Positions 1 to 64,000 of a DNA stretch of 64,000 nt are shown in pieces. Both the position numbers and the translations under genes were made by a program. Origin of the DNA: Bacteroidales bacterium (lineage in GTDB: Bacteria > Bacteroidota > Bacteroidia > Bacteroidales > F082); NCBI GenBank assembly GCA_013141455.1, contig JABFQW010000092.1:1-64000 (forward strand). The letters run 5' to 3'. Each line of letters starts with the position of its first letter. The first letter of the stretch is position 1. The notes beneath the pieces were generated by a model. The model had not been told where the DNA came from and searched no databases. It worked only from the letters and a program-made list of their open reading frames with translations.

Positions 1-588
1 GCCTTGAAATTTATCGGTTTCGGGTTTTTTATCGCAGGACTGATAATCAGCATAATTCAGAAAAACAAAAAGATCGTATCGATATTTGTGTTGAGTTTTC
101 TTGCATTTCTGATTATCGTCTTCAAAGCAGGATTCACTTTTTCTCACCATGCTTATTATGTAATTCCTTTTGTCCCTGTAATGGCGCTTGTCTGTGGATT
201 TGGAATCAGTAAAATTCCCAATCCAACGATTATTCTGTTGGCACTGATTGTTATCTCACTCGAAAATGTATTGAATCAGCAGCATGATTTTCGGCTGAAG
301 ACAAAAGAAATAGCGATTGCTTCCCTTGAAACAACCTTAGATAAATTTTCAGTCAGAAATGATCTTGTGGTAATTAATAGCGGAGAAGTTCCGACGCCGA
401 TGTATTTTGCACACCGCAAAGGATGGCTTGCCTCAAATCAACAGATTCAGGATGAGATATATATACATGATATAAAAGAAAAAGGATGTAAATATGTGAT
501 TATTCTGAAACAATATTTTGGAACCAACATCGATCTGCCTTATGAACTGATGTTCAGTAATGAGCATTATTCTGTTTATAAAATGTAG
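1..588 (+). CDS. Membrane glycosyltransferase, C-terminal fragment (GT-C / PMT-like)
   Basis: The frame is open from the first base, so the gene starts upstream of the window. The first ~90 visible residues form several hydrophobic membrane helices. They contain the HHAYYVIPFVPVMAL stretch seen near the end of the membrane part of dolichyl-phosphate-mannose / ArnT-like (GT39/GT83) glycosyltransferases. A soluble tail of about 100 residues follows and ends with MFSNEHYSVYKM. Such enzymes move sugars from polyprenyl-phosphate donors on the outer face of the inner membrane. The catalytic N-terminal part is not visible, so the donor and acceptor cannot be inferred. The family assignment rests on topology and general resemblance only. 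Confidence 0.6.
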   Translation, partial: ALKFIGFGFFIAGLIISIIQKNKKIVSIFVLSFLAFLIIVFKAGFTFSHHAYYVIPFVPVMALVCGFGISKIPNPTIILLALIVISLENVLNQQHDFRLKTKEIAIASLETTLDKFSVRNDLVVINSGEVPTPMYFAHRKGWLASNQQIQDEIYIHDIKEKGCKYVIILKQYFGTNIDLPYELMFSNEHYSVYKM

Positions 589-635
589 GAGGCAAATTAG
601 TCAAATAATCATTTTGAGTGAACACTATATCGAAT

Positions 636-1382
636 CTATGCTCCTGATTCCATTTTCTCAATCCGCCACTCACTAAGTTGTTTTAATCTGTTGAGCACAT
701 TCGTGGTTACGCGGTTATGCACTGCTTCCCAAATCCTGTTCATAAAATTCATTTTCGCTTTGTACTCTTTCCCATAAAAATTGAAGCCAACGGCAAAAAG
801 TAATTGCGATTGCTCTTTCTCGCCCTGTTCGGCAATTGACGAACGCACATACATGGTAAATATCCCGATAGGATAACCTCCACTGCATTTATAAAGTAAA
901 TATCGGGCGTTGTCAAAATCGAAGGCATCGGGGACTTGCTTTACTTTGATCGAATTCAAATAAAACAAGGGGATGAAATTGAGTCCAAAGAAACTTTTTT
1001 TTAATCCAAACGGATATTTTTTCCAGCCAAAGGGCAAAATCCTGATCGTTTTAATGTCATTATCAATCCTTTCGACCTTCGCGATATGGTTGGGCCAGCA
1101 GGTTGAATCGCCATTCCAGTTCAACAGTTCATTAAAAATATAGGTGGCCGGTGCATCAATACCGATTTTATGAACATTCAATACATAATAATTATTTACT
1201 TCAATGCCAACGCGTTGCATAATCCGTTGGTTGTATTCAATCCTTTTCTCTCCTGAATTGAACTTTACAAGCGTTCGAATTGTTGGATTGTTCCATAGAA
1301 ATATCCTAAAATCAGAAAACAGACCTTTGCTTCTTGATGGCGGTGTCAATAACTGATTGTGAATTACGCTATTGCCTGACAT
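636..1382 (-). CDS. SRPBCC (START-like) domain protein, function unknown
   Basis: The protein has 248 residues with no signal peptide or clear membrane span. Residues ~60-235 resemble a START-like (SRPBCC) ligand-binding fold: an early VHKIGIDAPATYIFNELL segment, the GDSTCWPNH motif, a central beta-rich part, and a long C-terminal helix (NRIWEAVHNRVTTNVLNRL) of the kind that closes SRPBCC pockets. It is the last gene of a minus-strand run topA - arginase-like - this gene, starting 24 nt after the arginase-like stop. The fold is an inference from pattern; ligand and role are unknown. Confidence 0.55.
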   Translation of the reverse strand: MSGNSVIHNQLLTPPSRSKGLFSDFRIFLWNNPTIRTLVKFNSGEKRIEYNQRIMQRVGIEVNNYYVLNVHKIGIDAPATYIFNELLNWNGDSTCWPNHIAKVERIDNDIKTIRILPFGWKKYPFGLKKSFFGLNFIPLFYLNSIKVKQVPDAFDFDNARYLLYKCSGGYPIGIFTMYVRSSIAEQGEKEQSQLLFAVGFNFYGKEYKAKMNFMNRIWEAVHNRVTTNVLNRLKQLSEWRIEKMESGA

Positions 1383-1406
1383 GCTGAAAGGTTCTATTCG
1401 TGATTA

Positions 1407-2582
1407 TTACATCAACTTCTGGTAAAACTGCCACCATCGATCGGGTATTTCTTCTTTTTTTGCCAGTTCATAATCTTCTTTTGAACACGGTACAAAGTAA
1501 TGACGTTCGAACTGCTTGTTTTGTTCACGGCCATACGATAAATCGATCCACCAACGATCGGTTTTCTTGCTTTTCAGAAAAACAATTTCCTCATCCTGGC
1601 TTTCATTTTTCACAATATACTTTGCAAAGTCGTGGCTACCTGAAACAGGTAAATCGTTTTTCCGGTTGACGAATCCTTCGATAAAATACCAGATCATTTG
1701 TGCAACCAATTGCGATGTAACCTGTTGCAGATCGAAGATGGGATTTGTTTCATAAAAACCGATCGAACTCAGTTTGTCGCTCATTCCGGCATAACGGGCA
1801 ATGCGACAGGCTTCTTCTCCGGTGAACCCATTGGGTCCGGCATTACTGTTACCGGGTGCATCAGAAGCCCTGACCGAAGAAATATCGAAACTAAGAATAT
1901 CGGCATTTCTCACGATGGGCTCAGCTTCAGCAATATTCGATTTGATGGCTCCCAAACGGTAAACATCGAATAGCAGGTTTTTCATCAGATCGACCGATTC
2001 ATACTCGATCAGATAGGTTTGATACCCAAGGTTCGTAAAGTTGAAAAGGTAGTTGGGCTGATGCATGATAATCTTACTGAGGTAAGATCGCGAATTCAAT
2101 GGTTCTTCTTCTTTTCCCAGATCGAAGGAAGGGTCAACCGAAACGATATTTACCAATTGGCCAATGTTTTCGTAAGCCATATAATTCGCATAAGTCAAAT
2201 CCTGCGAGCCACCCAGGATAATAGGCAACACTTTATTGCGGATTAAAACTCCAATCACCTGACTTAATGCAAAATAAGTGTCTTCAACCGTGTGACCCTG
2301 ACGGATATTTCCAAAATCGACTATTTTCAGGTTAGGCCAATGGTGAAACAATTTGTAGAACTGTTCGCGTATAACATCAGGTGCGTGTGCTGTACCTTCA
2401 TTATCAATGGATTGTCTGCCTTCACAAACACCTATCAAGGCAATATGTTTTTGGTCAAAATCGGGGAAATTGCCTTTATCTGTATAAATTTCAATCAGGT
2501 CCACAACACGTTTATTACCCGCTTCGCGATACTTTTCGATCAGTGGTTTATTGACCGGTTCGAAAAAAAGATTGATTTCCAT
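1407..2582 (-). CDS. Arginase/formimidoylglutamase-fold protein with altered metal site
   Basis: The protein has 391 residues of the ureohydrolase (arginase/agmatinase/formimidoylglutamase) fold. Landmarks are recognisable in order: GGSQDLTY where active enzymes have GGDHS, SVDPSFD where they have DAHxD, and SFDISSVRASDAPG where they have SFDxDxxDPxxxPG. The His and several Asp residues that hold the two manganese ions are therefore changed, while the fold markers and the DAPG turn remain. It may be a non-catalytic member or use a different metal set. Annotation pipelines often call such proteins formimidoylglutamase or arginase; I would not predict that activity. It lies between topA and a START-like protein on the same strand. 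Confidence 0.75.
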   Translation of the reverse strand: MEINLFFEPVNKPLIEKYREAGNKRVVDLIEIYTDKGNFPDFDQKHIALIGVCEGRQSIDNEGTAHAPDVIREQFYKLFHHWPNLKIVDFGNIRQGHTVEDTYFALSQVIGVLIRNKVLPIILGGSQDLTYANYMAYENIGQLVNIVSVDPSFDLGKEEEPLNSRSYLSKIIMHQPNYLFNFTNLGYQTYLIEYESVDLMKNLLFDVYRLGAIKSNIAEAEPIVRNADILSFDISSVRASDAPGNSNAGPNGFTGEEACRIARYAGMSDKLSSIGFYETNPIFDLQQVTSQLVAQMIWYFIEGFVNRKNDLPVSGSHDFAKYIVKNESQDEEIVFLKSKKTDRWWIDLSYGREQNKQFERHYFVPCSKEDYELAKKEEIPDRWWQFYQKLM

Positions 2583-2589
2583 GTAGAAT

Positions 2590-2716
2590 TTCTGGTTACT
2601 TGTTGCTGGTTACTTGTTACTTGTTTCTTGTTACTTGTTTCTTGTTACTTGTTGCTTGTTGCTGGTTACTTGTTACCAGAAACCAGCTACCAGTTACCAG
2701 CTACCAGTTACCAGTT
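2590..2716. repeat. Low-complexity 'GTTACTTGTT / ACCAGTTACC' word repeat with hairpin
   Basis: The topA-arginase spacer is filled by about ten degenerate copies of a TTACTTGTT(G/T)C word. These switch at ~2675 to the near-complementary word ACCAGCTACCAGTT. A short hairpin (GCTGGTT 2661-2667 with AACCAGC 2681-2687) sits at the switch. The pattern does not encode a convincing protein in any frame. Confidence 0.8.
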
Positions 2717-2725
2717 TCATCTCTA

Positions 2726-5050
2726 TTATTTTCTTTTTCCTTTAAAAGCTTTCTTAGGAGCATTTTCGGGATTGCCGATAATACGCTGACAGTCTTCAAA
2801 TGTCAGCTTTGCCGGATCGGTTCCTTTCGGGATTTTAAAATTATCTTTTTTGAATTTGATATAAGGCCCGTAACGGCCATTCAGAACCTTTAATTCAGGT
2901 TCCTGCTGAAACTCAACAATGGTTCCCTGTTGTTCCTTTTCGCGTTTTGTAATGATGACTTCGATGGCACGTTCGGCATCAACCGTAGCCGGATCATCTG
3001 TTTTTGCCAGGCTGTAAAACTTAGCATCATGTTTCACATATGGGCCAAAGCGGCCAATGGCAACCGTCATCTCTTTTTCTTCGAACAGCCCCAACGAACG
3101 CGGGAAACTGAATAATTCGAGTGCATCGGCAAGGGTGAGCGTCTCCATCGTTTGGGTTTTATTCAAACCGGCAAACTTCGGTTTCTCCTCCGAATCTGTA
3201 TCACCCAATTGCACCATCGGACCAAACCGGCCCACTTTTACAAAAAGATTCTTACCAGAAACAGGGTCAATACCGAGTAGTTTCTCGCCGCTGAATTTAG
3301 CCGAGTTTTCGTTTGTGTCTTCAATTTTTTTGTGAAATGGCCCATAAAACTCTCGGATCATGGTGTTCCATTGCTGGCGTCCTTCGGCAATTTCGTCAAA
3401 TTCTTTCTCAACATTTGCCGTAAAATTGTAATCAATGATGGATTCGAAATATTGAAACAGAAACTTATTCACCAGAATCCCGATATCTGTTGGGAATAAT
3501 TTGGACTTTTCATAGCCGTAAGTCTCTGTTTCGGTTTTGTCAGTAATTTTATCATCAACCAGATTATAAACCCTGAAACTGCGTGTTTGACCCGGACGGT
3601 CTTCCTTCACAACATACTCACGTTTTAATATAGTCGATATGGTTGGGGCATACGTTGATGGTCGTCCTATTCCCAGTTCCTCAAGTTTCTTTACCAGACT
3701 GGCCTCGGTATAACGTGCCGGACCACGTGTAAACCGTTGTTGGGCAACAATTTCAACCGGGTTCAGTTGCTGGCCATTTTTCACCGGTGGCAACAAATCG
3801 GCGTTTTCTTCCGAAGTATCATCATCGTTTCCTTCGAGATAGACCTTTAAAAATCCATCGAATACGATTACCTCGCCGGAAGCGACAAATTTATATTCTG
3901 ATTTGGAAATATCAATGGTGATCGTGGTTTTTTCGAGTTCTGCATCCGCCATCTGTGAAGCAAGGGTGCGTTTCCAGATGAGATCGTATAATCGTTTCTC
4001 TTCAGAGGTACCAGTAATTGACGAAACACTCATCTCGGTCGGACGGATGGCTTCGTGCGCTTCCTGTGCACCCTTGGATTTGGTTGTGTAATTACGTGTT
4101 TTAACATATTTACTGCCGTAACTGCTTGTTATTTCATCTTTTGCGAGTTTCAGCGCCAAACCCGACAGGTTAACGGAGTCGGTTCTCATATAGGTAATCT
4201 TTCCCGATTCGTACAGATGTTGCGCAACACGCATGGTATTACCTACCGAAAATCCTAACTTACGGCTTGCTTCCTGTTGCAATGTTGAGGTGGTGAAAGG
4301 AGCAGCGGGTGTTTTTTTTGTTGGTTTCTTTTCAACAGCACTAACAGTAAAATCCGCATTTATACACGATTTCAGAAAGGCAAGTGCTTCCTCTTCTTTT
4401 GGGAACCTTTCCGAAAGTTCAGCTTTTAAACCCGGGCCTGATTTTCCGTTAACCGAAAAAATTGCTGTAACCCGATATGCCGAAGTCACCTCAAATTCTT
4501 TAATTTCTTCCTCGCGTTCAACAACGAGACGTACTGTTACCGATTGCACCCTGCCTGCCGAGAGTGATGGTTTAACTTTTCGCCATAGCAAGGGTGATAA
4601 TTCATAACCAACCAAGCGGTCCAACACACGCCTAGCCTGTTGAGCCGATACAAGGTTTATATCAATTTTCCTTGGATTTTCGATGGCGCTGGTGATTGCC
4701 GACTTGGTAATCTCGTGAAAAACAATACGTTTCGTTTTATCTTCCTTTAATCCGAGAGCAGTGAATAAATGCCACGAAATAGCTTCTCCTTCGCGGTCCT
4801 CATCAGATGCCAACCAAACCATCTCGGCATCTTTTGCTAATTTTTTCAATTCGGCTACCAGCTTCTTTTTGTCGGCTGTTATTTCGTATTGCGGCTCAAA
4901 TCCGTTTTCGATATCAACACTCAGTTGGTTTTTACTCAAATCCCTGACATGGCCGAAACTCGACTTAACGATATAATCTTTCCCTAAAAATCCTTCAATG
5001 GTCTTTGCCTTGGCAGGAGATTCAACAATAACTAAATTCTTCGACATCAA
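2726..5050 (-). CDS. topA: DNA topoisomerase I
   Basis: Type IA topoisomerase of 774 residues that relaxes negative supercoils through a transient 5'-phosphotyrosine. The Toprim domain starts with SPAKAKTI (11-18) and has the acidic DEDREGE motif (83-89). The active-site tyrosine is Tyr287 in YMRTDS. Residue runs SAGRVQS (~164-170) and GRPSTYAP are typical. The C-terminus lacks the four-cysteine zinc fingers of the E. coli enzyme and carries topoisomerase C-terminal repeats (GRFGPMVQ, GRFGPYVK, GRYGPYIK) ending in a basic KKAFKGKRK tail, as is usual in Bacteroidota. It begins with two Met codons; the second (5047) is equally possible. It heads a minus-strand run with the arginase-like gene. 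Confidence 0.96.
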   Translation of the reverse strand: MMSKNLVIVESPAKAKTIEGFLGKDYIVKSSFGHVRDLSKNQLSVDIENGFEPQYEITADKKKLVAELKKLAKDAEMVWLASDEDREGEAISWHLFTALGLKEDKTKRIVFHEITKSAITSAIENPRKIDINLVSAQQARRVLDRLVGYELSPLLWRKVKPSLSAGRVQSVTVRLVVEREEEIKEFEVTSAYRVTAIFSVNGKSGPGLKAELSERFPKEEEALAFLKSCINADFTVSAVEKKPTKKTPAAPFTTSTLQQEASRKLGFSVGNTMRVAQHLYESGKITYMRTDSVNLSGLALKLAKDEITSSYGSKYVKTRNYTTKSKGAQEAHEAIRPTEMSVSSITGTSEEKRLYDLIWKRTLASQMADAELEKTTITIDISKSEYKFVASGEVIVFDGFLKVYLEGNDDDTSEENADLLPPVKNGQQLNPVEIVAQQRFTRGPARYTEASLVKKLEELGIGRPSTYAPTISTILKREYVVKEDRPGQTRSFRVYNLVDDKITDKTETETYGYEKSKLFPTDIGILVNKFLFQYFESIIDYNFTANVEKEFDEIAEGRQQWNTMIREFYGPFHKKIEDTNENSAKFSGEKLLGIDPVSGKNLFVKVGRFGPMVQLGDTDSEEKPKFAGLNKTQTMETLTLADALELFSFPRSLGLFEEKEMTVAIGRFGPYVKHDAKFYSLAKTDDPATVDAERAIEVIITKREKEQQGTIVEFQQEPELKVLNGRYGPYIKFKKDNFKIPKGTDPAKLTFEDCQRIIGNPENAPKKAFKGKRK

Positions 5051-5097
5051 AATCCCTTTCTTTAATAATGTTCAACACATATGAACAAAAATCGGTG

Positions 5098-5105
5098 CAA
5101 AAGTA
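5098..5105 (-). promoter_or_regulatory. Candidate -7 element (TACTTTTG) for topA
   Basis: Read on the minus strand, TACTTTTG fits the Bacteroidota -7 consensus TAnnTTTG and lies about 48 nt upstream of the topA start. No clear TTG is seen at -33, so the call rests on one element. Confidence 0.4.
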
Positions 5106-5206
5106 AAATAATAAAACTGATAAAACGAACAGTGTAAAGTTTCGGCAGAGTACAGACAAAAAAAACGACTATATCTGGTAAAACAAACATCAAAATAAAG
5201 AAAAAA

Positions 5207-5236
5207 TTGCAAAAATGCAAAGAATGAGTAATTTTG
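5207..5236 (+). promoter_or_regulatory. Bacteroidota-type promoter upstream of tviB
   Basis: TTG at 5207-5209 and TAATTTTG at 5229-5236 are separated by 19 nt, matching the phylum's TTG-N19-21-TAnnTTTG pattern. Transcription would start near 5243, giving tviB a leader of about 200 nt. I see no strong structure in that leader. The rest of the 5051-5444 gap holds only this site and the topA -7 element. Confidence 0.5.
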
Positions 5237-5444
5237 TTGCTCAAAATATTACAACCATGCCAAATCAGGTCGGGAAGTTTAGGAGACATCACGCGTATGA
5301 TTGATGCACAATTAATTAATAGAACTCATTGAATGAAAGCAGTAATACTCAGATCGTCACCTATAAGTCATGCTTTGAACAATAGGAATTGTCGGTTTGC
5401 TGAAATGCTAAAATCATAGAAGAACAATAAAACATATTACAACT

Positions 5445-6713
5445 ATGAATCAAAAGAAAATTGCAGTAATTGGATTAGGTTATGTTGGCTTACCCCTGGC
5501 TGTCGAATTTGGAAAAAATAGGACTACTGTCGGTTTTGATATCAACAAAACCCGTATTGATGAACTTAATAATGGCCACGATCGGACGCTTGAGATTGAA
5601 GATCACGAACTTTCGACGGCAAAACATTTGCTTATCACCGAAAATCTGAATGATATCAAAGATTGCCAATTTTTTTTAATCACTGTTCCCACCCCGATTG
5701 ACAGGTTTAAACGCCCCGACCTTACACCATTATATAAAGCATCGGAAACCGTGGGCAAGGTTCTCAAGAAAGGCGATATCGTTATCTACGAATCAACTGT
5801 TTATCCGGGTGCCACCGAAGAAGATTGTGTTCCGGTACTTGAAAAATTCAGTGGGTTGAAATACAATGTTGATTTCTTTTGCGGTTATTCACCCGAGCGA
5901 ATCAATCCGGGTGATAAAGTTCACACAGTAACCAAAATCAGAAAAGTTACTTCGGGCAGTAATCCGGAAGTTGCTGAAGAAGTTGATCAGTTGTATAAAA
6001 GTATTATCGTGGCCGGTACCTTTAAAGCCAGTTCGATAAGAGTTGCCGAAGCCGCCAAAGTAATCGAGAACTCGCAACGCGATATCAATATTGCTTTCGT
6101 GAATGAACTTGCCGTGATTTTCAACCTCATGGGGATCGACACCATCGAAGTACTCGAAGCTGCCGGAACCAAATGGAATTTCTTACCATTCCGTCCGGGT
6201 TTGGTGGGTGGTCACTGTATCGGGGTTGATCCTTATTACCTTACCCACAAAGCGCAGGAATTAGGGTATAACCCGGAGATCATTCTGGCCGGTCGTCGTT
6301 TGAACGACAATATGGGTATTCTGGTGGCCAATCAGGTTATAAAGCTGATGATTAAGAAAGGTCATAAAATTGAAGGTGCTCCGGTTCTGGTATTAGGTAT
6401 CACTTTCAAAGAAAACTGTCCTGATATTCGAAATTCACGTGTTATTGATGTCATCAACGAACTGCAATCATTCGGTTGTGTTGTTGACACATTTGATCCC
6501 TGGGCCAATAAAGCCGATGTGAAACATGAATATGGCGCCGATATATTAACTTCGAACGAAGAACTGAAAAATAAAAAATACGCTGCAATTGTTGCCGCTG
6601 TTGCACATAAGGAGTTCGAAGCTATTGAACTCGACAAACTATTGGCAGTCAATGCCGTTGTGTATGATATTAAGGCGATACTACCCAAGCATCAGATTGA
6701 TGCCAGGCTTTAA
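5445..6713 (+). CDS. tviB: UDP-N-acetyl-hexosamine 6-dehydrogenase (TviB/WbpA type)
   Basis: UDP-sugar dehydrogenase of 422 residues that oxidises C6 of a UDP-N-acetylhexosamine to the uronic acid with two NAD+. The N-terminal Rossmann motif GLGYVGLPLA starts at residue 10. The catalytic cysteine is Cys258 in GGHCIGVDPYYL. YESTVYPG and SPERINPGD are strongly reminiscent of the Vi-antigen TviB/WbpA branch rather than UDP-glucose dehydrogenase. It stands alone between its own promoter and a strong terminator. The epimerase that would act next in a TviB-TviC pathway is at 31298, in the polysaccharide region, suggesting both supply a GalNAc-uronic acid type precursor (inference). Confidence 0.9.
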   Translation: MNQKKIAVIGLGYVGLPLAVEFGKNRTTVGFDINKTRIDELNNGHDRTLEIEDHELSTAKHLLITENLNDIKDCQFFLITVPTPIDRFKRPDLTPLYKASETVGKVLKKGDIVIYESTVYPGATEEDCVPVLEKFSGLKYNVDFFCGYSPERINPGDKVHTVTKIRKVTSGSNPEVAEEVDQLYKSIIVAGTFKASSIRVAEAAKVIENSQRDINIAFVNELAVIFNLMGIDTIEVLEAAGTKWNFLPFRPGLVGGHCIGVDPYYLTHKAQELGYNPEIILAGRRLNDNMGILVANQVIKLMIKKGHKIEGAPVLVLGITFKENCPDIRNSRVIDVINELQSFGCVVDTFDPWANKADVKHEYGADILTSNEELKNKKYAAIVAAVAHKEFEAIELDKLLAVNAVVYDIKAILPKHQIDARL

Positions 6714-6776
6714 AGGGTATTTGAATAATTTGTGACAGATGGCTGTGTAAAGCCACTTAAGCAATTCAAAGTCAAA

Positions 6777-6810
6777 GCCGGATATCTTGTTATAAGGTAT
6801 CCGGCTTTTT
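6777..6810 (+). terminator. Rho-independent terminator after tviB
   Basis: A 12-bp stem (6777-6788 with 6794-6805, one G-U pair) closes a GTTAT loop and is followed by five T. It lies 64 nt after the tviB stop on the same strand. Confidence 0.85.
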
Positions 6811-6947
6811 AAATACTTACACGTTCAGTGACCGGATAAAAAATTAATTAATTTTTTAATCCACAATCTTTTGTGAATAACTACCTTCGTGGTAGCAGGC
6901 TGTGTTTGAACAACAATGTGTATTTTTAACAGTTGAAAATAAAGTAA

Positions 6948-9900
6948 ATGAGGTATTTCTATCGATTGTTTTTAATTTTAGTTATCAATAGTTTGATATT
7001 CAATACATTGATTTTTGCCCAAAACCGAAGTGGGAGCAAAATCGAAGATTTTACTATCACCATTACCTTTGTTCAACCTCTTGTTAACGCACCCGTTGTT
7101 TTCAAAGCACCGCTAAAATATAACAAGGATTTTGCATTGATTCTCCATATGGATGATGGCGACCCTGCCATTCACGATCAGGTGATGCCTTTTTTTAAAG
7201 GCGGTGATGGCCCTGGTTTATTTTTCAACGAGCGACCTGGTGGAAATAGCCAACCCTTCAAAATGGATGCAACCTATTTTACTTTCGATGCATCGGGCGC
7301 CGACCTGCACGATTATGTAACAGGCTATTTACATTGGGACAATATGATCAATTTGTGGGCTGGCGAATTCGGATTGGTTAGCAGCGGCCTGACCAACCCG
7401 CCGACGGCTGATGTTTCACTCGAAGTGCAACGTAACGCAAGCTATACAAAACGCAAAACTTTCAGTGGTACAATACCCGATGGCGCCGAAATGCATACCT
7501 ACGTTATCCCACCAGGAGCTCCGGAACAGCTAAGCGAAGCAAAGTCAGGAAATTTAGCCGTGTTTAATAACAGCGCAACAGCCATTGCCAATCCTGCCCT
7601 CGTCGAAGACCTGCCATCTATCTCAGGGATTGAACTGGAACGTGGAAGTATTTCCGGCAACCTGTATCAGCAGTTATCGACCATTGCAAGTCAATGCGAT
7701 GCTACCCATCATTATATCGCGACCTATTTTAATCATGGTTTTGATAATGGTGAAATATCGTTTTCAACCTTTAAAAGTCAGATGAATCAGATCGCCAATG
7801 TTTTTGGCCGCGATGGTGATGATAATATCTGGTCAGGTTCTTCAACCGAAGTATTTGAATATCTGAGAATAAAAGAATTAGCAACTGTCAATTCGGTACT
7901 TGTTGATAATGTACTTACACTAACATTTACCGGAAATGACATTCCCGATGATTTCAGGTTTTATGCCCTTACTATCGTGGTTGAAGGTGAATCGAATATT
8001 GTGGATATGGTCATCCAACAACCCGATAACTTATCAAGTTATGAGTTTTCTGGTACCAATGCCCTGATCAACATGAAATGGGATGGGTTCGTGTTGCAGG
8101 ATGACGAATTACGTGCCGAAAATCAGGTTACACTTGCCGAAACGGCGCCAACACCAACCAACGCATTGGTTGCCATGGACTATGTGCAAATATTACCCGA
8201 TGGCGAACCAAAACAATTGTTACGTAACCGCCTTTGTGCTTTAAGCGGAATAAATTATGAACCCGGTTTTTGCCTGCCGACAGAATTTCTTGGGGCTGAC
8301 ACTTCCGTTTGCCTTAATGAGACTTTGGTATTGCAGGCACCTGCTTCAGCAAGTTATTTGTGGAGTACCACCGAAACAACCCAAAGTATTACATTCCTTG
8401 CCGATACGACAACAACAATTTGGGCACGGATTACCGACGACAGTGGCTCCACTTCGACAGATACAATTCATATCACTGTTATCCCGTTGCCTGAACTCGA
8501 TCTGCAATTAAACAATGGCACTCCTGTTCTTCCCGAAGATACTTTGAATGTGGTGATTGGTGACACGCTGATATTTAAAGTCAACAGCCTTTACGATAGC
8601 ATCGAATGGTCGGGAGGTGTGAAAATTGATAGTTTTGAAGTTATTGGTGCTGGTGATTACATAGTGACAACTTATTTGAATACTTGTAATAATAGCCGTC
8701 TTTTCACGGTAACCGAATCAAGTTTCTACCCTGAATTTCTTGGTCAGGATACAACGCTTTGCTTCAGTGATACACTTTTGATGGTGGCTCCTGTTGCAGC
8801 AGGTTATTTATGGAGTACGGGTGAAACCACACAAAGCATTACTTTCCATGCCGATACCACAGCCAAAATATGGGCTAAGCTTACTGATGATACTGGCGGG
8901 TCGGAATCTGATACAATCACTATCACGGTAAATCAGCTCCCGCAAGTTATTATTCAACCCGATACGATAACCATTGATCCACGTGACGAAGTTATGTTGT
9001 CAGCGTCAGGCGCGGCATCTTATCTTTGGTCGAACGACAGCACCACTGCCGAAATAACGGTGGCACCTTTATTCAATACTGAATATTTTGTAATTGGTAC
9101 CTCTTCCGAAGGCTGTAAAAAGATGGCGAATGCCTTGGTGATCGTACAATATCTTACCGATTTTTACTTCACTTACGATACCGTCTGTTTTGGTGATACC
9201 ACGCATCTTGTCTCAAATATTACCACCAACGATTCGGTGCTGATCACTGAATGGGATATCGATGGTGATGGCTTGTTTAACGATGGTGCCGGTGACACCT
9301 TGAATATTGTTTTCGCAGGTGCAGATGAACACCTCGTTGGCATGCGTTTAAAAACATTTAGCGGTGCGATCCATATCATCTATAATAAAGTGCCGGTTGC
9401 CGATTATCCAAATGCTTCTTTTCTTTTTACAAATACCTGTGAAGGTGAAACGGTTCAGTTTAGTGATGAATCGACAGTGACGGTAGGCAGCCTGAATAAC
9501 TGGGTCTGGGATTTTGGGGATGGTAACAGTTCGAATGAACAAAACCCGGCCTATTATTACGAAACAATAGGCTCCTATGATATCTCACTCGTAGCAGTTT
9601 CCAATTATGGTTGTATCGATACATTGATCCGTAATATGACGATCAGATCGAAACCGGATATTAATCTTCAATTAATTGACGGAACTCCGGTTGCACAGGA
9701 AGACACCGTGATAATGGCGGTTGGCGATAGTCTTACATTCGAGGTGATAAGTAATTATGATAGTATCGAATGGGGTGGTTATCAAACCGAAAGATATACG
9801 GTAATTAACAAAGGGTATTTTAATGTTGTTGTTTATTTAAATGGCTGTTACAATAGCCGTTTCTTTACAGTTACTGAAACAGGAACACCAACAAACCCAA

Positions 9901-10160
9901 CGGATGGTATTATGAATTTGTTAACACCAAACGGAGATGGGTATAACGATCTTTGGCAAATTAAAGACCTGGCCGGTATCAGTCCGGCGAAGGTGGTAAT
10001 ATACGCGCGTTCGGGTAATGTTGTTTACGAATCAAATGCTTACGACAACAGCTGGAACGGTAGTTACAACGGTAATCCGCTCCCCGAAGGATGCTATTTC
10101 TATGTGATCGTGGATTTCAACGGGAATGTTATAAAAGGTACAATCAGCATCTTACGATAA
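6948..10160 (+). CDS. Secreted NodB-like / Ig-PKD multidomain protein with T9SS type B signal
   Basis: Protein of 1070 residues starting with a signal peptide (ends LIFAQN). Residues ~40-310 look like a divergent NodB/polysaccharide-deacetylase barrel: LILHMDDGD replaces the usual TFDDG, FNHG and GRDGDDNIW follow near the end of the domain. The catalytic histidine motif HxxxH is not evident, so deacetylase activity is uncertain. Then come two Ig-like repeats starting LGADTSVC and LGQDTTLC, duplicated ~75-residue modules ending NNSRLFTVTE / YNSRFFTVTE, and a PKD domain (WVWDFGDGNS). The last ~80 residues (LTPNGDGYNDLWQI to GTISILR) are a gliding-motility type (type B) T9SS sorting domain. The stop overlaps the PorP/SprF start (TAATG). 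Confidence 0.85.
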   Translation: MRYFYRLFLILVINSLIFNTLIFAQNRSGSKIEDFTITITFVQPLVNAPVVFKAPLKYNKDFALILHMDDGDPAIHDQVMPFFKGGDGPGLFFNERPGGNSQPFKMDATYFTFDASGADLHDYVTGYLHWDNMINLWAGEFGLVSSGLTNPPTADVSLEVQRNASYTKRKTFSGTIPDGAEMHTYVIPPGAPEQLSEAKSGNLAVFNNSATAIANPALVEDLPSISGIELERGSISGNLYQQLSTIASQCDATHHYIATYFNHGFDNGEISFSTFKSQMNQIANVFGRDGDDNIWSGSSTEVFEYLRIKELATVNSVLVDNVLTLTFTGNDIPDDFRFYALTIVVEGESNIVDMVIQQPDNLSSYEFSGTNALINMKWDGFVLQDDELRAENQVTLAETAPTPTNALVAMDYVQILPDGEPKQLLRNRLCALSGINYEPGFCLPTEFLGADTSVCLNETLVLQAPASASYLWSTTETTQSITFLADTTTTIWARITDDSGSTSTDTIHITVIPLPELDLQLNNGTPVLPEDTLNVVIGDTLIFKVNSLYDSIEWSGGVKIDSFEVIGAGDYIVTTYLNTCNNSRLFTVTESSFYPEFLGQDTTLCFSDTLLMVAPVAAGYLWSTGETTQSITFHADTTAKIWAKLTDDTGGSESDTITITVNQLPQVIIQPDTITIDPRDEVMLSASGAASYLWSNDSTTAEITVAPLFNTEYFVIGTSSEGCKKMANALVIVQYLTDFYFTYDTVCFGDTTHLVSNITTNDSVLITEWDIDGDGLFNDGAGDTLNIVFAGADEHLVGMRLKTFSGAIHIIYNKVPVADYPNASFLFTNTCEGETVQFSDESTVTVGSLNNWVWDFGDGNSSNEQNPAYYYETIGSYDISLVAVSNYGCIDTLIRNMTIRSKPDINLQLIDGTPVAQEDTVIMAVGDSLTFEVISNYDSIEWGGYQTERYTVINKGYFNVVVYLNGCYNSRFFTVTETGTPTNPTDGIMNLLTPNGDGYNDLWQIKDLAGISPAKVVIYARSGNVVYESNAYDNSWNGSYNGNPLPEGCYFYVIVDFNGNVIKGTISILR

Positions 10161-11158
10161 TGAGAAACTATAGTATAATATTGTTGATCCTGATATTCCT
10201 TACCGGAAACCAATTGTTGAAGGCACAACAGTTCCCGGTTAGTTCACATTACGTTTTTAACAACTATTCGCTCGATCCCGGCTTTGCCGGACTCTTTGCA
10301 AATGGAGAGGCATATTTAAATTACCGGAAAGAATGGGCCTCATTCAATGGAAACCCATCCACTATCAGGGCAAACGGATTTACGCAAATCAGGCCGGGTA
10401 TGTTCCTCGGTGGTGAACTGCTCAACGATAAAGTTGGAATATTTAACCGGTTCAGGGTAAAACTGAATTACACCTATGGAGTTCAGCTTGCCGATATTCA
10501 GTATCTTAATTTTTCAGTTTGGGGAAGCTTATTCCAGAGTTCGATTAATGTAGATGCTATCAATGCCGATCCCAATGATCCGCTCACAAAAGATATAAGT
10601 AAATTAAACGGAACCGATGTGAATGCAGGTTTCAGCTTAGTTTATAACCGTGATAAATTCACGCTCGGTTTCGGAATGCCAACCCTTTTCCGGACAAAAG
10701 ATGCCTATTCAGGCGGTGCAAGTGGTAAATTTGCATTCGAACAGGAAATACTGTTTCATATCTCGAACAGGTTTTTGTTGGCACCTGACTGGCATTTACA
10801 ACCCTTTGTTATGTGGAGCAGAACAAATAATATGCCCTCAATAATCGATATCTCAGCTACCGTATTTTATATGGAGAAATACTGGCTTACCATGCTTTAC
10901 CGCAATAGCTCCATGTTGGCAATAGGTGTTGGAGGTGAACTATATCAGGGACTTACGATGGCTTATACTTACGAAATTGGAATGAGAGGGATCAACGGCC
11001 GATTGGGTGGCGCCCATGAGATCAGCTTAGGATTTCGGTTTGGAATCAAAGATGAAAAGGCGGCAAAAAAGACCAAAGGCAAAAAATCGAACGCTTTCAG
11101 GAGGTTGGATGGTAATCGTCCGCAACCAACTGAATTTGAATACAGGAGGACCAATTGA
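10160..11158 (+). CDS. T9SS outer-membrane protein, PorP/SprF family
   Basis: Protein of 332 residues with a signal peptide (ends LLKAQQ) followed by the PorP/SprF opening (FPVSSHYVFNNYSLDPGFAG) and a beta-rich outer-membrane body ending ISLGFRFG plus a basic tail. Members are partners that let type B substrates such as SprB cross the outer membrane through the T9SS. The ATG overlaps the previous stop by one base and its own stop overlaps the next start (TGATG). All three genes are therefore probably translated as a coupled set. The upstream neighbour carries the type B signal, the likely client; the downstream one carries a type A signal. Confidence 0.88.
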   Translation: MRNYSIILLILIFLTGNQLLKAQQFPVSSHYVFNNYSLDPGFAGLFANGEAYLNYRKEWASFNGNPSTIRANGFTQIRPGMFLGGELLNDKVGIFNRFRVKLNYTYGVQLADIQYLNFSVWGSLFQSSINVDAINADPNDPLTKDISKLNGTDVNAGFSLVYNRDKFTLGFGMPTLFRTKDAYSGGASGKFAFEQEILFHISNRFLLAPDWHLQPFVMWSRTNNMPSIIDISATVFYMEKYWLTMLYRNSSMLAIGVGGELYQGLTMAYTYEIGMRGINGRLGGAHEISLGFRFGIKDEKAAKKTKGKKSNAFRRLDGNRPQPTEFEYRRTN

Positions 11159-14100
11159 TGAATAAAGCAACGAAAGAACTTGTTTTCTTTATTTCGATAG
11201 TGATCCTTGGTTTTCTCGGATTTAACAAGCCATTATATTCGCAATCACCGCCAGCCGATCCGGGTGTGAGCTGGATCATGATCACTTTCGATCAGCCGCC
11301 TTCCACAGTAAGCGTTGAAAAGGCGCCACTCCGATACAATAAAACCTTTGCAGTAAGTTTCCATAATGATGATGGCATTGGTGATATTTACACCGAGGGC
11401 TTCCCGTTCTTTACCGGCATACCGGTTGGTAATACCGATTATCCGGGATTATTCTATACCGATGGTTGCGGAAACGATATTTCATTCAAATTGAGTTCGA
11501 ACCTGTTTTCGTTTAATGGTGAAAGCGGGCCGGATATGCATCTTCCGGGTAATGGATATGGCGCAGTGACGTGGCCCGAATTGGATATTATGTATAATAA
11601 CAATTGTGGAATCTATAGCCATGGCATATCGAGTGATGCTTCTTCAAATCCGGCTTTTATAAATTATTCCATCAAAAGGAACGAAAGCTATATCCGTCGA
11701 AAGTTGTTCGAAACTACTCCCGGAGGCGTTCAAACACGCATCTTCGTAAATCCGAATGGTAATTCAGCCTATTCGCCGGTTGCTTTTAGCTTAGGTTATT
11801 TCGATGCTTTTAATCAGATATCTCAGGCTGTGATCGGTAACAATGGCGGAGACGTTAACGCGTATGCTAATTGGCTTGTTCCGGCCGATTTGAACCGACT
11901 GATCGCAGAAGCTACAAATGTGATGCAATTAGCTGATTATATGTTTGCCAACAGCACAAATGGCGCCAATTATTGGGCTCCCATTTTCACACATTCTATT
12001 ATTAACCAATATCCTCTGGCCGATTTTCATACCGATTTCAATTATATCGCGAATACTTATGGTCGCGATGGCCTCGACAATGTTTGGGTAACAACTGAAG
12101 AGGAAATCATTAGTTATCTGCGTGTGCGCGATGCTACAACTTTTGCTTACGGACTGGCAAATAACACCTTACTAATTACCCTTAGTGGTTCCATCCCGTC
12201 GGATATGAGATTCTACCCACTGAGTTTTCTGATTGACAGCGACGCTACTATCACAAATATCCAAATAGGTGGTGGAACAAACAATACGTTTAATGGCATC
12301 GGACAATCGTCTTCGCTCATCAACCTGGAGTGGGACGGAAGATATATACCCGACATCGTCGATCTAGCCGACAGTTATGTTACCATTGCCGAACAAACCC
12401 AAACACAGTACGATTGCTGGATTGCAATGGATTATGTGTATATGGTTAGCCCCGGCCCTGACAGAATTGCCTTACGCGATAGACTTTGCGCGATAGAAAA
12501 TGTAACTTATGATCCCGGTTTTTGTGAAACCTGCACCTTTAACCTGGGGGCTGATACCACCATTTGCCAAAATAACTGTGTTGTCCTTTCAGCTCCTTTT
12601 GCCGAAGGCAACACCTATATCTGGAGTAATGGCAGTACTACACAAACAATCACCGTTTGTCCGGCTGCAACAACTACCTATTGGGTAGAACTCACCACCA
12701 TAGGGGGTTGTGTTGCTTCGGATACCATTCAGGTAAATACATTATCAGTTCCTGAAGTCAGTATAGGCGCCGATACCACCATCTGTCAGAATGATTGTAT
12801 TACCCTTGAAGCAACGGTAAATGAATGGAATACCTATTTGTGGAGTAACGATAGTACCACCCAATCGATCACCGTTTGTCCGGCCGATACTTCAGTTTAC
12901 TGGGTTCAGGCTACCAATATCAGTGGCTGTAGTGCCACAGATACCATTCAGGTCAATACTTTATTACTTCCTGAAGTTAATTTAGGTGCTGATACAACAA
13001 TTTGTTTGAATGATTGTGTTGAACTTACCGCTCCGTTTGCCGAAGGCAACACTTTTTTATGGAGCAACGACAGCACTTCACAATCGATCACCGTTTGTCC
13101 GGCTGATACTTCAGTTTATTGGGTTCAGGTTACCAATATTAGTGGCTGTAGTGCGGCAGATTCCATACAAATTAATATCCTTCCATTACCCATTTTCGAA
13201 TTAGGCCCAAACCAATTGGTGTGTCTGGGCGATACTGCGGTTTTTACAGGACCGGAGAATGTGGACTACACCTATGCCTGGTTTGTAAACAACAACCTGT
13301 TCGATGAAACTGGTTCACAATTAAATATTTTCGTGAGTGATACGCTTTTGATAAAACTCGAGGTGCTGAACCAGGATGGCTGCATGGCAAGCGATTCGGC
13401 CTGGGTTTATGCGTTGGAAGTACCATTGATACAGGTAACACCTGCGAGTGCAACACTTTGTTTCGGCGAATCGGTCGATCTGCAGTTTGTAACACAAAAT
13501 GCCATAAGTTACAGTTGGTTCGATGGCTCCACACAGCCTAACCTCACTTTCACACCAACCGTATCCGACACCACATATCAATTATGGGCCATGGCTGCGA
13601 ACGGTTACGGATGCATTCAATACGATACCGCTGTGGTGCAGGTTTACAATACTCCAAGCTTCCAACTTTCGGTAAGCCAGGGAAACGACACACTCTGTGT
13701 CAGGGATTCATTAACCCTGAAACTTGAATTATTAAATAATACGGCTATTCAATACCTGATATGGGATATTGCCGATACCCTTCAGGACATCACCGAAACC
13801 ATTTATTATAAAACCATTTCACCATCGGTGAGCAATTGGTATCCGGTTCAAATCATCAGCGTAAACAACTGTACTGACAACGACAGCCTGTACATTGAGG
13901 TTATACCATTACCTGTGATGACTATCAGCCAGGACACGGCGATTTGTTTTGCCGATACCATCACTATTCAGGCAAGCGGGGGTCAAAGTTGCATATGGTA
14001 TGTAGACGGAATCTCGGTTTCCGAAGAATATTCATTGACTATAAGTCCATCCGATACCACCACCTATGTTGCCGAGATAACCGGAAACGATTTAATTTCC

Positions 14101-15105
14101 TGTATTTCGAGCGACAGTGTCATCGTTATTGTTCATTCAAAACCTTCGGTTTCGGTCAGTTTTTCTGATACTACTATCTGTGTAGGGACAGGCATTATTT
14201 TATCTGCAACCGGAGCGACCAATTATCTTTGGTCTGATGCCCAAACAGGCAATAGTATCGTAGTAATGCCGGGCGATTCAACACTTTACACCGTTATCGG
14301 TTCAACGGAATACGGATGTAGCGACACAGCCGGAATACAGGCTAACGTGTTCCCGCAGACCGATGTTTCTTTTAGTGGATTGTTACCGGTATATTGCCTT
14401 AGCGATGTTCCTTCACAATTGGTCGGGATACCCGAAGGTGGTTTATTTTCAGGGATGGGAACAGTAGCAGGCATGTTCAACCCTGCCCTTGCAGAGGATG
14501 GCGTCCACACGATCACATATACCTGGACCGATGAAAACAATTGTACGACGAACTACAGTTTAGAAACCCGGGTTTTTGGCGGATTGACAGAAATTGATCT
14601 GGGACCTGACAGCACCATTTGTCCTGAACAATTTATCTTGCTTGATGCAGGTGAAGGATTCACTGATTATTATTGGTCGAACGGACAACAAACACAGGTT
14701 GTTATCATCTCGGGTGTTGATTATCCGGCCGGAACAAGCCGGAATATTTCGGTTGTTGGTGTATTGGATGGATGCACAGCTTCGGGGAAAATGATGTTAA
14801 CCATCAGGGGCGACTGTTATCCGGGCATGTTCGAAGAAGATGATAATAATGGATTAAGCATTCATCCTAACCCCAATGATGGCAGTTTTAAACTCAGACT
14901 GCCGTCCCGCACGTACGGGATCAAACCACTGAAACTGGCGATTACATCGGTTGGAGGGCTTAGTGTTTATGAACGCCATTTTAGTCAGAATGAATTGTTA
15001 CCCGCTGAAATTAATATACAAATTCCTTCTAAACTACAGGGCGTATTTATCCTTATGCTACAAACTGATTCAGAAGTTTATACTTCCAAAATAGTAGTCA
15101 GATAG
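11158..15105 (+). CDS. Secreted NodB-like / Ig-repeat protein with T9SS type A signal
   Basis: Protein of 1315 residues with a signal peptide ending KPLYSQS. I place the start at the ATG at 11158, overlapping the PorP stop and 7 nt after AGGAGGA (11144-11150), rather than the TTG one codon earlier. Residues ~30-440 match the N-terminal domain of the gene at 6948 (VSFHNDDGIGD, IYSHGISS, IFTHS, GRDGLDNVW), again a divergent NodB-like barrel; here a His is kept in YSHG. Three 73-residue Ig-like repeats starting (L/I)GADTTIC follow, then further Ig/SprB-type repeats. The C-terminus (SIHPNPNDGSFKLRLP to YTSKIVVR) is a type A T9SS sorting domain. Substrate is unknown. Confidence 0.85.
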   Translation: MNKATKELVFFISIVILGFLGFNKPLYSQSPPADPGVSWIMITFDQPPSTVSVEKAPLRYNKTFAVSFHNDDGIGDIYTEGFPFFTGIPVGNTDYPGLFYTDGCGNDISFKLSSNLFSFNGESGPDMHLPGNGYGAVTWPELDIMYNNNCGIYSHGISSDASSNPAFINYSIKRNESYIRRKLFETTPGGVQTRIFVNPNGNSAYSPVAFSLGYFDAFNQISQAVIGNNGGDVNAYANWLVPADLNRLIAEATNVMQLADYMFANSTNGANYWAPIFTHSIINQYPLADFHTDFNYIANTYGRDGLDNVWVTTEEEIISYLRVRDATTFAYGLANNTLLITLSGSIPSDMRFYPLSFLIDSDATITNIQIGGGTNNTFNGIGQSSSLINLEWDGRYIPDIVDLADSYVTIAEQTQTQYDCWIAMDYVYMVSPGPDRIALRDRLCAIENVTYDPGFCETCTFNLGADTTICQNNCVVLSAPFAEGNTYIWSNGSTTQTITVCPAATTTYWVELTTIGGCVASDTIQVNTLSVPEVSIGADTTICQNDCITLEATVNEWNTYLWSNDSTTQSITVCPADTSVYWVQATNISGCSATDTIQVNTLLLPEVNLGADTTICLNDCVELTAPFAEGNTFLWSNDSTSQSITVCPADTSVYWVQVTNISGCSAADSIQINILPLPIFELGPNQLVCLGDTAVFTGPENVDYTYAWFVNNNLFDETGSQLNIFVSDTLLIKLEVLNQDGCMASDSAWVYALEVPLIQVTPASATLCFGESVDLQFVTQNAISYSWFDGSTQPNLTFTPTVSDTTYQLWAMAANGYGCIQYDTAVVQVYNTPSFQLSVSQGNDTLCVRDSLTLKLELLNNTAIQYLIWDIADTLQDITETIYYKTISPSVSNWYPVQIISVNNCTDNDSLYIEVIPLPVMTISQDTAICFADTITIQASGGQSCIWYVDGISVSEEYSLTISPSDTTTYVAEITGNDLISCISSDSVIVIVHSKPSVSVSFSDTTICVGTGIILSATGATNYLWSDAQTGNSIVVMPGDSTLYTVIGSTEYGCSDTAGIQANVFPQTDVSFSGLLPVYCLSDVPSQLVGIPEGGLFSGMGTVAGMFNPALAEDGVHTITYTWTDENNCTTNYSLETRVFGGLTEIDLGPDSTICPEQFILLDAGEGFTDYYWSNGQQTQVVIISGVDYPAGTSRNISVVGVLDGCTASGKMMLTIRGDCYPGMFEEDDNNGLSIHPNPNDGSFKLRLPSRTYGIKPLKLAITSVGGLSVYERHFSQNELLPAEINIQIPSKLQGVFILMLQTDSEVYTSKIVVR
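12544..13200 (+). repeat. Three in-frame 219-bp tandem repeats
   Basis: Units begin at 12544, 12763 and 12982, exactly 219 bp (73 codons) apart. Each encodes GADTTIC, a WSN(G/D)ST segment, TVCPA and an (S/G)GC turn. Units two and three are closest, sharing long identical DNA runs around the TVCPADTSVYWVQ codons. This points to recent tandem duplication within the surface protein gene. Confidence 0.85.
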
Positions 15106-15127
15106 ATTCTTTTCAGATATTATTCTG

Positions 15128-15135
15128 TACTTTTG
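15128..15135 (+). promoter_or_regulatory. -7 element (TACTTTTG) for the adenosine kinase gene
   Basis: TACTTTTG fits TAnnTTTG and lies 17 nt before the ATG at 15153. No clear -33 TTG is visible. If used, it makes the kinase independent of the T9SS operon and gives a very short leader. Confidence 0.45.
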
Positions 15136-15152
15136 CCCCTTAATAAAATCGT

Positions 15153-16127
15153 ATGACAAAAATTCTTGGTATAGGCAACGCCTTGGTTGATCAATTGATC
15201 CTGATTGATAACGATCATATCTTAAGTGAGTTATCACTTCCGAAAGGGAGTATGCAATTGGTCGATTCGGATACTTCGTTCAAAGTTGGTGATGCCACGG
15301 CACATTTTGTTTCGTCGATGGCATCCGGTGGTTCGGCAGCAAACACAATTCGTGGCTTAGCCAAATTGGGTACCCATGCTACTTTTGTCGGACATGTTGG
15401 CGATGACGCTATCGGGAATTTTTTTAATGATGATCTCGTTGATAGCGGTGTTATTCCCCTACTCTTTCGCAGTAACACGCCGAGTGGAATTGCCAAAGCC
15501 TTGGTAACGCCTGATGGTGAACGAACTTTTGCAACCTATTTGGGTGCAGCCGTTGAATTAAGTACCGGTCATCTTAACACAGAAATATTTACAGGTTATG
15601 ATTTCCTTTATATCGAAGGGTATCTCGTTTTCAATTCTCCATTGTTTCTTAAGGCATTAGAGCTTGCAAAAGAAGCCGGTTTAAAAATAGCACTTGATCT
15701 GGCCAGCTACAATGTGGTTGAAGCAAATAGAGACCTACTTAACAAGGTAATCAGCGAATATGTTGATATCATTTTCGCAAATGAAGAAGAGGCAAAAGCG
15801 CTCACCGGTCTCGAACCAAACGAAGCATTGCTTAAACTGGCTGAAAAATGCGAATATGCCATCGTAAAAATTGGCGCCAGGGGTTCAATCATAGCCCATA
15901 AGGGCGATATCTTCCAAATTGATGCTTTCCCGGCCATAGTAGCCGATACCACAGGTGCCGGTGATATGTATGCAGCCGGATTTTTACATGGATTAGTCAA
16001 TAACTGGACGATAGAAAAATCGGGCAAAACAGGCTCCCTGCTGGCTGCTAAGGTCATTAGTGTGGTTGGTGCGAAAATCGACAACCAACAATGGGAAGAG
16101 ATTCGCGGAATTATTCATGAATTATAG
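15153..16127 (+). CDS. Adenosine kinase-like PfkB-family kinase
   Basis: Ribokinase (PfkB) family protein of 324 residues. The N-terminal MTKILGIGNALVDQL opening is typical of adenosine kinase-like members, ASGGSAANTIRGLA is the PfkB signature 1 region, and DTTGAGD (265-271) is signature 2 with Asp271 as catalytic base. It would phosphorylate the 5' or equivalent hydroxyl of a nucleoside or sugar with ATP in the cytoplasm. Bacteroidota members are usually called adenosine kinase, but the substrate cannot be fixed from sequence. It is separated from the EF-G paralog downstream by 181 bp that contain only that gene's promoter. Confidence 0.85.
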   Translation: MTKILGIGNALVDQLILIDNDHILSELSLPKGSMQLVDSDTSFKVGDATAHFVSSMASGGSAANTIRGLAKLGTHATFVGHVGDDAIGNFFNDDLVDSGVIPLLFRSNTPSGIAKALVTPDGERTFATYLGAAVELSTGHLNTEIFTGYDFLYIEGYLVFNSPLFLKALELAKEAGLKIALDLASYNVVEANRDLLNKVISEYVDIIFANEEEAKALTGLEPNEALLKLAEKCEYAIVKIGARGSIIAHKGDIFQIDAFPAIVADTTGAGDMYAAGFLHGLVNNWTIEKSGKTGSLLAAKVISVVGAKIDNQQWEEIRGIIHEL

Positions 16128-16258
16128 GCTTTAAACCATTATCCCACCAGCTTCCTCATTATTCGTAACAACAATACACTGATATTCAGGATTCTGAAAC
16201 GTCTTATTCAACTTCATTATAAATAAGATACCTCCTCTTTTTATTACAGCTAAATTTC

Positions 16259-16266
16259 TATTTTTG
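16259..16266 (+). promoter_or_regulatory. -7 element (TATTTTTG) for the EF-G paralog
   Basis: TATTTTTG fits TAnnTTTG, with a CTTT run about 18-19 nt upstream as a weak -33. It is 42 nt before the ATG at 16309. Confidence 0.45.
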
Positions 16267-16308
16267 CATGGTATAATTCTGTTATTCGTGTAATTAAAGT
16301 AATATTTT

Positions 16309-18444
16309 ATGAAGATATTCCAAACAGATGAGATTAGAAATGTTGCCCTCATAGGAGCAGCGAAATCGGGTAAAACTACCCTATCGGAAGGTATGTTGTT
16401 CGAAGGAAAAATGATCACGCGTAAAGGATCGGTTGACGATAAAAATACCGTTTCCGATTACCGTCAGATTGAAATTGAACGCCACATCTCGGTTACCGCA
16501 ACCCTGATGTACACTATCTACAACGACAAAAAAATAAATATATTAGATACACCCGGTTTCAGCGATTTTACCGGTGATATTGTATCAGCTGTAAGTGTCG
16601 CCGACACAGCGATTTTTAATGTAAACAGTCAGGCAGGCGTTGAGGCAACTACCGAAAATGCATGGCGTCAGGCCGAAAAGTGTGGAACGCCGGTTGTGTT
16701 CTTCATTAATCACCTCGATCATCACAATGCCAATTTTGATGATTCGGTAAGGCAATTGAAAGATTATTTCGGTGATAAGGTAACCATTATCCAATACCCG
16801 GTGAATGCCGGTGAAGGATTTGATACGGTTATCAACCTGATTGATATGAAGATGCTGAAATACAAGCAAGGCGGTGGAATACCTGAGATTCTTGATATTC
16901 CGGCCAATGAAACAGACAAAGCCAGGAAACTTCACAAAGCGCTTGTTGAAAATGCTGCCGAAGGCGATGAGTCGCTCATGGAAAAATACTTCGAAAATGA
17001 TGATTTAAGTATTGACGACACCCGTCTGGGTATTCGTTTAAGCATGACACAACGCGGAATGTTTCCGGTGTTTTGCGGTGCCGCAAAACATGGAATCGGA
17101 ATTACCCGTTTGATGGATTTTATTGTGAATTCGTGCCCTTGCCCCATACACTCACGTGGCCGCAAAACCACTTCGGGCAAAGAATATAATTATTCTGCCA
17201 CAGATCCGGCTTCGTTGTTTATTTTCAAAATAAGCAATGAACAACATCTGGGTGAAGTATCTCATTTTAAAGTTTATAGTGGGACACTGATTGAAGGCCA
17301 GGATCTCATTAACCCAAGAACAGGTAACAAAGAAAGAATTTCACAATTGTTTGTTGTGAATGGTAAGAACCGTGAAAAAGTTGATAAGGTAATTGCGGGC
17401 GATATTGCTACAACCATCAAACTGAAGGAAGTTCGTGCCAACGATTCATTATTCGATGCCAAAATTGCAGATGCACCTTTCGAAGAAATTCCTTATCCTG
17501 AACCTGTTTTCAGTACAGCGGTGAAAGCTGCCAATTCGACGGATGACGAAAAACTCGGGAGCATACTTCAGGAAATGCATCGGAACGACCCGACTGTTGT
17601 TGCCGGAATGTCGCGCGAATTGCGTCAATTGATTTTACAGTGTCAGGGAGAATATCATCTGAACACAATCAAATGGTATTTCGATCATCTGCATAAATTA
17701 GATATCGAGTTCTTTTCACCCAAAATTCCTTACCGCGAAACTATAACGAAACCAGCAAAAGCCGACTATCGGCATAAGAAACAATCCGGTGGTTCAGGAC
17801 AATTTGGTGAAGTTCACCTGATGGTTCAACCTTATGTGGAAGGGTACAAAGATCCGACCGACTTCCCGATCCGCGGGAAAGAAGAACACAAATTACCGTG
17901 GGGTGGTGTTTTGATATTCAGCAACTGTGTTGTTGGTGGCGCTATTGATGCACGTTTCCTTCCGGCTATCCTGAAAGGGGTTATGGAACGCCTCGAAGAA
18001 GGCCCGCTAACCGGCTCTTATGCCCGCGACATCATGGTTTATGTATATGACGGTAAAATGCATCCGGTTGACTCAAATGAGTTGTCGTTCAAACTCGCAG
18101 GTCGCCAGGCATTCATCACAGCCTTTAAAAATGCAGGTCCTAAGATTATGGAACCTATTTATGATCTCTCGGTGCGTATGCCTGAGGATATGATGGGTGG
18201 AGTTATGACCGATCTACAAGGCCGCCGCGCAGTGATCATGGGAATGGATTCAGACAATAAATATCAGATTATCAATGCAAAAGTGCCATTGGCTGAAATG
18301 GATAAATATTCTACTTCACTCAGTTCGATCACTTCCGGACGTGGAACTTTTAAAATGAAATATGCCGAATATATGCAGGTTCCGACTGATGTCCAGGTAA
18401 AACTTCTCAAGGATTACGAGGAAAAACTAAAGGAAGAAGAATAG
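16309..18444 (+). CDS. Elongation factor G paralog (EF-G2-like translational GTPase)
   Basis: EF-G family protein of 711 residues with all domains present. The P-loop is GAAKSGKTT (16-24). Switch II is DTPGF (80-84), where EF-G proteins have DTPGH with the catalytic His; here Phe84 replaces it. The base-recognition motif is NHLD (134-137) instead of NKxD. Switch I has IERHISVTA in place of ERGITI. These changes suggest weak or absent GTP hydrolysis. A paralog without GTPase activity that supports translation during starvation has been reported in Bacteroides; this could be its counterpart (inference). It is monocistronic, with its own promoter and terminator, and no ribosomal genes nearby. 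Confidence 0.85.
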   Translation: MKIFQTDEIRNVALIGAAKSGKTTLSEGMLFEGKMITRKGSVDDKNTVSDYRQIEIERHISVTATLMYTIYNDKKINILDTPGFSDFTGDIVSAVSVADTAIFNVNSQAGVEATTENAWRQAEKCGTPVVFFINHLDHHNANFDDSVRQLKDYFGDKVTIIQYPVNAGEGFDTVINLIDMKMLKYKQGGGIPEILDIPANETDKARKLHKALVENAAEGDESLMEKYFENDDLSIDDTRLGIRLSMTQRGMFPVFCGAAKHGIGITRLMDFIVNSCPCPIHSRGRKTTSGKEYNYSATDPASLFIFKISNEQHLGEVSHFKVYSGTLIEGQDLINPRTGNKERISQLFVVNGKNREKVDKVIAGDIATTIKLKEVRANDSLFDAKIADAPFEEIPYPEPVFSTAVKAANSTDDEKLGSILQEMHRNDPTVVAGMSRELRQLILQCQGEYHLNTIKWYFDHLHKLDIEFFSPKIPYRETITKPAKADYRHKKQSGGSGQFGEVHLMVQPYVEGYKDPTDFPIRGKEEHKLPWGGVLIFSNCVVGGAIDARFLPAILKGVMERLEEGPLTGSYARDIMVYVYDGKMHPVDSNELSFKLAGRQAFITAFKNAGPKIMEPIYDLSVRMPEDMMGGVMTDLQGRRAVIMGMDSDNKYQIINAKVPLAEMDKYSTSLSSITSGRGTFKMKYAEYMQVPTDVQVKLLKDYEEKLKEEE

Positions 18445-18464
18445 ACTATTCTTTAATCATTTTG

Positions 18465-18497
18465 AAAACGGCTTTGTTGAACAAGGCCGTTTTTTTT
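18465..18497 (+). terminator. Rho-independent terminator after the EF-G paralog
   Basis: A 12-bp stem (18465-18476 with 18482-18493, one G-U pair) closes a TTGAA loop and runs into a stretch of T ending at 18497, starting 20 nt after the stop codon. Confidence 0.85.
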
Positions 18498-18794
18498 ATC
18501 CCATTGCTATTGGCGCCTCTCTGCCCGGCGAAGTTTGCGAAAAAGCGGTTTGCATTCCGGACCTTGACAGGTGAATAATAAATAGTATTACATGGTTAGG
18601 GCTATCGGATACCGTATAGATGATCTGTCAATTGTCCGCTTTCTTTCACGGTAGAGTAGAGCTGGGAAGGATAGAAACACCTCCCCTGCCCCCTCAACCC
18701 GCAGTCTCTCAATCCCTCATAACTCACCTCCACTACTCCTAAAACTTTACAATAAATTAAAGTACTGCTAAAGTCACTATTAAATAGATTCAAT
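18498..18794. other. Intergenic stretch without recognised gene
   Basis: No convincing coding frame. Around 18670-18740 there is a pyrimidine-rich stretch that, on the minus strand, repeats words like GAGTTATGAGGGATTGAG. It resembles the other degenerate word repeats in this window but is too short to define. Confidence 0.4.
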
Positions 18795-18802
18795 TACCTT
18801 TG
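18795..18802 (+). promoter_or_regulatory. -7 element (TACCTTTG) for the sugar transferase gene
   Basis: TACCTTTG fits TAnnTTTG and would give a leader of about 100 nt before the ATG at 18908. The -33 element is not evident. Confidence 0.4.
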
Positions 18803-18907
18803 TTGCCGTAAGACATGATTATGCTTGATTCATCCAATAAAAAAATTTATGGGGTTATATCATAAGATCAATTCGGCATAACATTTTATTGTCAAACGAA
18901 ATTTACT

Positions 18908-19957
18908 ATGCCGCTACGCGATTTTAAGGAAGTCATCATTGAACATACTGGTGAAGAAGTTTGGGCCTTTGTTGAACCCTATTTGGAAATGGAGCGGGAG
19001 AAAATTCTGCTATTAGCGACCTCCACAGCGTTTAATATCAATAACCAACCAACAGATTGTTTCCAAATTTTAGTCAATCTGAAAAGAGTAAATGATGTCA
19101 GGTATCTGAATAAGTTTTTCGAAGCCATCAATGCTATTTTACCTGAAGGTGGGTTTTATATTAACAGTGTTCAAACGTACAGCATCCGTAAAGCCAAGAT
19201 TTTAAAACGTTATTTTTGGCCATTAAATTGGTTTATTTATACCATTGATGTTTTACTCAGAAGGATATTTCCAAAGCTATGGATTACAAAGAAACTATAT
19301 TTCTTCGTAACCCAGGGCAATAACAGGGTATTGAGTAAGGCAGAGACCTTAGGAAGACTCTATTCATGTGGCTTTGAGGTTATCACCGAACGTGTTATAA
19401 ATAATGAATTATATTTTGTTGCCCGCAAGAAAAAAGAACCTGTTTTCGATAACCACCCTACCTATGGACCACTTGTACGACTGAAAAGATATGGTAAAAA
19501 TGGTGAACTTTTCAATGTATATAAAATGCGAACCATGCATCCATTTTCGGAATATCTTCAGGATTATGTATATAAATTGAATCATCTGGATGAAGGTGGT
19601 AAGTTTAAAAATGATTTCAGGGTAACAACCATTGGTAAGGTCATGCGTAAATTCTGGCTCGATGAGTTACCCATGCTCATCAATGTACTAAAAGGACAAA
19701 TGAAACTTGTGGGAGTAAGGCCATTGAGCAGACAATATTTCGGCTTATATACGGAAGAGCTTAAGAAAAGAAGAAATCAGTTTAAACCTGGCCTTGTTCC
19801 TCCATTTTATGTTGATATGCCCAAAACGCTTGAAGAGATTATGGATTCGGAATTGAGATATCTCAATGCCTATGAAAAAAAACCAATATTCACCGACTGG
19901 ACCTACTTCTGGAAAGCGATGTATAATATATTTATCAGACGTGCAAGAAGTAATTAA
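18908..19957 (+). CDS. Sugar-phosphate transferase with methyltransferase-like N-terminal half
   Basis: Protein of 349 residues in two parts. Residues ~180-300 carry the monotopic phosphoglycosyl transferase (WcaJ/WbaP/PglC) signature: TYGPLVRLKRYGKNGELF, YKMRTM, WLDELPMLINVLKG with the catalytic Asp252-Glu253 pair, and KLVGVRPLS. The usual N-terminal membrane re-entrant helix is absent. Instead residues ~30-172 resemble a degenerate SAM-methyltransferase fold (LNKFFEAINAILPEGGFY, ETLGRLYSCGFEV). It probably starts lipid-linked oligosaccharide synthesis by putting a sugar phosphate on undecaprenyl phosphate, but the membrane anchor must come from another segment (90-125 is aromatic and basic). 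It is the first gene of the polysaccharide region. Confidence 0.75.
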   Translation: MPLRDFKEVIIEHTGEEVWAFVEPYLEMEREKILLLATSTAFNINNQPTDCFQILVNLKRVNDVRYLNKFFEAINAILPEGGFYINSVQTYSIRKAKILKRYFWPLNWFIYTIDVLLRRIFPKLWITKKLYFFVTQGNNRVLSKAETLGRLYSCGFEVITERVINNELYFVARKKKEPVFDNHPTYGPLVRLKRYGKNGELFNVYKMRTMHPFSEYLQDYVYKLNHLDEGGKFKNDFRVTTIGKVMRKFWLDELPMLINVLKGQMKLVGVRPLSRQYFGLYTEELKKRRNQFKPGLVPPFYVDMPKTLEEIMDSELRYLNAYEKKPIFTDWTYFWKAMYNIFIRRARSN

Positions 19958-20020
19958 ATGTGGGGAGTCCCAAAATACTCTGGCATGATATCCAACGGAA
20001 CCGTTTATTTTTAGTCCATC

Positions 20021-21049
20021 ATGAATGTTACTGTTTTCAACAGAGAATTACCCGGTTCAGTTAGTGAAGAAATAGACATCTTTGTTCGCGGGCTATCTGA
20101 TTTTACTGTTTTTCAATCCCCTGCCTTCTATAATTTTTACCTCTCGATACCGCATTATACCCCTTTTTATTTTATTGCACGTAACCAGCCAGATCGTATC
20201 TGTGGTGTTTTACTTGCTGTCATAATTTCAGAAGGAAATGTTTTCATATCATTTATAAGTTCCCGTTGTGTTGTTTATGGTGGCCCATTGGTAACAGACG
20301 AAAATGGTACCCTGGAAGTGTTATTGGAGGCATTGAATAAAATAGCCGGGAGAAGAGCGTTGTTTACACAGTTCAGAAATTTCAAACCATGGACTGATAA
20401 TCAAAAGGATGTCTTTAAAAAGTTTGGGTTTTTGTATCGTGAGCGGTTAAATTTACTTGTTTCAACAAAATCGGAACAAGAGGTTTTATCGGGTATGAGC
20501 TCTTCGCGAAGACGACAGATAAAAAAAGGTATTGAAGCCGGGGTACAATTCCGGTCGGCATCATCAACAGAAGAGGTAATGCAATTATATGGGTTACTCG
20601 CTGAACTATACAAACTTAAGGTACGTAAACCATTGCCAGACAAGAATTTTTTTATGACTTTCTATGGGCAGCTTGTTCAACAAAAACAAGGCGCCATACT
20701 TCTGGTTTTCTTTGATGATGCTCTTATCGGAGGAGCCGTTTGTCCGGTAAGTGTCGGCTCTACCCTGTCAGAATTATATATTTGTGGACTTGATGAAAAA
20801 TATCCGCAATGCTATCCAAGTGTGATGGCCACATGGGCAGCATTATCATATGCGGCTGACAATGCCCTACCGGAGTTTGATTTTATGGGATTAGGCAAAC
20901 CCGAAGTAAAATATGGTGTACGCGATTTCAAACTTCGTTTCGGAGGTCAGGTTGTAAATTATGGCCGGTTTGCCAGGCGTAACTACAAGATTCTATATGC
21001 CATCGCTGAGATTGGGTACAATATATTACGCAGTTTTAAGCGGGTATAG
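20021..21049 (+). CDS. FemAB/GNAT-like acyl- or aminoacyltransferase
   Basis: Protein of 342 residues with no signal peptide. It looks like a tandem GNAT-fold protein of the FemAB-like group often found in polysaccharide loci: SSSRRRQIKKG before the second half, GGAVCPVS, then ELYICGLDEKYPQCYPSVMATW and FDFMGLGKP near the end. Such proteins transfer an amino acid or acyl group to lipid-linked sugars or peptidoglycan. Donor and acceptor are not predictable. It follows the sugar transferase gene by 63 nt on the same strand and converges with the exosortase gene (9 nt between stops), suggesting a role in the same exopolysaccharide. Confidence 0.7.
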   Translation: MNVTVFNRELPGSVSEEIDIFVRGLSDFTVFQSPAFYNFYLSIPHYTPFYFIARNQPDRICGVLLAVIISEGNVFISFISSRCVVYGGPLVTDENGTLEVLLEALNKIAGRRALFTQFRNFKPWTDNQKDVFKKFGFLYRERLNLLVSTKSEQEVLSGMSSSRRRQIKKGIEAGVQFRSASSTEEVMQLYGLLAELYKLKVRKPLPDKNFFMTFYGQLVQQKQGAILLVFFDDALIGGAVCPVSVGSTLSELYICGLDEKYPQCYPSVMATWAALSYAADNALPEFDFMGLGKPEVKYGVRDFKLRFGGQVVNYGRFARRNYKILYAIAEIGYNILRSFKRV

Positions 21050-21058
21050 GTTAGTGCT

Positions 21059-21652
21059 TCAGGAAATATTTACTTTCCGGTTTTTAAATCTCTCTACCCA
21101 CCATACCCACAAACCAAATAATACAACATAAAAGAAAGGACGAAGTATCCAATCGTGACTGAAGTGCCAATAGTCAGGTTTCCACAACACGATCACCGAT
21201 AAACTGACTATGCGAAAAATATTCGTTAGAAACATCACTAAAAATCCTAAAGGAATAAACCATAATTTATGTTTCCATGGTCCTGGAAAAAGCAAAAAAA
21301 GAAAAAACACCTGATAAAATTGTTTCAATCCTGAACAACTGTCATTAACCGAAATATACCCACCGTTTGAAAACCACATCGTATTTACCGGTTCTGTGGT
21401 AATATGTAAGGCTAAAATATTTCGGTTGATCCACAAACTGATTTCAAAGACACGGTCAGCCAACCAGATTCCGGATTGGTGCATGAAAGAAACCGACATT
21501 ATTTCCACGGCATAATATCGGAATAGCAAATGAAATCCGTAAGTGATAATCGAAAACAGCGCTATATCGGCCATGAAACTGTAAGGACCTTTCATGAATG
21601 CGTTAATTTCTTTTTTCCAGTCAGCTGTCATACTTTTTTTGTTTTTTTTCAA
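21059..21652 (-). CDS. Exosortase/archaeosortase family protein
   Basis: Integral membrane protein of 197 residues with about five to six helices. The exosortase catalytic triad is visible: Cys106 in NDSCSGLKQF, Arg147 in TNIFRIVSL and His166 in HFSHDWILRPFFY. Exosortases are transpeptidase-like enzymes that recognise a C-terminal short motif, membrane helix and basic tail (PEP-CTERM-like) on exported proteins; their genes co-occur with exopolysaccharide genes, as here. No protein in this window carries an obvious sorting tail of that type. The subclass could not be assigned. Start at the first ATG; the Met at codon 8 is an alternative. Confidence 0.85.
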   Translation of the reverse strand: MKKNKKSMTADWKKEINAFMKGPYSFMADIALFSIITYGFHLLFRYYAVEIMSVSFMHQSGIWLADRVFEISLWINRNILALHITTEPVNTMWFSNGGYISVNDSCSGLKQFYQVFFLFLLFPGPWKHKLWFIPLGFLVMFLTNIFRIVSLSVIVLWKPDYWHFSHDWILRPFFYVVLFGLWVWWVERFKNRKVNIS

Positions 21653-22295
21653 AAGTACATCTTAATGATGAAATGGCAATATTCAGGCATTTTAAATTAT
21701 TGTTTTGAAAATACGACCCAACATTTGTATTTGTTTAACATAGTGTATATCAAACCAATAAATTGTAAAATTTTGTGCTAAAAAGTAGAATAGGGTTTCC
21801 AATACGCAACTTAAAATTACCAAATAATTACGATAGATTAGAACTTTTAGCGATTTTCAATTTATAGGGAGAGTTTATTTACATGATGAATAGGAAGAAA
21901 TAATTAGGGATACTTATCTTGATAATTAACTGAATCGAAGTTAATGATTAAATCAAACTACGAAGCAGTGCACATTCCAGCCTGAGTTAGTGGGATACTC
22001 TTCGGTTAAAATAAACATAGATAAGTAAAAAGGCTAAAGTTTAAAGTTGAAAGTAAAAAGTATGCTCGCTTAGGTTATTACTTCAAAGTAAAAAACACCC
22101 TTCACCCGTAAAATCAACTTTGAACTTTAGCCTTTCAACTTTTGCCTTTAGCCTTAATCCACTCAGATTCTGAACAGATTTTCAACTTTGATTCCTTCAA
22201 ATTAAGTAAATCCATCAAACCATGAACCACCATAACCAACCATCAATAAGCTTAAATGGGGAATCCGGATAATCATGCAAACAATACGACTTACG
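21653..22295. other. Long intergenic gap, AT-rich, with a word repeat
   Basis: No credible gene. The only structure I see is the inverted word repeat at 22027-22155, listed separately. The remainder is AT-rich, and both strands are frequently stopped. Confidence 0.5.
22027..22155. repeat. Inverted 'GGCTAAAG / CTTTAGCC' word repeat
   Basis: The left arm 22027-22053 (AAGGCTAAAGTTTAAAGTTG and following bases) is mirrored by the right arm 22114-22155, which contains AACTTTGAACTTTAGCC and two further TTTAGCCTT words. The arms are 60 nt apart. It belongs to the same style of degenerate intergenic word repeats seen after topA and near mscL. Confidence 0.7.
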
Positions 22296-22314
22296 ATGTA
22301 TCAATTAAATTATT

Positions 22315-22343
22315 TAGAAAGCCCCCGTTTTCGGGGTGGGGGC
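22315..22343. repeat. Left copy of 18-bp boundary repeat with GC-rich hairpin
   Basis: TAGAAAGCCCCCGTTTTC (22315-22332) recurs exactly at 24601-24618. Here it contains a perfect CCCCG-TTTT-CGGGG hairpin (22323-22336) and an outer GCCCCC/GGGGGC stem. The two copies bracket the ATPase/GxxExxY cassette. Confidence 0.75.
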
Positions 22344-22377
22344 AAAAAAAAAGCCAAAATGACGTGTCCGGATAAAA

Positions 22378-22457
22378 GTTTAATCAGCGTACGCAGCGAA
22401 TCCTTAGCGGCCTCCGCGTGAAATTTAAAGGGTCCACGCAACGTACGCAACGTGAAA
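22378..22457. repeat. Divergent copy of the ~72-nt CACGCAACG palindromic repeat
   Basis: Contains the CAGCG(T)ACGCAGCGAATCC core, the CCTCCGCGTGAAA end and a following CACGCAACGTACGCAACG start. It is the most degenerate member of the family found again at 23801-23948 and 24367-24598. Confidence 0.65.
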
Positions 22458-22542
22458 CAATCTCTACGCCAAAAATCAACAAATTGCATGTTATAAAACA
22501 CAAATATGTATCAATATTGTATTTTATACAATACATTATTCG

Positions 22543-22550
22543 TATATTTG
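22543..22550 (+). promoter_or_regulatory. -7 element (TATATTTG) for the ATPase gene
   Basis: TATATTTG fits TAnnTTTG; a TTG at 22517-22519 is 23 nt upstream, slightly too far for an ideal -33. It lies inside the longest open frame and favours the ATG at 22578 as the true start. Confidence 0.45.
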
Positions 22551-22577
22551 TCATTTAAAAGGGAAAAACTTATCATC

Positions 22578-23774
22578 ATGCAACAATTATTCTCAACATT
22601 TTATCAGCAATTAAACCGTGTATCGATCGGTTTTAAGAGGTATTTGTACAACGAAATACATTGGCAAAACAGACTCATTGCGATTATCGGATCACGTGGC
22701 ACCGGTAAAACCACAATGCTGCTACAACACATCAAATTAAACCATCAACCCTATTCAGCTGAAGTGCTGTATGCTTCATTAGATAATTTGTGGTTTGCAA
22801 CCCATTCGTTACTCTTTCTTGCTGATGAATTTGCCAAACAAGGCGGTAAATCTCTATACCTGGATGAGGTGCACAATTATTTAGGCTGGTCGCGCGAGAT
22901 AAAAAACATTTACGACAGCCATCCCGATATGAAAGTAGTTTTCACAGGCTCATCCTTGCTCGAAGTTTACAAAGGTGAGGCTGATTTAAGTCGCCGGGCT
23001 ATTACTTATCAACTTTTCGGTTTGTCTTACCGGGAGTTTTTGGAATTTGAATATGGCATGAAGTACGATTCCGTTTCGGTAGATGATATTGTTATGAATC
23101 ACACAACCTTAGCCATGACAATCCTTGATAGGATGAAACCACTCGTTATCTATAACGAATATATTCGTTTTGGGTACTTTCCGTATTATAAGGAGGATAA
23201 AGAGTTGTATGCAATGCGTTTACTCTCAACTTTAAATACAATAATCGAAGTGGATTTGCCTGCTGCCGAACGAATTGATTATTATTCGGTGGTGAAGATA
23301 AAAAAGTTGTTTGCTGTTCTTGCCACATTGGTACCCTTCACACCCAACATATCCCAATTAAGTCACGATATTGAAACAACACGTGTAAGTTTATTGAATT
23401 ATCTTTACTATCTCCATAAAGCACAGGCGATTATGATGCTTAGTAAAGAATCAACCGGATTGAAACAAATGTCGAAACCTGAGAAAGTCTATTTAGGAAA
23501 CACCAATTATGCTTTTGCATTGGGTGGAGATCAAGCCAATGTAGGGAGTGTACGGGAATCGTTTTTTATGAGTCAGGTTCGTGTAAAACATACTGTAGCT
23601 TATTCAAATCTTGTTGATTTTAATGTTTCTGACAGATACAATTTTGAAATTGGAGGTAAAAACAAATCAAAAAAACAAATCGCAGGCTTATCTAACGGAT
23701 ATACTGTACTTGATAATATTGAAGTTGGATACAACAATCAAATTCCACTTTGGTTATTTGGGATGACTTATTAG
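22578..23774 (+). CDS. ATPase of the AAA/DUF4143 type, cassette gene
   Basis: Protein of 398 residues. The Walker A motif GSRGTGKTTML and Walker B KSLYLDEVHNY are followed by a FTGSSLLEV sensor-like segment, a winged-helix-like middle, and a C-terminal part with RESFFMSQV and FEIGGKNKSKKQIAG, matching the DUF4143 / restriction-nuclease-like tail of this family. These ATPases are widespread, mobile and mostly uncharacterised. The frame is open 72 nt further up, but the promoter element at 22543-22550 supports this ATG. It lies in the repeat-bounded cassette with the GxxExxY gene 196 bp downstream. Confidence 0.85.
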   Translation: MQQLFSTFYQQLNRVSIGFKRYLYNEIHWQNRLIAIIGSRGTGKTTMLLQHIKLNHQPYSAEVLYASLDNLWFATHSLLFLADEFAKQGGKSLYLDEVHNYLGWSREIKNIYDSHPDMKVVFTGSSLLEVYKGEADLSRRAITYQLFGLSYREFLEFEYGMKYDSVSVDDIVMNHTTLAMTILDRMKPLVIYNEYIRFGYFPYYKEDKELYAMRLLSTLNTIIEVDLPAAERIDYYSVVKIKKLFAVLATLVPFTPNISQLSHDIETTRVSLLNYLYYLHKAQAIMMLSKESTGLKQMSKPEKVYLGNTNYAFALGGDQANVGSVRESFFMSQVRVKHTVAYSNLVDFNVSDRYNFEIGGKNKSKKQIAGLSNGYTVLDNIEVGYNNQIPLWLFGMTY

Positions 23775-23800
23775 AATCCATATCAGGTGTGAAAGAAAAA

Positions 23801-23870
23801 GTTTCGCGCAACGGTCGCAAAGTTAGCACGCAACGTCCGCATCGAATCCGTAGCGACTTCCATGCGAAAG
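23801..23870. repeat. Palindrome-ended ~72-nt repeat, copy 2
   Basis: Begins TTTCGCGCAACGGTCGCAAA and ends CATGCGAAAG. Its arms TTTCGC/GCGAAA still pair although both differ from the other copies (TTTCACGC/GCGTGAAA), which looks compensatory. Confidence 0.75.
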
Positions 23871-23875
23871 AATAA

Positions 23876-23948
23876 GTTTCACGCAACGGTCGCAGAGTAA
23901 AAGTTCACGCAGCGTCCGCAGCGAATCCGTAGCGTCCTCCGCGTGAAA
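23876..23948. repeat. Palindrome-ended ~72-nt repeat, copy 3
   Basis: Perfect 8-bp arms TTTCACGC and GCGTGAAA enclose GGTCGCAGAGTAAAAG and the core CGTCCGCAGCGAATCCGTAG. It is almost identical to the copy at 24367-24440 on the other side of the GxxExxY gene. Confidence 0.85.
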
Positions 23949-23970
23949 GTAAGATATAATACCAACCTCT

Positions 23971-24360
23971 ATGGAACACCTAAAAATTGAAAATCAAATT
24001 GCCACCGCCATCCTTGATCAGGCTTTCAAAATTCATACCGAGTTGGGGCCCGGTTTATTAGAATCCGTTTACGAAAAATGCCTCCAATATGAATTGATCG
24101 AAGCAGGATACGATGCCCGAACACAGGTGCCGGTTCCGATGAACTACAAAACGATCCGGTTTGATGCAGGATTTAGAATTGATTTATTGGTAAACCACAT
24201 TGTTTTGGTTGAAATAAAATCCATTGAAAATCTTGCCCCGGTTCATTTCGCACAAACGTTGACTTATTTGAGGATGAAAAACCTGAAGCTGGGATTATTA
24301 ATCAATTTCAACACAAAACATCTTAAGGATGGGATTCATCGGGTAGTGAATAATCTGTAA
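23971..24360 (+). CDS. GxxExxY family protein (PDDEXK-type nuclease-like)
   Basis: Protein of 129 residues, the family's usual length. The name-giving motif is G28-L-L-E31-S-V-Y34. A PDDEXK-like core follows: Asp71 in FRIDLLV and E81-I-K83 in VLVEIKSI, with a later Gln in FAQTLTYL. The family is predicted to be an endonuclease of the restriction-enzyme fold, but its role is unknown. The gene sits between near-identical palindromic repeats (23876-23948 and 24367-24440), so it may be physically or functionally tied to them. No Shine-Dalgarno sequence is evident. Confidence 0.9.
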   Translation: MEHLKIENQIATAILDQAFKIHTELGPGLLESVYEKCLQYELIEAGYDARTQVPVPMNYKTIRFDAGFRIDLLVNHIVLVEIKSIENLAPVHFAQTLTYLRMKNLKLGLLINFNTKHLKDGIHRVVNNL

Positions 24361-24366
24361 GATCAA

Positions 24367-24598
24367 TTTTCACGCAACGGTCGCAAAGTAAAAGTTCACG
24401 CAGCGTCCGCAGCGAATCCGTAGCGTCCTCCGCGTGAAATTTAAAGGTTCCACGCAACGGTCGCAAAGTTAGCACGCAGCGACCTCCGCGCATCCTTTGC
24501 GGCCTCCACGTGAAATATAACGGGTTTACGCAACGGTCGCAGAGTAAAAGTTCAAGCAGCGACCTCCGCGCATCCTTAGCAGCCTCCGCGTGAAATTT
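24367..24598. repeat. Three tandem palindrome-ended ~72-nt repeats (copies 4-6)
   Basis: Copies run 24367-24440, 24446-24516 and 24524-24598. Each has CGCAACGGTCGCA(A/G)AG near its left end and CC(G/A)CGTGAAA at its right. Copy 4 nearly equals copy 3; copies 5 and 6 share a variant core GCAGCGACCTCCGCGCATCC. Left arms of copies 5 and 6 carry single mismatches to the right arms. Confidence 0.85.
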
Positions 24599-24600
24599 AA

Positions 24601-24618
24601 TAGAAAGCCCCCGTTTTC
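24601..24618. repeat. Right copy of the 18-bp boundary repeat
   Basis: TAGAAAGCCCCCGTTTTC is identical to 22315-22332. In this copy the 3' half of the hairpin has drifted (CGGGG lies 11 nt away at ~24626). Confidence 0.75.
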
Positions 24619-24679
24619 TGAGGTCGGGGACAAAAAGACACACACCGGGAATCATTTTTCCAGGTTTCGTTTTTCTTTC

Positions 24680-24687
24680 TATTTTTG
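24680..24687 (+). promoter_or_regulatory. -7 element (TATTTTTG) for the DUF2339-like gene
   Basis: TATTTTTG fits TAnnTTTG, with a T-rich ATTTTTC run about 20 nt upstream. The ATG follows at 24757, giving a leader of about 60 nt. Confidence 0.4.
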
Positions 24688-24756
24688 TAAATGAATTCAT
24701 AAAAACTGTAATAGAATAAACGCAAGTTTATATACGAACCCAATCGGCATAACACA

Positions 24757-27108
24757 ATGAATATAAAAGACAACGACGAATCGGACCAGGCTTCGCTGCC
24801 TGTAAATGAAAACGCATCCGGTGAACACAGGAGCCAGCATCACAGGCACCACTCAAGAAGCACTTCATCAAGCCACGATACGCGTAAAAAGAGTAGTCGT
24901 AAGAAAAGCTCATTCGAAACCATCGTTGCCAAACATCTATTGAAAATAATCGGGGTAATGTTTCTTCTTGGTGGCTTACTCTGGTTGATTTTAAAGAGCG
25001 ACTCCTTACCATTCATTGCAAAACTGATCAATAACTTCTTTACCGTTGTTGAGGAAGAAGAAAATATCATGGCATCTACTTCATCCTCTTCGGGTATAGT
25101 TTCGATCAATCTGAGTTTCCTTTTTCATCTGATACCCGGCATACTCATTTTATCATACGCTTTCATCAATAAAGTTATTTTAAAAGGCAAAGACTGGCTT
25201 ACGTTAACATCCTATTTCATTGGAACCGGGTTACTGTTTATTACACATCTATCCGAAAATTTTTATGGAATTTTCGTTATTGGTCTTCTACCATACCCTT
25301 CATTAGCCATAGCCATTGTTACAACGCTTGTGATCGCTGTCGCAGTTACCTATATCACCTCCCTGATTCATAAGGCATCGGTACATCTTTTCACGATAGC
25401 TTTTGTTTATCTGACAGTGATTTTTTTGGCTATCGCTTACGGTTCAACAAGTCACCAGTTATTTTTCCTGATATTTGTTTACACGGCCTTTTTATATTTT
25501 CTATCAGGCAAGCATCGCGGCACAACTGTCAACACCACCAATGCGTGGTTCGCTATCGGTTATTTCGGACTTTATTTTATCAGGAAGTTATACCTGAAGA
25601 ACAGTCCCGATATTCTTTGGTTTTATACGGCTTATGCCTCAGTGATGTATCTGTCGGTGATGATTATCCGTATCATGAAGCCCTACAAAGGAATGAACCT
25701 GGTAAAAAAATATTATAATGATTCCATTATTTATGGGGTGACCCTATTTTATTTTTTAAGTATCTGGTATGTTTTTGCAAAGTACGATCTTGGCTATTAT
25801 CAATGGCTTTTCGCGTTGTTACTAACATTGGCGAACTTCATATTATTACAGTTTCACCGAAAGGTTTCACCCGATGAAAGCCGTACGCCTTTTTATTATG
25901 CTGCCATCCTGGTGGCTGCAGCCATCGTACCTTTGCTGGTGCATACAGGCCAGATAATCATTTTCGCAGGCATGGCCGCCCTGCTGTTTATCATTTTTTC
26001 GAAGTACCGGAATAACCAGTTCGCTGCGCTGATTGCTGTTGGATTACTCAGTTTCGCCATGATCATGCAGTTGATCAAGACGGTGCTTGTGTTTTTCCCG
26101 GCCGTTTATTTTACGACCGATGCGTTGCCTTCACGACCATTTATTATTAACCTTCTTTCGGGGATAGCGGTGACATTGGCTGCCTGGGTGGTCAATCGCC
26201 GTTTTGTGAGAATCAACTTTTCCTACTCGCAAAAATGGTTTAGCCGGACCAATACCGGTTTATATATCACCACCCTGTTTTATGCGTCACTTTACCTCAC
26301 CTCATTCTGGCTGGTGCAGTACCTTTTCTTCTCTGTTTGGAACGTACCCGCAGCGCACTTAGTGAGTTGGTATGCCTTCCACATTACTTTCCTGCTATTA
26401 TTACAATGGTTTGTTCTCGAAAAAAAATCATGGGTTTACAAGCCCTTTTTATGGATTTCAATCGTTTCAATTATCGCCATGCCGTTAATTATAAACTTCT
26501 TCATCATCGAGTTACGTACACTTGCATTGAGTTTTGGAGCAGCATCAAAAGGTAGTTTCAACTTCCATTTTTATACCATATTGCCCCTTACTATGCTCGT
26601 CCTGACTACCACATCTAACCTGAATATAGTTTATAAGAATATGAAGGAAAGGAATACGATAACGCTCTTGTTTAGGATATTTTTCTTCGTTTACCTGTTT
26701 TTGGCCGAATACGACCATTTCACCGTGATAACAAGTAATACGACCCATTCGGGAGACGACATCATTGAAATGAACCGCTATCTGCCATATAGTATCGTTT
26801 TTTACCTGACAAGCCTGATCTTAGTCTTGTTTTCTTTTGTTAGAAACATCAAATTATTACGGCAGCTTTCACTGTTAGTATTGTTTTTTACAATACTCAA
26901 GTTGTTTGTCATCGACTTTGGTTCTTTCAGTTCGACAGGGCAGGTGATTGCTTTCTGGCTTACAGGCGGGTTGTTACTCTTGTACTCGTTTATATATCAG
27001 CAGTTGCGAAAGTTCAACTTTGAGATATCTTCGCCAGCAAAGAGACACTCAAGGCACAGAAGAAGCGGAGAGAAGGAAGAAGGTGGTAACGATGTTAACC
27101 CAATTTAG
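24757..27108 (+). CDS. Large polytopic membrane protein, DUF2339-like
   Basis: Protein of 783 residues. An N-terminal hydrophilic, His/Ser/Arg/Lys-rich segment of about 55 residues (QHHRHHSR, RKKSSRKKSS) precedes roughly twenty hydrophobic helices. The closing DFGSFSSTGQVIAFWLTGGL, a final helix and a QQLRKF segment resemble DUF2339 proteins, a polytopic family of unknown function. The last 25 residues are charged (AKRHSRHRRSGEKEEGG). It lies between the repeat cassette and the polysaccharide export genes; a role in envelope polysaccharide is only suggested by position. Confidence 0.65.
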   Translation: MNIKDNDESDQASLPVNENASGEHRSQHHRHHSRSTSSSHDTRKKSSRKKSSFETIVAKHLLKIIGVMFLLGGLLWLILKSDSLPFIAKLINNFFTVVEEEENIMASTSSSSGIVSINLSFLFHLIPGILILSYAFINKVILKGKDWLTLTSYFIGTGLLFITHLSENFYGIFVIGLLPYPSLAIAIVTTLVIAVAVTYITSLIHKASVHLFTIAFVYLTVIFLAIAYGSTSHQLFFLIFVYTAFLYFLSGKHRGTTVNTTNAWFAIGYFGLYFIRKLYLKNSPDILWFYTAYASVMYLSVMIIRIMKPYKGMNLVKKYYNDSIIYGVTLFYFLSIWYVFAKYDLGYYQWLFALLLTLANFILLQFHRKVSPDESRTPFYYAAILVAAAIVPLLVHTGQIIIFAGMAALLFIIFSKYRNNQFAALIAVGLLSFAMIMQLIKTVLVFFPAVYFTTDALPSRPFIINLLSGIAVTLAAWVVNRRFVRINFSYSQKWFSRTNTGLYITTLFYASLYLTSFWLVQYLFFSVWNVPAAHLVSWYAFHITFLLLLQWFVLEKKSWVYKPFLWISIVSIIAMPLIINFFIIELRTLALSFGAASKGSFNFHFYTILPLTMLVLTTTSNLNIVYKNMKERNTITLLFRIFFFVYLFLAEYDHFTVITSNTTHSGDDIIEMNRYLPYSIVFYLTSLILVLFSFVRNIKLLRQLSLLVLFFTILKLFVIDFGSFSSTGQVIAFWLTGGLLLLYSFIYQQLRKFNFEISSPAKRHSRHRRSGEKEEGGNDVNPI

Positions 27109-27263
27109 CTGGTAGGAGGTGATAATTAGTTGAGTTATCCGGTAATTTAAAATAATCATTTTTTATAATAGACACTGGGCATACAGACTGATACTAAATA
27201 ATTTTATGCACAACAACTTCTCAATATTATGCATGCAAAACCGTCTCGCTTTCAAAAAAAACT

Positions 27264-27271
27264 TATTTTTG
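27264..27271 (+). promoter_or_regulatory. -7 element (TATTTTTG) for the export operon
   Basis: TATTTTTG fits TAnnTTTG and lies 47 nt before the ATG at 27319. The -33 element is unclear. It would drive the Wza-like and Wzc-like genes, which are 12 nt apart. Confidence 0.45.
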
Positions 27272-27318
27272 CGCACTATTGCTCCCACAATTCATCGAAT
27301 TTGAACAACCATTGATAC

Positions 27319-28101
27319 ATGAAAAGAATACAAACGATTTTAAAAACCATCGTTCTGGCCGCGATAGCCGGAACTATAATGGTATCCTGCGTCCCACAGA
27401 AAAAGATGCTGATTCTGCAGAATACCAGCAATGATACCACCGGTCAGTATCAGAATGAAAGGTCGATCTCTTATAAAATACAACCCGGCGATAACCTGTA
27501 TATCAGGGTGGTCAGCTTAGACGAAAAAACTGCCATGATGTTCAATCCTGGTGGTTCGGCCAGCAGTCAGATCTATTCAACCGATGCCTCAATATATCTG
27601 AACAGTTATACTGTAAGTGATCAGGGAACGATCGAGTTTCCGCTTGTTGGCCAGATATATATTCAAAATCTTTCGGTAGAAGATGTGAAGACTAAGCTGC
27701 AGGGGATACTCGATCAGTATATAAAAGAAACCGTTTTGATCGTTAAATTGGTAAATTTTAACCTGACAATTCTGGGTGAAGTAGCGCGGCCGGGACAATA
27801 TAAAGTGTATAAGACTGAGATCAATATACTCGAAGCTATTTCTATGGCAGGTGATCTTGGTAGTTTTGCAAATAGAAATAAAGTGACGATTGTACGCCAG
27901 ACCAAAACCGGCTCAGAAAAGTATATTGTTGACCTTGCCTCAGATAATATACTTAGTTCAAATTATTATTATCTGAAACCAAATGATATTCTCTACATAG
28001 AACCGCTGAAAGGAAAACAATTCACATTTGCTCAATTTCCTTATGCAGTGATTTTCAGCGCCATATCAACATTAATTCTCATGTTAAACTACATTCAATA
28101 A
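27319..28101 (+). CDS. wza: Wza-like polysaccharide export outer-membrane lipoprotein
   Basis: Protein of 260 residues. A lipoprotein signal ends at MVSC with Cys24 as the lipidation site. A polysaccharide export (Poly_export) domain begins with YKIQPGDNLYIRVVS and continues to SDQGTIEFPLVGQIYI. An SLBB domain follows (NLTILGEVARPGQYKVYK) and a short C-terminal hydrophobic helix (FPYAVIFSAISTLILML) ends the protein. It forms the outer-membrane part of a Wzx/Wzy-dependent export channel together with the Wzc-like protein encoded 12 nt downstream. Confidence 0.92.
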   Translation: MKRIQTILKTIVLAAIAGTIMVSCVPQKKMLILQNTSNDTTGQYQNERSISYKIQPGDNLYIRVVSLDEKTAMMFNPGGSASSQIYSTDASIYLNSYTVSDQGTIEFPLVGQIYIQNLSVEDVKTKLQGILDQYIKETVLIVKLVNFNLTILGEVARPGQYKVYKTEINILEAISMAGDLGSFANRNKVTIVRQTKTGSEKYIVDLASDNILSSNYYYLKPNDILYIEPLKGKQFTFAQFPYAVIFSAISTLILMLNYIQ

Positions 28102-28113
28102 AAACCGGTAATT

Positions 28114-30588
28114 GTGGATAATAATATTCAACCCTATCAACAGGAAGAATCCATCGACCTGAAAGCACTCTTTTTTAAATTTGCCAGATTCTGGTATTTG
28201 TTTGCCATCTCCATTTTTATTGCCCTGCTGGTAGCATTCATGTTTAACAAATACACCAAATCGGTTTATGAAGTGAAGGCATCGGTTTTGGTTAAGAGTG
28301 ATAAAAAAGGCGGATTAGATGCAACTGCCCTGCTTGGCGGTATCGGGCTGAATGCCCAACAAAACCTGCAGAACGAAATTGGCGTTTTGATGTCCTATTC
28401 ACTGAGCCAACGTGTAGTGCGGGAAATGAAGAACGAGGTGAGTTATTTTATAGAGGAAAGTTTCATAAAAAGTGAAATGTACGGTACCGCTCCCTTTGAA
28501 GTCGAAGTTGATTTTTCGGTTCCACAGTCCGTTTCTCTGCCCTACAATCTGACCATGACCGACAGCGAAAGTTTCAACCTCGATGCCGAAGGAGATAATA
28601 TCAGCAAATACAATTTCAGGAAAGCCATCATGATCGATGGGGCTAAAATTGAGAAATTGAAATGGGAGGGCTCATTTCGTTTTGGTGAATGGATCGACAA
28701 TGGCTACAACAGGTTCAGGATTGTATTGAACGAAAAATTTGATACAGAGAAGCACCTTAAAAGCAGGATGCAGTTTATCTTATCGGATTACGAATCAACA
28801 TTGGGACAGCTCCGTGGTTTTAAAATTGAACCAATAAACCGTGAAGCTTCTATCGTGGATATTACGCTGAGGGGCCCGATCAAGGAAAAGTCAGCCGATT
28901 TCCTTAACCGGCTTATCGAAACCTATCTGCAAAGTGGATTGGAAAAGAAAAATATGATTGCTGAAAACACCATCGAATTTATCGACTCTCAACTTGTCGA
29001 TATTCAGGATTCGCTGAGCCGTGCAGAGATCGACCTTCAGGATTTTCAGACAAGCAACGACCTGATGGACCTCGACTTGCAATCGCAACAGGTGTTCGAA
29101 TACATGAAGGACCTCGACAACCAGAAAGCGGAGTTAGTGGTAAAATCAAAATATTACCGCAGCCTGAAAAACTATTTGGTCAACAATCTTGAACACCCCG
29201 AACAGATGATCGCCCCAAGCGCCATGGGTATCGAAGACCCTCTGTTGAACCGTTTGGTGGAGGAGCTGGTGAATCTTTCGGCCAAAAAAACCGAACAACT
29301 ACTTTCATCTACCGACAAGCATCCATTGGTAGTGAGCATCGATTCGCAGATTGGCAATACCAAAAAAGCGCTTATCGAAAATATCAGCAACATCATCAAC
29401 AATTCTGACGAAGCGATTCGGGATCTGAATGGCAGAATCGCCGTTATGGGTAAAGAACTGAATAAACTGCCCAGTACCCAGCGTCTGCTTATTGGTTACA
29501 AACGTAAATTTGAACTCAGTAACACCATCTATAATTTTCTGATGCAGAAACGTGCTGAGGCGCAGATCACCAAGGCAAGCAATATGCCCGACAACGAGGT
29601 GGTTGACCGGGCAGAGGCTTCGTTAAGCGAAACTGTATTCCCCAAAAAGAGCCTCAATTATACTATCGCTCTGCTGTTGGGTATTTTGATACCATTGGCT
29701 TATATCTTTGGCCGCGACTATCTGAACGATAAAATTGTTGACCGCAAAGACATCGAAAAAGCAACGAAGCTGCCGATTGTAGGGCAGATCATGCACAATA
29801 ACAAGGATACCCAACTCGTGGTGGCCGAATCGCCAAAATCGTCCATCTCCGAATCATTCAGGTCGGTACGTACAAATATTGAGTTTCTGGTGCAGGGCAA
29901 GGAGAAATGCGTTATCATGGTCACAGCCGATATGGTAAGTGCCGGTAAAACATTCGTTTCCATCAACTTAGCCAGTATCTATGCCATGTATGGAAAGAAA
30001 ACAGTATTGCTCGGATTCGACTTACGTAAACCAAAAATCTATCAGGACTTTGGCGCTTCAAATACCACTGGTTTGAGCACTTACCTGAAAAATGAACATA
30101 CACTCGATCAGATCATTCAACCCTCGGGTAAGGTTCCAAATCTCGATCTGATTATGGCTGGTAAGATTCCGCCCAACCCGGCCGAATTGATCGCTTCGGC
30201 AAGATGTACACATTTGTTTGATGAGTTGCGCGAACGCTACGATTATATCATTATCGATACACCGCCTATCGGACTCGTGACGGATGCCTTTCTTCTCATG
30301 AAACATACTGATGTTAATTTGTTTATCGTACGCCAGAACTATACCCACAAAAAAATATTTGAATCGATTATCAAAGACATCGAAGACCGTAACATTCCGA
30401 TGAGTATCTTAGTAAATGACATACGGATGGGTGGTGGATATGGCTACGGCTATGGTTACGGCTATGGTTACGGCTATGGCTATGGCTATGGTTACGGCTA
30501 TGGCTACGGCTACGGCTATGGCTATTACACCGATGAAAAAGTTGAAGCAAAACCTGGCTTTGTAAAGCGTATGTTAAATAAAGTGTAA
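28114..30588 (+). CDS. wzc: Wzc-like polysaccharide co-polymerase / BY-kinase with Gly-Tyr tail
   Basis: Protein of 824 residues starting at GTG 28114; no in-frame ATG is near. A Wzz domain with two membrane helices (FLYAISIFIAL-type segment ~30-50 and IALLLGILIPLAYIFG ~515) brackets a periplasmic part with coiled coils. The cytoplasmic kinase has a P-loop region VTADMVSAGKTF (~602), Walker A' VLLGFDLRKPK and Walker B YIIIDTPP. The P-loop is changed from the common GEGK(T/S) to SAGKT. The C-terminal tyrosine cluster is replaced by 15 consecutive Gly-Tyr pairs plus one Tyr (30436-30528). It controls chain length and export through tyrosine autophosphorylation. Confidence 0.92.
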   Translation: MDNNIQPYQQEESIDLKALFFKFARFWYLFAISIFIALLVAFMFNKYTKSVYEVKASVLVKSDKKGGLDATALLGGIGLNAQQNLQNEIGVLMSYSLSQRVVREMKNEVSYFIEESFIKSEMYGTAPFEVEVDFSVPQSVSLPYNLTMTDSESFNLDAEGDNISKYNFRKAIMIDGAKIEKLKWEGSFRFGEWIDNGYNRFRIVLNEKFDTEKHLKSRMQFILSDYESTLGQLRGFKIEPINREASIVDITLRGPIKEKSADFLNRLIETYLQSGLEKKNMIAENTIEFIDSQLVDIQDSLSRAEIDLQDFQTSNDLMDLDLQSQQVFEYMKDLDNQKAELVVKSKYYRSLKNYLVNNLEHPEQMIAPSAMGIEDPLLNRLVEELVNLSAKKTEQLLSSTDKHPLVVSIDSQIGNTKKALIENISNIINNSDEAIRDLNGRIAVMGKELNKLPSTQRLLIGYKRKFELSNTIYNFLMQKRAEAQITKASNMPDNEVVDRAEASLSETVFPKKSLNYTIALLLGILIPLAYIFGRDYLNDKIVDRKDIEKATKLPIVGQIMHNNKDTQLVVAESPKSSISESFRSVRTNIEFLVQGKEKCVIMVTADMVSAGKTFVSINLASIYAMYGKKTVLLGFDLRKPKIYQDFGASNTTGLSTYLKNEHTLDQIIQPSGKVPNLDLIMAGKIPPNPAELIASARCTHLFDELRERYDYIIIDTPPIGLVTDAFLLMKHTDVNLFIVRQNYTHKKIFESIIKDIEDRNIPMSILVNDIRMGGGYGYGYGYGYGYGYGYGYGYGYGYGYGYGYYTDEKVEAKPGFVKRMLNKV
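30436..30528 (+). repeat. Hexanucleotide repeat encoding (Gly-Tyr)15-Tyr
   Basis: Fifteen GGNTAY codon pairs run from 30436 to 30525, followed by TAC. The mix of GGC/GGT and TAT/TAC shows partial drift, but the 6- and 12-bp periodicity could still allow slippage. Confidence 0.95.
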
Positions 30589-30700
30589 GAGGTAGTGAAC
30601 GGTGAGAAGTGCGTCAGTTTCGGTTTGGTTTATTGATGCCCTCTCTCACAAATTGCCGGTATGATGCTTTAGGTATCGATCAATGCATAATTATTAATAA

Positions 30701-31222
30701 ATGACTGTCAGAAAGCCGATTGATCAGTACCAATGGTTTGCACTTTATACCCGCTCACAAAGTGAAAGGAAAGTAGCCATTGAGTTGCAACATCTTGGGA
30801 TTGAGTTTTTTCTGCCCATGATCAGTCGTTGGCGCCAATGGAGCGACCGAAAAAAGAAGGTGGATGAACCACTTTTCCGATCCTACGTTTTTGTATTTAT
30901 CAGTGAGAAAGAATACTTTAACGCGTTAAATGTTCCCGGTGCAGTTCGGTTTGTCACTTTTGGCGGTAAAGCTGTTTCTATTCCCGAAAATCAGATCGCT
31001 GCCATCCGTCAATATATTAAGGAGCCTGATGAAGAGGAGGAGAGCGAATTGTTATTGAAAGAAGGCGAGTTGGTAAAAATAAAAGCCGGACCGATGGAAG
31101 GCTTGATAGGCAAATTGTTGAAATATAAAAACAAATTTCGCCTTATCATACAGATTGATACGATAGGCCAAAGCATCGCCCTGCATATACCCCGTTCGCG
31201 CGTGGAGGTTTTAACCAAATGA
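30701..31222 (+). CDS. NusG/RfaH-like transcription antiterminator (UpxY type)
   Basis: Protein of 173 residues. The N-terminal NusG domain (WFALYTRSQSERKVAIEL at ~11-28, PLFRSYVFVFI at ~56) is followed by an acidic linker EPDEEEESE and a KOW domain (GELVKIKAGPMEGLIGKL). The length and HTR/TRSQSE start fit the specialised NusG paralogs of Bacteroidota (UpxY/LoaP-like), which act on RNA polymerase to let it read through long capsule or polysaccharide operons. Here it sits after wzc and before the epimerase gene rather than at the head of an operon. Confidence 0.88.
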   Translation: MTVRKPIDQYQWFALYTRSQSERKVAIELQHLGIEFFLPMISRWRQWSDRKKKVDEPLFRSYVFVFISEKEYFNALNVPGAVRFVTFGGKAVSIPENQIAAIRQYIKEPDEEEESELLLKEGELVKIKAGPMEGLIGKLLKYKNKFRLIIQIDTIGQSIALHIPRSRVEVLTK

Positions 31223-31259
31223 ACGCCGAACGATTGATTTTCATTATCAGGATTTAATT

Positions 31260-31267
31260 TAACTTTG
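31260..31267 (+). promoter_or_regulatory. -7 element (TAACTTTG) for the epimerase gene
   Basis: TAACTTTG fits TAnnTTTG and is 31 nt before the ATG at 31298. It excludes a TTG start at 31265 because transcription would begin near 31274. Confidence 0.5.
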
Positions 31268-31297
31268 TCTTTTAACAAAAACCTAATAATCAGAGTA

Positions 31298-32287
31298 ATG
31301 CCACTTTTCAAAGATATTCCGGTATTAGTAACCGGTGGAGCAGGGTTTATCGGTTCAAACCTGATCGAACGCCTGCTGGCCGAAGGTGCCATTGTCACTT
31401 GCCTCGATAACTTTGCTACGGGACACAGATATAACATTGAATCCTTTTTGCCCCGTCCTGAATTCAGGCTCATCGAAGGGGACATAAGGGATACCATTGT
31501 CTGCGCCGAGGCATGTAAAAACCAAAAATTTGTGTTTCATGAGGCTGCACTTGGATCGGTGCCACGTTCAATCAACGATCCGGCTACAACGAACGCGGTT
31601 AATATAGGCGGTTCGTTGAATATGCTTGTTGCAGCCCGCGACGCAGGCGTTAAACGGTTTATTTATGCTGCCAGTTCAAGCACCTACGGCGATTCGGAAA
31701 CATTGCCAAAAGTGGAGGATAAGATCGGGAAACCCCTGTCGCCTTACGCCATCACCAAATATGTGAATGAATTATATGCCGATGTGTTTGCCCGTACTTA
31801 TGGCACAGAGTCGATAGGCCTCCGTTATTTTAATGTATTTGGCCGTCGTCAGGATCCTAATGGCGCCTATGCTGCTGTCATACCAAAATGGGTTGACAGT
31901 TTTATCAGGCACGAAGCCATACTCATCAATGGTGACGGGGAATACAGCCGCGATTTTACCTATATCGATAATGTTTTGCAGGCAAACCTGCTTGCTGCTT
32001 TAACTGAATCAGCGGATGCAGTGAACCAGGTATATAATGTTGCCTATGGTGACCGCACCACCCTCAACCAGTTAGCGCAAGGCTTGCGCAAAACACTTTC
32101 GGCATACGACCCTGCCATTGCTGAAGTTGAGATTCTGCATGGTCCATTTCGCAAAGGCGACATACCACATTCGTTGGCTTCTATCGCGAAAGCCTCACAA
32201 TTGCTTGGATATCACCCAGAATTTGATTTGGGTAAAGGTCTGGAAGAAGCATGTAAATGGTATTGGGATAGTTTGAAAAAGAAATGA
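31298..32287 (+). CDS. tviC: UDP-N-acetylglucosamine (uronic acid) 4-epimerase, TviC/WbpP type
   Basis: Extended short-chain dehydrogenase of 329 residues. [10 protein letters not shown] binds NAD near the N-terminus, SSSTYGD supplies the catalytic Ser/Thr, and YAITKYVNE holds the Tyr-x-x-x-Lys pair. [18 protein letters not shown] and [16 protein letters not shown] are hallmarks of the TviC/WbpP branch acting on UDP-GlcNAc or its uronic acid. With TviB at 5445 it could make UDP-GalNAcA for the polysaccharide. ATG 31298 is preferred over an upstream TTG because of the promoter element. Confidence 0.9.
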
Positions 32288-32362
32288 AAATTTCCTCATA
32301 GAATGAGGATTGGAAAAGAACTTCATCACACTTTTGTAAATAATTGAGTTCGGGCTTTAAAC

Positions 32363-32393
32363 TTGCAAAAATGAGGGAAATCACCTAATTTTG
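32363..32393 (+). promoter_or_regulatory. Bacteroidota-type promoter for the coiled-coil protein gene
   Basis: TTG at 32363-32365 and TAATTTTG at 32386-32393 are 20 nt apart, an ideal match to the phylum consensus. Transcription would begin at about 32400, right at the first possible ATG (32401), so the ATG at 32413 is favoured. Confidence 0.55.
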
Positions 32394-32412
32394 GCGATTA
32401 ATGAGTTTTATT

Positions 32413-33342
32413 ATGACATCAGATTCTTCAGAATTTTCGAATCCCATACCATCACCCAACGCGACCCGTTGGATATATATCGTACTCGTAATTTTTGCCC
32501 TGCTTATCATCATGTTATCGATCTGGCTCATCTCAACCAAATCGAATCTACGTGAATTACAAGCCGAAAAAGACCAGCAACGTATTGGTCTCCAACGGGA
32601 AGTTGACAGTGTTATCTTATTACATAATCAGGCCAAAGAAGCCTATGGTGCGCTTGCCGACTCGTTGGTTGCGAAAGATAGCCTTATTCAGGCAAATGCC
32701 ACCGAAATCAGACGATTACTCGATACCGAATGGGAATACTATAAAATTAAAAAGAAACTCGAACGCCTGCAGGTCATTTCGCAAGGTTATGTAAGGCAGA
32801 TGGATTCATTGTATTCGGTCAACCGTGAGCTGACTGAGGAAAATGAACGTATTCGTGAAGAGGTAAGCATCGAACGTAAACGCAATATACAGCTCAATAA
32901 GGCCAAAGAAGAACTCTCCGACAAAGTTGAACTGGTAGCCGTTTTTAAAACATTTAATGTAAAAGCGGTTGGTATGCGTCAGAAAGGAAGTTCAGAATCG
33001 GAGACCGATAAAGTAAAACGGGTTGAGAGAATTAAAATCTGCTTCACGCTTGCCGGAAACAATATCATCGTCCCGGGCAAAAAAAATATCTATTTCCGAA
33101 TTGCTCAACCCGACCGCAAAATTCTCACCAAAGGAAGGGGAGACGAATATTCGTTTCTCTATAAAGGCGAACGGCTACAATACTCGATCATGGAAACGAT
33201 TGACTATAAAAATGTAGATCAGGAAATTTGTGTTTACTGGGACAAGCGCGATACCCAGGAACTGACCGATGGTCCTTATAATATCGACATCTACGAAGGA
33301 GATGCCATTATCGGCATGGTAACCATGGTATTGAGGAAATAA
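32413..33342 (+). CDS. Single-pass membrane protein with long coiled coil, function unknown
   Basis: Protein of 309 residues from ATG 32413 (an in-frame ATG at 32401 would add four residues). A short cytoplasmic tail precedes one membrane helix (WIYIVLVIFALLIIMLSIW), then about 130 residues of heptad-rich coiled coil (LRELQAEKDQQRIGLQREVD, RELTEENERIREEVSIERK) and a C-terminal globular beta-rich domain ending YNIDIYEGDAIIGMVTMVLR. Similar proteins are common in Bacteroidota without a known function. I do not recognise a named family. Confidence 0.75.
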   Translation: MTSDSSEFSNPIPSPNATRWIYIVLVIFALLIIMLSIWLISTKSNLRELQAEKDQQRIGLQREVDSVILLHNQAKEAYGALADSLVAKDSLIQANATEIRRLLDTEWEYYKIKKKLERLQVISQGYVRQMDSLYSVNRELTEENERIREEVSIERKRNIQLNKAKEELSDKVELVAVFKTFNVKAVGMRQKGSSESETDKVKRVERIKICFTLAGNNIIVPGKKNIYFRIAQPDRKILTKGRGDEYSFLYKGERLQYSIMETIDYKNVDQEICVYWDKRDTQELTDGPYNIDIYEGDAIIGMVTMVLRK

Positions 33343-33389
33343 TTGGCTGTTGATTGAACTTTTTATGATAACTATGTTATTGGTTGGGT

Positions 33390-34382
33390 TCAACTGACCA
33401 TGAGGTTGCAGCCTCTCATCTGACTCTGATCGAAACGGCCCAGCACCTCAAATGACCCATCGGCTTTCGTTTTTCCAAGATCCTGAACGGCAATAAAGGA
33501 GCAACTGTAAATATTGGCCAGATCGATTATATTGATACCACCGGTTATATTATCACCAACCAAGCTTAATGGATCGTAGGTGTCGCGGATGAGTACTTTC
33601 ATCCAGGGTGGAGGATAATAAATCCCATGACCCTTGGAATAAGCCTGAGAAAGTAATTCTGTCATGCCATATTCGGAGTGGATTTGTTTCACTCCAAATC
33701 CCTCACAAAGTAAAGAATGTAAATTCTCGCGGATCATCTCTTTACGCCTTCCCTTCATTCCCCCTGTCTCCATTACGATCAGTTCCGGAAAATCGACCGG
33801 ATATTCCTTTGCAAAATCGAGCAAGGCATAAGACACGCCAAGCAAAATTGTTTTTTGTTTTGTTCGCTTCATCAGATTGAGTTTTTGATGAAGTTGTTCA
33901 AAATTGTTCAAATAGAACCCACTGTCAGCATTCCCGCCGGCTTCGATCAGTTTTTCGGTCATATAAATCAGCGATGAACCCGAACGCTCAAGATACGAAG
34001 GCAACAAGGCAAGAATACAATAATCGGATACCTTGCCATAAAACCGGCTAAACGAGTTCAGAAAACTCCGCTCATAAACGGATAAATCTGTCACATAATG
34101 CTGACCCGGATTCTCAGCCGTTGTTCCTGAACTACTGAATACAACCTGCGTTTCAGTTGCTGTGCTTTTAATCTGAAAAGAACGGAAGAAACTGATCGGA
34201 AGAAAAGGTATCTCACGAAAACTTGTGATTTCGGCAGGCTTTGCATGTAATAATTCGCAATATCGCCGGTAAATGGCATTGTTGTTGTATTGAAAATGAA
34301 ACAATTCTATGGCAATGCGATTGAACCCGGGCTCATCTGAACAATTAAATATACGATCAATCAATTTTTCGTCAGGGATCAT
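33390..34382 (-). CDS. LuxE-like acyl-protein synthetase (ANL superfamily)
   Basis: Protein of 330 residues related to LuxE/PaaK-type acyl-activating enzymes. The phosphate-binding loop FSSSGTTAENPGQH appears at ~82, HSEYGMTELLSQAY carries the A5-like motif, and the C-terminus ends GRFDQSQMRGCNLM, as in Bacteroidota LuxE-like proteins. LuxE activates fatty acids through an acyl-AMP and an enzyme-bound thioester; no luxCDAB genes are present, so this is not a luminescence gene. Substrate is unknown. It is transcribed away from the lipoprotein gene at 34437. Confidence 0.85.
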   Translation of the reverse strand: MIPDEKLIDRIFNCSDEPGFNRIAIELFHFQYNNNAIYRRYCELLHAKPAEITSFREIPFLPISFFRSFQIKSTATETQVVFSSSGTTAENPGQHYVTDLSVYERSFLNSFSRFYGKVSDYCILALLPSYLERSGSSLIYMTEKLIEAGGNADSGFYLNNFEQLHQKLNLMKRTKQKTILLGVSYALLDFAKEYPVDFPELIVMETGGMKGRRKEMIRENLHSLLCEGFGVKQIHSEYGMTELLSQAYSKGHGIYYPPPWMKVLIRDTYDPLSLVGDNITGGINIIDLANIYSCSFIAVQDLGKTKADGSFEVLGRFDQSQMRGCNLMVS

Positions 34383-34436
34383 ACGATACGAATCTCAGAG
34401 GAATAGTGTATTTTTACAGCAAAAAGTTAGCATTCC

Positions 34437-34973
34437 ATGACAAAGATAGGCATAATTTTCGTTTTGCTTTTGCTGAGCCTGTCGTGCCGCAAACTCGAGG
34501 AGTACCCGATAGAGCCGGCTATTTCATACAATGGTTTCGAATTGTTGATCAATGAGGAAACGGGTATCAGTGAGAAAGGTATCCTGTATATTTCTTATAC
34601 CGATGGTGATGGCGATCTTGGGCTCGATCAGGGGGATACAAGCTCGCCTTATCAACCTGACGGACAATATTATTACAATTTTTTTATCACATACTACGAG
34701 TGCGAACATGGCGTGTTTACCGAAGTTCCGTTATTATCGTGGAACAACATAACCCAACAGTACGATACACTCACTTTTAACGCACGCATACCGGTACTGC
34801 TTCCAAAAGAGAAACAACAGGGCATAAAAGGCATTATTCAGAATGAGATGTTTATCTATAATCCACTTGCGAAATCCGACACCATACAATTTAAAGTAAA
34901 AATCGTTGACCGTGCCCTGCATTTCAGTAATGAAATAACTACACCACCCATAGTGCTCGTTAAACCGCGATAA
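34437..34973 (+). CDS. Lipoprotein, function unknown
   Basis: Protein of 178 residues with a lipoprotein signal (LLLLSLSC, Cys17). The mature part opens with EPAISYNGFELL and contains ISYTDGDGDLGLDQGD, an acidic, possibly calcium-binding loop, in a probable beta-sandwich. The DGDGDLG pattern is common in small Bacteroidota lipoproteins of unknown role. It shares a 54-bp divergent promoter region with the LuxE-like gene; TATTTTTA at 34409-34416 is a weak -7 match. Confidence 0.75.
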   Translation: MTKIGIIFVLLLLSLSCRKLEEYPIEPAISYNGFELLINEETGISEKGILYISYTDGDGDLGLDQGDTSSPYQPDGQYYYNFFITYYECEHGVFTEVPLLSWNNITQQYDTLTFNARIPVLLPKEKQQGIKGIIQNEMFIYNPLAKSDTIQFKVKIVDRALHFSNEITTPPIVLVKPR

Positions 34974-35424
34974 GGTTTAAAATCACTGTTGAGTTGCCAA
35001 CGAAAAGCCAAATATTGCCACTAAATTACAAAACACCAAATTTCACCAAAGGTAAAACGTATCTATCCGATCAACTTCACCTATAGTTTTCCGTTCCAGC
35101 CCATTTGGTCTGTTTGCATTCTCAACCAAGTTATTCTCAATCTCAAATGATTCGTAGTTTAGTAGAATTCTCACTGTAATTGGAAATGAATATTTACATA
35201 TCTTTGTAACTATATGAAATACACCAACAATATTGTAATTTTGATTACCATGAAATATTCGCTTCACTATCTTTTGAAGATGAGAGACGGGAAAGAAGGA
35301 CGTGGGTTTTTGTTGTATCAATACAATAATTAGGTGATAATAATTGGGGATTAAAAAAAGACAAAAAGTGACTTTTAATAAACGGATATTGTCGTTAAAT
35401 TAGCATCAACAAACCCAGGATACT
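34974..35424. other. Intergenic gap with a short CACCAAA word repeat
   Basis: No convincing gene. A 92-codon minus-strand frame at 35043-35321 has no family features. At ~35012-35052 the words ACTAAATTACAAAACACCAAATTTCACCAAAG recall, in degenerate form, the 'CACAAAG' repeats common in related genomes. Confidence 0.4.
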
Positions 35425-37785
35425 ATGAAATATTATCTTCTAGTTGCAGTAACTTTAATAGTTGTCATAAATTCAGTAGAGGCAATAGCACAGGGTGTTT
35501 CGTACACGGATGACTGTGAATTCGTGTGGAGTCAAGGTATTCTGGGTGAATCCATTGGTGACAACTCTATGTTCACTGGAGATATTGATAGCGATGGCAT
35601 GAATGAAATGGTGTTAGGTGCTGCAAATTATTGGGGGGATGAATCTTTTTGGTATATACTTAAATATGATCCTCTAAGAGAGACATATATACAGGATTGG
35701 GTTAGTCCAATTTATAGTTATAATAGTAGTAAAATAACGGCAATTGATGTTTTTAATATTGATTCTGACAACGCCCTTGGAATTGCTGTTGGTTTTGATA
35801 ATGGTTTTATTGAAGTACGAGATGGATTAACTAAAAAAGTTGAATTTACACTTCAGTTGCCCGTCAGTTACCCGTCAGTTCCAATCAACCGAATATTATT
35901 TGAGGATATTAACAACGATTCGAAACCGGAACTTTTCTGCTGCAACAAAACCACCACCTTTATCTATAGTTTTCCAAATTTGGAACTCGTAAAGCAATTG
36001 GATTACGGTGGTTTGGATATGCGCTGTGGGAATGTAAATTCAGATTCATTTCGTGAAATAGTTTATTCAGATGGTGATGTAATACGCTTATCTTCTGATA
36101 CATATGATCCATCAGTTGTTTGGAAATTCTTTTGGCCACAAAACTCACATAATGGTTTTGTCCGATTAAGTGATATTGATTCTGACGGCAAAAGCGAAAT
36201 CATTCATGCAATCGACTACAGTTTAAGTGTTTATGACGCTGAATTAATGTCGAGGAAGTTTAAAAAGGAGTTTGAAGAGCAAATTGATGCTGTTTACGTA
36301 GCAGATACTGACAATGATGGGCAAATTGAAATACTTGTTGCTGAGGATAATGCGAACGATATTTGGTGTTTTGATAAGATTGGAACAGAAAAATGGCGAA
36401 TTGGGAGCCTGGGAGATGGGGTCACTGAAATAAATGTTGCTGACACTGATAACGATGGGCAAATTGAATTGTTATGGAGTTCAGGTAGCACCTCCACAGC
36501 GATAGATTATATATATATTTATAGTTTACCCGATCTTACCCAGGAATGGATAAGTCAACGCATTGATCCCCCTTATGTTGCCGTGAAAATAGCTGATACG
36601 GATAATGATGGCAGGGATGAGATAGTTACACTTACCAATGAAAACGAAGGGTATCAGGATGGGGGATTTATAACAATCTTTGATGCTGAAACACATGCAT
36701 TTAAATGGAGAAGTCAACCATCTTTATATCATTTTTATGATCTTGAAATTATGGATATAGATAAAGACAATCAGTCGGAAATTGTAGTTGTTGGGGAATC
36801 AGATCGTGGCTATATACAAATTCTCAATGGTTCAACTTATGAAATTGAAACCGATACTTTTGTAAATAATACGGAAGCATTCACAAGGATAGATATTATC
36901 GATATCGATAATAATGGCACTTTTGAATATATATTGGCTGAAGAATCTATTGTTTATGTACTAAATTCAGAGTTTCACATTTTATTGAAATCAAATGACT
37001 CACATTTCCAGGGGTTTTATGAAGGCGACCTACTCACCGGTAATATTGATGATGATGACAATATTGAGATTATCAATCTTTTCTATGGAAACATTAGTTG
37101 TTTTGACGGAATTACTTACGAAACATGGTCAGTTCCTGAAAGTAATTGGTCAGCTTGCTGTTTGTATGATCTTGATAAAGATGGAATTATGGAACTAATA
37201 GCCTGTGATTATTATGGTAAAGTCGGGTATATCGATTTACAAACCGGGCAATTGGTTCCTTTCAATTTCATGATGAAAAATCAAATAAGTAATATCAGTT
37301 TGGTTGAAATTCCGGGAAAAGTTTCACCACTTCTCACCATGATATCAGACACAAAGTTATACTTCAGCGATATAGAGGGACGAATGTCTGTCCCTCTACC
37401 AGGAGATTATCATGCCAGAGGATTTGAACTATCTGATTACAACCATGATAGCATGCCTGAAATATTTGTGGTGTCAAAAGCTTCAGTTACAGAATTTCAA
37501 AATAGCTGTTATTTGATGGGTGATTCCGAGAGTTTTACTCCAGAAAACCTATGCAATATTTATCCAAATCCATCCCATGACAAAATTACAATCGAAATCA
37601 AACACTCTATCTCCACAATAGACGCTACTGCCGAAATCTACTCAATGATAGGAATCAAATTTGCTTCAATTAATCTGGAAATGAATAAAACCCAGTTGGA
37701 TATCAGCTCACTTAATGCCGGAATATACGTTGTAAGGATCATTTTTGGAAGCAAGCAGTTTATTCAGAAAATTATTAAAAAATAA
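35425..37785 (+). CDS. Secreted FG-GAP/VCBS repeat protein with T9SS type A signal (paralog 1)
   Basis: Protein of 786 residues with a signal peptide (ends AIAQG). The body is a series of FG-GAP/VCBS-like beta-propeller repeats with acidic loops such as DIDSDGMNE, DTDNDGQIE (several times) and DIDKDNQSE, which usually bind calcium. The C-terminal ~80 residues (IYPNPSHDKITIEI to QKIIKK) are a type A T9SS sorting domain. It is followed after 30 nt by a close paralog of nearly the same length. The DNA is visibly more AT-rich than the neighbouring genes. Probably a cell-surface adhesin or binding protein; the ligand is unknown. Confidence 0.85.
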   Translation: MKYYLLVAVTLIVVINSVEAIAQGVSYTDDCEFVWSQGILGESIGDNSMFTGDIDSDGMNEMVLGAANYWGDESFWYILKYDPLRETYIQDWVSPIYSYNSSKITAIDVFNIDSDNALGIAVGFDNGFIEVRDGLTKKVEFTLQLPVSYPSVPINRILFEDINNDSKPELFCCNKTTTFIYSFPNLELVKQLDYGGLDMRCGNVNSDSFREIVYSDGDVIRLSSDTYDPSVVWKFFWPQNSHNGFVRLSDIDSDGKSEIIHAIDYSLSVYDAELMSRKFKKEFEEQIDAVYVADTDNDGQIEILVAEDNANDIWCFDKIGTEKWRIGSLGDGVTEINVADTDNDGQIELLWSSGSTSTAIDYIYIYSLPDLTQEWISQRIDPPYVAVKIADTDNDGRDEIVTLTNENEGYQDGGFITIFDAETHAFKWRSQPSLYHFYDLEIMDIDKDNQSEIVVVGESDRGYIQILNGSTYEIETDTFVNNTEAFTRIDIIDIDNNGTFEYILAEESIVYVLNSEFHILLKSNDSHFQGFYEGDLLTGNIDDDDNIEIINLFYGNISCFDGITYETWSVPESNWSACCLYDLDKDGIMELIACDYYGKVGYIDLQTGQLVPFNFMMKNQISNISLVEIPGKVSPLLTMISDTKLYFSDIEGRMSVPLPGDYHARGFELSDYNHDSMPEIFVVSKASVTEFQNSCYLMGDSESFTPENLCNIYPNPSHDKITIEIKHSISTIDATAEIYSMIGIKFASINLEMNKTQLDISSLNAGIYVVRIIFGSKQFIQKIIKK

Positions 37786-37815
37786 CGTATTGATGCTTAA
37801 AATTATTCAGAAAAC

Positions 37816-40173
37816 ATGAAAAGAGTATTATTACTGGTAGTCTTTATGGTCTTATGGGGACTTATTTCCTTTACCCGGCTCTGGGCACAGTCCAACGATT
37901 GTGAGAATATATGGAGACAAGGAATTATTGGTTCAGATATCGGAGAAAATTCCATGCACTCTGGCGATTTTGATAATGATGGCAACATGGAAATTATTTG
38001 TGCTGCCGGAGGCGTATGGCAATACCATGCATTTTGGTATAAATTGGAATATGTTCCTGAAACACAAAATTATCACCAAATATGGGTGAGTAGATATTAC
38101 GATACTTCAAGTGAAGAAATCACCGTTATTGAAGTGTTTGATGTGGATGGGGATAGCTTGCCTGATATATTGGTTGGTTTTGATGGTGCTACGATTGATG
38201 TTTACAATTCCGCCACCATGAAATTAAAAGACAAAATCAAGTTGCCTGTCACCGATATGGATTACCGTATAACCCGTATGTTATTTACAGATGCTGATAA
38301 TGACGGATCCCAGGAGCTTGTATGCTGTACTAAAAACACCACCTATTTGCTTAACAATATTGGATTTGGTATTAAACGTAAAATTGCTTTCGGAAGTGAC
38401 GATATGCGCTGTGGCAATGTGGATGCTGATTCGCTTGTCGAACTGATTTATTCTGATGGAAGAGTTTTAAGAATTGAACCCGGCGTGCAGGATCCGGTAA
38501 TGTTATGGCAATTTAATACGCCTTCTTTTTACAACAGAAATTGTGTCCTTCTTCAGGATATTGATGATGATGGCAAAGAAGAAATTTTATATTCAAATGG
38601 GTCACTGTATATTTACGATGCAGACATTCAATCGCAAAAATTAAAGATCGAATTGGAATCAGATCAAATACAAGGATTCCATTTGATTGATTTGGCGGAA
38701 AACCATGAAAAACGTATTGTGGTTGGAAGCAATTACGATGATGTTTTTTTCTTCGATTTGAATGGAGTTCAAACTGGTGAGTTACAAAATATTGCAAATG
38801 GGGTATCAGAATTTATAGTAGATGACTTTGATAATGATAGTATTACCGAACTAATGTGGGGCACTGGAAATCTATCAACTGAAAGTGACTATCTATGCAT
38901 TTACGATCTTTCTGCCGGAGAATTTGAATGGATTAGTTCTGCTTTTGAATGGCCATTTTCTGATGTTGAAATCATTGATATTGACAAGGATGGTAAAGTG
39001 GAGATAATTACACTGATGGAAGAAGGAGTGCTAACAGCTTTCGATGCTGAAACACACTTGCGAAAGTGGCAGATAAGCAATATTATTCCGGATCTTTGGG
39101 ATGGAGCCAGAGATTTTGAAATATCCGATATTGATAATGACAATGTTAACGAAATTATTATTGTTTGCGATCAATCTTATGAAGCAAGTATCTGGATTAT
39201 TGATGGCAATACACTTGAGGTTGAATCCCATCATTTATTCAATGAGGACATTTCCCGATTTAATGAATTAAAAATTGCTGATTTGGATAATAATGGTACT
39301 AAAGAAATTATTGCCGGGAACTTTTATGGTGTTTACATTATCAACCCAATTAATTATTCAATACAATGGTACTCTCCAAAGGAGGAAAATGGTAATGATT
39401 CTAGCGACTTATTGATTGGGAACATTGATAATGATGCAAATTCTGAAATTATAAAATTGAATTTTGGACATATAATTTGTTTTGATGGGATTACTCATGA
39501 TACTTTGCATGTGGCCGGAAATCGGTTTTCAGCAATATGCTTCTATGATATTGATAAAAATGGTACCAATGAAATTATAGCTGGTACCTATGATGGAGAT
39601 ATTGGTTATGTGAATGTTACAAACCATAATATTACATGGTTTCCTGCCAAATTTGATGAATCAATTGATGGAATCAGTGTTTTTGATATTCCAGACACTG
39701 AAACATCCGGATTTGCAGTAATGAGCAAAGGAAAACTATATTTTAGTGATAAGTTTGGAAATAAATTCCCACCCGTAACCCTAAGCAATTATTATACTTA
39801 TTTCGGTTTGATAAAGCAGTCAGATTATAACAATGATGGTATAAAGGAAATATTTGTCGTAACCGAAGAAATGATTTCTGAGTATAATGCAGCCTGTTAT
39901 ACAACAATTGGAGAAACTGAACAAGTCAAAACAGAATCATTCTCTATTTATCCAAATCCGGCAGAAAACACAATATATCTTGAGCTCAATATAGATGATG
40001 CAGGAAGTAACGCTTTCGTTGAAATATTTTCCATTTATGGGACCTGTTTATATACACAAAAGATTAATAATTTCAAAACATCCATTGATATTAGTTACCT
40101 CCCAAAAGGAATTTATTTTATTAGGTTGACAGCCAATGGATTACAATCCACAGCTAAGGTTATAAAAAAGTAA
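37816..40173 (+). CDS. Secreted FG-GAP/VCBS repeat protein with T9SS type A signal (paralog 2)
   Basis: Protein of 785 residues, colinear with the preceding gene: both share NDCE(N/F)-W-QGI, MRCGNV(N/D)(A/S)DS, AFDAETH and the late DLDK(D/N)G repeats. Signal peptide ends LWAQS. FG-GAP-like loops include DFDNDGNME, DVDGDSLPD, DADNDGSQE, DIDDDGKEE. The C-terminus (IYPNPAENTIYLEL to AKVIKK) is a type A T9SS domain. The pair arose by tandem duplication and has since diverged. AT-rich like its paralog. Confidence 0.85.
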   Translation: MKRVLLLVVFMVLWGLISFTRLWAQSNDCENIWRQGIIGSDIGENSMHSGDFDNDGNMEIICAAGGVWQYHAFWYKLEYVPETQNYHQIWVSRYYDTSSEEITVIEVFDVDGDSLPDILVGFDGATIDVYNSATMKLKDKIKLPVTDMDYRITRMLFTDADNDGSQELVCCTKNTTYLLNNIGFGIKRKIAFGSDDMRCGNVDADSLVELIYSDGRVLRIEPGVQDPVMLWQFNTPSFYNRNCVLLQDIDDDGKEEILYSNGSLYIYDADIQSQKLKIELESDQIQGFHLIDLAENHEKRIVVGSNYDDVFFFDLNGVQTGELQNIANGVSEFIVDDFDNDSITELMWGTGNLSTESDYLCIYDLSAGEFEWISSAFEWPFSDVEIIDIDKDGKVEIITLMEEGVLTAFDAETHLRKWQISNIIPDLWDGARDFEISDIDNDNVNEIIIVCDQSYEASIWIIDGNTLEVESHHLFNEDISRFNELKIADLDNNGTKEIIAGNFYGVYIINPINYSIQWYSPKEENGNDSSDLLIGNIDNDANSEIIKLNFGHIICFDGITHDTLHVAGNRFSAICFYDIDKNGTNEIIAGTYDGDIGYVNVTNHNITWFPAKFDESIDGISVFDIPDTETSGFAVMSKGKLYFSDKFGNKFPPVTLSNYYTYFGLIKQSDYNNDGIKEIFVVTEEMISEYNAACYTTIGETEQVKTESFSIYPNPAENTIYLELNIDDAGSNAFVEIFSIYGTCLYTQKINNFKTSIDISYLPKGIYFIRLTANGLQSTAKVIKK

Positions 40174-40344
40174 TTATACTATCACTACTATCTGAAACTT
40201 TATTAAATGATAGTGCCTGAGTAACTCAAAATTTTGTAGTTGACTAAAACTCACTTCAATGATGAAATTACACAGGCCTAACAAAAACAATAAAAGCCGA
40301 TACTCCGTCAGGTAAGTGACACGCAAATTACAATCTCACCTTGC

Positions 40345-41385
40345 TTACACTACCTGAATTAAAACATCAGAAAGGGCTGTCAGATAACCAATTGGCTCAG
40401 ATTCAATCTCGTAATCTTTTAGTAATTTTTCAACTTCATCAATGGATGTTGCTTCAACAGCGATGAGTAAACCACCGCTGGTTTGCGGATCACACAAGAT
40501 GGTTTTATAATTTTCCTCTTTTAACTTTACCTTGTGTTTATAACTTTCCCAATTGCGTAATGTGCCGCCGGGAATACAATTTTGAGCAATATATTCTTCC
40601 AAACCGGCAAAACAGGGAATCTTATCATAACTGATGATTGCCGTGAGCCTGCTCCCTTCGCACATTTCAGACAGATGGCCAATTAAACCAAAACCGGTTA
40701 CATCAGTCATGGCCGTAATACCCTTAATTTTTGCAAATTCCTGACCGATCACGTTTAATTCCGACATCGATGCAGTGGCAATATTGGCATGTTCAGGCTT
40801 TAGTTTCCCTTGTTTTTGTGCCGTGGTAAAAATGCCAACCCCAAGTGGTTTTGTCAGATAAAGATGGCAGCCTTCGGTAGCTGTGTCGTTTCGTTTTAAT
40901 TGCTCAATGGCAACCTGACCCGTAACTGCCAGGCCAAAAATTGGTTCAGGGCTATCGATACTGTGACCACCGGCCAGTATGATTCCTGCATCTTTACAGG
41001 CTTGCCTTCCGCCATCGACAACCAATTGCGCTATCTCAGGCGAAAGTTTGTTCACCGGCCATCCTAAGATGGCAATGGCCAGTAATGGCTTCCCACCCAT
41101 GGCGTAAACATCGCTTATGGCATTGGTTGCGGCTATGCGTCCAAAAGTAAAAGGATCATCAACGATAGGCATAAAAAAATCGGTGGTGCTGATGATGGCC
41201 AATCCATTGCCCATATCATACACGGCAGCATCATCAAGACTCGCGTTTCCTACAAGTAGATTATGATCGTTAACCGGCTCGATATTACTCTGCAAAATAG
41301 TGCTCAAAACTTTTGGTGAAATCTTGCAGCCACAACCGGCGCCATGGCTATATTGGGTCAATTTTATTTCGTTCGTGTTGTTCAT
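40345..41385 (-). CDS. selD: Selenide, water dikinase
   Basis: SelD, 346 residues, makes selenophosphate from selenide and ATP. I chose the ATG at 41385 because it places [12 protein letters not shown] at Cys18-Gly-Cys20-Lys21, almost the same offset as E. coli SelD (Cys17, Lys20); a start at 41442 would add 19 residues. The active site uses Cys, not selenocysteine. [20 protein letters not shown] and [11 protein letters not shown] are typical. It overlaps the end of mnmH by 38 nt on the same strand, so selenophosphate is probably used for 2-selenouridine in tRNA. Confidence 0.95.
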
Positions 41386-42394
41386 ATAATTGAATGATTG
41401 ATTGTGCATTACCGATTGGATCGGTATTTTTTTTGGAAACAATAATAACGTTATCCGGTTCGCGGAATTGAATCCCTTTCAGATATGTTTTATCGTAATA
41501 ACTCAGTGCCAGCAAGGCTATCTCGTAATACTTTTTTTCGTGTAAAAACTGAATGGCGTTGGTTGTGTTTAATCCGCCCAAACGTTTTGATAACCGTCCG
41601 ATAGCCGATGCCAGCATTAACGTATTCGTATTGGCATATTCGGTAACCAAATGTTTTGCCCTTTCCTCCCTTGGAATATCGAGAAAATAAACTGTGCCCG
41701 AGCGCATCTGATTAAACAGGTTCATGGGAATATTCACACCACCGATATTATGGCTCTCATCTTCGAGCCATATAGGCCTGGAATAATCCAGTTTTCGCCA
41801 GGCATCGAACAGCTTATTTTCGAACTGTTCGACAGTAGGTTGCTTCTCGTTTTCCAGTTCTCCAAATGTCGATCCTTTGTGCTTTGCCAGTTCTTCAAGG
41901 TCGATTGTCTGAAAACCGGCATTTTGCATTTGTTTGAGAATATGGGTTTTCCCACTTCCGGTATAACCTCCTATTATTCTCAATTGAAACGGGGTATCGA
42001 AAGTGTGTATCACATGGTTCCGATAAGCTTTATAACCACCGGTAATTACGAAAACATCGGTAAAACCGTTGTCGCACAAATGCTTTGCAAACGAACGACT
42101 TCGCATACCACCGCGCCAGCAATGGATGGCAACTCTGCCATCAGAAGCCACTTTTTTCGATTGATCAATAAAATCATTGAGTTTGGGATTAACATAGTGA
42201 TATCCCAATTCAATGGCTTTCTCTTTTGATTTCTGCACATAAACCGTTCCCACATGTGCCCGTTCGGTATCCGTGAAAAGCGGAATGTTCGCTGCACCCG
42301 GAATGTGTCCTTTCGCATATTCACCTGGTGACCTCACATCAATCAAAGGCATTTCGGTCGCCAAAAACTCTGCTATTTCTATTTCCCTGATCAT
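41348..42394 (-). CDS. mnmH: tRNA 2-selenouridine synthase
   Basis: MnmH (SelU), 348 residues, replaces sulfur by selenium in 2-thiouridine at the wobble position of tRNAs through a geranylated intermediate. The N-terminal rhodanese domain has [10 protein letters not shown] and the catalytic Cys92 in HCWRGGMRS; the C-terminal P-loop domain has GGYTGSGKT (142-150) and [10 protein letters not shown]. The stop lies inside selD. The start overlaps the stop of a 50-codon upstream ORF (ATGA), suggesting translational coupling. Confidence 0.95.
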
Positions 42395-42543
42395 TGAAGC
42401 GAAAATATGTCATTTTTTGCTTCATTGAACAAAGCCGGGTTAACACGTCCATGCGTTTCTCCAAACATTTTGATAAAACAACCGAAGTGGTAGTAATCAG
42501 CAACGACCTGTTTGCCTAACGGAAGCTTCACACCTGATGACAT
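42391..42543 (-). CDS. Small ORF (50 aa) translationally coupled to mnmH, unknown
   Basis: An ATG at 42543 opens a 50-codon frame ending TGA at 42391-42393, which overlaps the mnmH ATG as ATGA. The predicted peptide contains PLGKQVVADYYHFGCF and MFGETHGRVNP, with no membrane helix. No family is recognised; a faint likeness to the start of S-adenosylmethionine decarboxylases (GKQVVADYY) is too short to use. The exact stop-start overlap is the main argument that it is translated. Confidence 0.45.
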   Translation of the reverse strand: MSSGVKLPLGKQVVADYYHFGCFIKMFGETHGRVNPALFNEAKNDIFSLQ

Positions 42544-42653
42544 TTAATTCCCGATAAGGTTTAGGAATAGCCTCTGGGGTATCGATAGATCAAAGTGTTA
42601 AACAAAGAAAATGTATTAGTCCGGTTGATCTCTGTCAATTCGGCGGATATATT

Positions 42654-42661
42654 TACTTTTG
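42654..42661 (+). promoter_or_regulatory. -7 element (TACTTTTG) for mrdA
   Basis: TACTTTTG fits TAnnTTTG and is 21 nt before the ATG at 42683. It argues against a TTG start at 42659 inside the element. The TTG at 42625-42627 is 26 nt upstream, too far for a standard -33. Confidence 0.45.
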
Positions 42662-42682
42662 CATCTGGAAAAGGAAGCCGGA

Positions 42683-44515
42683 ATGAAGAAGAACCTCTAC
42701 GCTACACGACAAAACATTATTATTTTCATATTCATGGCGGTAGCGGTTTTGTTCGTTGGCAAACTATTCTATCTTCAGATCATCAACACGTCGTATAAAC
42801 TGTCGTCGCAGAATAATGTTTTGCGATATATGACGCAGTTTCCGGCCCGTGGAAAGATGTTCGACCGCAATGGTAAAGTTTTGGTTTACAACGAATCGGC
42901 TTATGATATGATGGTGACGCCGAAATTGGTGAAACAGATGGATACGCTTGAGTTTTGCCGGTTGTTGAAGATTGACCGACATAATTTTTTAGCCAGATTT
43001 AAAAAAGCCAGTGCACATTCGCGTCACCGGGCTTCAATTTTTTTAGAACAGGTTTCGAAGGAAGATTATGCCTACATCGCCGAGAAACTTTATCATTTCC
43101 CCGGCTTCTATTTTCAGGCCCGTACACTCCGGAAATACCCCTCGCCAATTGCCGCGCATATATTGGGTGATGTTGGCGAAGTAAACCAAAAAAACATCGA
43201 TGATAACCATTACTATAAAAGTGGCGATTATATCGGAAAATCGGGCATGGAGCGTCATTACGAAGAAGCTGTTCGTGGCAAAAAAGGGTTGAAGATCGTG
43301 ATGGTTGACGTGTATAACCGCGCCAAAGGCAGTTTCGAAAATGGTCGGTACGATACGCTACCTGTAGCGGGTAAAGACCTTGTGCTTGGATTGGATGCCA
43401 TGTTGCAACAATATGGTGAGGAGCTGATGCGTGGCAAAACCGGCAGCGTGGTCGCCATTGACCCAACATCGGGCGAAATACTTGCCCTTGTGACGAGTCC
43501 CGGTTACGACCCGAACCTGTTGGTTGGACGGGTTCGCGGAGCCAATTACAACAAACTGCTCGAACAGCCCGAAAAACCTTTGATAAACAGGGCAATTAGC
43601 GGAACTTATCCGCCAGGTTCAACTTTTAAACTTGTAAATGCCTTGGTGGCCTTGCATACCGGAGCCATCACACCATCCACGCAGTTTAGCTGTCAGGGCA
43701 AATCGTCATCACCCATCAAATGTACACATAGTCACCAATCACCCCTGCCACTTGCCCCGGCTATTGAAAACTCTTGTAATTCCTATTTCTGGAACACCTT
43801 CCGTAATATCCTTTACAACCATAAGTATCATGATCTGAAAGATGCTTATGAAGACTGGCAAAATCTTATGTTCAGTTTCGGATTTGGGAAACCATTCGAT
43901 ACTGATATCCCTTTCGAACTACCTGGAAATGTTCCGACGCGTGCCTATTTCGATAAAGTGTATCAGGGAAGCTGGAATGCGATGACTGTTCGCTCACTCG
44001 CGATCGGCCAGGGCGAAATATTACTGACACCACTCCAACTCGCAAACGAGGTAGCCATTATCGGCAACAAAGGTTTTTATTATCCACCGCATCTGATTCG
44101 GAAAATCGGAGATGGCGACAGCATCGATCCGTCATACACAACAAAACGATATACAGGTATTGATGCCCGGCATTTTGATGTTGTGAAAAACGCCATGCGT
44201 GACGTGTTTGAAGGCGCCCACGGAACGGCACGTTACAACAAAATTGAAGGTATTGATGCCGGTGGAAAAACAGGGACAGTACAGAATCCGCATGGCGAAG
44301 ATCATTCATTGTTTATTGCTTTTGCGCCTTTCGATAATCCGAAAATAGCGATCTCAGTAGTCGTTGAAAATGCAGGTTACGGCTCGCAATGGGCTGCCCC
44401 GATTGCTACACTCATGATCGAAAAATATCTGACAGGAGATGTTAAGAGGAAAGAGCTTGAGGAAAAAATACTGACAAAAAACTTTAACGAAGAGGCCAAT
44501 GCGGAACAACAATAG
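42683..44515 (+). CDS. mrdA: Penicillin-binding protein 2 (elongasome transpeptidase)
   Basis: Class B PBP, 610 residues from ATG 42683. One N-terminal membrane helix (IIFIFMAVAVLFVGKLFYL), a dimerisation domain (FPARGKMFDRNGKVLVYN) and the transpeptidase domain with the SxxK serine at ~313 (PPGSTFKLVN), SxN as SCNSYFW and KTGT as GGKTGTVQNP. It cross-links peptidoglycan during side-wall growth. It overlaps rodA by 17 nt; mreBCD are not in the window. Confidence 0.95.
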   Translation: MKKNLYATRQNIIIFIFMAVAVLFVGKLFYLQIINTSYKLSSQNNVLRYMTQFPARGKMFDRNGKVLVYNESAYDMMVTPKLVKQMDTLEFCRLLKIDRHNFLARFKKASAHSRHRASIFLEQVSKEDYAYIAEKLYHFPGFYFQARTLRKYPSPIAAHILGDVGEVNQKNIDDNHYYKSGDYIGKSGMERHYEEAVRGKKGLKIVMVDVYNRAKGSFENGRYDTLPVAGKDLVLGLDAMLQQYGEELMRGKTGSVVAIDPTSGEILALVTSPGYDPNLLVGRVRGANYNKLLEQPEKPLINRAISGTYPPGSTFKLVNALVALHTGAITPSTQFSCQGKSSSPIKCTHSHQSPLPLAPAIENSCNSYFWNTFRNILYNHKYHDLKDAYEDWQNLMFSFGFGKPFDTDIPFELPGNVPTRAYFDKVYQGSWNAMTVRSLAIGQGEILLTPLQLANEVAIIGNKGFYYPPHLIRKIGDGDSIDPSYTTKRYTGIDARHFDVVKNAMRDVFEGAHGTARYNKIEGIDAGGKTGTVQNPHGEDHSLFIAFAPFDNPKIAISVVVENAGYGSQWAAPIATLMIEKYLTGDVKRKELEEKILTKNFNEEANAEQQ

Positions 44516-45758
44516 CCTTCTGGCGAATCTCGATTGGGCGACGGTGCTGATCTTTCTCGCGCTAACTTTCATGGGTTGGGTGAGTATTTATTCGGCCGTT
44601 TACGATGAAGAATACAGCAGCATCTTCGATATGTCGCAACGCTATGGCAAACAAATGATCTGGATTATTTTGGCTATTGTGCTCGGTTTCATTGTGATGC
44701 TCACCGATGCCAAATTCTTTTCGGCCTTTGCTTTCCCGATATATTTCTTAATTCTTATTGTGCTGGTTGGTGTTCTGCTGTTCGGGATCACCATTGCCGG
44801 TTCAAAATCGTGGTTTCAGATAGGAGGCTTTGCCCTGCAACCCAGCGAATTTGCAAAATTCGGTACTGCATTGGCACTGGCCGCTTACCTCGGGAGGTTA
44901 AATGCCGATCTGAGCCAATTAAAGACAAAGCTTGTTGCCATCGGGATCATCGTTTTACCGGCTTTGCTTATTCTGGCACAATATGATACAGGTTCAGCCA
45001 TTGTTTTCAGCGTTTTCGTTCTTGTTTTGTACCGCGAAGGTATGTCGGGGGCTATCATGGTTATCGCCCTGATTGCTGCCATACTTTTTATCGCAACCAT
45101 CTACACCGAACAGATGTATGTGTTGATTGGTTTGTTGGTTTTGTTTGGTGTTTCGCTGATGTTTATCAAACGACATATCATCAATATCATGAAGTTGATT
45201 GGCTTGTTTTTGATCGCGGCTACCTTTGTTTTGAGTGTTGATTATGTTTTTCATCATGTGCTTGAACCACACCAAACCTCACGTATCAACGTGTTGCTTG
45301 GACTTCAGACTGACCTGAAAGGTGCGGGCTATAACGTGAACCAGTCGAAAATCGCTATCGGTTCAGGTGGTTTTTTTGGTAAAGGTTTCCTGAATGGTAC
45401 ACAGACAAAATATAATTTCGTACCTGAACAAAGCACCGATTTTATATTTTGTACAGTCGGCGAAGAATATGGCTTTGCCGGTTCGTTGATCGTGATAGGG
45501 CTTTATCTTACCCTGCTCATTCGAATCGTTACCATGGCCGAGCGACAACGAAGCGTTTTCAGCCGGGTTTATGGCTATGGTGTGGCTTCCATCCTGTTTT
45601 TTCACTTCGCCATCAATATCGGGATGACCATCGGCCTCGTTCCTGTCATTGGAATACCTTTACCTTTTTTCAGTTATGGTGGTTCCAGTCTGTGGGCATT
45701 CACCATTATGCTTTTCGTTTTTCTGCGTCTCGATGCTTACAGGTTGAATACCTTATAA
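44499..45758 (+). CDS. rodA: Peptidoglycan polymerase RodA (SEDS family)
   Basis: Polytopic SEDS protein of 419 residues with ten or so helices. GSKSWFQIGGFALQPSEFAKF, the conserved Asp in QYDTGSA, AIGSGGFFGKGFLNGTQT, PEQSTDFIFCTVGEEYGF and the closing PFFSYGGSS are diagnostic. It polymerises glycan strands and works with PBP2, whose gene overlaps its start. A long frame in another phase near the C-terminus is a shadow. Confidence 0.95.
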   Translation: MRNNNSLLANLDWATVLIFLALTFMGWVSIYSAVYDEEYSSIFDMSQRYGKQMIWIILAIVLGFIVMLTDAKFFSAFAFPIYFLILIVLVGVLLFGITIAGSKSWFQIGGFALQPSEFAKFGTALALAAYLGRLNADLSQLKTKLVAIGIIVLPALLILAQYDTGSAIVFSVFVLVLYREGMSGAIMVIALIAAILFIATIYTEQMYVLIGLLVLFGVSLMFIKRHIINIMKLIGLFLIAATFVLSVDYVFHHVLEPHQTSRINVLLGLQTDLKGAGYNVNQSKIAIGSGGFFGKGFLNGTQTKYNFVPEQSTDFIFCTVGEEYGFAGSLIVIGLYLTLLIRIVTMAERQRSVFSRVYGYGVASILFFHFAINIGMTIGLVPVIGIPLPFFSYGGSSLWAFTIMLFVFLRLDAYRLNTL

Positions 45759-45966
45759 AAAAATGACCCTTCATTTCTGGCAGACCTTTCATTTTTGGTT
45801 TGATTTGGATTCGTTATCTGCTGACAAAAGGCTTTTCGTGGCGCCGGGATGCAACAGATTTGAGATTCAGGGAAGTAGATATTTGTTCCAATTATACAAT
45901 ACTTTTTCACTGTCTTTTTCAAACAAATAATATTAGCTATATTGCACCATCAAAACACCTGAAACT

Positions 45967-46392
45967 ATGGGACTCGTAAAAGAATTCAAAACATTTGCCA
46001 TGCGCGGCAACGTGCTCGACATGGCTGTTGGTATCATTATCGGCGGTGCATTCGGTAAAATTGTTTCATCTTTTGTTACCGATGTCATCATGCCACCAGT
46101 TGGTATTTTAGTTGGTGGAGCCGATTTCTCTGACCTGAAACTTGTTCTGAAGGAGCCAGTATTAGGAGAGGCGGGAAAAATTATAACTACCGGTGTTACA
46201 TTGAATTACGGTATGTTTATCAATTCGGTGATCGACTTCATTATCATTGCTTTTGCCATTTTCATGATGATCAAGGCAATAAACCGGCTACAACGCAAAG
46301 AGCTGGAAAAAGCGCCTGAACCGGTGGCACCTCAGGAACCATCTAACGAAGAAAAATTATTGACCGAAATCAGGGATTTGCTTAAGAAGTAA
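45967..46392 (+). CDS. mscL: Large-conductance mechanosensitive channel MscL
   Basis: Protein of 141 residues, normal length. The N-terminal amphipathic helix and first membrane segment ([24 protein letters not shown]) hold the glycine/alanine gate; the second membrane helix is [19 protein letters not shown], followed by a charged tail ending [11 protein letters not shown]. It releases osmolytes on hypo-osmotic shock. Monocistronic, converging with the DUF3109 gene. A weak hairpin without a T-run lies at 46433-46455. Confidence 0.96.
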
Positions 46393-46500
46393 GGGATTGA
46401 GAAGCACAAAGTCTTGAATAAATAATAGAGATGTAGGTCATTAAAAATGGCCTGCCTTATATTATTTATGTGGATTAAAACTTCATTTATTCGACATTAT

Positions 46501-46544
46501 GCTTCCGCCTTCGGTCTTCCGACTTCTGACTTCGGTCTTCTCTT
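46501..46544. repeat. 'CTTCGGTCTTCC' word repeat between mscL and the DUF3109 gene
   Basis: Degenerate CTTC(C/G)G(C/T)CTTC and GACTTCTGACTTCGG words run up to the DUF3109 stop codon. Read on the minus strand they are GAAGTCGGAAG words, the same type that forms the 3' end of the mce gene at ~62495-62528. Confidence 0.65.
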
Positions 46545-47111
46545 CTATCTTTTCTTCTGAATTTCCTTGCACAGCTGCTTGTACCATTCCTCACCAAACC
46601 TACGAATCAGTGGTTCTTTCAGGAATTTATACAAGGGGACGCCTTCTTTGTTTCCCTTACGGATAGCCGGAACACAAATACTCCACTGGTGATAGTTGAT
46701 ATGGGTAAAGCCATCTTTCTGAAGCAGCCGGACAGGATACAGGTGACAACTGATGGGTTTTTTGAAATCGATTTTGCCTGCGAGAAATGATTTTTCGATG
46801 GCGCAGAAACTTGTTCCGTTATCATGAAAACCGGCAAATGCACAGGCGCTGCCATTTACCAATGGTGTAACCAGGTTACCCATTTCATCGTAATCATACA
46901 CGCCATCTGTTTCAACCACCTTTATCCCATCTGCTATCATAAACGGTTTAATATCATCAAGATAGTCTTCGAGGAGTGAGATTTCATTCTCTTCAAGTGG
47001 AGCGCCTGCATCACCGCTCACACAGCAATCGCCCTTGCAGCGGGGCAAATCGCAAACAAATTGTGCCTGAATAAAGGCTTCGCTAACAATAGTATCGTTT
47101 ATAAAAATCAT
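46545..47111 (-). CDS. DUF3109 family cysteine-rich protein
   Basis: Protein of 188 residues, soluble. Cysteines sit in VCDLPRCKGDCCVSGDAG near the N-terminus and in SACAFAG, SFCAIEKSF, PISCHLYPVR and SICVPA, a pattern of the DUF3109/YkgJ group thought to bind iron-sulfur or zinc. The function is unknown. Its C-terminal end abuts the word repeat; the upstream region (47112-47180) shows no clear promoter. Confidence 0.85.
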   Translation of the reverse strand: MIFINDTIVSEAFIQAQFVCDLPRCKGDCCVSGDAGAPLEENEISLLEDYLDDIKPFMIADGIKVVETDGVYDYDEMGNLVTPLVNGSACAFAGFHDNGTSFCAIEKSFLAGKIDFKKPISCHLYPVRLLQKDGFTHINYHQWSICVPAIRKGNKEGVPLYKFLKEPLIRRFGEEWYKQLCKEIQKKR

Positions 47112-47180
47112 GCTGCAAAAGTAGATAAAACGTTTTTAAGTTGAAAGCAGCTAACCTCGGTGGTATGACAAGGCAGTAAT

Positions 47181-47220
47181 TTCAACCTTTCAACTCATCA
47201 ACCTATCAACCCAACAACAT
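47181..47220. repeat. 'CAACCTTTCAACTCATC' word repeat
   Basis: Tandem degenerate words TCAACCTTTCAACTCATCAACC, CTATCAACCCAACAAC lie between the DUF3109 and argF genes; AAGTTGAAAG at ~47140 is a partial complement. Confidence 0.5.
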
Positions 47221-47256
47221 TCCTCCAATCCCTGTTAATGAATTCACAATTTTGCC

Positions 47257-47264
47257 TAATTTTG
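47257..47264 (+). promoter_or_regulatory. Candidate ancestral argF -7 element (TAATTTTG)
   Basis: TAATTTTG fits TAnnTTTG. It ends 11 nt before the insertion at 47276. Removing the insertion and one target copy would bring it to about 56 nt from the argF start, a normal distance; at present the leader would be about 240 nt. Confidence 0.45.
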
Positions 47265-47275
47265 CTACCAAATAT

Positions 47276-47451
47276 CAATGTCGTTTAGTTAATAGAAAAC
47301 GTTGAAAATTTAACCGCAGAGTTCCGCAAAGTTTTATGCAGAGTTCCGCAGAGTTGTATAACAATTATTGACTCTGCGGTACTTTGCGCCTCCTCAGCGA
47401 TCTTTGCGGTAAAAACTTTTAAAATTCAAAATCCTTAACTAAACGACATTG
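47276..47451. mobile_element. MITE-like insertion, 176 bp, with 17-bp TIRs and 10-bp TSD
   Basis: Perfect 17-bp inverted ends CAATGTCGTTTAGTTAA (47276-47292) and TTAACTAAACGACATTG (47435-47451). They are flanked immediately by identical 10-bp direct repeats TACCAAATAT (47266-47275 and 47452-47461), the signature of transposition. The inside is a long imperfect hairpin made of CCGCAGAG and CCGCAAAG words, including a 9-bp stem 47346-47354/47371-47379. There is no coding capacity, so it must be mobilised in trans. It lies between a promoter-like element and argF. Confidence 0.85.
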
Positions 47452-47506
47452 TACCAAATATTAGAATTGACACTAAATATTATTATTAACAAAACACATT
47501 ATTCGT

Positions 47507-48508
47507 ATGGCATTCAATCTTCGAAACCGTAATTTCTTAAAACTACTTGACTTCACCCCACAGGAAATCAAGTTTTTACTGAATTTGTCAGCCGATTTAA
47601 AAGCGGCAAAATATGCCGGTACTGAACAACAAAGACTCAAAGGCAAGAACATTGCACTCATCTTCGAAAAAGACTCCACCCGCACCCGTTGTGCCTTCGA
47701 AGTGGCCGCATACGATCAGGGAGCAAATGTTACCTACCTCGGGCCAAGTGGTTCACAGATCGGAAAAAAAGAATCGATGAAAGACACTGCCCGTGTACTC
47801 GGCCGCATGTATGACGGTATCGAATATCGCGGTTATGGCCAGGATCTGGTTGAAACACTTGGTAAATATGCCGGTGTTCCGGTGTGGAATGGTTTAACAA
47901 ACGAATTTCACCCAACCCAGATATTGGCCGATTTTCTCACCATGATGGAGCATAGTAACAAACCTTTGAATCAGGTCAGATTTGCTTACTTAGGCGATGC
48001 CCGTAACAATATGGGTAACTCATTGATGGTGGGTGCAGCCAAAATGGGAATGGATTTCAGGGCAGTTGCGCCAAAAAAAATGTGGCCTGAGGAAGAACTC
48101 GTTGCTACCTGTCGCTCAATTGCCAAAGAAACCGGTGCTACTATTACCCTCACCGACAGCGTTGACGAAGGTGTGAAAGGTGTCGATTTTCTTTATACCG
48201 ATGTTTGGGTATCAATGGGCGAACCCGATCATGTGTGGGAAGAACGCATCAACATGATGCTCCCATACCAGATTAACCAGAAAATGCTTGATAAAACCGG
48301 TAATCCAAATGTGAAATTTTTACACTGTTTACCGGCATTTCACAACCGCCAAACAACCATTGGTGAGCAGATTTACCAGAAATTTGGTATCGAAGCCATG
48401 GAAGTAAATGACGAGGTGTTCGAATCACCGGCATCCTTAGTGTTCGACGAAGCCGAAAATCGTCTGCATACAATCAAAGCAGTGATGGTAGCCACACTTG
48501 GGGCATAG
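47507..48508 (+). CDS. argF: Ornithine carbamoyltransferase
   Basis: OTCase of 333 residues joining carbamoyl phosphate and ornithine to citrulline. STRTR (carbamoyl phosphate), HPTQ, a [12 protein letters not shown] segment, DVWVSMGE (SMG loop of ornithine binding) and HCLPAFH with the catalytic Cys are all present. These mark a true ornithine enzyme, not the succinylornithine enzyme of some Bacteroides. It is monocistronic; its 5' region carries the MITE-like insertion. Confidence 0.95.
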
Positions 48509-48553
48509 GAAAATTTAATTTATCCGGTAAACGATGTGGTTGTATCAACCTGG

Positions 48554-48590
48554 CATAGCGATGCATTTATATGTGTCGCTATGTTATTTT
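48554..48590 (+). terminator. Terminator hairpin after argF, overlapping the convergent GT2 stop
   Basis: A 13-bp stem (48554-48566 with 48571-48583, two G-U pairs) closes TTAT and is followed by TTATTTT. The 3' arm includes the stop codon of the minus-strand GT2 gene. Confidence 0.7.
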
Positions 48591-49718
48591 CCGGCCTTTC
48601 CAGTTGATTCCTGAAAAGTTTCCTGCAACAGCAACGATTACAACGTAAAAGGGATATATCACTTCGAGAGGCAGAGCCCAGATCAGCAATTGTCTGTTTT
48701 TTGTGAAACTGCTTACACCACTCAGCAACGGATAATCAATCATGAATTTGAACAGTGTAAGCAACATATAGACCGGAAACAGAAAGGGAAACAGGAATGA
48801 CATTCCCAATAATAACAGCAAGGCCAAATTAAAAAAGAACACAACAACCGCCGGGACGATGATGGCTGCCCGTGTGTAACCACGGCTTTTCGATACCCAC
48901 CTCATACGTTGCTGCATAAACGATTTCAATGTTGGTAAGGCTGCCGTTTTCACAATGGCATTTTCGTGAAGTGCAAAACCTACCGCATCCGTTCCATAGG
49001 ATTTCAACATAGCGTGAAGCAGAAAAATATCATCTCCTGAGGCATATCGATGCTTAAAAGCTTCTTTACCAAGCGAAAGGGCAATTTCGCGGTCAAAACC
49101 GAGATTGGCACCGTTTGCCATGGATGGCAGTCCTATCCTGCACGACCCGGCTGTACTGCCCATCAAACTCATAAACTCGAGCGATTGCAGCTTGCCGAAG
49201 ATTCCTGTTCCGGGTTCTATCATCACCGGTCCAAGCAATATTTTCAATTCCTGTTGGTTATAAATCTCTGTCATTGTCGATATCCAGTCAGGATGTAGCC
49301 TGCAATCAGCATCGGTTACCAGGATAAACTGACCCTTAGCCGCAAGGATTGCCTCCGACAAAGCGGCCTTTTTCCCTGAACCGTTAACGCTTAACAGCCT
49401 GATGTTTACAAGGTCGTTTTCCTGAATGATAGTGCTGATTATTTTCGCTGTGGCATCGTTTGAATGGTCATCTGCAATGATAATCTCAAACTTATCGCGT
49501 GGATAATCCTGGTGTAAAAGGTCGTTCAGCAGGCTTTCGATATGCAGTTCCTCGTTGCGCGCAGCAATCAGGACACTAACAAAGGTCGAATGTTCATTAT
49601 TTTTTGATAAATTAGTTTTCTGCAGGTACCAGCCAACCGAATATAAAAAAATCAAAAGGGCGTAAAGTAAAGCGATCACCTCCATCGTCCTGAGTAAAAA
49701 CAGGAAATAATCAGCCAT
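48579..49718 (-). CDS. Family 2 glycosyltransferase, membrane-associated
   Basis: Protein of 379 residues from ATG 49718, chosen because AGGAGG (49725-49730 on the complement) lies 6 nt upstream; the longer frame to 49769 lacks such a site. An N-terminal membrane helix, then a GT-A domain (SVLIAARNEELHIESLL, IIADDHSNDATA, VTDADCRLHPDWI, QQRMRWVSKSRG) and three C-terminal helices. QQRMRW is the Q/RxxRW motif of processive-like GT2 enzymes. Its start overlaps the stop of the flippase-like gene by 8 nt. Confidence 0.85.
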   Translation of the reverse strand: MADYFLFLLRTMEVIALLYALLIFLYSVGWYLQKTNLSKNNEHSTFVSVLIAARNEELHIESLLNDLLHQDYPRDKFEIIIADDHSNDATAKIISTIIQENDLVNIRLLSVNGSGKKAALSEAILAAKGQFILVTDADCRLHPDWISTMTEIYNQQELKILLGPVMIEPGTGIFGKLQSLEFMSLMGSTAGSCRIGLPSMANGANLGFDREIALSLGKEAFKHRYASGDDIFLLHAMLKSYGTDAVGFALHENAIVKTAALPTLKSFMQQRMRWVSKSRGYTRAAIIVPAVVVFFFNLALLLLLGMSFLFPFLFPVYMLLTLFKFMIDYPLLSGVSSFTKNRQLLIWALPLEVIYPFYVVIVAVAGNFSGINWKGRKIT

Positions 49719-50736
49719 CAAGATCCTCCTTTCTGAAAAAACGTAAACGATATACGAAGATAATCCCAAACAGTGACGGAACTACAAGGTTTAATAACCA
49801 AAGCACGGAGCTCGCCGTAAACACAGCCGTGGCGCCTGATTCGTTCCAGAAAGTAGTGTTCGCGAAATACAGGCCGAAAATATAAATGGCTACTGATCCG
49901 CGCACTCCCAGCTCGGTAATGGCTATTGTAGGAATGACTGCCATGAATAAATAGGTTAACGAAATGAGCATCATCGCTTCAAAATAACCGATGTCGAAAC
50001 CGGTGATTAAAAGAAGCAAATAATATTGCATCGAAAAAACAATGAATCGCGATACCGACAGCAAAAGGACTTTTAACAATTCGGAGCGCGTGTAAAGTGA
50101 AAACACATCAATGTAACGAAGTAATTTCTGTTTCCTTCGCGGGAAAATACCGGCAGTAACAACTTTGAGTAATCCTACATTAAAATAGAGGATCAGCGCA
50201 AAGATCAACAGTGAAAAAACAAGTGCCAATAACCCGAAAGAAAAGTTTTTATAATTTGAAAATTCAAATTCGAAAAACATGCTGAACGAGAAAGTCAGGG
50301 CGATACAACCCGCGATAACAGTGGTAAGCAGCTGACTTAGACTACCGATAAGCGTTACCAGAATCCCTTTGATATGGCTTTCTTTTTGTAAGATAAATAC
50401 CCTGCCGAGATAATCGCCCACACGGTTTGGCATCATCATACTGACCGAAATGCCCGACAATACGGCTGTAAATGCACGGTTAAAAGAGACAGGTTCAAGT
50501 TTATCAATCAACACTTTCCATTTGAAAGCCTCCAGCGCAAGATTAACAGGTAACAGAATTAGCAACAGCCACATCAGGTTTTGATGAACAGAATTGATAA
50601 GTAATGTCCTGAATTGGTGCATCACTTCATCAAGATTGCGGTGGTGAATGAGCTGATCGTAAACAAACCAGAAACTCAGCCCCATGATCAAAAGCCTGAG
50701 CAATATGTTGGCGCTTTTGCCTACTTTTGCTTTCAT
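49711..50736 (-). CDS. Lysylphosphatidylglycerol synthase-type membrane protein (PF03706-like)
   Basis: Polytopic protein of 341 residues with about eight helices. LEAFKWKVLI, SMMMPNRVGDYLGR, and the late AVIPTIAITELGVRGSVAIYIFG are hallmarks of the flippase-like membrane domain of lysyl-PG synthases (AglD2/UPF0104 group); the aminoacyl transferase half is missing, as is common. Coupled with the downstream GT2 gene, it may take part in making or flipping a glycolipid (inference). Confidence 0.85.
   Translation of the reverse strand: MKAKVGKSANILLRLLIMGLSFWFVYDQLIHHRNLDEVMHQFRTLLINSVHQNLMWLLLILLPVNLALEAFKWKVLIDKLEPVSFNRAFTAVLSGISVSMMMPNRVGDYLGRVFILQKESHIKGILVTLIGSLSQLLTTVIAGCIALTFSFSMFFEFEFSNYKNFSFGLLALVFSLLIFALILYFNVGLLKVVTAGIFPRRKQKLLRYIDVFSLYTRSELLKVLLLSVSRFIVFSMQYYLLLLITGFDIGYFEAMMLISLTYLFMAVIPTIAITELGVRGSVAIYIFGLYFANTTFWNESGATAVFTASSVLWLLNLVVPSLFGIIFVYRLRFFRKEDLDG
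50722..50729 (+). promoter_or_regulatory. -7 element (TACTTTTG) for ruvC
   Basis: TACTTTTG fits TAnnTTTG. It lies inside the first codons of the divergent flippase-like gene, 27 nt before the ruvC TTG start. Confidence 0.4.
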
Positions 50737-50756
50737 CAGGCTAAATTCGGATTTTT

Positions 50757-51314
50757 TTGAAAACAGAGCGAATAATTTTAGGTATCGACCCGGGTACAGT
50801 TATCATGGGATATGGATTGATTCATGTCAAAGGTAACAAAATGGAGTTGATTGTGATGGGAGTTCTTAAGCTTTCAAAATACACCAATCATGCCATGAAA
50901 CTCAAAAAGATTTTTGAACGAACACTCGAACTGATTCAGGAATACCACCCGGATGAGGTTGCCCTGGAAGCGCCATTTTTTGGCAAAAATATTCAGTCGA
51001 TGCTTAAGCTGGGCCGTGCCCAGGGTGTAGCAATGGCGGCTGCGCTTTATCGCGATATCCCAATCGAAGAATATTCCCCGCGCAAAATAAAGCAATCCAT
51101 CACAGGTAGCGGTAATGCATCCAAAGAACAGGTGGCGGCCATGTTGAAGAATCTGTTGCAATTCGACACCAGCCCTGAGCATCTCGATGCTACCGATGGT
51201 TTGGCTGCGGCTGTTTGTCATTATTTTCAAACCGGAAAAACAGGTGTTGCCGGAACTTCATACACCGGTTGGAAAGCCTTCCTGACCGAAAACCCCGGCA
51301 GGGTGAAAAAATAA
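50757..51314 (+). CDS. ruvC: Holliday junction resolvase RuvC, TTG start
   Basis: RuvC of 185 residues. The first catalytic Asp is in ILGIDPGT, Glu in [11 protein letters not shown], and the C-terminal acidic pair in [14 protein letters not shown]. It nicks Holliday junctions symmetrically with RuvAB. A stop codon at 50742-50744 and the lack of any ATG before ILGIDPG force a non-ATG start: TTG at 50757 (ATT codons at 50745 and 50751 are less likely). Divergent from the flippase-like gene and convergent with rsmI. Confidence 0.94.
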
Positions 51315-51341
51315 CATTCAGCCAGCCTTATTTTCAGCACC

Positions 51342-52052
51342 TCACCCGGTCTCCTTCGCTTCGTTTCTCACTTTTTCTTTATCAACCCCTTCAATCACAA
51401 TGACAATCTCACCTTTTATCTCTTTGGACGAATAATAAACGATGAGTTCGGCCAGGGTTCCGCGGTTCGTTTCTTCAAACATTTTCGTTAACTCACGTGA
51501 GATAGAAGCGCGTCGCTCGTTTCCCATGGCATCGGCTAACTGTTGAAGGGTTTTCAGGAGACGATGTGGCGATTCGTAAAGTATGATAGTATAAGGCTGG
51601 TTTACAAGCGATTGAATTTTTGTCTGACGACCTTTCTTGTGCGGTAGAAATCCTTCGAAAACAAAGCGGTCGGCAGGGAGCCCTGAGTTGACGAGGGCCG
51701 GGACGAATGCGGTGGCTCCGGGAAGACATTCAATTTCAATCTGTTTTTCGAGGCATGCTCTCACAAGTAAAAATCCGGGATCGGAGATGGCTGGTGTTCC
51801 GGCATCCGTAACAAGCGCCATCCTTTCGCCTGTCCCTATCCGCTTTACAATACGTTCAAGTTGCTGATGTTCGTTGTGTTGATGAAAAGGCGCCATCGGT
51901 TTGCTGATGTTGTAGTGTTTCAGCAATACACCGGTTTTACGCGTGTCTTCGGCCAATATAAGATCAACTTCCTCTTTCAGGATTCGGATGGCACGCAGCG
52001 TGATATCTTCGAGATTGCCTATTGGCGTTGGTACAAGATAAAGTTTCGACAT
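51342..52052 (-). CDS. rsmI: 16S rRNA (cytidine-1402-2'-O)-methyltransferase RsmI
   Basis: RsmI of 236 residues from ATG 52052 (MSKLYLVPTPIGNLEDIT), the family's normal start; the frame is open 63 nt further but overlaps the small ORF. LILAEDTRKTG, LVTDAGTPAISDPG, CLPGATAFVPAL and the YESPHRL motif are conserved. It methylates the ribosomal P-site cytidine with SAM. It follows a 45-codon membrane protein gene by 7 nt. Confidence 0.95.
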   Translation of the reverse strand: MSKLYLVPTPIGNLEDITLRAIRILKEEVDLILAEDTRKTGVLLKHYNISKPMAPFHQHNEHQQLERIVKRIGTGERMALVTDAGTPAISDPGFLLVRACLEKQIEIECLPGATAFVPALVNSGLPADRFVFEGFLPHKKGRQTKIQSLVNQPYTIILYESPHRLLKTLQQLADAMGNERRASISRELTKMFEETNRGTLAELIVYYSSKEIKGEIVIVIEGVDKEKVRNEAKETG

Positions 52053-52059
52053 GGGTTTG

Positions 52060-52197
52060 CTATTTGAAATCTCCTTTTTCCTTTTTATCAAACCATTTTT
52101 CGAATTTCGAAGCACCCGAGTTTACAGAAGTATAAAAAGAAACAATAGTGAATATGACCACAATCAAAGTGGCGAGAATAATTAAGAATATTTCCAT
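52060..52197 (-). CDS. Small single-pass membrane protein (45 aa), unknown
   Basis: ATG at 52197 overlaps the M28 peptidase stop by one base (TGATG) and the frame ends TAG at 52060-52062. The peptide has one hydrophobic helix (IFLIILATLIVVIFTIVSF) and a basic amphipathic tail (KFEKWFDKKEKGDFK). Tight packing between the peptidase and rsmI genes supports expression. No family recognised. Confidence 0.6.
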   Translation of the reverse strand: MEIFLIILATLIVVIFTIVSFYTSVNSGASKFEKWFDKKEKGDFK

Positions 52198-53489
52198 CAG
52201 TTTTTACGATAGTTTGGTTTTTGTGATAAACGATCAACAAAATCGGTTAGAATTCCAAATAGTTGTTGGTAAGCAGTGAAAGGGAGTCTGTCGTAGGTAT
52301 CGGTAATTGTGTGATATTCATGGTTTTCAGCACCACGGGTGAAAAGAAAGAAGGCAGGAACTCCTTTTTGATAGAATGGACAATGGTCGCTGTTGCACGA
52401 TTCACCACCGCGGCGGATATCTGAAAAATAATGTTTTTCGTTGTTGATGCTGTCGATCAGGTCTGCCGCATCAGGATATTGCAGGGCATTCACAACCGAT
52501 AGCCCCTCGCTGCCGGCACCCACCATGTCGAGATTGATCACGAATTTTACTTTTTCGAGCGGAATAAGTGGGTTTTCGGTAAAAAAGGTAGAACCCAACA
52601 GGCCCGCCTCTTCGCCTGATACCAGGATGAAAACCATGGTATAATATGCTTTTTCGGGATGGTCTTGATAAAAATGACCCAGATCGAGCACCGTGGCGGT
52701 GCCACTCGCATTGTCGCTTGCACCCGGAAACATAGCATGTTTTCCCATTTGACCGAGATGATCATAATGGGCAACAAATACAAAAAAACTGTCGGGCTGT
52801 TTGCAGCCTTCAACGTAACCAATCAAATTTACTGCTTCGTGCTTTTCAATAAATTTATTTTCAATATCTATGGCAATGGCATGATTATCGCGACTGAGAA
52901 TCTTATCGTTCATCTTCAGGATGACGTAGCCCGATGTTTTTCGTCCACCCGACACATGCCACCACATATTGCCGCTTACACGCTGCACTAAGGCATCAAC
53001 GCCCGGTATCCCATTTTTATACGCATTTTTCAGGCCTTCCGGCACAACTAACATCTTATCAATGAAGGCATTGGTATCGATCTGGCTATACACGCTGTTG
53101 ATATGGCTCACCGTATCATCCAACCAGATGAGTGAATAACTTTTTTGCCGGGTTTGAACCGAAGGATGAACAACAAAATCTTTTCCGGGCTTCAACCGTT
53201 TTCCATCCAGCATTACATTCACCCTTGAAGGAAAGGTGTTGATAGCAAAGGAATAGGGTTGAAAATAGTTTGGTGTATAGGCTGCCAAACCAGCCTTTTT
53301 CATCTCTTTCGAGAGAAATCGGGCCGCATCAGCATCCCCATTTTTTACATATCCTCTCCCATGAAAACGCGGGGAGCCAAGTTTCCTGACGATCGATTTC
53401 ACATAATCAATGTCCTGTGCTACAGTGATTTGACTAAATAAAACACACAATAGTAGTAAAATCGGGAACAATATTTTTTTTTGATTCAT
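52197..53489 (-). CDS. Secreted M28-family metallopeptidase
   Basis: Protein of 430 residues from ATG 53489 (MNQKKILFPILLLL), which puts the signal peptide at the N-terminus (cleavage near TVAQD); a start at 53510 would add seven residues. Zinc ligands are visible in order: His in VAHYDHLG, Asp in GASDNASG, the Glu pair in SGEEAGL, Asp in NLDMVG and His in EYHTITDT. M28 enzymes are aminopeptidases or carboxypeptidases. Four nt after the upstream gene. Confidence 0.9.
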   Translation of the reverse strand: MNQKKILFPILLLLCVLFSQITVAQDIDYVKSIVRKLGSPRFHGRGYVKNGDADAARFLSKEMKKAGLAAYTPNYFQPYSFAINTFPSRVNVMLDGKRLKPGKDFVVHPSVQTRQKSYSLIWLDDTVSHINSVYSQIDTNAFIDKMLVVPEGLKNAYKNGIPGVDALVQRVSGNMWWHVSGGRKTSGYVILKMNDKILSRDNHAIAIDIENKFIEKHEAVNLIGYVEGCKQPDSFFVFVAHYDHLGQMGKHAMFPGASDNASGTATVLDLGHFYQDHPEKAYYTMVFILVSGEEAGLLGSTFFTENPLIPLEKVKFVINLDMVGAGSEGLSVVNALQYPDAADLIDSINNEKHYFSDIRRGGESCNSDHCPFYQKGVPAFFLFTRGAENHEYHTITDTYDRLPFTAYQQLFGILTDFVDRLSQKPNYRKN

Positions 53490-53493
53490 TTGG

Positions 53494-54318
53494 TTAAAAT
53501 TTTCGCTCAATCAATTGATTCAGTTTGGCAAGCGCTTCGGAGTGTGGCGGCCATTGGTGCTGAACACTCAATTCGTTGAGATAGGTGCGCGCCCCTGAAA
53601 GGCTCCTGAAATTATTCAGTTCTTCGATAGTGTTGTTATATTGATGGAGATTGCCTCCAAACAATTCGTTGATAAACAAAAATTTCTCGTTGATGCCAAT
53701 AGCAGCGCGCAAATCATCAATTTTTTTCTGTTGCATATGTCCTGCAACACTCACATCGTGGTTTAAAACGAGTTTTTCGCCAATAGATGCCGGAACCTGG
53801 GTTTCAAACAAATCGAGTGTTGAACCGAAGGCCGGGTGTTGAAAATGCCCCATGATTGATTCAGTAGCCGGTGACTCTATTTCTAAGTCAATGGAAATTT
53901 GTTGAACCTCAACATCGTCCAACACACTGATTTCTTCATCCTGATAATCATCGCTTTCAATCGGCTCGCCAAATGTTGCCGGTTCTTCGGTTTCCGGCAT
54001 AATTTTATGTTGTCCGATTGCTTCAACAAATGGTTCTTCCTCCATTTGTAACGTTTTTTCAATGGTTGAAGTTGTCGATCTCATCATTGCCCGGTCTTGA
54101 ATATCAGCAGGCAAACCTTGTTCATCCATGTTCTCCTGGTAGATTGTGCCGACGGGTTTTAGCAGAAACAGTAAATCATAGAGTACGATAACATTTCGTT
54201 TAAGCGATTCAATATCAATACGATAAATAAGATCGGGCTGAGAGCTTATGCTCTCGATCTGCAGGTTCAGGGTTTCAATCTGACTGCTTATCTTCGTTAG
54301 TAAAATGTTTTGTTCCAT
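53494..54318 (-). CDS. Conserved hypothetical protein with acidic middle region
   Basis: Protein of 274 residues, cytoplasmic. The N-terminal ~55 residues look helical ([16 protein letters not shown]). The middle is acidic and low in complexity, and a C-terminal conserved block reads [20 protein letters not shown], then [11 protein letters not shown]. That block occurs in other Bacteroidota proteins of unknown role. It may head the minus-strand run M28 peptidase - small membrane protein - rsmI. Confidence 0.75.
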
Positions 54319-54352
54319 ACTTTTTGCTGTACTTTAACTGCCAATAATAACG

Positions 54353-54360
54353 TATTTTTG
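54353..54360 (+). promoter_or_regulatory. -7 element (TATTTTTG) for tdk
   Basis: TATTTTTG fits TAnnTTTG, 45 nt before ATG 54406. It excludes the longer frame beginning at 54310. Confidence 0.45.
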
Positions 54361-54405
54361 CCTGAATTAGCGTATAAAATTACTAAGAACACAATAGTTT
54401 CATCA

Positions 54406-54987
54406 ATGTTTCTCGAAAAAGATTCAAACAGCAAACAGCGCATGGGATGGATTGAGGTTGTTTGCGGATCGATGTTCTCGGGCAAAACCGAGGAATTGAT
54501 ACGCAGGTTGAACCGTGCCCGCATAGCCAAACAACGTGTTGAGATTTTCAAACCCCTGATTGATACCCGCTACAGCGAAGAAAATGTTGTATCACATGAT
54601 GCCAAGGCGATTCATTCGATACCTGTGCAAAGTGCCTCGGAAATACTTTTTTATGTAAGTCAGGTAGATGTCGTTGGGATCGATGAAGCCCAGTTTTTTG
54701 ATGACGGTCTCAGTTCGGTTTGCAATCAGTTGGCCGATGCAGGGTGTCGTGTTATAGTTGCCGGATTGGATATGGATTTTCAGGGCAACCCATTTGGTCC
54801 TATTCCTAAACTGATGGCGGTTGCTGAATATGTCACCAAGGTACACGCCATCTGTATGGAATGTGGCGGTCTGGCACAATACTCGCACCGTAAAATTGCC
54901 GGTGATAAATTGGTGATGTTGGGCGAAACAGAAAGTTACCAGCCCTTGTGTCGTCAATGTTTTTTGGAAAACAGAAAACGAAATTAA
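54406..54987 (+). CDS. tdk: Thymidine kinase
   Basis: Type II thymidine kinase of 193 residues from ATG 54406. The P-loop is [11 protein letters not shown], the catalytic region [12 protein letters not shown], the lasso-like part [15 protein letters not shown], and the structural zinc site has four cysteines (CMECGG and LCRQC). It salvages thymidine to dTMP. Convergent with the SRAP gene, 21 nt between stops. Confidence 0.95.
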
Positions 54988-55008
54988 TAAACCAGATTAC
55001 AGGATTTC

Positions 55009-55683
55009 TTAAAACAAACCCACTTGCTTTTCTATTTGTTTTGTTAACGATTCATCGTCGTTCATTACCGAGTTCAGGCGACTTGAAACCGGGTAACACA
55101 CCATCTCGTCAGCAGGATAAGGTTTCAGAAGATTTAGCAATTGCCGGTAATCGGTGGTGTAAATCCATCTTGTTTCGGATTCTTTTGGCAGAATAACCGG
55201 CATACGATTGTGTATGGGTGCCATCACCTCATTGGCTTCGGTAGTGATGATTGAGAAGCTTTGAAGCCAGCTTCCATCGGGCCTTTGCCAGGTATCCCAG
55301 ATTCCGGCCATTGCAAAAAGCGCTTCGTTTTTGAGATGAAAACGGTAAGCTTGTTTTACGGTGCCCGGTTTCCATTCATAAAAACCATTCGCAGGAACGA
55401 GACATCGCTGCCGCTTAAATGGCAACCGATATGTGGGTTTTTCGATAATAGTTTCGGCACGGCAATTGAAATTTTTATTCCCGGCACGAAGGTCTTTTGC
55501 CCAGGATGGCACCAATCCCCATTGTAATAGACTTATTTTGTGAGGCATTGCATCGGTAATTACCGAAAGTACCTGTGTTGGGGCACAATTATAGGAAGGT
55601 TTATGAATTTCATCGAACACTTCGGTATTGAATCGTTCTGAAATCTCTTTCCCTTTAACCGAAAGTTGAAATCGTCCGCACAT
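55009..55683 (-). CDS. SRAP-family protein (YedK/HMCES), abasic-site DNA crosslinker
   Basis: Protein of 224 residues. ATG 55683 is chosen because it gives MCGRFQL: after Met removal the N-terminal Cys2 is the residue that forms a thiazolidine crosslink with abasic DNA. RAGNKNFNCRAET, CLVPANGFYEWKPG (Glu) and PIHNRMPVIL (His) complete the active site. It shields abasic sites in single-stranded DNA. The frame is open 39 nt further upstream. Confidence 0.93.
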   Translation of the reverse strand: MCGRFQLSVKGKEISERFNTEVFDEIHKPSYNCAPTQVLSVITDAMPHKISLLQWGLVPSWAKDLRAGNKNFNCRAETIIEKPTYRLPFKRQRCLVPANGFYEWKPGTVKQAYRFHLKNEALFAMAGIWDTWQRPDGSWLQSFSIITTEANEVMAPIHNRMPVILPKESETRWIYTTDYRQLLNLLKPYPADEMVCYPVSSRLNSVMNDDESLTKQIEKQVGLF

Positions 55684-55846
55684 AGTTAAAAATGAATGTA
55701 CAATAGTAGTTCGAAAATCCAAACAAAACCGTATTTTCTTTTCTATTTTAACCTCAGTAGGACCTGGTTAAGCAATTTATGAAGTTCAGGTATTTCGCCA
55801 AATTTTAACCGGACAGCCGTGAAATAAAATATTTTCCTCATTTACG

Positions 55847-56284
55847 TTATTTCCAAATCAGGTATTTCTCTTTTATTTTTTGAATTACACTTTCATGGTC
55901 AAAAGCAAGTGATGGAAGCTGTTGCAATGGAAACCATGCTGTTTCAGCAGCATCATCGCCGGCTTTCGCGATTTGATTATGTTGCATGAAGCCAACAAAA
56001 ACCACAGATATCGTGCGATGGCGGGGATCGCGATCGATAGCATCGAAAGTATGGAACTGTTCCAATTCAAGGCCCGTTAAACCAGTTTCTTCGGATAATT
56101 CACGGGCGGCGGCATCGGCAAGTAATTCATCCATCCCGACAAATCCACCCGGGATGGCCCAACAGTTTTCAAATGGTGGATTTTTACGCTTAATAAGCAA
56201 GATAAAAGTATTTCCGTCGGTTTTCCTGAATACTATACTATCTACAGTTAACGCGGGTCGGGGATATTTATACGTGTATGGCAT
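55847..56284 (-). CDS. Nudix hydrolase
   Basis: Protein of 145 residues. The Nudix box is complete: GFVGMDELLADAAAREL continuing to SEETGL, with Glu residues for magnesium. The N-terminus (YKYPRPALTVDSIVF) and WFPLQQLPSLAFDH resemble the ADP-ribose/NrtR-like Nudix group, without a winged helix. Substrate not predicted. Confidence 0.9.
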   Translation of the reverse strand: MPYTYKYPRPALTVDSIVFRKTDGNTFILLIKRKNPPFENCWAIPGGFVGMDELLADAAARELSEETGLTGLELEQFHTFDAIDRDPRHRTISVVFVGFMQHNQIAKAGDDAAETAWFPLQQLPSLAFDHESVIQKIKEKYLIWK

Positions 56285-56310
56285 ATAAGATATTTTTGCG
56301 AAGGTAAATA

Positions 56311-56335
56311 GAAAAGGCCCCGTGTAGCGGGGCCT
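56311..56335 (-). terminator. Terminator of the three-repeat protein gene
   Basis: On the minus strand an 8-bp stem (AGGCCCCG / CGGGGCCT, 56315-56322 with 56328-56335) with a 5-nt loop runs into TTTTCTATTT, 57 nt after the stop at 56392. Confidence 0.75.
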
Positions 56336-56391
56336 GAAGGTATATGATGAACAAAAATAAAGTGTTGGAACACTTTAATCTGCGGGATATT

Positions 56392-57198
56392 TTAGAAACT
56401 TACTACCAGTATATTGTTAATACTAACTACTGTTGAGCAACTATAATTTAATTCATCCAAATCGGAATTCTGGTTTATTTGACTGACGATACAATTGTTA
56501 GTTGCTTTATCGAAACAGTAAACAGCCTGTGAATTGAATGTGGCTGGTTCAGTAATTTCCGATTCGCTACTCCGGTTATTCGTAACGAAATTCCTCAGTC
56601 TGTTGTTATATTCAGCCAATTTTTCGGTATTGAACGGAAGATCGAGAAGATAATGATCTTTACCATTATCCACTGTTTCAGTAGGTGTCTGTTGTGTTGA
56701 TCCGGCCTGAGGGAAGGTGATTTTTTCAGTTACCTCATTTCCGATTTTCAAATAGGGCATGTTTTCGATAATTTCCTGTCTGGCAGATTCTGTTTTCACT
56801 GAGTTGAGCAATCTGTTGTGATAATCGGCCATATTTTCATTTTCGAAAGGAGTTTCATAAACGTAACCCAAGGCACCATTGCTTTTCATATTGGACGAAT
56901 CAGGAAGATTAAGGCCTGAATCCACAACGGTTTCGCTGTAATTTGATTGAATTAACGTTGTTTTATCGAAATGAAACACCAATGGCATTTCGAAAGGTTT
57001 GGTTTCGATCAGTTCGCTACCGGTTTGATCCGGGTTGACTGAGTTTGCCAATCTGTTGTGATAATCTGAAATACTTTCAGTTTCGAATGGAATGTCGTTG
57101 ATGTAGGTTTCATCAACCTTAGTAAAGTTACCGGCGAAAATGCTGGTCTGCAACATGATCCCGAAAAGTGCTGCGGTGAGATAAATTCTTGTTTTCAT
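56392..57198 (-). CDS. Exported three-repeat protein, unknown family
   Basis: Protein of 268 residues with a signal peptide (cleavage near IFAGN). Three modules share the motif PF(E/N)xExhxxYxNRLxNxV: INDIPFETESISDYHNRL (33-50), YETPFENENMADYHNRL (~114-130) and LDLPFNTEKLAEYNNRL (~185-201). About 20 residues later comes a second shared motif (SELIETKPF, QEIIENMPY, SEITEPATF), and modules one and three also share FxFDKxT. The repeat unit is about 75 residues. I do not recognise the family. Monocistronic with a good terminator. Confidence 0.75.
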   Translation of the reverse strand: MKTRIYLTAALFGIMLQTSIFAGNFTKVDETYINDIPFETESISDYHNRLANSVNPDQTGSELIETKPFEMPLVFHFDKTTLIQSNYSETVVDSGLNLPDSSNMKSNGALGYVYETPFENENMADYHNRLLNSVKTESARQEIIENMPYLKIGNEVTEKITFPQAGSTQQTPTETVDNGKDHYLLDLPFNTEKLAEYNNRLRNFVTNNRSSESEITEPATFNSQAVYCFDKATNNCIVSQINQNSDLDELNYSCSTVVSINNILVVSF

Positions 57199-57502
57199 TG
57201 TCTTATATTTTAGAGTTTCTTTGTTTCTGTTTGTGCAATCTCATTAGCTAATGGTGTGCCAAAGTTTTTAAAAGATTGAAAAACAATATTATACAATTAA
57301 ATTATTTAAATATTTACTAAATCAGTGTACGCTTAAAGTACAGCTTTGTACGAAGACGGACAGTGCCAGGGAATTGTTACAGAATGGAAGGAGTTATTCG
57401 TGATTTTTCGTGTTAATCAATTCCAGCAAAAGCATATTCAGGTTGATAGGAGTGCCTGGCAGATAATGAAACGGGTGTATGGTGCTTAATGCGATTGAAG
57501 AA
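57199..57502. other. Intergenic gap, no gene recognised
   Basis: AT-rich upstream region of the three-repeat gene. CAATATTA at 57284-57291 (TAATATTG on the minus strand) is a one-mismatch -7 candidate. Short open frames near 57380-57490 have no support. Confidence 0.4.
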
Positions 57503-58876
57503 TCACGATTTCAATCGCCTGATCAGCTTACCCTGAGGCTGTTTAACTAAAATGCCTTTTCTGACAACAATTTCACCTTGAAACAGCACCATTTCGGGAT
57601 TCCCTTTTGTTTTCATCGACTTGTAAATGTCGGTACCGAATTTGGAAGACACTATGGTTGATACATCCTGTTCAGAAACATGGGGATTGTATAATACCAG
57701 GTCAGCATCCGAACCTATCGCGATCGCTCCTTTTTGCGGATAAAATCCGAAAATCTTTGCCGGATTCGAAGCAAATACATTTTCCAATTGATTGATGTTA
57801 AAATCATTACGTAATAAAACACCATAGGAATATAACAGATTCAGCCGATAACCTATGCCGGGTACGCCGTTCGGAATTTTTCGGAAATCGTAGCGGCCCA
57901 TCGCTTTTTGTTCCATAGTGAACGGACAATGATCAGTCCCCACAGTTTGGACGACTTTTGAATGAATGGCTTCCCACAGGGCCTCATTGTCCGATTTTTT
58001 ACGTAAGGGTGGACTCATTACAAAAGGTACCGTCTGTTCAAAATCACCCTGATATGAACTGTCGTTGAGTAAGAGATAATGCGGACAGGTTTCGGCATAT
58101 ACTTTTTGACCATTCAATTGTGCCCGATGAATGTGTTGCAACGATTCTGCTGTTGAAACATGGACTATGTATAACGGACACACTGCTTTTGCAGCAAGTT
58201 CGATCGCTTTTCTTACGGCTTTACTCTCGGTTTTTGGTGGCCGCGACAAAGCATGAAAGGCCGGGGTGACCTTATCCTGCCTGAAAAGTTCATTCCTCAA
58301 TCTTTCGATATCATCGCCTGATTCGCAATGGATGGCCACGATTCCACCGGCGCTGCCAACCACCTGCATTACCCTCAACAATGCTTCATCATTCAGGCCA
58401 ACACTGTCTTTGTAGGCCATATACACTTTAAAAGAAGTGAATCCACGTTCGATACAGCTTACGATCTCTTTTTCGGTGGTGTTACGCCATTCAACCGGAC
58501 TGATGTGAAAAGTAAAATCGGTGAGTGTATTGCTGGCTTCATCAATCCGTTCATCCAGGGCATCTACAAGTGACTGGCCTTTATGGCTTGTAACAAAATC
58601 GATGATGGTGGTGGTTCCACCAAGCAGGGCAGCCTCACTACCCGACCTGAAATCATCGGCCGAATAGCCCGCCGGTGTTGGCAAATGCAGGTGAACATGT
58701 GGATCAACACCACCCGGTAGGACAATTAATCCTTTGGCATCAATTGTTTCATCGATAACTTCGATGCTTTCAATATGCTCTTCAATCCGCGCTATCTTTG
58801 TGCCTGTAATCAGGATTTCGGCTGATTCAGTTTTTGAGGATGTGACAATCTGTGCATTTATGATGAGGGTGTTCAT
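57503..58876 (-). CDS. hydA: Dihydropyrimidinase / D-hydantoinase
   Basis: Cyclic amidohydrolase of 457 residues. Metal ligands: H60 and H62 in PHVHLHLP, carbamylated Lys150 in SFKVYMAYK, His in AIHCES and IVHVST, Asp in GTDHCPF. FVMSPPLR and PNGVPGIG are typical of dihydropyrimidinases, which open the ring of dihydrouracil or hydantoins. It lies 29 nt after an SsnA-like amidohydrolase on the same strand; in other bacteria the pair belongs to a purine/hydantoin gene cluster. Confidence 0.9.
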   Translation of the reverse strand: MNTLIINAQIVTSSKTESAEILITGTKIARIEEHIESIEVIDETIDAKGLIVLPGGVDPHVHLHLPTPAGYSADDFRSGSEAALLGGTTTIIDFVTSHKGQSLVDALDERIDEASNTLTDFTFHISPVEWRNTTEKEIVSCIERGFTSFKVYMAYKDSVGLNDEALLRVMQVVGSAGGIVAIHCESGDDIERLRNELFRQDKVTPAFHALSRPPKTESKAVRKAIELAAKAVCPLYIVHVSTAESLQHIHRAQLNGQKVYAETCPHYLLLNDSSYQGDFEQTVPFVMSPPLRKKSDNEALWEAIHSKVVQTVGTDHCPFTMEQKAMGRYDFRKIPNGVPGIGYRLNLLYSYGVLLRNDFNINQLENVFASNPAKIFGFYPQKGAIAIGSDADLVLYNPHVSEQDVSTIVSSKFGTDIYKSMKTKGNPEMVLFQGEIVVRKGILVKQPQGKLIRRLKS

Positions 58877-58905
58877 GACCTTTTTCTGTTTTCGACAGGC
58901 TGAAT

Positions 58906-60168
58906 TTATAATCTTCCCCAGAGTTTAGTGGCAATTTTTCTTGATTCGTGCAAAATTACTGCTTCATCAACCAACTTTAATTCCTTGTCCTGAACAATTA
59001 GTTTCCCCTGCGAAATAACATGCGTGATATGGGTTGCATTCATCCCGAAGATGAAATGTCCTGCAAAATTGTTTTGGTTCAATTCGGTTCCGCTGTCATA
59101 ATCAAGTACAACCAGATTGTTTTCACCATCGCCCGAAAAATTATTCGTCTGAAGATAGTGATGGACATTTCGGAACCTTTCGTAGGCTGATGAGTAATTT
59201 ATAGTATCGAAACACTGCCCGATAAAAAAGGCCGCTTTTGCACTTTGCAGCATATCACTATGCATACCATCGGTTCCGAGCATGATACGTTCGCCCAAAC
59301 CCATACCATTGAAATGGCCGACATTATTATTCATATTGCTTTCGGCATTTTGCACAAGCCACACGGGTGATGACCGTATCATCCGGCGTTCATCGGCATC
59401 AAGGTGCAGGCAATGCACCAGCAACGATTTCCCTGATTCCAAGGCTCCCGCATCGGCAAATCGTTGAATCAACCTTTTGTTGTAGGTTTTTTCGCAGTGA
59501 ATCTGGTCGTACAAATCTTCAGCAACATGGATGTGAATTCCGGTTTGATATTGGTTTGCAAGGGCAACAGATTTTTTCAGGGTATCGTCACCAACGGTAA
59601 ATGACGCATGTAAACCTACCAGTCCCTCGTGATTCTGCAGATAGTCTGCGGTTTCGCTGATACCCTGTTCTGCCTTATCGGGTCCATCGCGGTCGGTGAT
59701 TTCGTAGCAGAGCAGATGACCTATCCCGACACTGGTAAATGCCTTAGCTAAAATTTCGAGAGAACCTTTGATGAAATTTGGCGAGGCATGATGATCGATC
59801 ACAAAGGTGGAACCAGCTTTTGCACAGGCCATGGCCGTAAGCAGTGCGCTATATTCGATGGTTTCTTCGTCAAGACATTTATCAAGATTCCACCATACGT
59901 ACTTTAGAATTTCGGGAAAATTCTCCGGGATCTTTTTTGGTGGTGGCATACCTTTTGCCATGGCTGAGTAGGCATGGTGATGACCCACAGCAAAGGATTT
60001 TGTAACTATTTTTCCGGTGCAATCAATGATTTGGCTGTCGGAAAAGGATGAAATATCTTTTATAAACCTGATTGAACCATGAATGCCTTCTTCAACAAAA
60101 ATATTGGTTTGAAAAAACTCAAGACTTTGCCAATCAATATACGTTGCGTTTTTTAGAAGTAAGGACAT
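58906..60168 (-). CDS. ssnA: SsnA-like aminohydrolase
   Basis: Amidohydrolase-superfamily protein of 420 residues. VGHHHAYSAMAKGMP supplies the first metal histidines, HIHVAED the next, VHCLHLD and GTDGMHSDM the rest. The AYSAMAKGMPPP and FNGMGLGERIMLGTDGMHSD segments match SsnA, a putative aminohydrolase usually encoded with YgfK, xanthine-dehydrogenase-like XdhD and a hydantoinase. Here only the dihydropyrimidinase partner is present. The activity is not established in the family. Confidence 0.82.
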   Translation of the reverse strand: MSLLLKNATYIDWQSLEFFQTNIFVEEGIHGSIRFIKDISSFSDSQIIDCTGKIVTKSFAVGHHHAYSAMAKGMPPPKKIPENFPEILKYVWWNLDKCLDEETIEYSALLTAMACAKAGSTFVIDHHASPNFIKGSLEILAKAFTSVGIGHLLCYEITDRDGPDKAEQGISETADYLQNHEGLVGLHASFTVGDDTLKKSVALANQYQTGIHIHVAEDLYDQIHCEKTYNKRLIQRFADAGALESGKSLLVHCLHLDADERRMIRSSPVWLVQNAESNMNNNVGHFNGMGLGERIMLGTDGMHSDMLQSAKAAFFIGQCFDTINYSSAYERFRNVHHYLQTNNFSGDGENNLVVLDYDSGTELNQNNFAGHFIFGMNATHITHVISQGKLIVQDKELKLVDEAVILHESRKIATKLWGRL

Positions 60169-60197
60169 TATTTCAGAATTTAGGCAAGAAGTGAAAA

Positions 60198-61727
60198 CTA
60201 CCAGTTGATCTCAATTACTTCGAAGCCACGCCGCTTATATTCAAAAATCATTTTGGTCCGCGATTCATCTGCTTCAGTTTTGGTTTTAAAACCGACCGAA
60301 GTGATATTACCCTGATCCACCTTGGGCCAGGTTGGATATGCTTGTATGATCAGCTTATCAAATTTCTCTTCCATTTCATATTGTACCTTTGGTTTTTTTA
60401 CCTGGCTAACAAACATATAATAGGCTTTTTTACCGGTACCAAGCAGGTCGCTAAACGAAGAGGAATAAACATAATAGTAAATAGGTTCGGTTCGGTCTTC
60501 AACCACCGTCTGGTTATTCCAGATATCTTCCGATTCTTCTTCGGCCTTATAGGATGTGTCGGAAACAACAAGACGATTGTTGCGGTATATTTTTGAATAA
60601 TATTTGTAATCGGTTGATAATCCACTTATAAGAACATCCTGATCACCATCAGAATCATAATCGCCCCATTCACCATCGCTGGTATATAGCGGAACGATAG
60701 CTGCCTGAAGATCGGTAAAACCGGCTCCTTTATCATTTCGATATACCTTGGAAACAGCGCCATGATCCGATTCTCCACTGATTAACAAATCCTTATCGCC
60801 ATCATGATCCATATCGCTCCAATCGGCAAAACCCGATCGCACTCCAATGAAATTTGTCGAGGTGATCCTGAAAATACCATTACGCTCGTTTCTATATAAT
60901 CGGGTTGCGGCTCTGGCCGAGTTCGTTTCACCCATGATAAGCAAATCATTGTCACCGTCGCTATCCACATCGCCAAGGGCAACGGAACTGTTTTTCAAGG
61001 GTAAAACAGAAGTTTTTACAGGGCTGAAAATACTGTCCCTGTTATGATAGAGCATGCAATAGGGTTTCCCGTTTGCTACTGCACCTATCAAAAAAATATC
61101 AGGTTTGCCATCCACATCGAAATCAATCCATCTGGCTTCGCCCCGGTGAATGCCAATCAGGTTTATGCCCGACAGGCTAAACACATTGTTACGGTCGTTA
61201 CGATATACCAAGGTTTGCGCTCCGTTTTTGCCTTCGCCTGCAATCAATATATCTAAGTCACCATCGGCATCATAATCACCAAAATCGATCGATCCATCGC
61301 GCATGGCAACAAACTGGATTGATGTTGGGGTAAAAGTGCCATTTGCCATTCCTCGATAAATTGTCCCTATCAGGCTGGCATCACGTTTTTCACCCATGAT
61401 AGCGATGTCATCAACACCGTCCAGATTATAATCACCGATCGAAAAATCACCGCGATAAAAGTCGGGAAGACCAGAAGCAGCCTGTGCGAATTTATCATTT
61501 CGTAGATTTTTATAAAGTCGTTGCTGGATGTTACGGGCTGTTCCGGTAAAAAATTCACCTGATACCATGGCATCAATATCACCGTCACGATCGGCATCAA
61601 TCCAGCCACTCGAACTTTCAGCAACATTTGTCAGTTCGGCTTTTATATCGGTAAAAGTCTGTGAAAAGGAGATGTCTGTAAAAAAAAGTACTGCGATTAT
61701 TATGACGATTAAATGCTTCATTCTCAT
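60198..61727 (-). CDS. Secreted FG-GAP/VCBS repeat protein
   Basis: Protein of 509 residues from ATG 61727 (or 61721); an upstream ATG at 61748 lies where transcription would start. Signal peptide ends DISFSQ. About seven repeats of ~45 residues each carry a calcium-type loop: DADRDGDID, DYNLDGVDD, DYDADGDLD, DFDVDGKPD, DVDSDGDND, DMDHDGDKD, DYDSDGDQD. A C-terminal ~110-residue domain follows with no T9SS sorting signal that I can see. Probably a beta-propeller on or beyond the cell surface. It is divergently transcribed from mce. Confidence 0.85.
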   Translation of the reverse strand: MRMKHLIVIIIAVLFFTDISFSQTFTDIKAELTNVAESSSGWIDADRDGDIDAMVSGEFFTGTARNIQQRLYKNLRNDKFAQAASGLPDFYRGDFSIGDYNLDGVDDIAIMGEKRDASLIGTIYRGMANGTFTPTSIQFVAMRDGSIDFGDYDADGDLDILIAGEGKNGAQTLVYRNDRNNVFSLSGINLIGIHRGEARWIDFDVDGKPDIFLIGAVANGKPYCMLYHNRDSIFSPVKTSVLPLKNSSVALGDVDSDGDNDLLIMGETNSARAATRLYRNERNGIFRITSTNFIGVRSGFADWSDMDHDGDKDLLISGESDHGAVSKVYRNDKGAGFTDLQAAIVPLYTSDGEWGDYDSDGDQDVLISGLSTDYKYYSKIYRNNRLVVSDTSYKAEEESEDIWNNQTVVEDRTEPIYYYVYSSSFSDLLGTGKKAYYMFVSQVKKPKVQYEMEEKFDKLIIQAYPTWPKVDQGNITSVGFKTKTEADESRTKMIFEYKRRGFEVIEINW

Positions 61728-61858
61728 GGCTTGCGATTGAAAGTACAATATTACGGCAAAATAATGGAAAATTTATTATTCGCGACTTACTATTACGTTA
61801 ATAGCGAACAATTTATATAACCTCTTATAATACAGAATCATTGAAGATTATAAATTAT

Positions 61859-61898
61859 CATTTCCATTTATCTGTAAATTTACGGATAAATGGAAATG
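61859..61898. promoter_or_regulatory. 40-bp near-perfect palindrome between divergent genes
   Basis: CATTTCCATTTATC (61859-61872) is exactly mirrored by GATAAATGGAAATG (61885-61898), and the centre GTAAATTTAC is itself palindromic; only one central pair (T/G) is imperfect. It lies in the divergent FG-GAP/mce gap, without a T-run on either side, so it is more likely an operator or cruciform than a terminator. No other structure was seen in 61749-62055. Confidence 0.7.
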
Positions 61899-62055
61899 AA
61901 ATGGATAGTACCAGATTTAATTCGCTTTGGATGATAAATTATTTTGAATCGAATTTGATTGTCATTTCCCTTTTTTCAATTCGGAGACATGCAAAACAAC
62001 CATCAGTTTTTGCGGAAAATTTCTTTCATTTTTTTCGATCATGCGTAATAAATAA

Positions 62056-62063
62056 TACCTTTG
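62056..62063 (+). promoter_or_regulatory. -7 element (TACCTTTG) for mce
   Basis: TACCTTTG fits TAnnTTTG, with a T-rich TTTTTC about 20 nt upstream; the ATG follows 27 nt later at 62091. Confidence 0.5.
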
Positions 62064-62090
62064 TGAAATAATTAACAAATAATAATATTC

Positions 62091-62528
62091 ATGAAACCAA
62101 CACATATTGAGCACATTGGAATAGCGGTAAATAAGTTGGATGAAGCAATTCCGTATTATGAGAAACTTCTGGGTACGAAATGTTACGCTATTGAGGAGGT
62201 GACGGATCAAAAAGTGAAAACCGCGTTTTTTAAAATCGGACAAACAAAAATAGAATTGCTCGAGAGCCTCGATCCTGAAGGACCGGTTGGGAAATTTATT
62301 GAGAAAAAGGGAGAAGGTATTCATCATATCGCTTTCGCGGTCAATGGTTTGGAAGAAGCGCTTGATGACGCTAAATCAAATGGAATCAGGCTGATCGACG
62401 AGCATCCGCGTAAGGGTGCCGAGGGATTACATATCGCGTTTCTTCATCCAAAATCGACATTTGGTGTATTAACCGAATTGTGCGAAGATAAAAAATCGGA
62501 AGTCGGTAGTTGGAAGTGGGAAGTCTGA
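62091..62528 (+). CDS. mce: Methylmalonyl-CoA epimerase
   Basis: Vicinal-oxygen-chelate protein of 145 residues. HIEHIGIAVNKLDEAIPYYEK, KIELLESLDPEGPVGKFIEK, GEGIHHIAFAVN and VLTELCEDK hold the cobalt/zinc His and Glu ligands. It interconverts (R)- and (S)-methylmalonyl-CoA. The normal family end is ELCEDK; here about ten extra residues (KSEVGSWKWEV) are encoded by a GGAAGT word repeat. The carboxylase beta subunit downstream uses the same pathway. Confidence 0.93.
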   Translation: MKPTHIEHIGIAVNKLDEAIPYYEKLLGTKCYAIEEVTDQKVKTAFFKIGQTKIELLESLDPEGPVGKFIEKKGEGIHHIAFAVNGLEEALDDAKSNGIRLIDEHPRKGAEGLHIAFLHPKSTFGVLTELCEDKKSEVGSWKWEV

Positions 62529-62554
62529 TCCCACTCCGATAACCTGACCACTGC

Positions 62555-62627
62555 CGGCCACTGAGGCATTATAAGCCCGGCCACTGAGGCACTCGAAGTA
62601 GCGGCCACTGAGGTTCTCGAAGTGGCA
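62555..62627. repeat. Three CGGCCACTGAGG repeats (23-24 nt)
   Basis: Units start at 62555, 62578 and 62602. Units two and three continue with (C/T)(A/T)CTCGAAGT, so each can fold GCCACT...AGTGGC. The unit resembles the CACTGAGCCTGTCGAAGTG-type intergenic repeat common in Bacteroidota. It lies between mce and the carboxylase gene. Confidence 0.75.
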
Positions 62628-62724
62628 GTTTTATATCATGAATCAAATGAATCAATGAAGAGTGCCAGTCATCAGGTATTAACAGGCATAAAAAATTTAT
62701 CCACAAGAAATAATATAACGCCCA

Positions 62725-64000
62725 ATGTCATTCGAAAAAAAAATTCAGGAGCTTCTCGATAAACGCGTTGAAGCAAAAAAAGGCGGAGGCGACAAACGCA
62801 TTGCCACTCAGCATGCCAAAGGAAAATTAACCGCCCGCGAGCGCATCGAATTGTTGCTCGACGAATCGAGTTTCGAAGAATTTGATATGTTTGTAACACA
62901 CCGCTGCACCAATTTCGGAATTGAAACACAGGAATATCTGTCTGACGGCGTGGTAACCGGACACGGGACTATTGATGGCCGGGTGGTCTATATTTTTTCA
63001 CAGGATTTCACTGTGTTTGGCGGGTCACTTTCCGAAACCTATGCCAACAAAATATGTAAGGTGATGGATCAGGCCATGAAAGTGGGTGCACCGGTTATTG
63101 GCATCAATGACTCAGGAGGAGCCCGAATTCAGGAAGGAGTGAACAGCCTGGCCGGATACGCCGAAATATTTCAACGCAACATTATGGCTTCGGGTGTGAT
63201 ACCTCAGATTTCAGCCATTTTTGGCCCTTGTGCCGGAGGAGCTGTTTATTCACCAGCTCTGACCGATTTCATTGTGATGAGTAAAGGCACTTCCAATATG
63301 TTTGTTACCGGTCCAAAAGTGGTGAAAACCGTCACCGGTGAGGTTGTTACAGAAGAGGAACTTGGTGGTGCCATGGTTCATGGAACAAAATCGGGCATCA
63401 CCCATTTTGTGGCCGATGATGAGCAGGAAGGCATTCAATTGATCAGGAAACTGATCAGTTATATACCTCAGAATAATTTGGAAGATGCAGCACTCACCGT
63501 TTGCAATGACCCGATCAATCGCCTGGAAGACTCGCTGAATTATATCATTCCCGATAATCCAAACAAACCGTACGATGTAAAAGATGTGATTCATGGTATT
63601 GTGGATCAAAGCGAATTCCTTGAGATTCAACGGCATTACGCGCCCAATATCGTGATCGGTTTTGCCCGTTTCAACGGAATGTCGGTCGGCATTGTGGCCA
63701 ATCAGCCGAATTATCTCGCCGGGGTGCTTGATATAAATGCTTCGCGAAAAGCCGCCCGGTTTGTGCGTTTCTGCGATGCGTTCAATATCCCGATCCTTAC
63801 TTTGGTAGATGTTCCCGGGTTTTTGCCCGGAACAGCCCAGGAATATGGCGGTATCATTATTCATGGAGCCAAATTATTGTTTGCCTATGGCGAAGCAACC
63901 GTTCCGAAAGTGACAATCGTTTTACGTAAAGCTTACGGTGGTGCTTATTGCGTGATGAGCTCCAAACATTTGCGCGGCGATATTAATTATGCATGGCCTG
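62725..64000 (+). CDS. pccB: Acyl-CoA (propionyl-CoA) carboxylase beta subunit, 5' part
   Basis: Open from ATG 62725 to the window end (425 codons), so the C-terminus is missing. [54 protein letters not shown] and [13 protein letters not shown] are carboxyltransferase motifs; the second half has [17 protein letters not shown] and [15 protein letters not shown]. It carboxylates propionyl-CoA, the step before mce. A biotin carboxylase subunit would be expected further on. Several minus-strand frames over this gene are shadows. Confidence 0.94.

Follow-up and report, generated by a model that had tools for sequence, protein, structure and literature searches.

Between a divergent DUF3109 gene and argF, the analysed window, a 64,000-nt stretch of a Bacteroidales draft genome, contains a non-coding inverted repeat 3′ of a TAnnTTTG promoter-like box. 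The locus raises the question of whether this repeat is a regulatory structure belonging to argF or an inserted mobile element and, in the latter case, which kind of transposase moved it and chose its target.

The element at argF

The element is 176 bp long (47276–47451); 142 nt separate its two 17-bp arms, which are complementary at 17/17 bp (100%). The 10-bp sequence TACCAAATAT abuts it directly on either side as a perfect direct repeat, and the ORF list contains no frame of at least 80 aa inside it. The initial annotation had described a non-coding unit of this length with perfect 17-bp inverted ends and a 10-bp direct flanking repeat; its coordinates were correct to the base. The features of the locus are listed in Table 1.

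Table 1. Features of the argF locus (window positions)
Feature	Position	Strand	Basis
Divergent neighbour gene, DUF3109 (PF11307)	46545..47111	-	domain search
TAATTTTG, TAnnTTTG-type promoter-like box of argF	47257..47264	+	sequence, conserved in three congeners; putative function
Left TSD copy TACCAAATAT	47266..47275	.	10-bp target duplication, sequence
Presumed argF leader with the element inserted, predicted to form a long hairpin	47269..47506	+	fold; putative transcript start
Left TIR CAATGTCGTTTAGTTAA, class A	47276..47292	+	inverted-repeat and end-pattern searches
Interior, CCGCAGAG/CTCTGCGG words	47293..47434	.	common to 15 end-bounded copies in the genome
Right TIR	47435..47451	-	exact reverse complement of the left TIR
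Right TSD copy TACCAAATAT	47452..47461	.	10-bp target duplication, sequence
argF-type carbamoyltransferase, 333 aa	47507..48508	+	OTCace and OTCace_N domains

The argF upstream regions of three congeners (G001, G002 and G003) align to the window minus the element and one duplication, and in this alignment the element is absent from all three. The TAATTTTG box, located 2 nt before the target duplication in the window, is kept in the congeners, and the A/T-rich stretch 5′ of the start codon is largely kept; the distance from box to start codon in the uninterrupted state is about 50–60 nt. The proposal that the element separates the box from argF was confirmed, and the comparison with relatives suggested at that time refuted conservation of the element upstream of argF in these congeners. 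Short, non-coding, present in many copies, bounded by TIRs and a TSD and matched by empty sites, the element has the properties of a MITE.

Judging from the TAnnTTTG promoter type of Bacteroidota, transcription would start 5–7 nt past the box, giving an argF leader of about 237 nt with the insertion, in agreement with the value of about 240 nt and the long hairpin anticipated earlier. The region 47269–47506 is predicted to fold at −68.8 kcal/mol (z −8.6), a stability owed mainly to the inverted-repeat nature of the element. In the fold model, the final 25 nt upstream of the start codon are unpaired; within the element, only the minus strand contains a terminator-like site.

A conserved cis-regulatory RNA (attenuator or riboswitch) belonging to argF would also be expected to lie in the presumed leader and to have a very stable predicted fold, as the hairpin does. 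However, the element is missing from the argF leaders of the three congeners and is present at many unrelated loci, each with its own duplication, and the argF element region has no match in Rfam. An ancestral regulatory RNA of argF is refuted by these observations, and an argF-specific RNA of any such kind is extremely improbable. It is possible, but rather unlikely, that the MITE has been recruited secondarily and alters argF expression, for instance through a more stable mRNA or through less transcription across the leader. Its location directly after a promoter-like box and its strong predicted structure are consistent with such a role, and published MITEs affect neighbouring genes (PMC10969869). 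Against it, the terminator-like site faces the minus strand and the sequence adjacent to the start codon is unaltered, so the insertion may be neutral.

Copies, interiors and nested inserts

In the 4.39-Mb draft genome, a search with the whole element revealed about twenty relatives; the genome-wide statements made here are based on searches and the loci fetched with them. The 16-mer AATGTCGTTTAGTTAA has 61 matches in the genome at no more than two mismatches, compared with 13 for a reversed control pattern, and the matches mostly stand as inverted pairs. After pairing, 26 end-bounded elements were obtained, most of them carrying target duplications of about 10 bp. They comprise 21 elements with ends of class A (..GTCGTTTAG..), to which the window element belongs, and five with variant ends of class B (..GTCATTAAG..). 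A perfect 10-bp flanking repeat accompanies 11 of the 21 class-A pairs and a repeat with one mismatch a further seven; the resulting fraction (18/21 with at most one mismatch) is slightly inflated by the admission of elements to the list on end or flank similarity, while the chance expectation for such a 10-mer match is about 3 in 100,000. The excess and pairing of the matches, together with the flanking repeats, indicate that the element ends are not a product of chance. The search for further copies recommended in the initial annotation was productive, yielding many elements with the same ends and with duplications at unrelated loci. In the nearest copy (L002), 140 of 142 aligned interior positions are identical, apart from a 20-bp insert; this near-identity suggests fairly recent activity of the MITE.

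The CCGCAGAG interior is found in 15 of the 26 end-bounded elements. The others possess unrelated interiors, including a CTTCGACTTCGCTCAG...CTGAGCGAAGTCGAAG hairpin and a CTGACAGGACC type. Elements of about 123–148 bp at six loci of the same genome (L033, L035, L037, L039, L043 and L049) have class-A ends and are flanked by 10-bp duplications; their interior is made of the CTTCGACTTCGCTCAG...CTGAGCGAAGTCGAAG hairpin word, a further style of dispersed repeat.

Words of the CCGCAGAG type also occur in this genome separately from these ends (L022, L023 and L025), so the MITE is not responsible for all of them. Inverted repeats of CCGCAGAG/CTCTGCGG words lacking IS4-type ends are located at about 1500–1600 of L025 and about 430–600 of L023, which implies one or more further carriers or origins for this style of repeat. 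The earlier description of an interior of such words bounded by transposon ends holds for the MITE and does not extend to the end-free words.

Two short sequences are nested in the MITE interiors. The 20-bp near-palindrome CCTGCCTGGCGGCAGACAGG, present at about 20 places in the genome, is inserted at several interior positions with no target duplication (0-based positions 1628 in L002, 1551 in L014, 1623 in L015, 1628 in L016, 1628 in L017, 1608 and 1648 in L019, and 212 in L119). The Y1 (IS200/REP-type) transposases of the genome were considered as its source and rejected, since none of the six carries the palindrome within 1.5 kb. A second insert of about 24 bp, CGGTGCAGTGAGYTTACCGAACTG, occupies one fixed interior position in three copies (0-based 1607 in L009, 1570 in L010 and 1592 in L014).

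Cognate transposases and the probable mobilisation of the MITE

Searches of the host's own draft genome found no transposase with matching ends. A DDE transposase on contig C130 was rejected as the mobiliser, as the element ends were not found on that contig; the ends were likewise found at none of the examined loci of IS4-type transposases (NF033592 matches) from the host family. In a genome from another family of the same order (G031), elements of 756 and 956 bp have the exact ends and still contain remnants of an IS4-type transposase. A collection scan identified complete class-A IS of 1476–1500 bp, with ends at 0–2 mismatches, in other Bacteroidota MAGs. Three of these (L160, L162 and L163) are flanked by exact 10-bp duplications, as is another complete class-A IS, L220; the transposase frame is interrupted in L160 and has one stop in L220. 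The complete IS with ends identical to those of the MITE (L160, L163 and others) were found in other genomes, so that the call for a transposase with matching 17-bp ends was answered by complete IS in other MAGs and not in the host draft. Two contigs of a further genome (G010) break 38–55 bp inside such an element, sharing the flank AATAATATTC, and the lack of an IS in a draft genome is accordingly unsurprising.

The published description of the IS4 subgroup includes a Y(2)R(3)E(6)K signature, D(60-110)D(100-150)E spacing, ends of the form -AATR--------WTW----, a length of 1400–1650 bp and duplications of 10–13 bp (PMC2266710). The intact transposases of the cognate IS, class A included, carry this signature (e.g., YHYRWQEEEAYKLLK); A160, with its frame change, was left unscored. 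The transposase of L155, the one tested, scores above the NF033592 cut-off. The DDE spacers are 76–82/109 residues in class A and 74/106–107 residues in class B, with a value of 74/95, just under the published range, in B229. The cognate IS are 1408–1500 bp long, most intact copies have exact 10-bp duplications (the exceptions are L155, L156, L157 and L228), and both CAATGTCGTTTAGTTAA and CAATGTCATTAAGTTAA, a class-B end, fit the end pattern. On these sequence features, the cognate IS are assigned to the IS4 subgroup of the IS4 family (PMC2266710). In their ends, length (1.41–1.50 kb), 10-bp duplications, DDE spacing and YREK signature, they resemble the IS described for this subgroup (PMC2266710), whereas the window element has no transposase gene. 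The MITE interior shows no recognisable likeness to the IS beyond the ends and so gives no sign that the element arose from this IS through internal deletion.

The ends, the duplication, the other copies, the empty sites in congeners and the autonomous IS that agree with it in their ends and in the length of the duplication were observed directly, and from them the element is most likely a MITE mobilised in trans by transposases of the IS4 subgroup. With high confidence, the feature at argF can be regarded as a 176-bp MITE that a class-A transposase of this subgroup, recognising its 17-bp ends, cut and pasted into TACCAAATAT downstream of the argF promoter. A class-A transposase would have cut the element from another site and pasted it into this AT-rich target, just 3′ of the promoter, a 10-bp staggered cut giving rise to the 10-bp duplication. 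Such a transposase presumably acted in trans in this lineage, and its gene was either lost later or lies outside the assembled part of the draft. The argF gene would still be transcribed from the old promoter, with its leader lengthened by 186 nt and containing a stable hairpin, and its translation would be little affected because the unpaired A/U-rich stretch by the start codon is intact. Alternatively, the ends may resemble those of the IS4 subgroup through common descent, the element having been moved by a different, unseen transposase. The mobiliser is indeed not seen in the host genome, but both ends match complete IS4-subgroup elements at 17/17 positions, and the length of the duplication and the type of target agree as well, which makes this explanation very improbable.

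End classes, target choice and relation to known elements

Class-B ends, CAATGTCATTAAGTTAA or close to it, occur in five copies in the host genome and six in congeners. The 10-mers flanking class-A elements have a mean GC of 0.19 and a palindromic consensus near AATYATRATT, whereas those flanking class-B elements (e.g., ATCGCTCGGC, ACCGCGCGAA and AGCGCGCGCG) are GC-rich, with a mean GC of 0.72 (35 versus 11 sites; Mann–Whitney p = 7e-7). The GC content of the flanking DNA differs far less between the classes than that of the targets (0.31 versus 0.44). With the element removed, class-B targets are predicted to fold more strongly than class-A targets (−14.5 versus −6.1 kcal/mol), and a simple stem score centred on the class-B target exceeds that of local controls (p = 2e-5), an effect to which GC content contributes and which some sites do not show. 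Autonomous class-B IS with exact 10-bp duplications were found at L226, L227, L229, L233, L237 and L238; ACCGCGCGAA is the target 10-mer of both the IS at L227 and the MITE copy at L115. The four copies in one complete genome (G391) are located in sites that mostly form hairpins. In each class, MITEs and IS share their type of target, AT-rich and palindromic for class A, GC-rich and often hairpin-forming for class B. The transposases of the two classes are only distantly similar (about 31% identity).

A tree of the interiors shows a broad split into A-type and B-type interiors, and some MITE interiors appear to be recombined between their left and right parts. In copy L115, class-B ends and a GC-rich target go together with an interior that is largely A-type; in L123, class-A ends and an AT-rich target accompany an interior of the B type. 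The CCGCAGAG interior is found with both end classes, and the target goes with the end, not with the interior. The simplest reading of these sequences, drawn from few recombinant copies, is a choice in two steps, in which the transposase would be selected by the ends and the target by the transposase. A broader proposal is somewhat short of an even chance: within a single genus, the same repeat family may be mobilised by two distant IS4-subgroup transposases, about two positions of the 17-bp ends deciding which, and hence whether AT-rich palindromic or GC-rich hairpin-like sites are entered; the ends would be swapped between copies by recombination, so that dispersed CCGCAGAG-type repeats of Bacteroidota could hitch-hike on any IS that happens to be active.

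In a genome from another family of the order (G028; L201 1501–2000, L205, L207, L210 and L212), class-B ends, again with GC-rich flanks, enclose GCCCTTTCAGGGC and AAGGCGTTGCC words that make up an unrelated interior, representing a second non-autonomous family on class-B ends.

Mobile insertion cassettes such as MIC231, associated with the IS231 subgroup of the IS4 family in the Bacillus cereus group, have ends beginning with CAT and may carry genes. Like the window element, MIC231 is non-autonomous on IS4-family ends; it differs in the ends themselves, and the window element carries no gene. BrickBuilt, MITEPgRS and other MITEs of Porphyromonas gingivalis have ends matching IS5-family ISPg elements (PMC4596501); they are also Bacteroidales MITEs with ends matching IS, in their case resident IS, but those ends are of the IS5 family and not of the IS4 family. 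The IS4-family element ISRm22, assigned to the IS4Sa subgroup (PMC2266710), inserts into extragenic palindromes, targeting REP elements (PMC1525189). This palindrome targeting is comparable to the use of GC-rich, often hairpin-forming sites by class B, although the class-B sites share CG-rich symmetry and no one common repeat, and the window copy is of class A.

A partial literature search found no paper describing these elements, which form a new MITE family of an ordinary kind, most likely driven by the IS4 subgroup and having a two-class end system. One class of the common non-coding Bacteroidales repeats of the CCGCAGAG and CTTCGACTTCGCTCAG types is explained in this way as passengers of IS4-subgroup transposases. 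The family also provides a natural end-swap, one and the same cargo entering two kinds of target with two different ends, and argF exemplifies a gene parted from its native promoter by a structured transposon leader.
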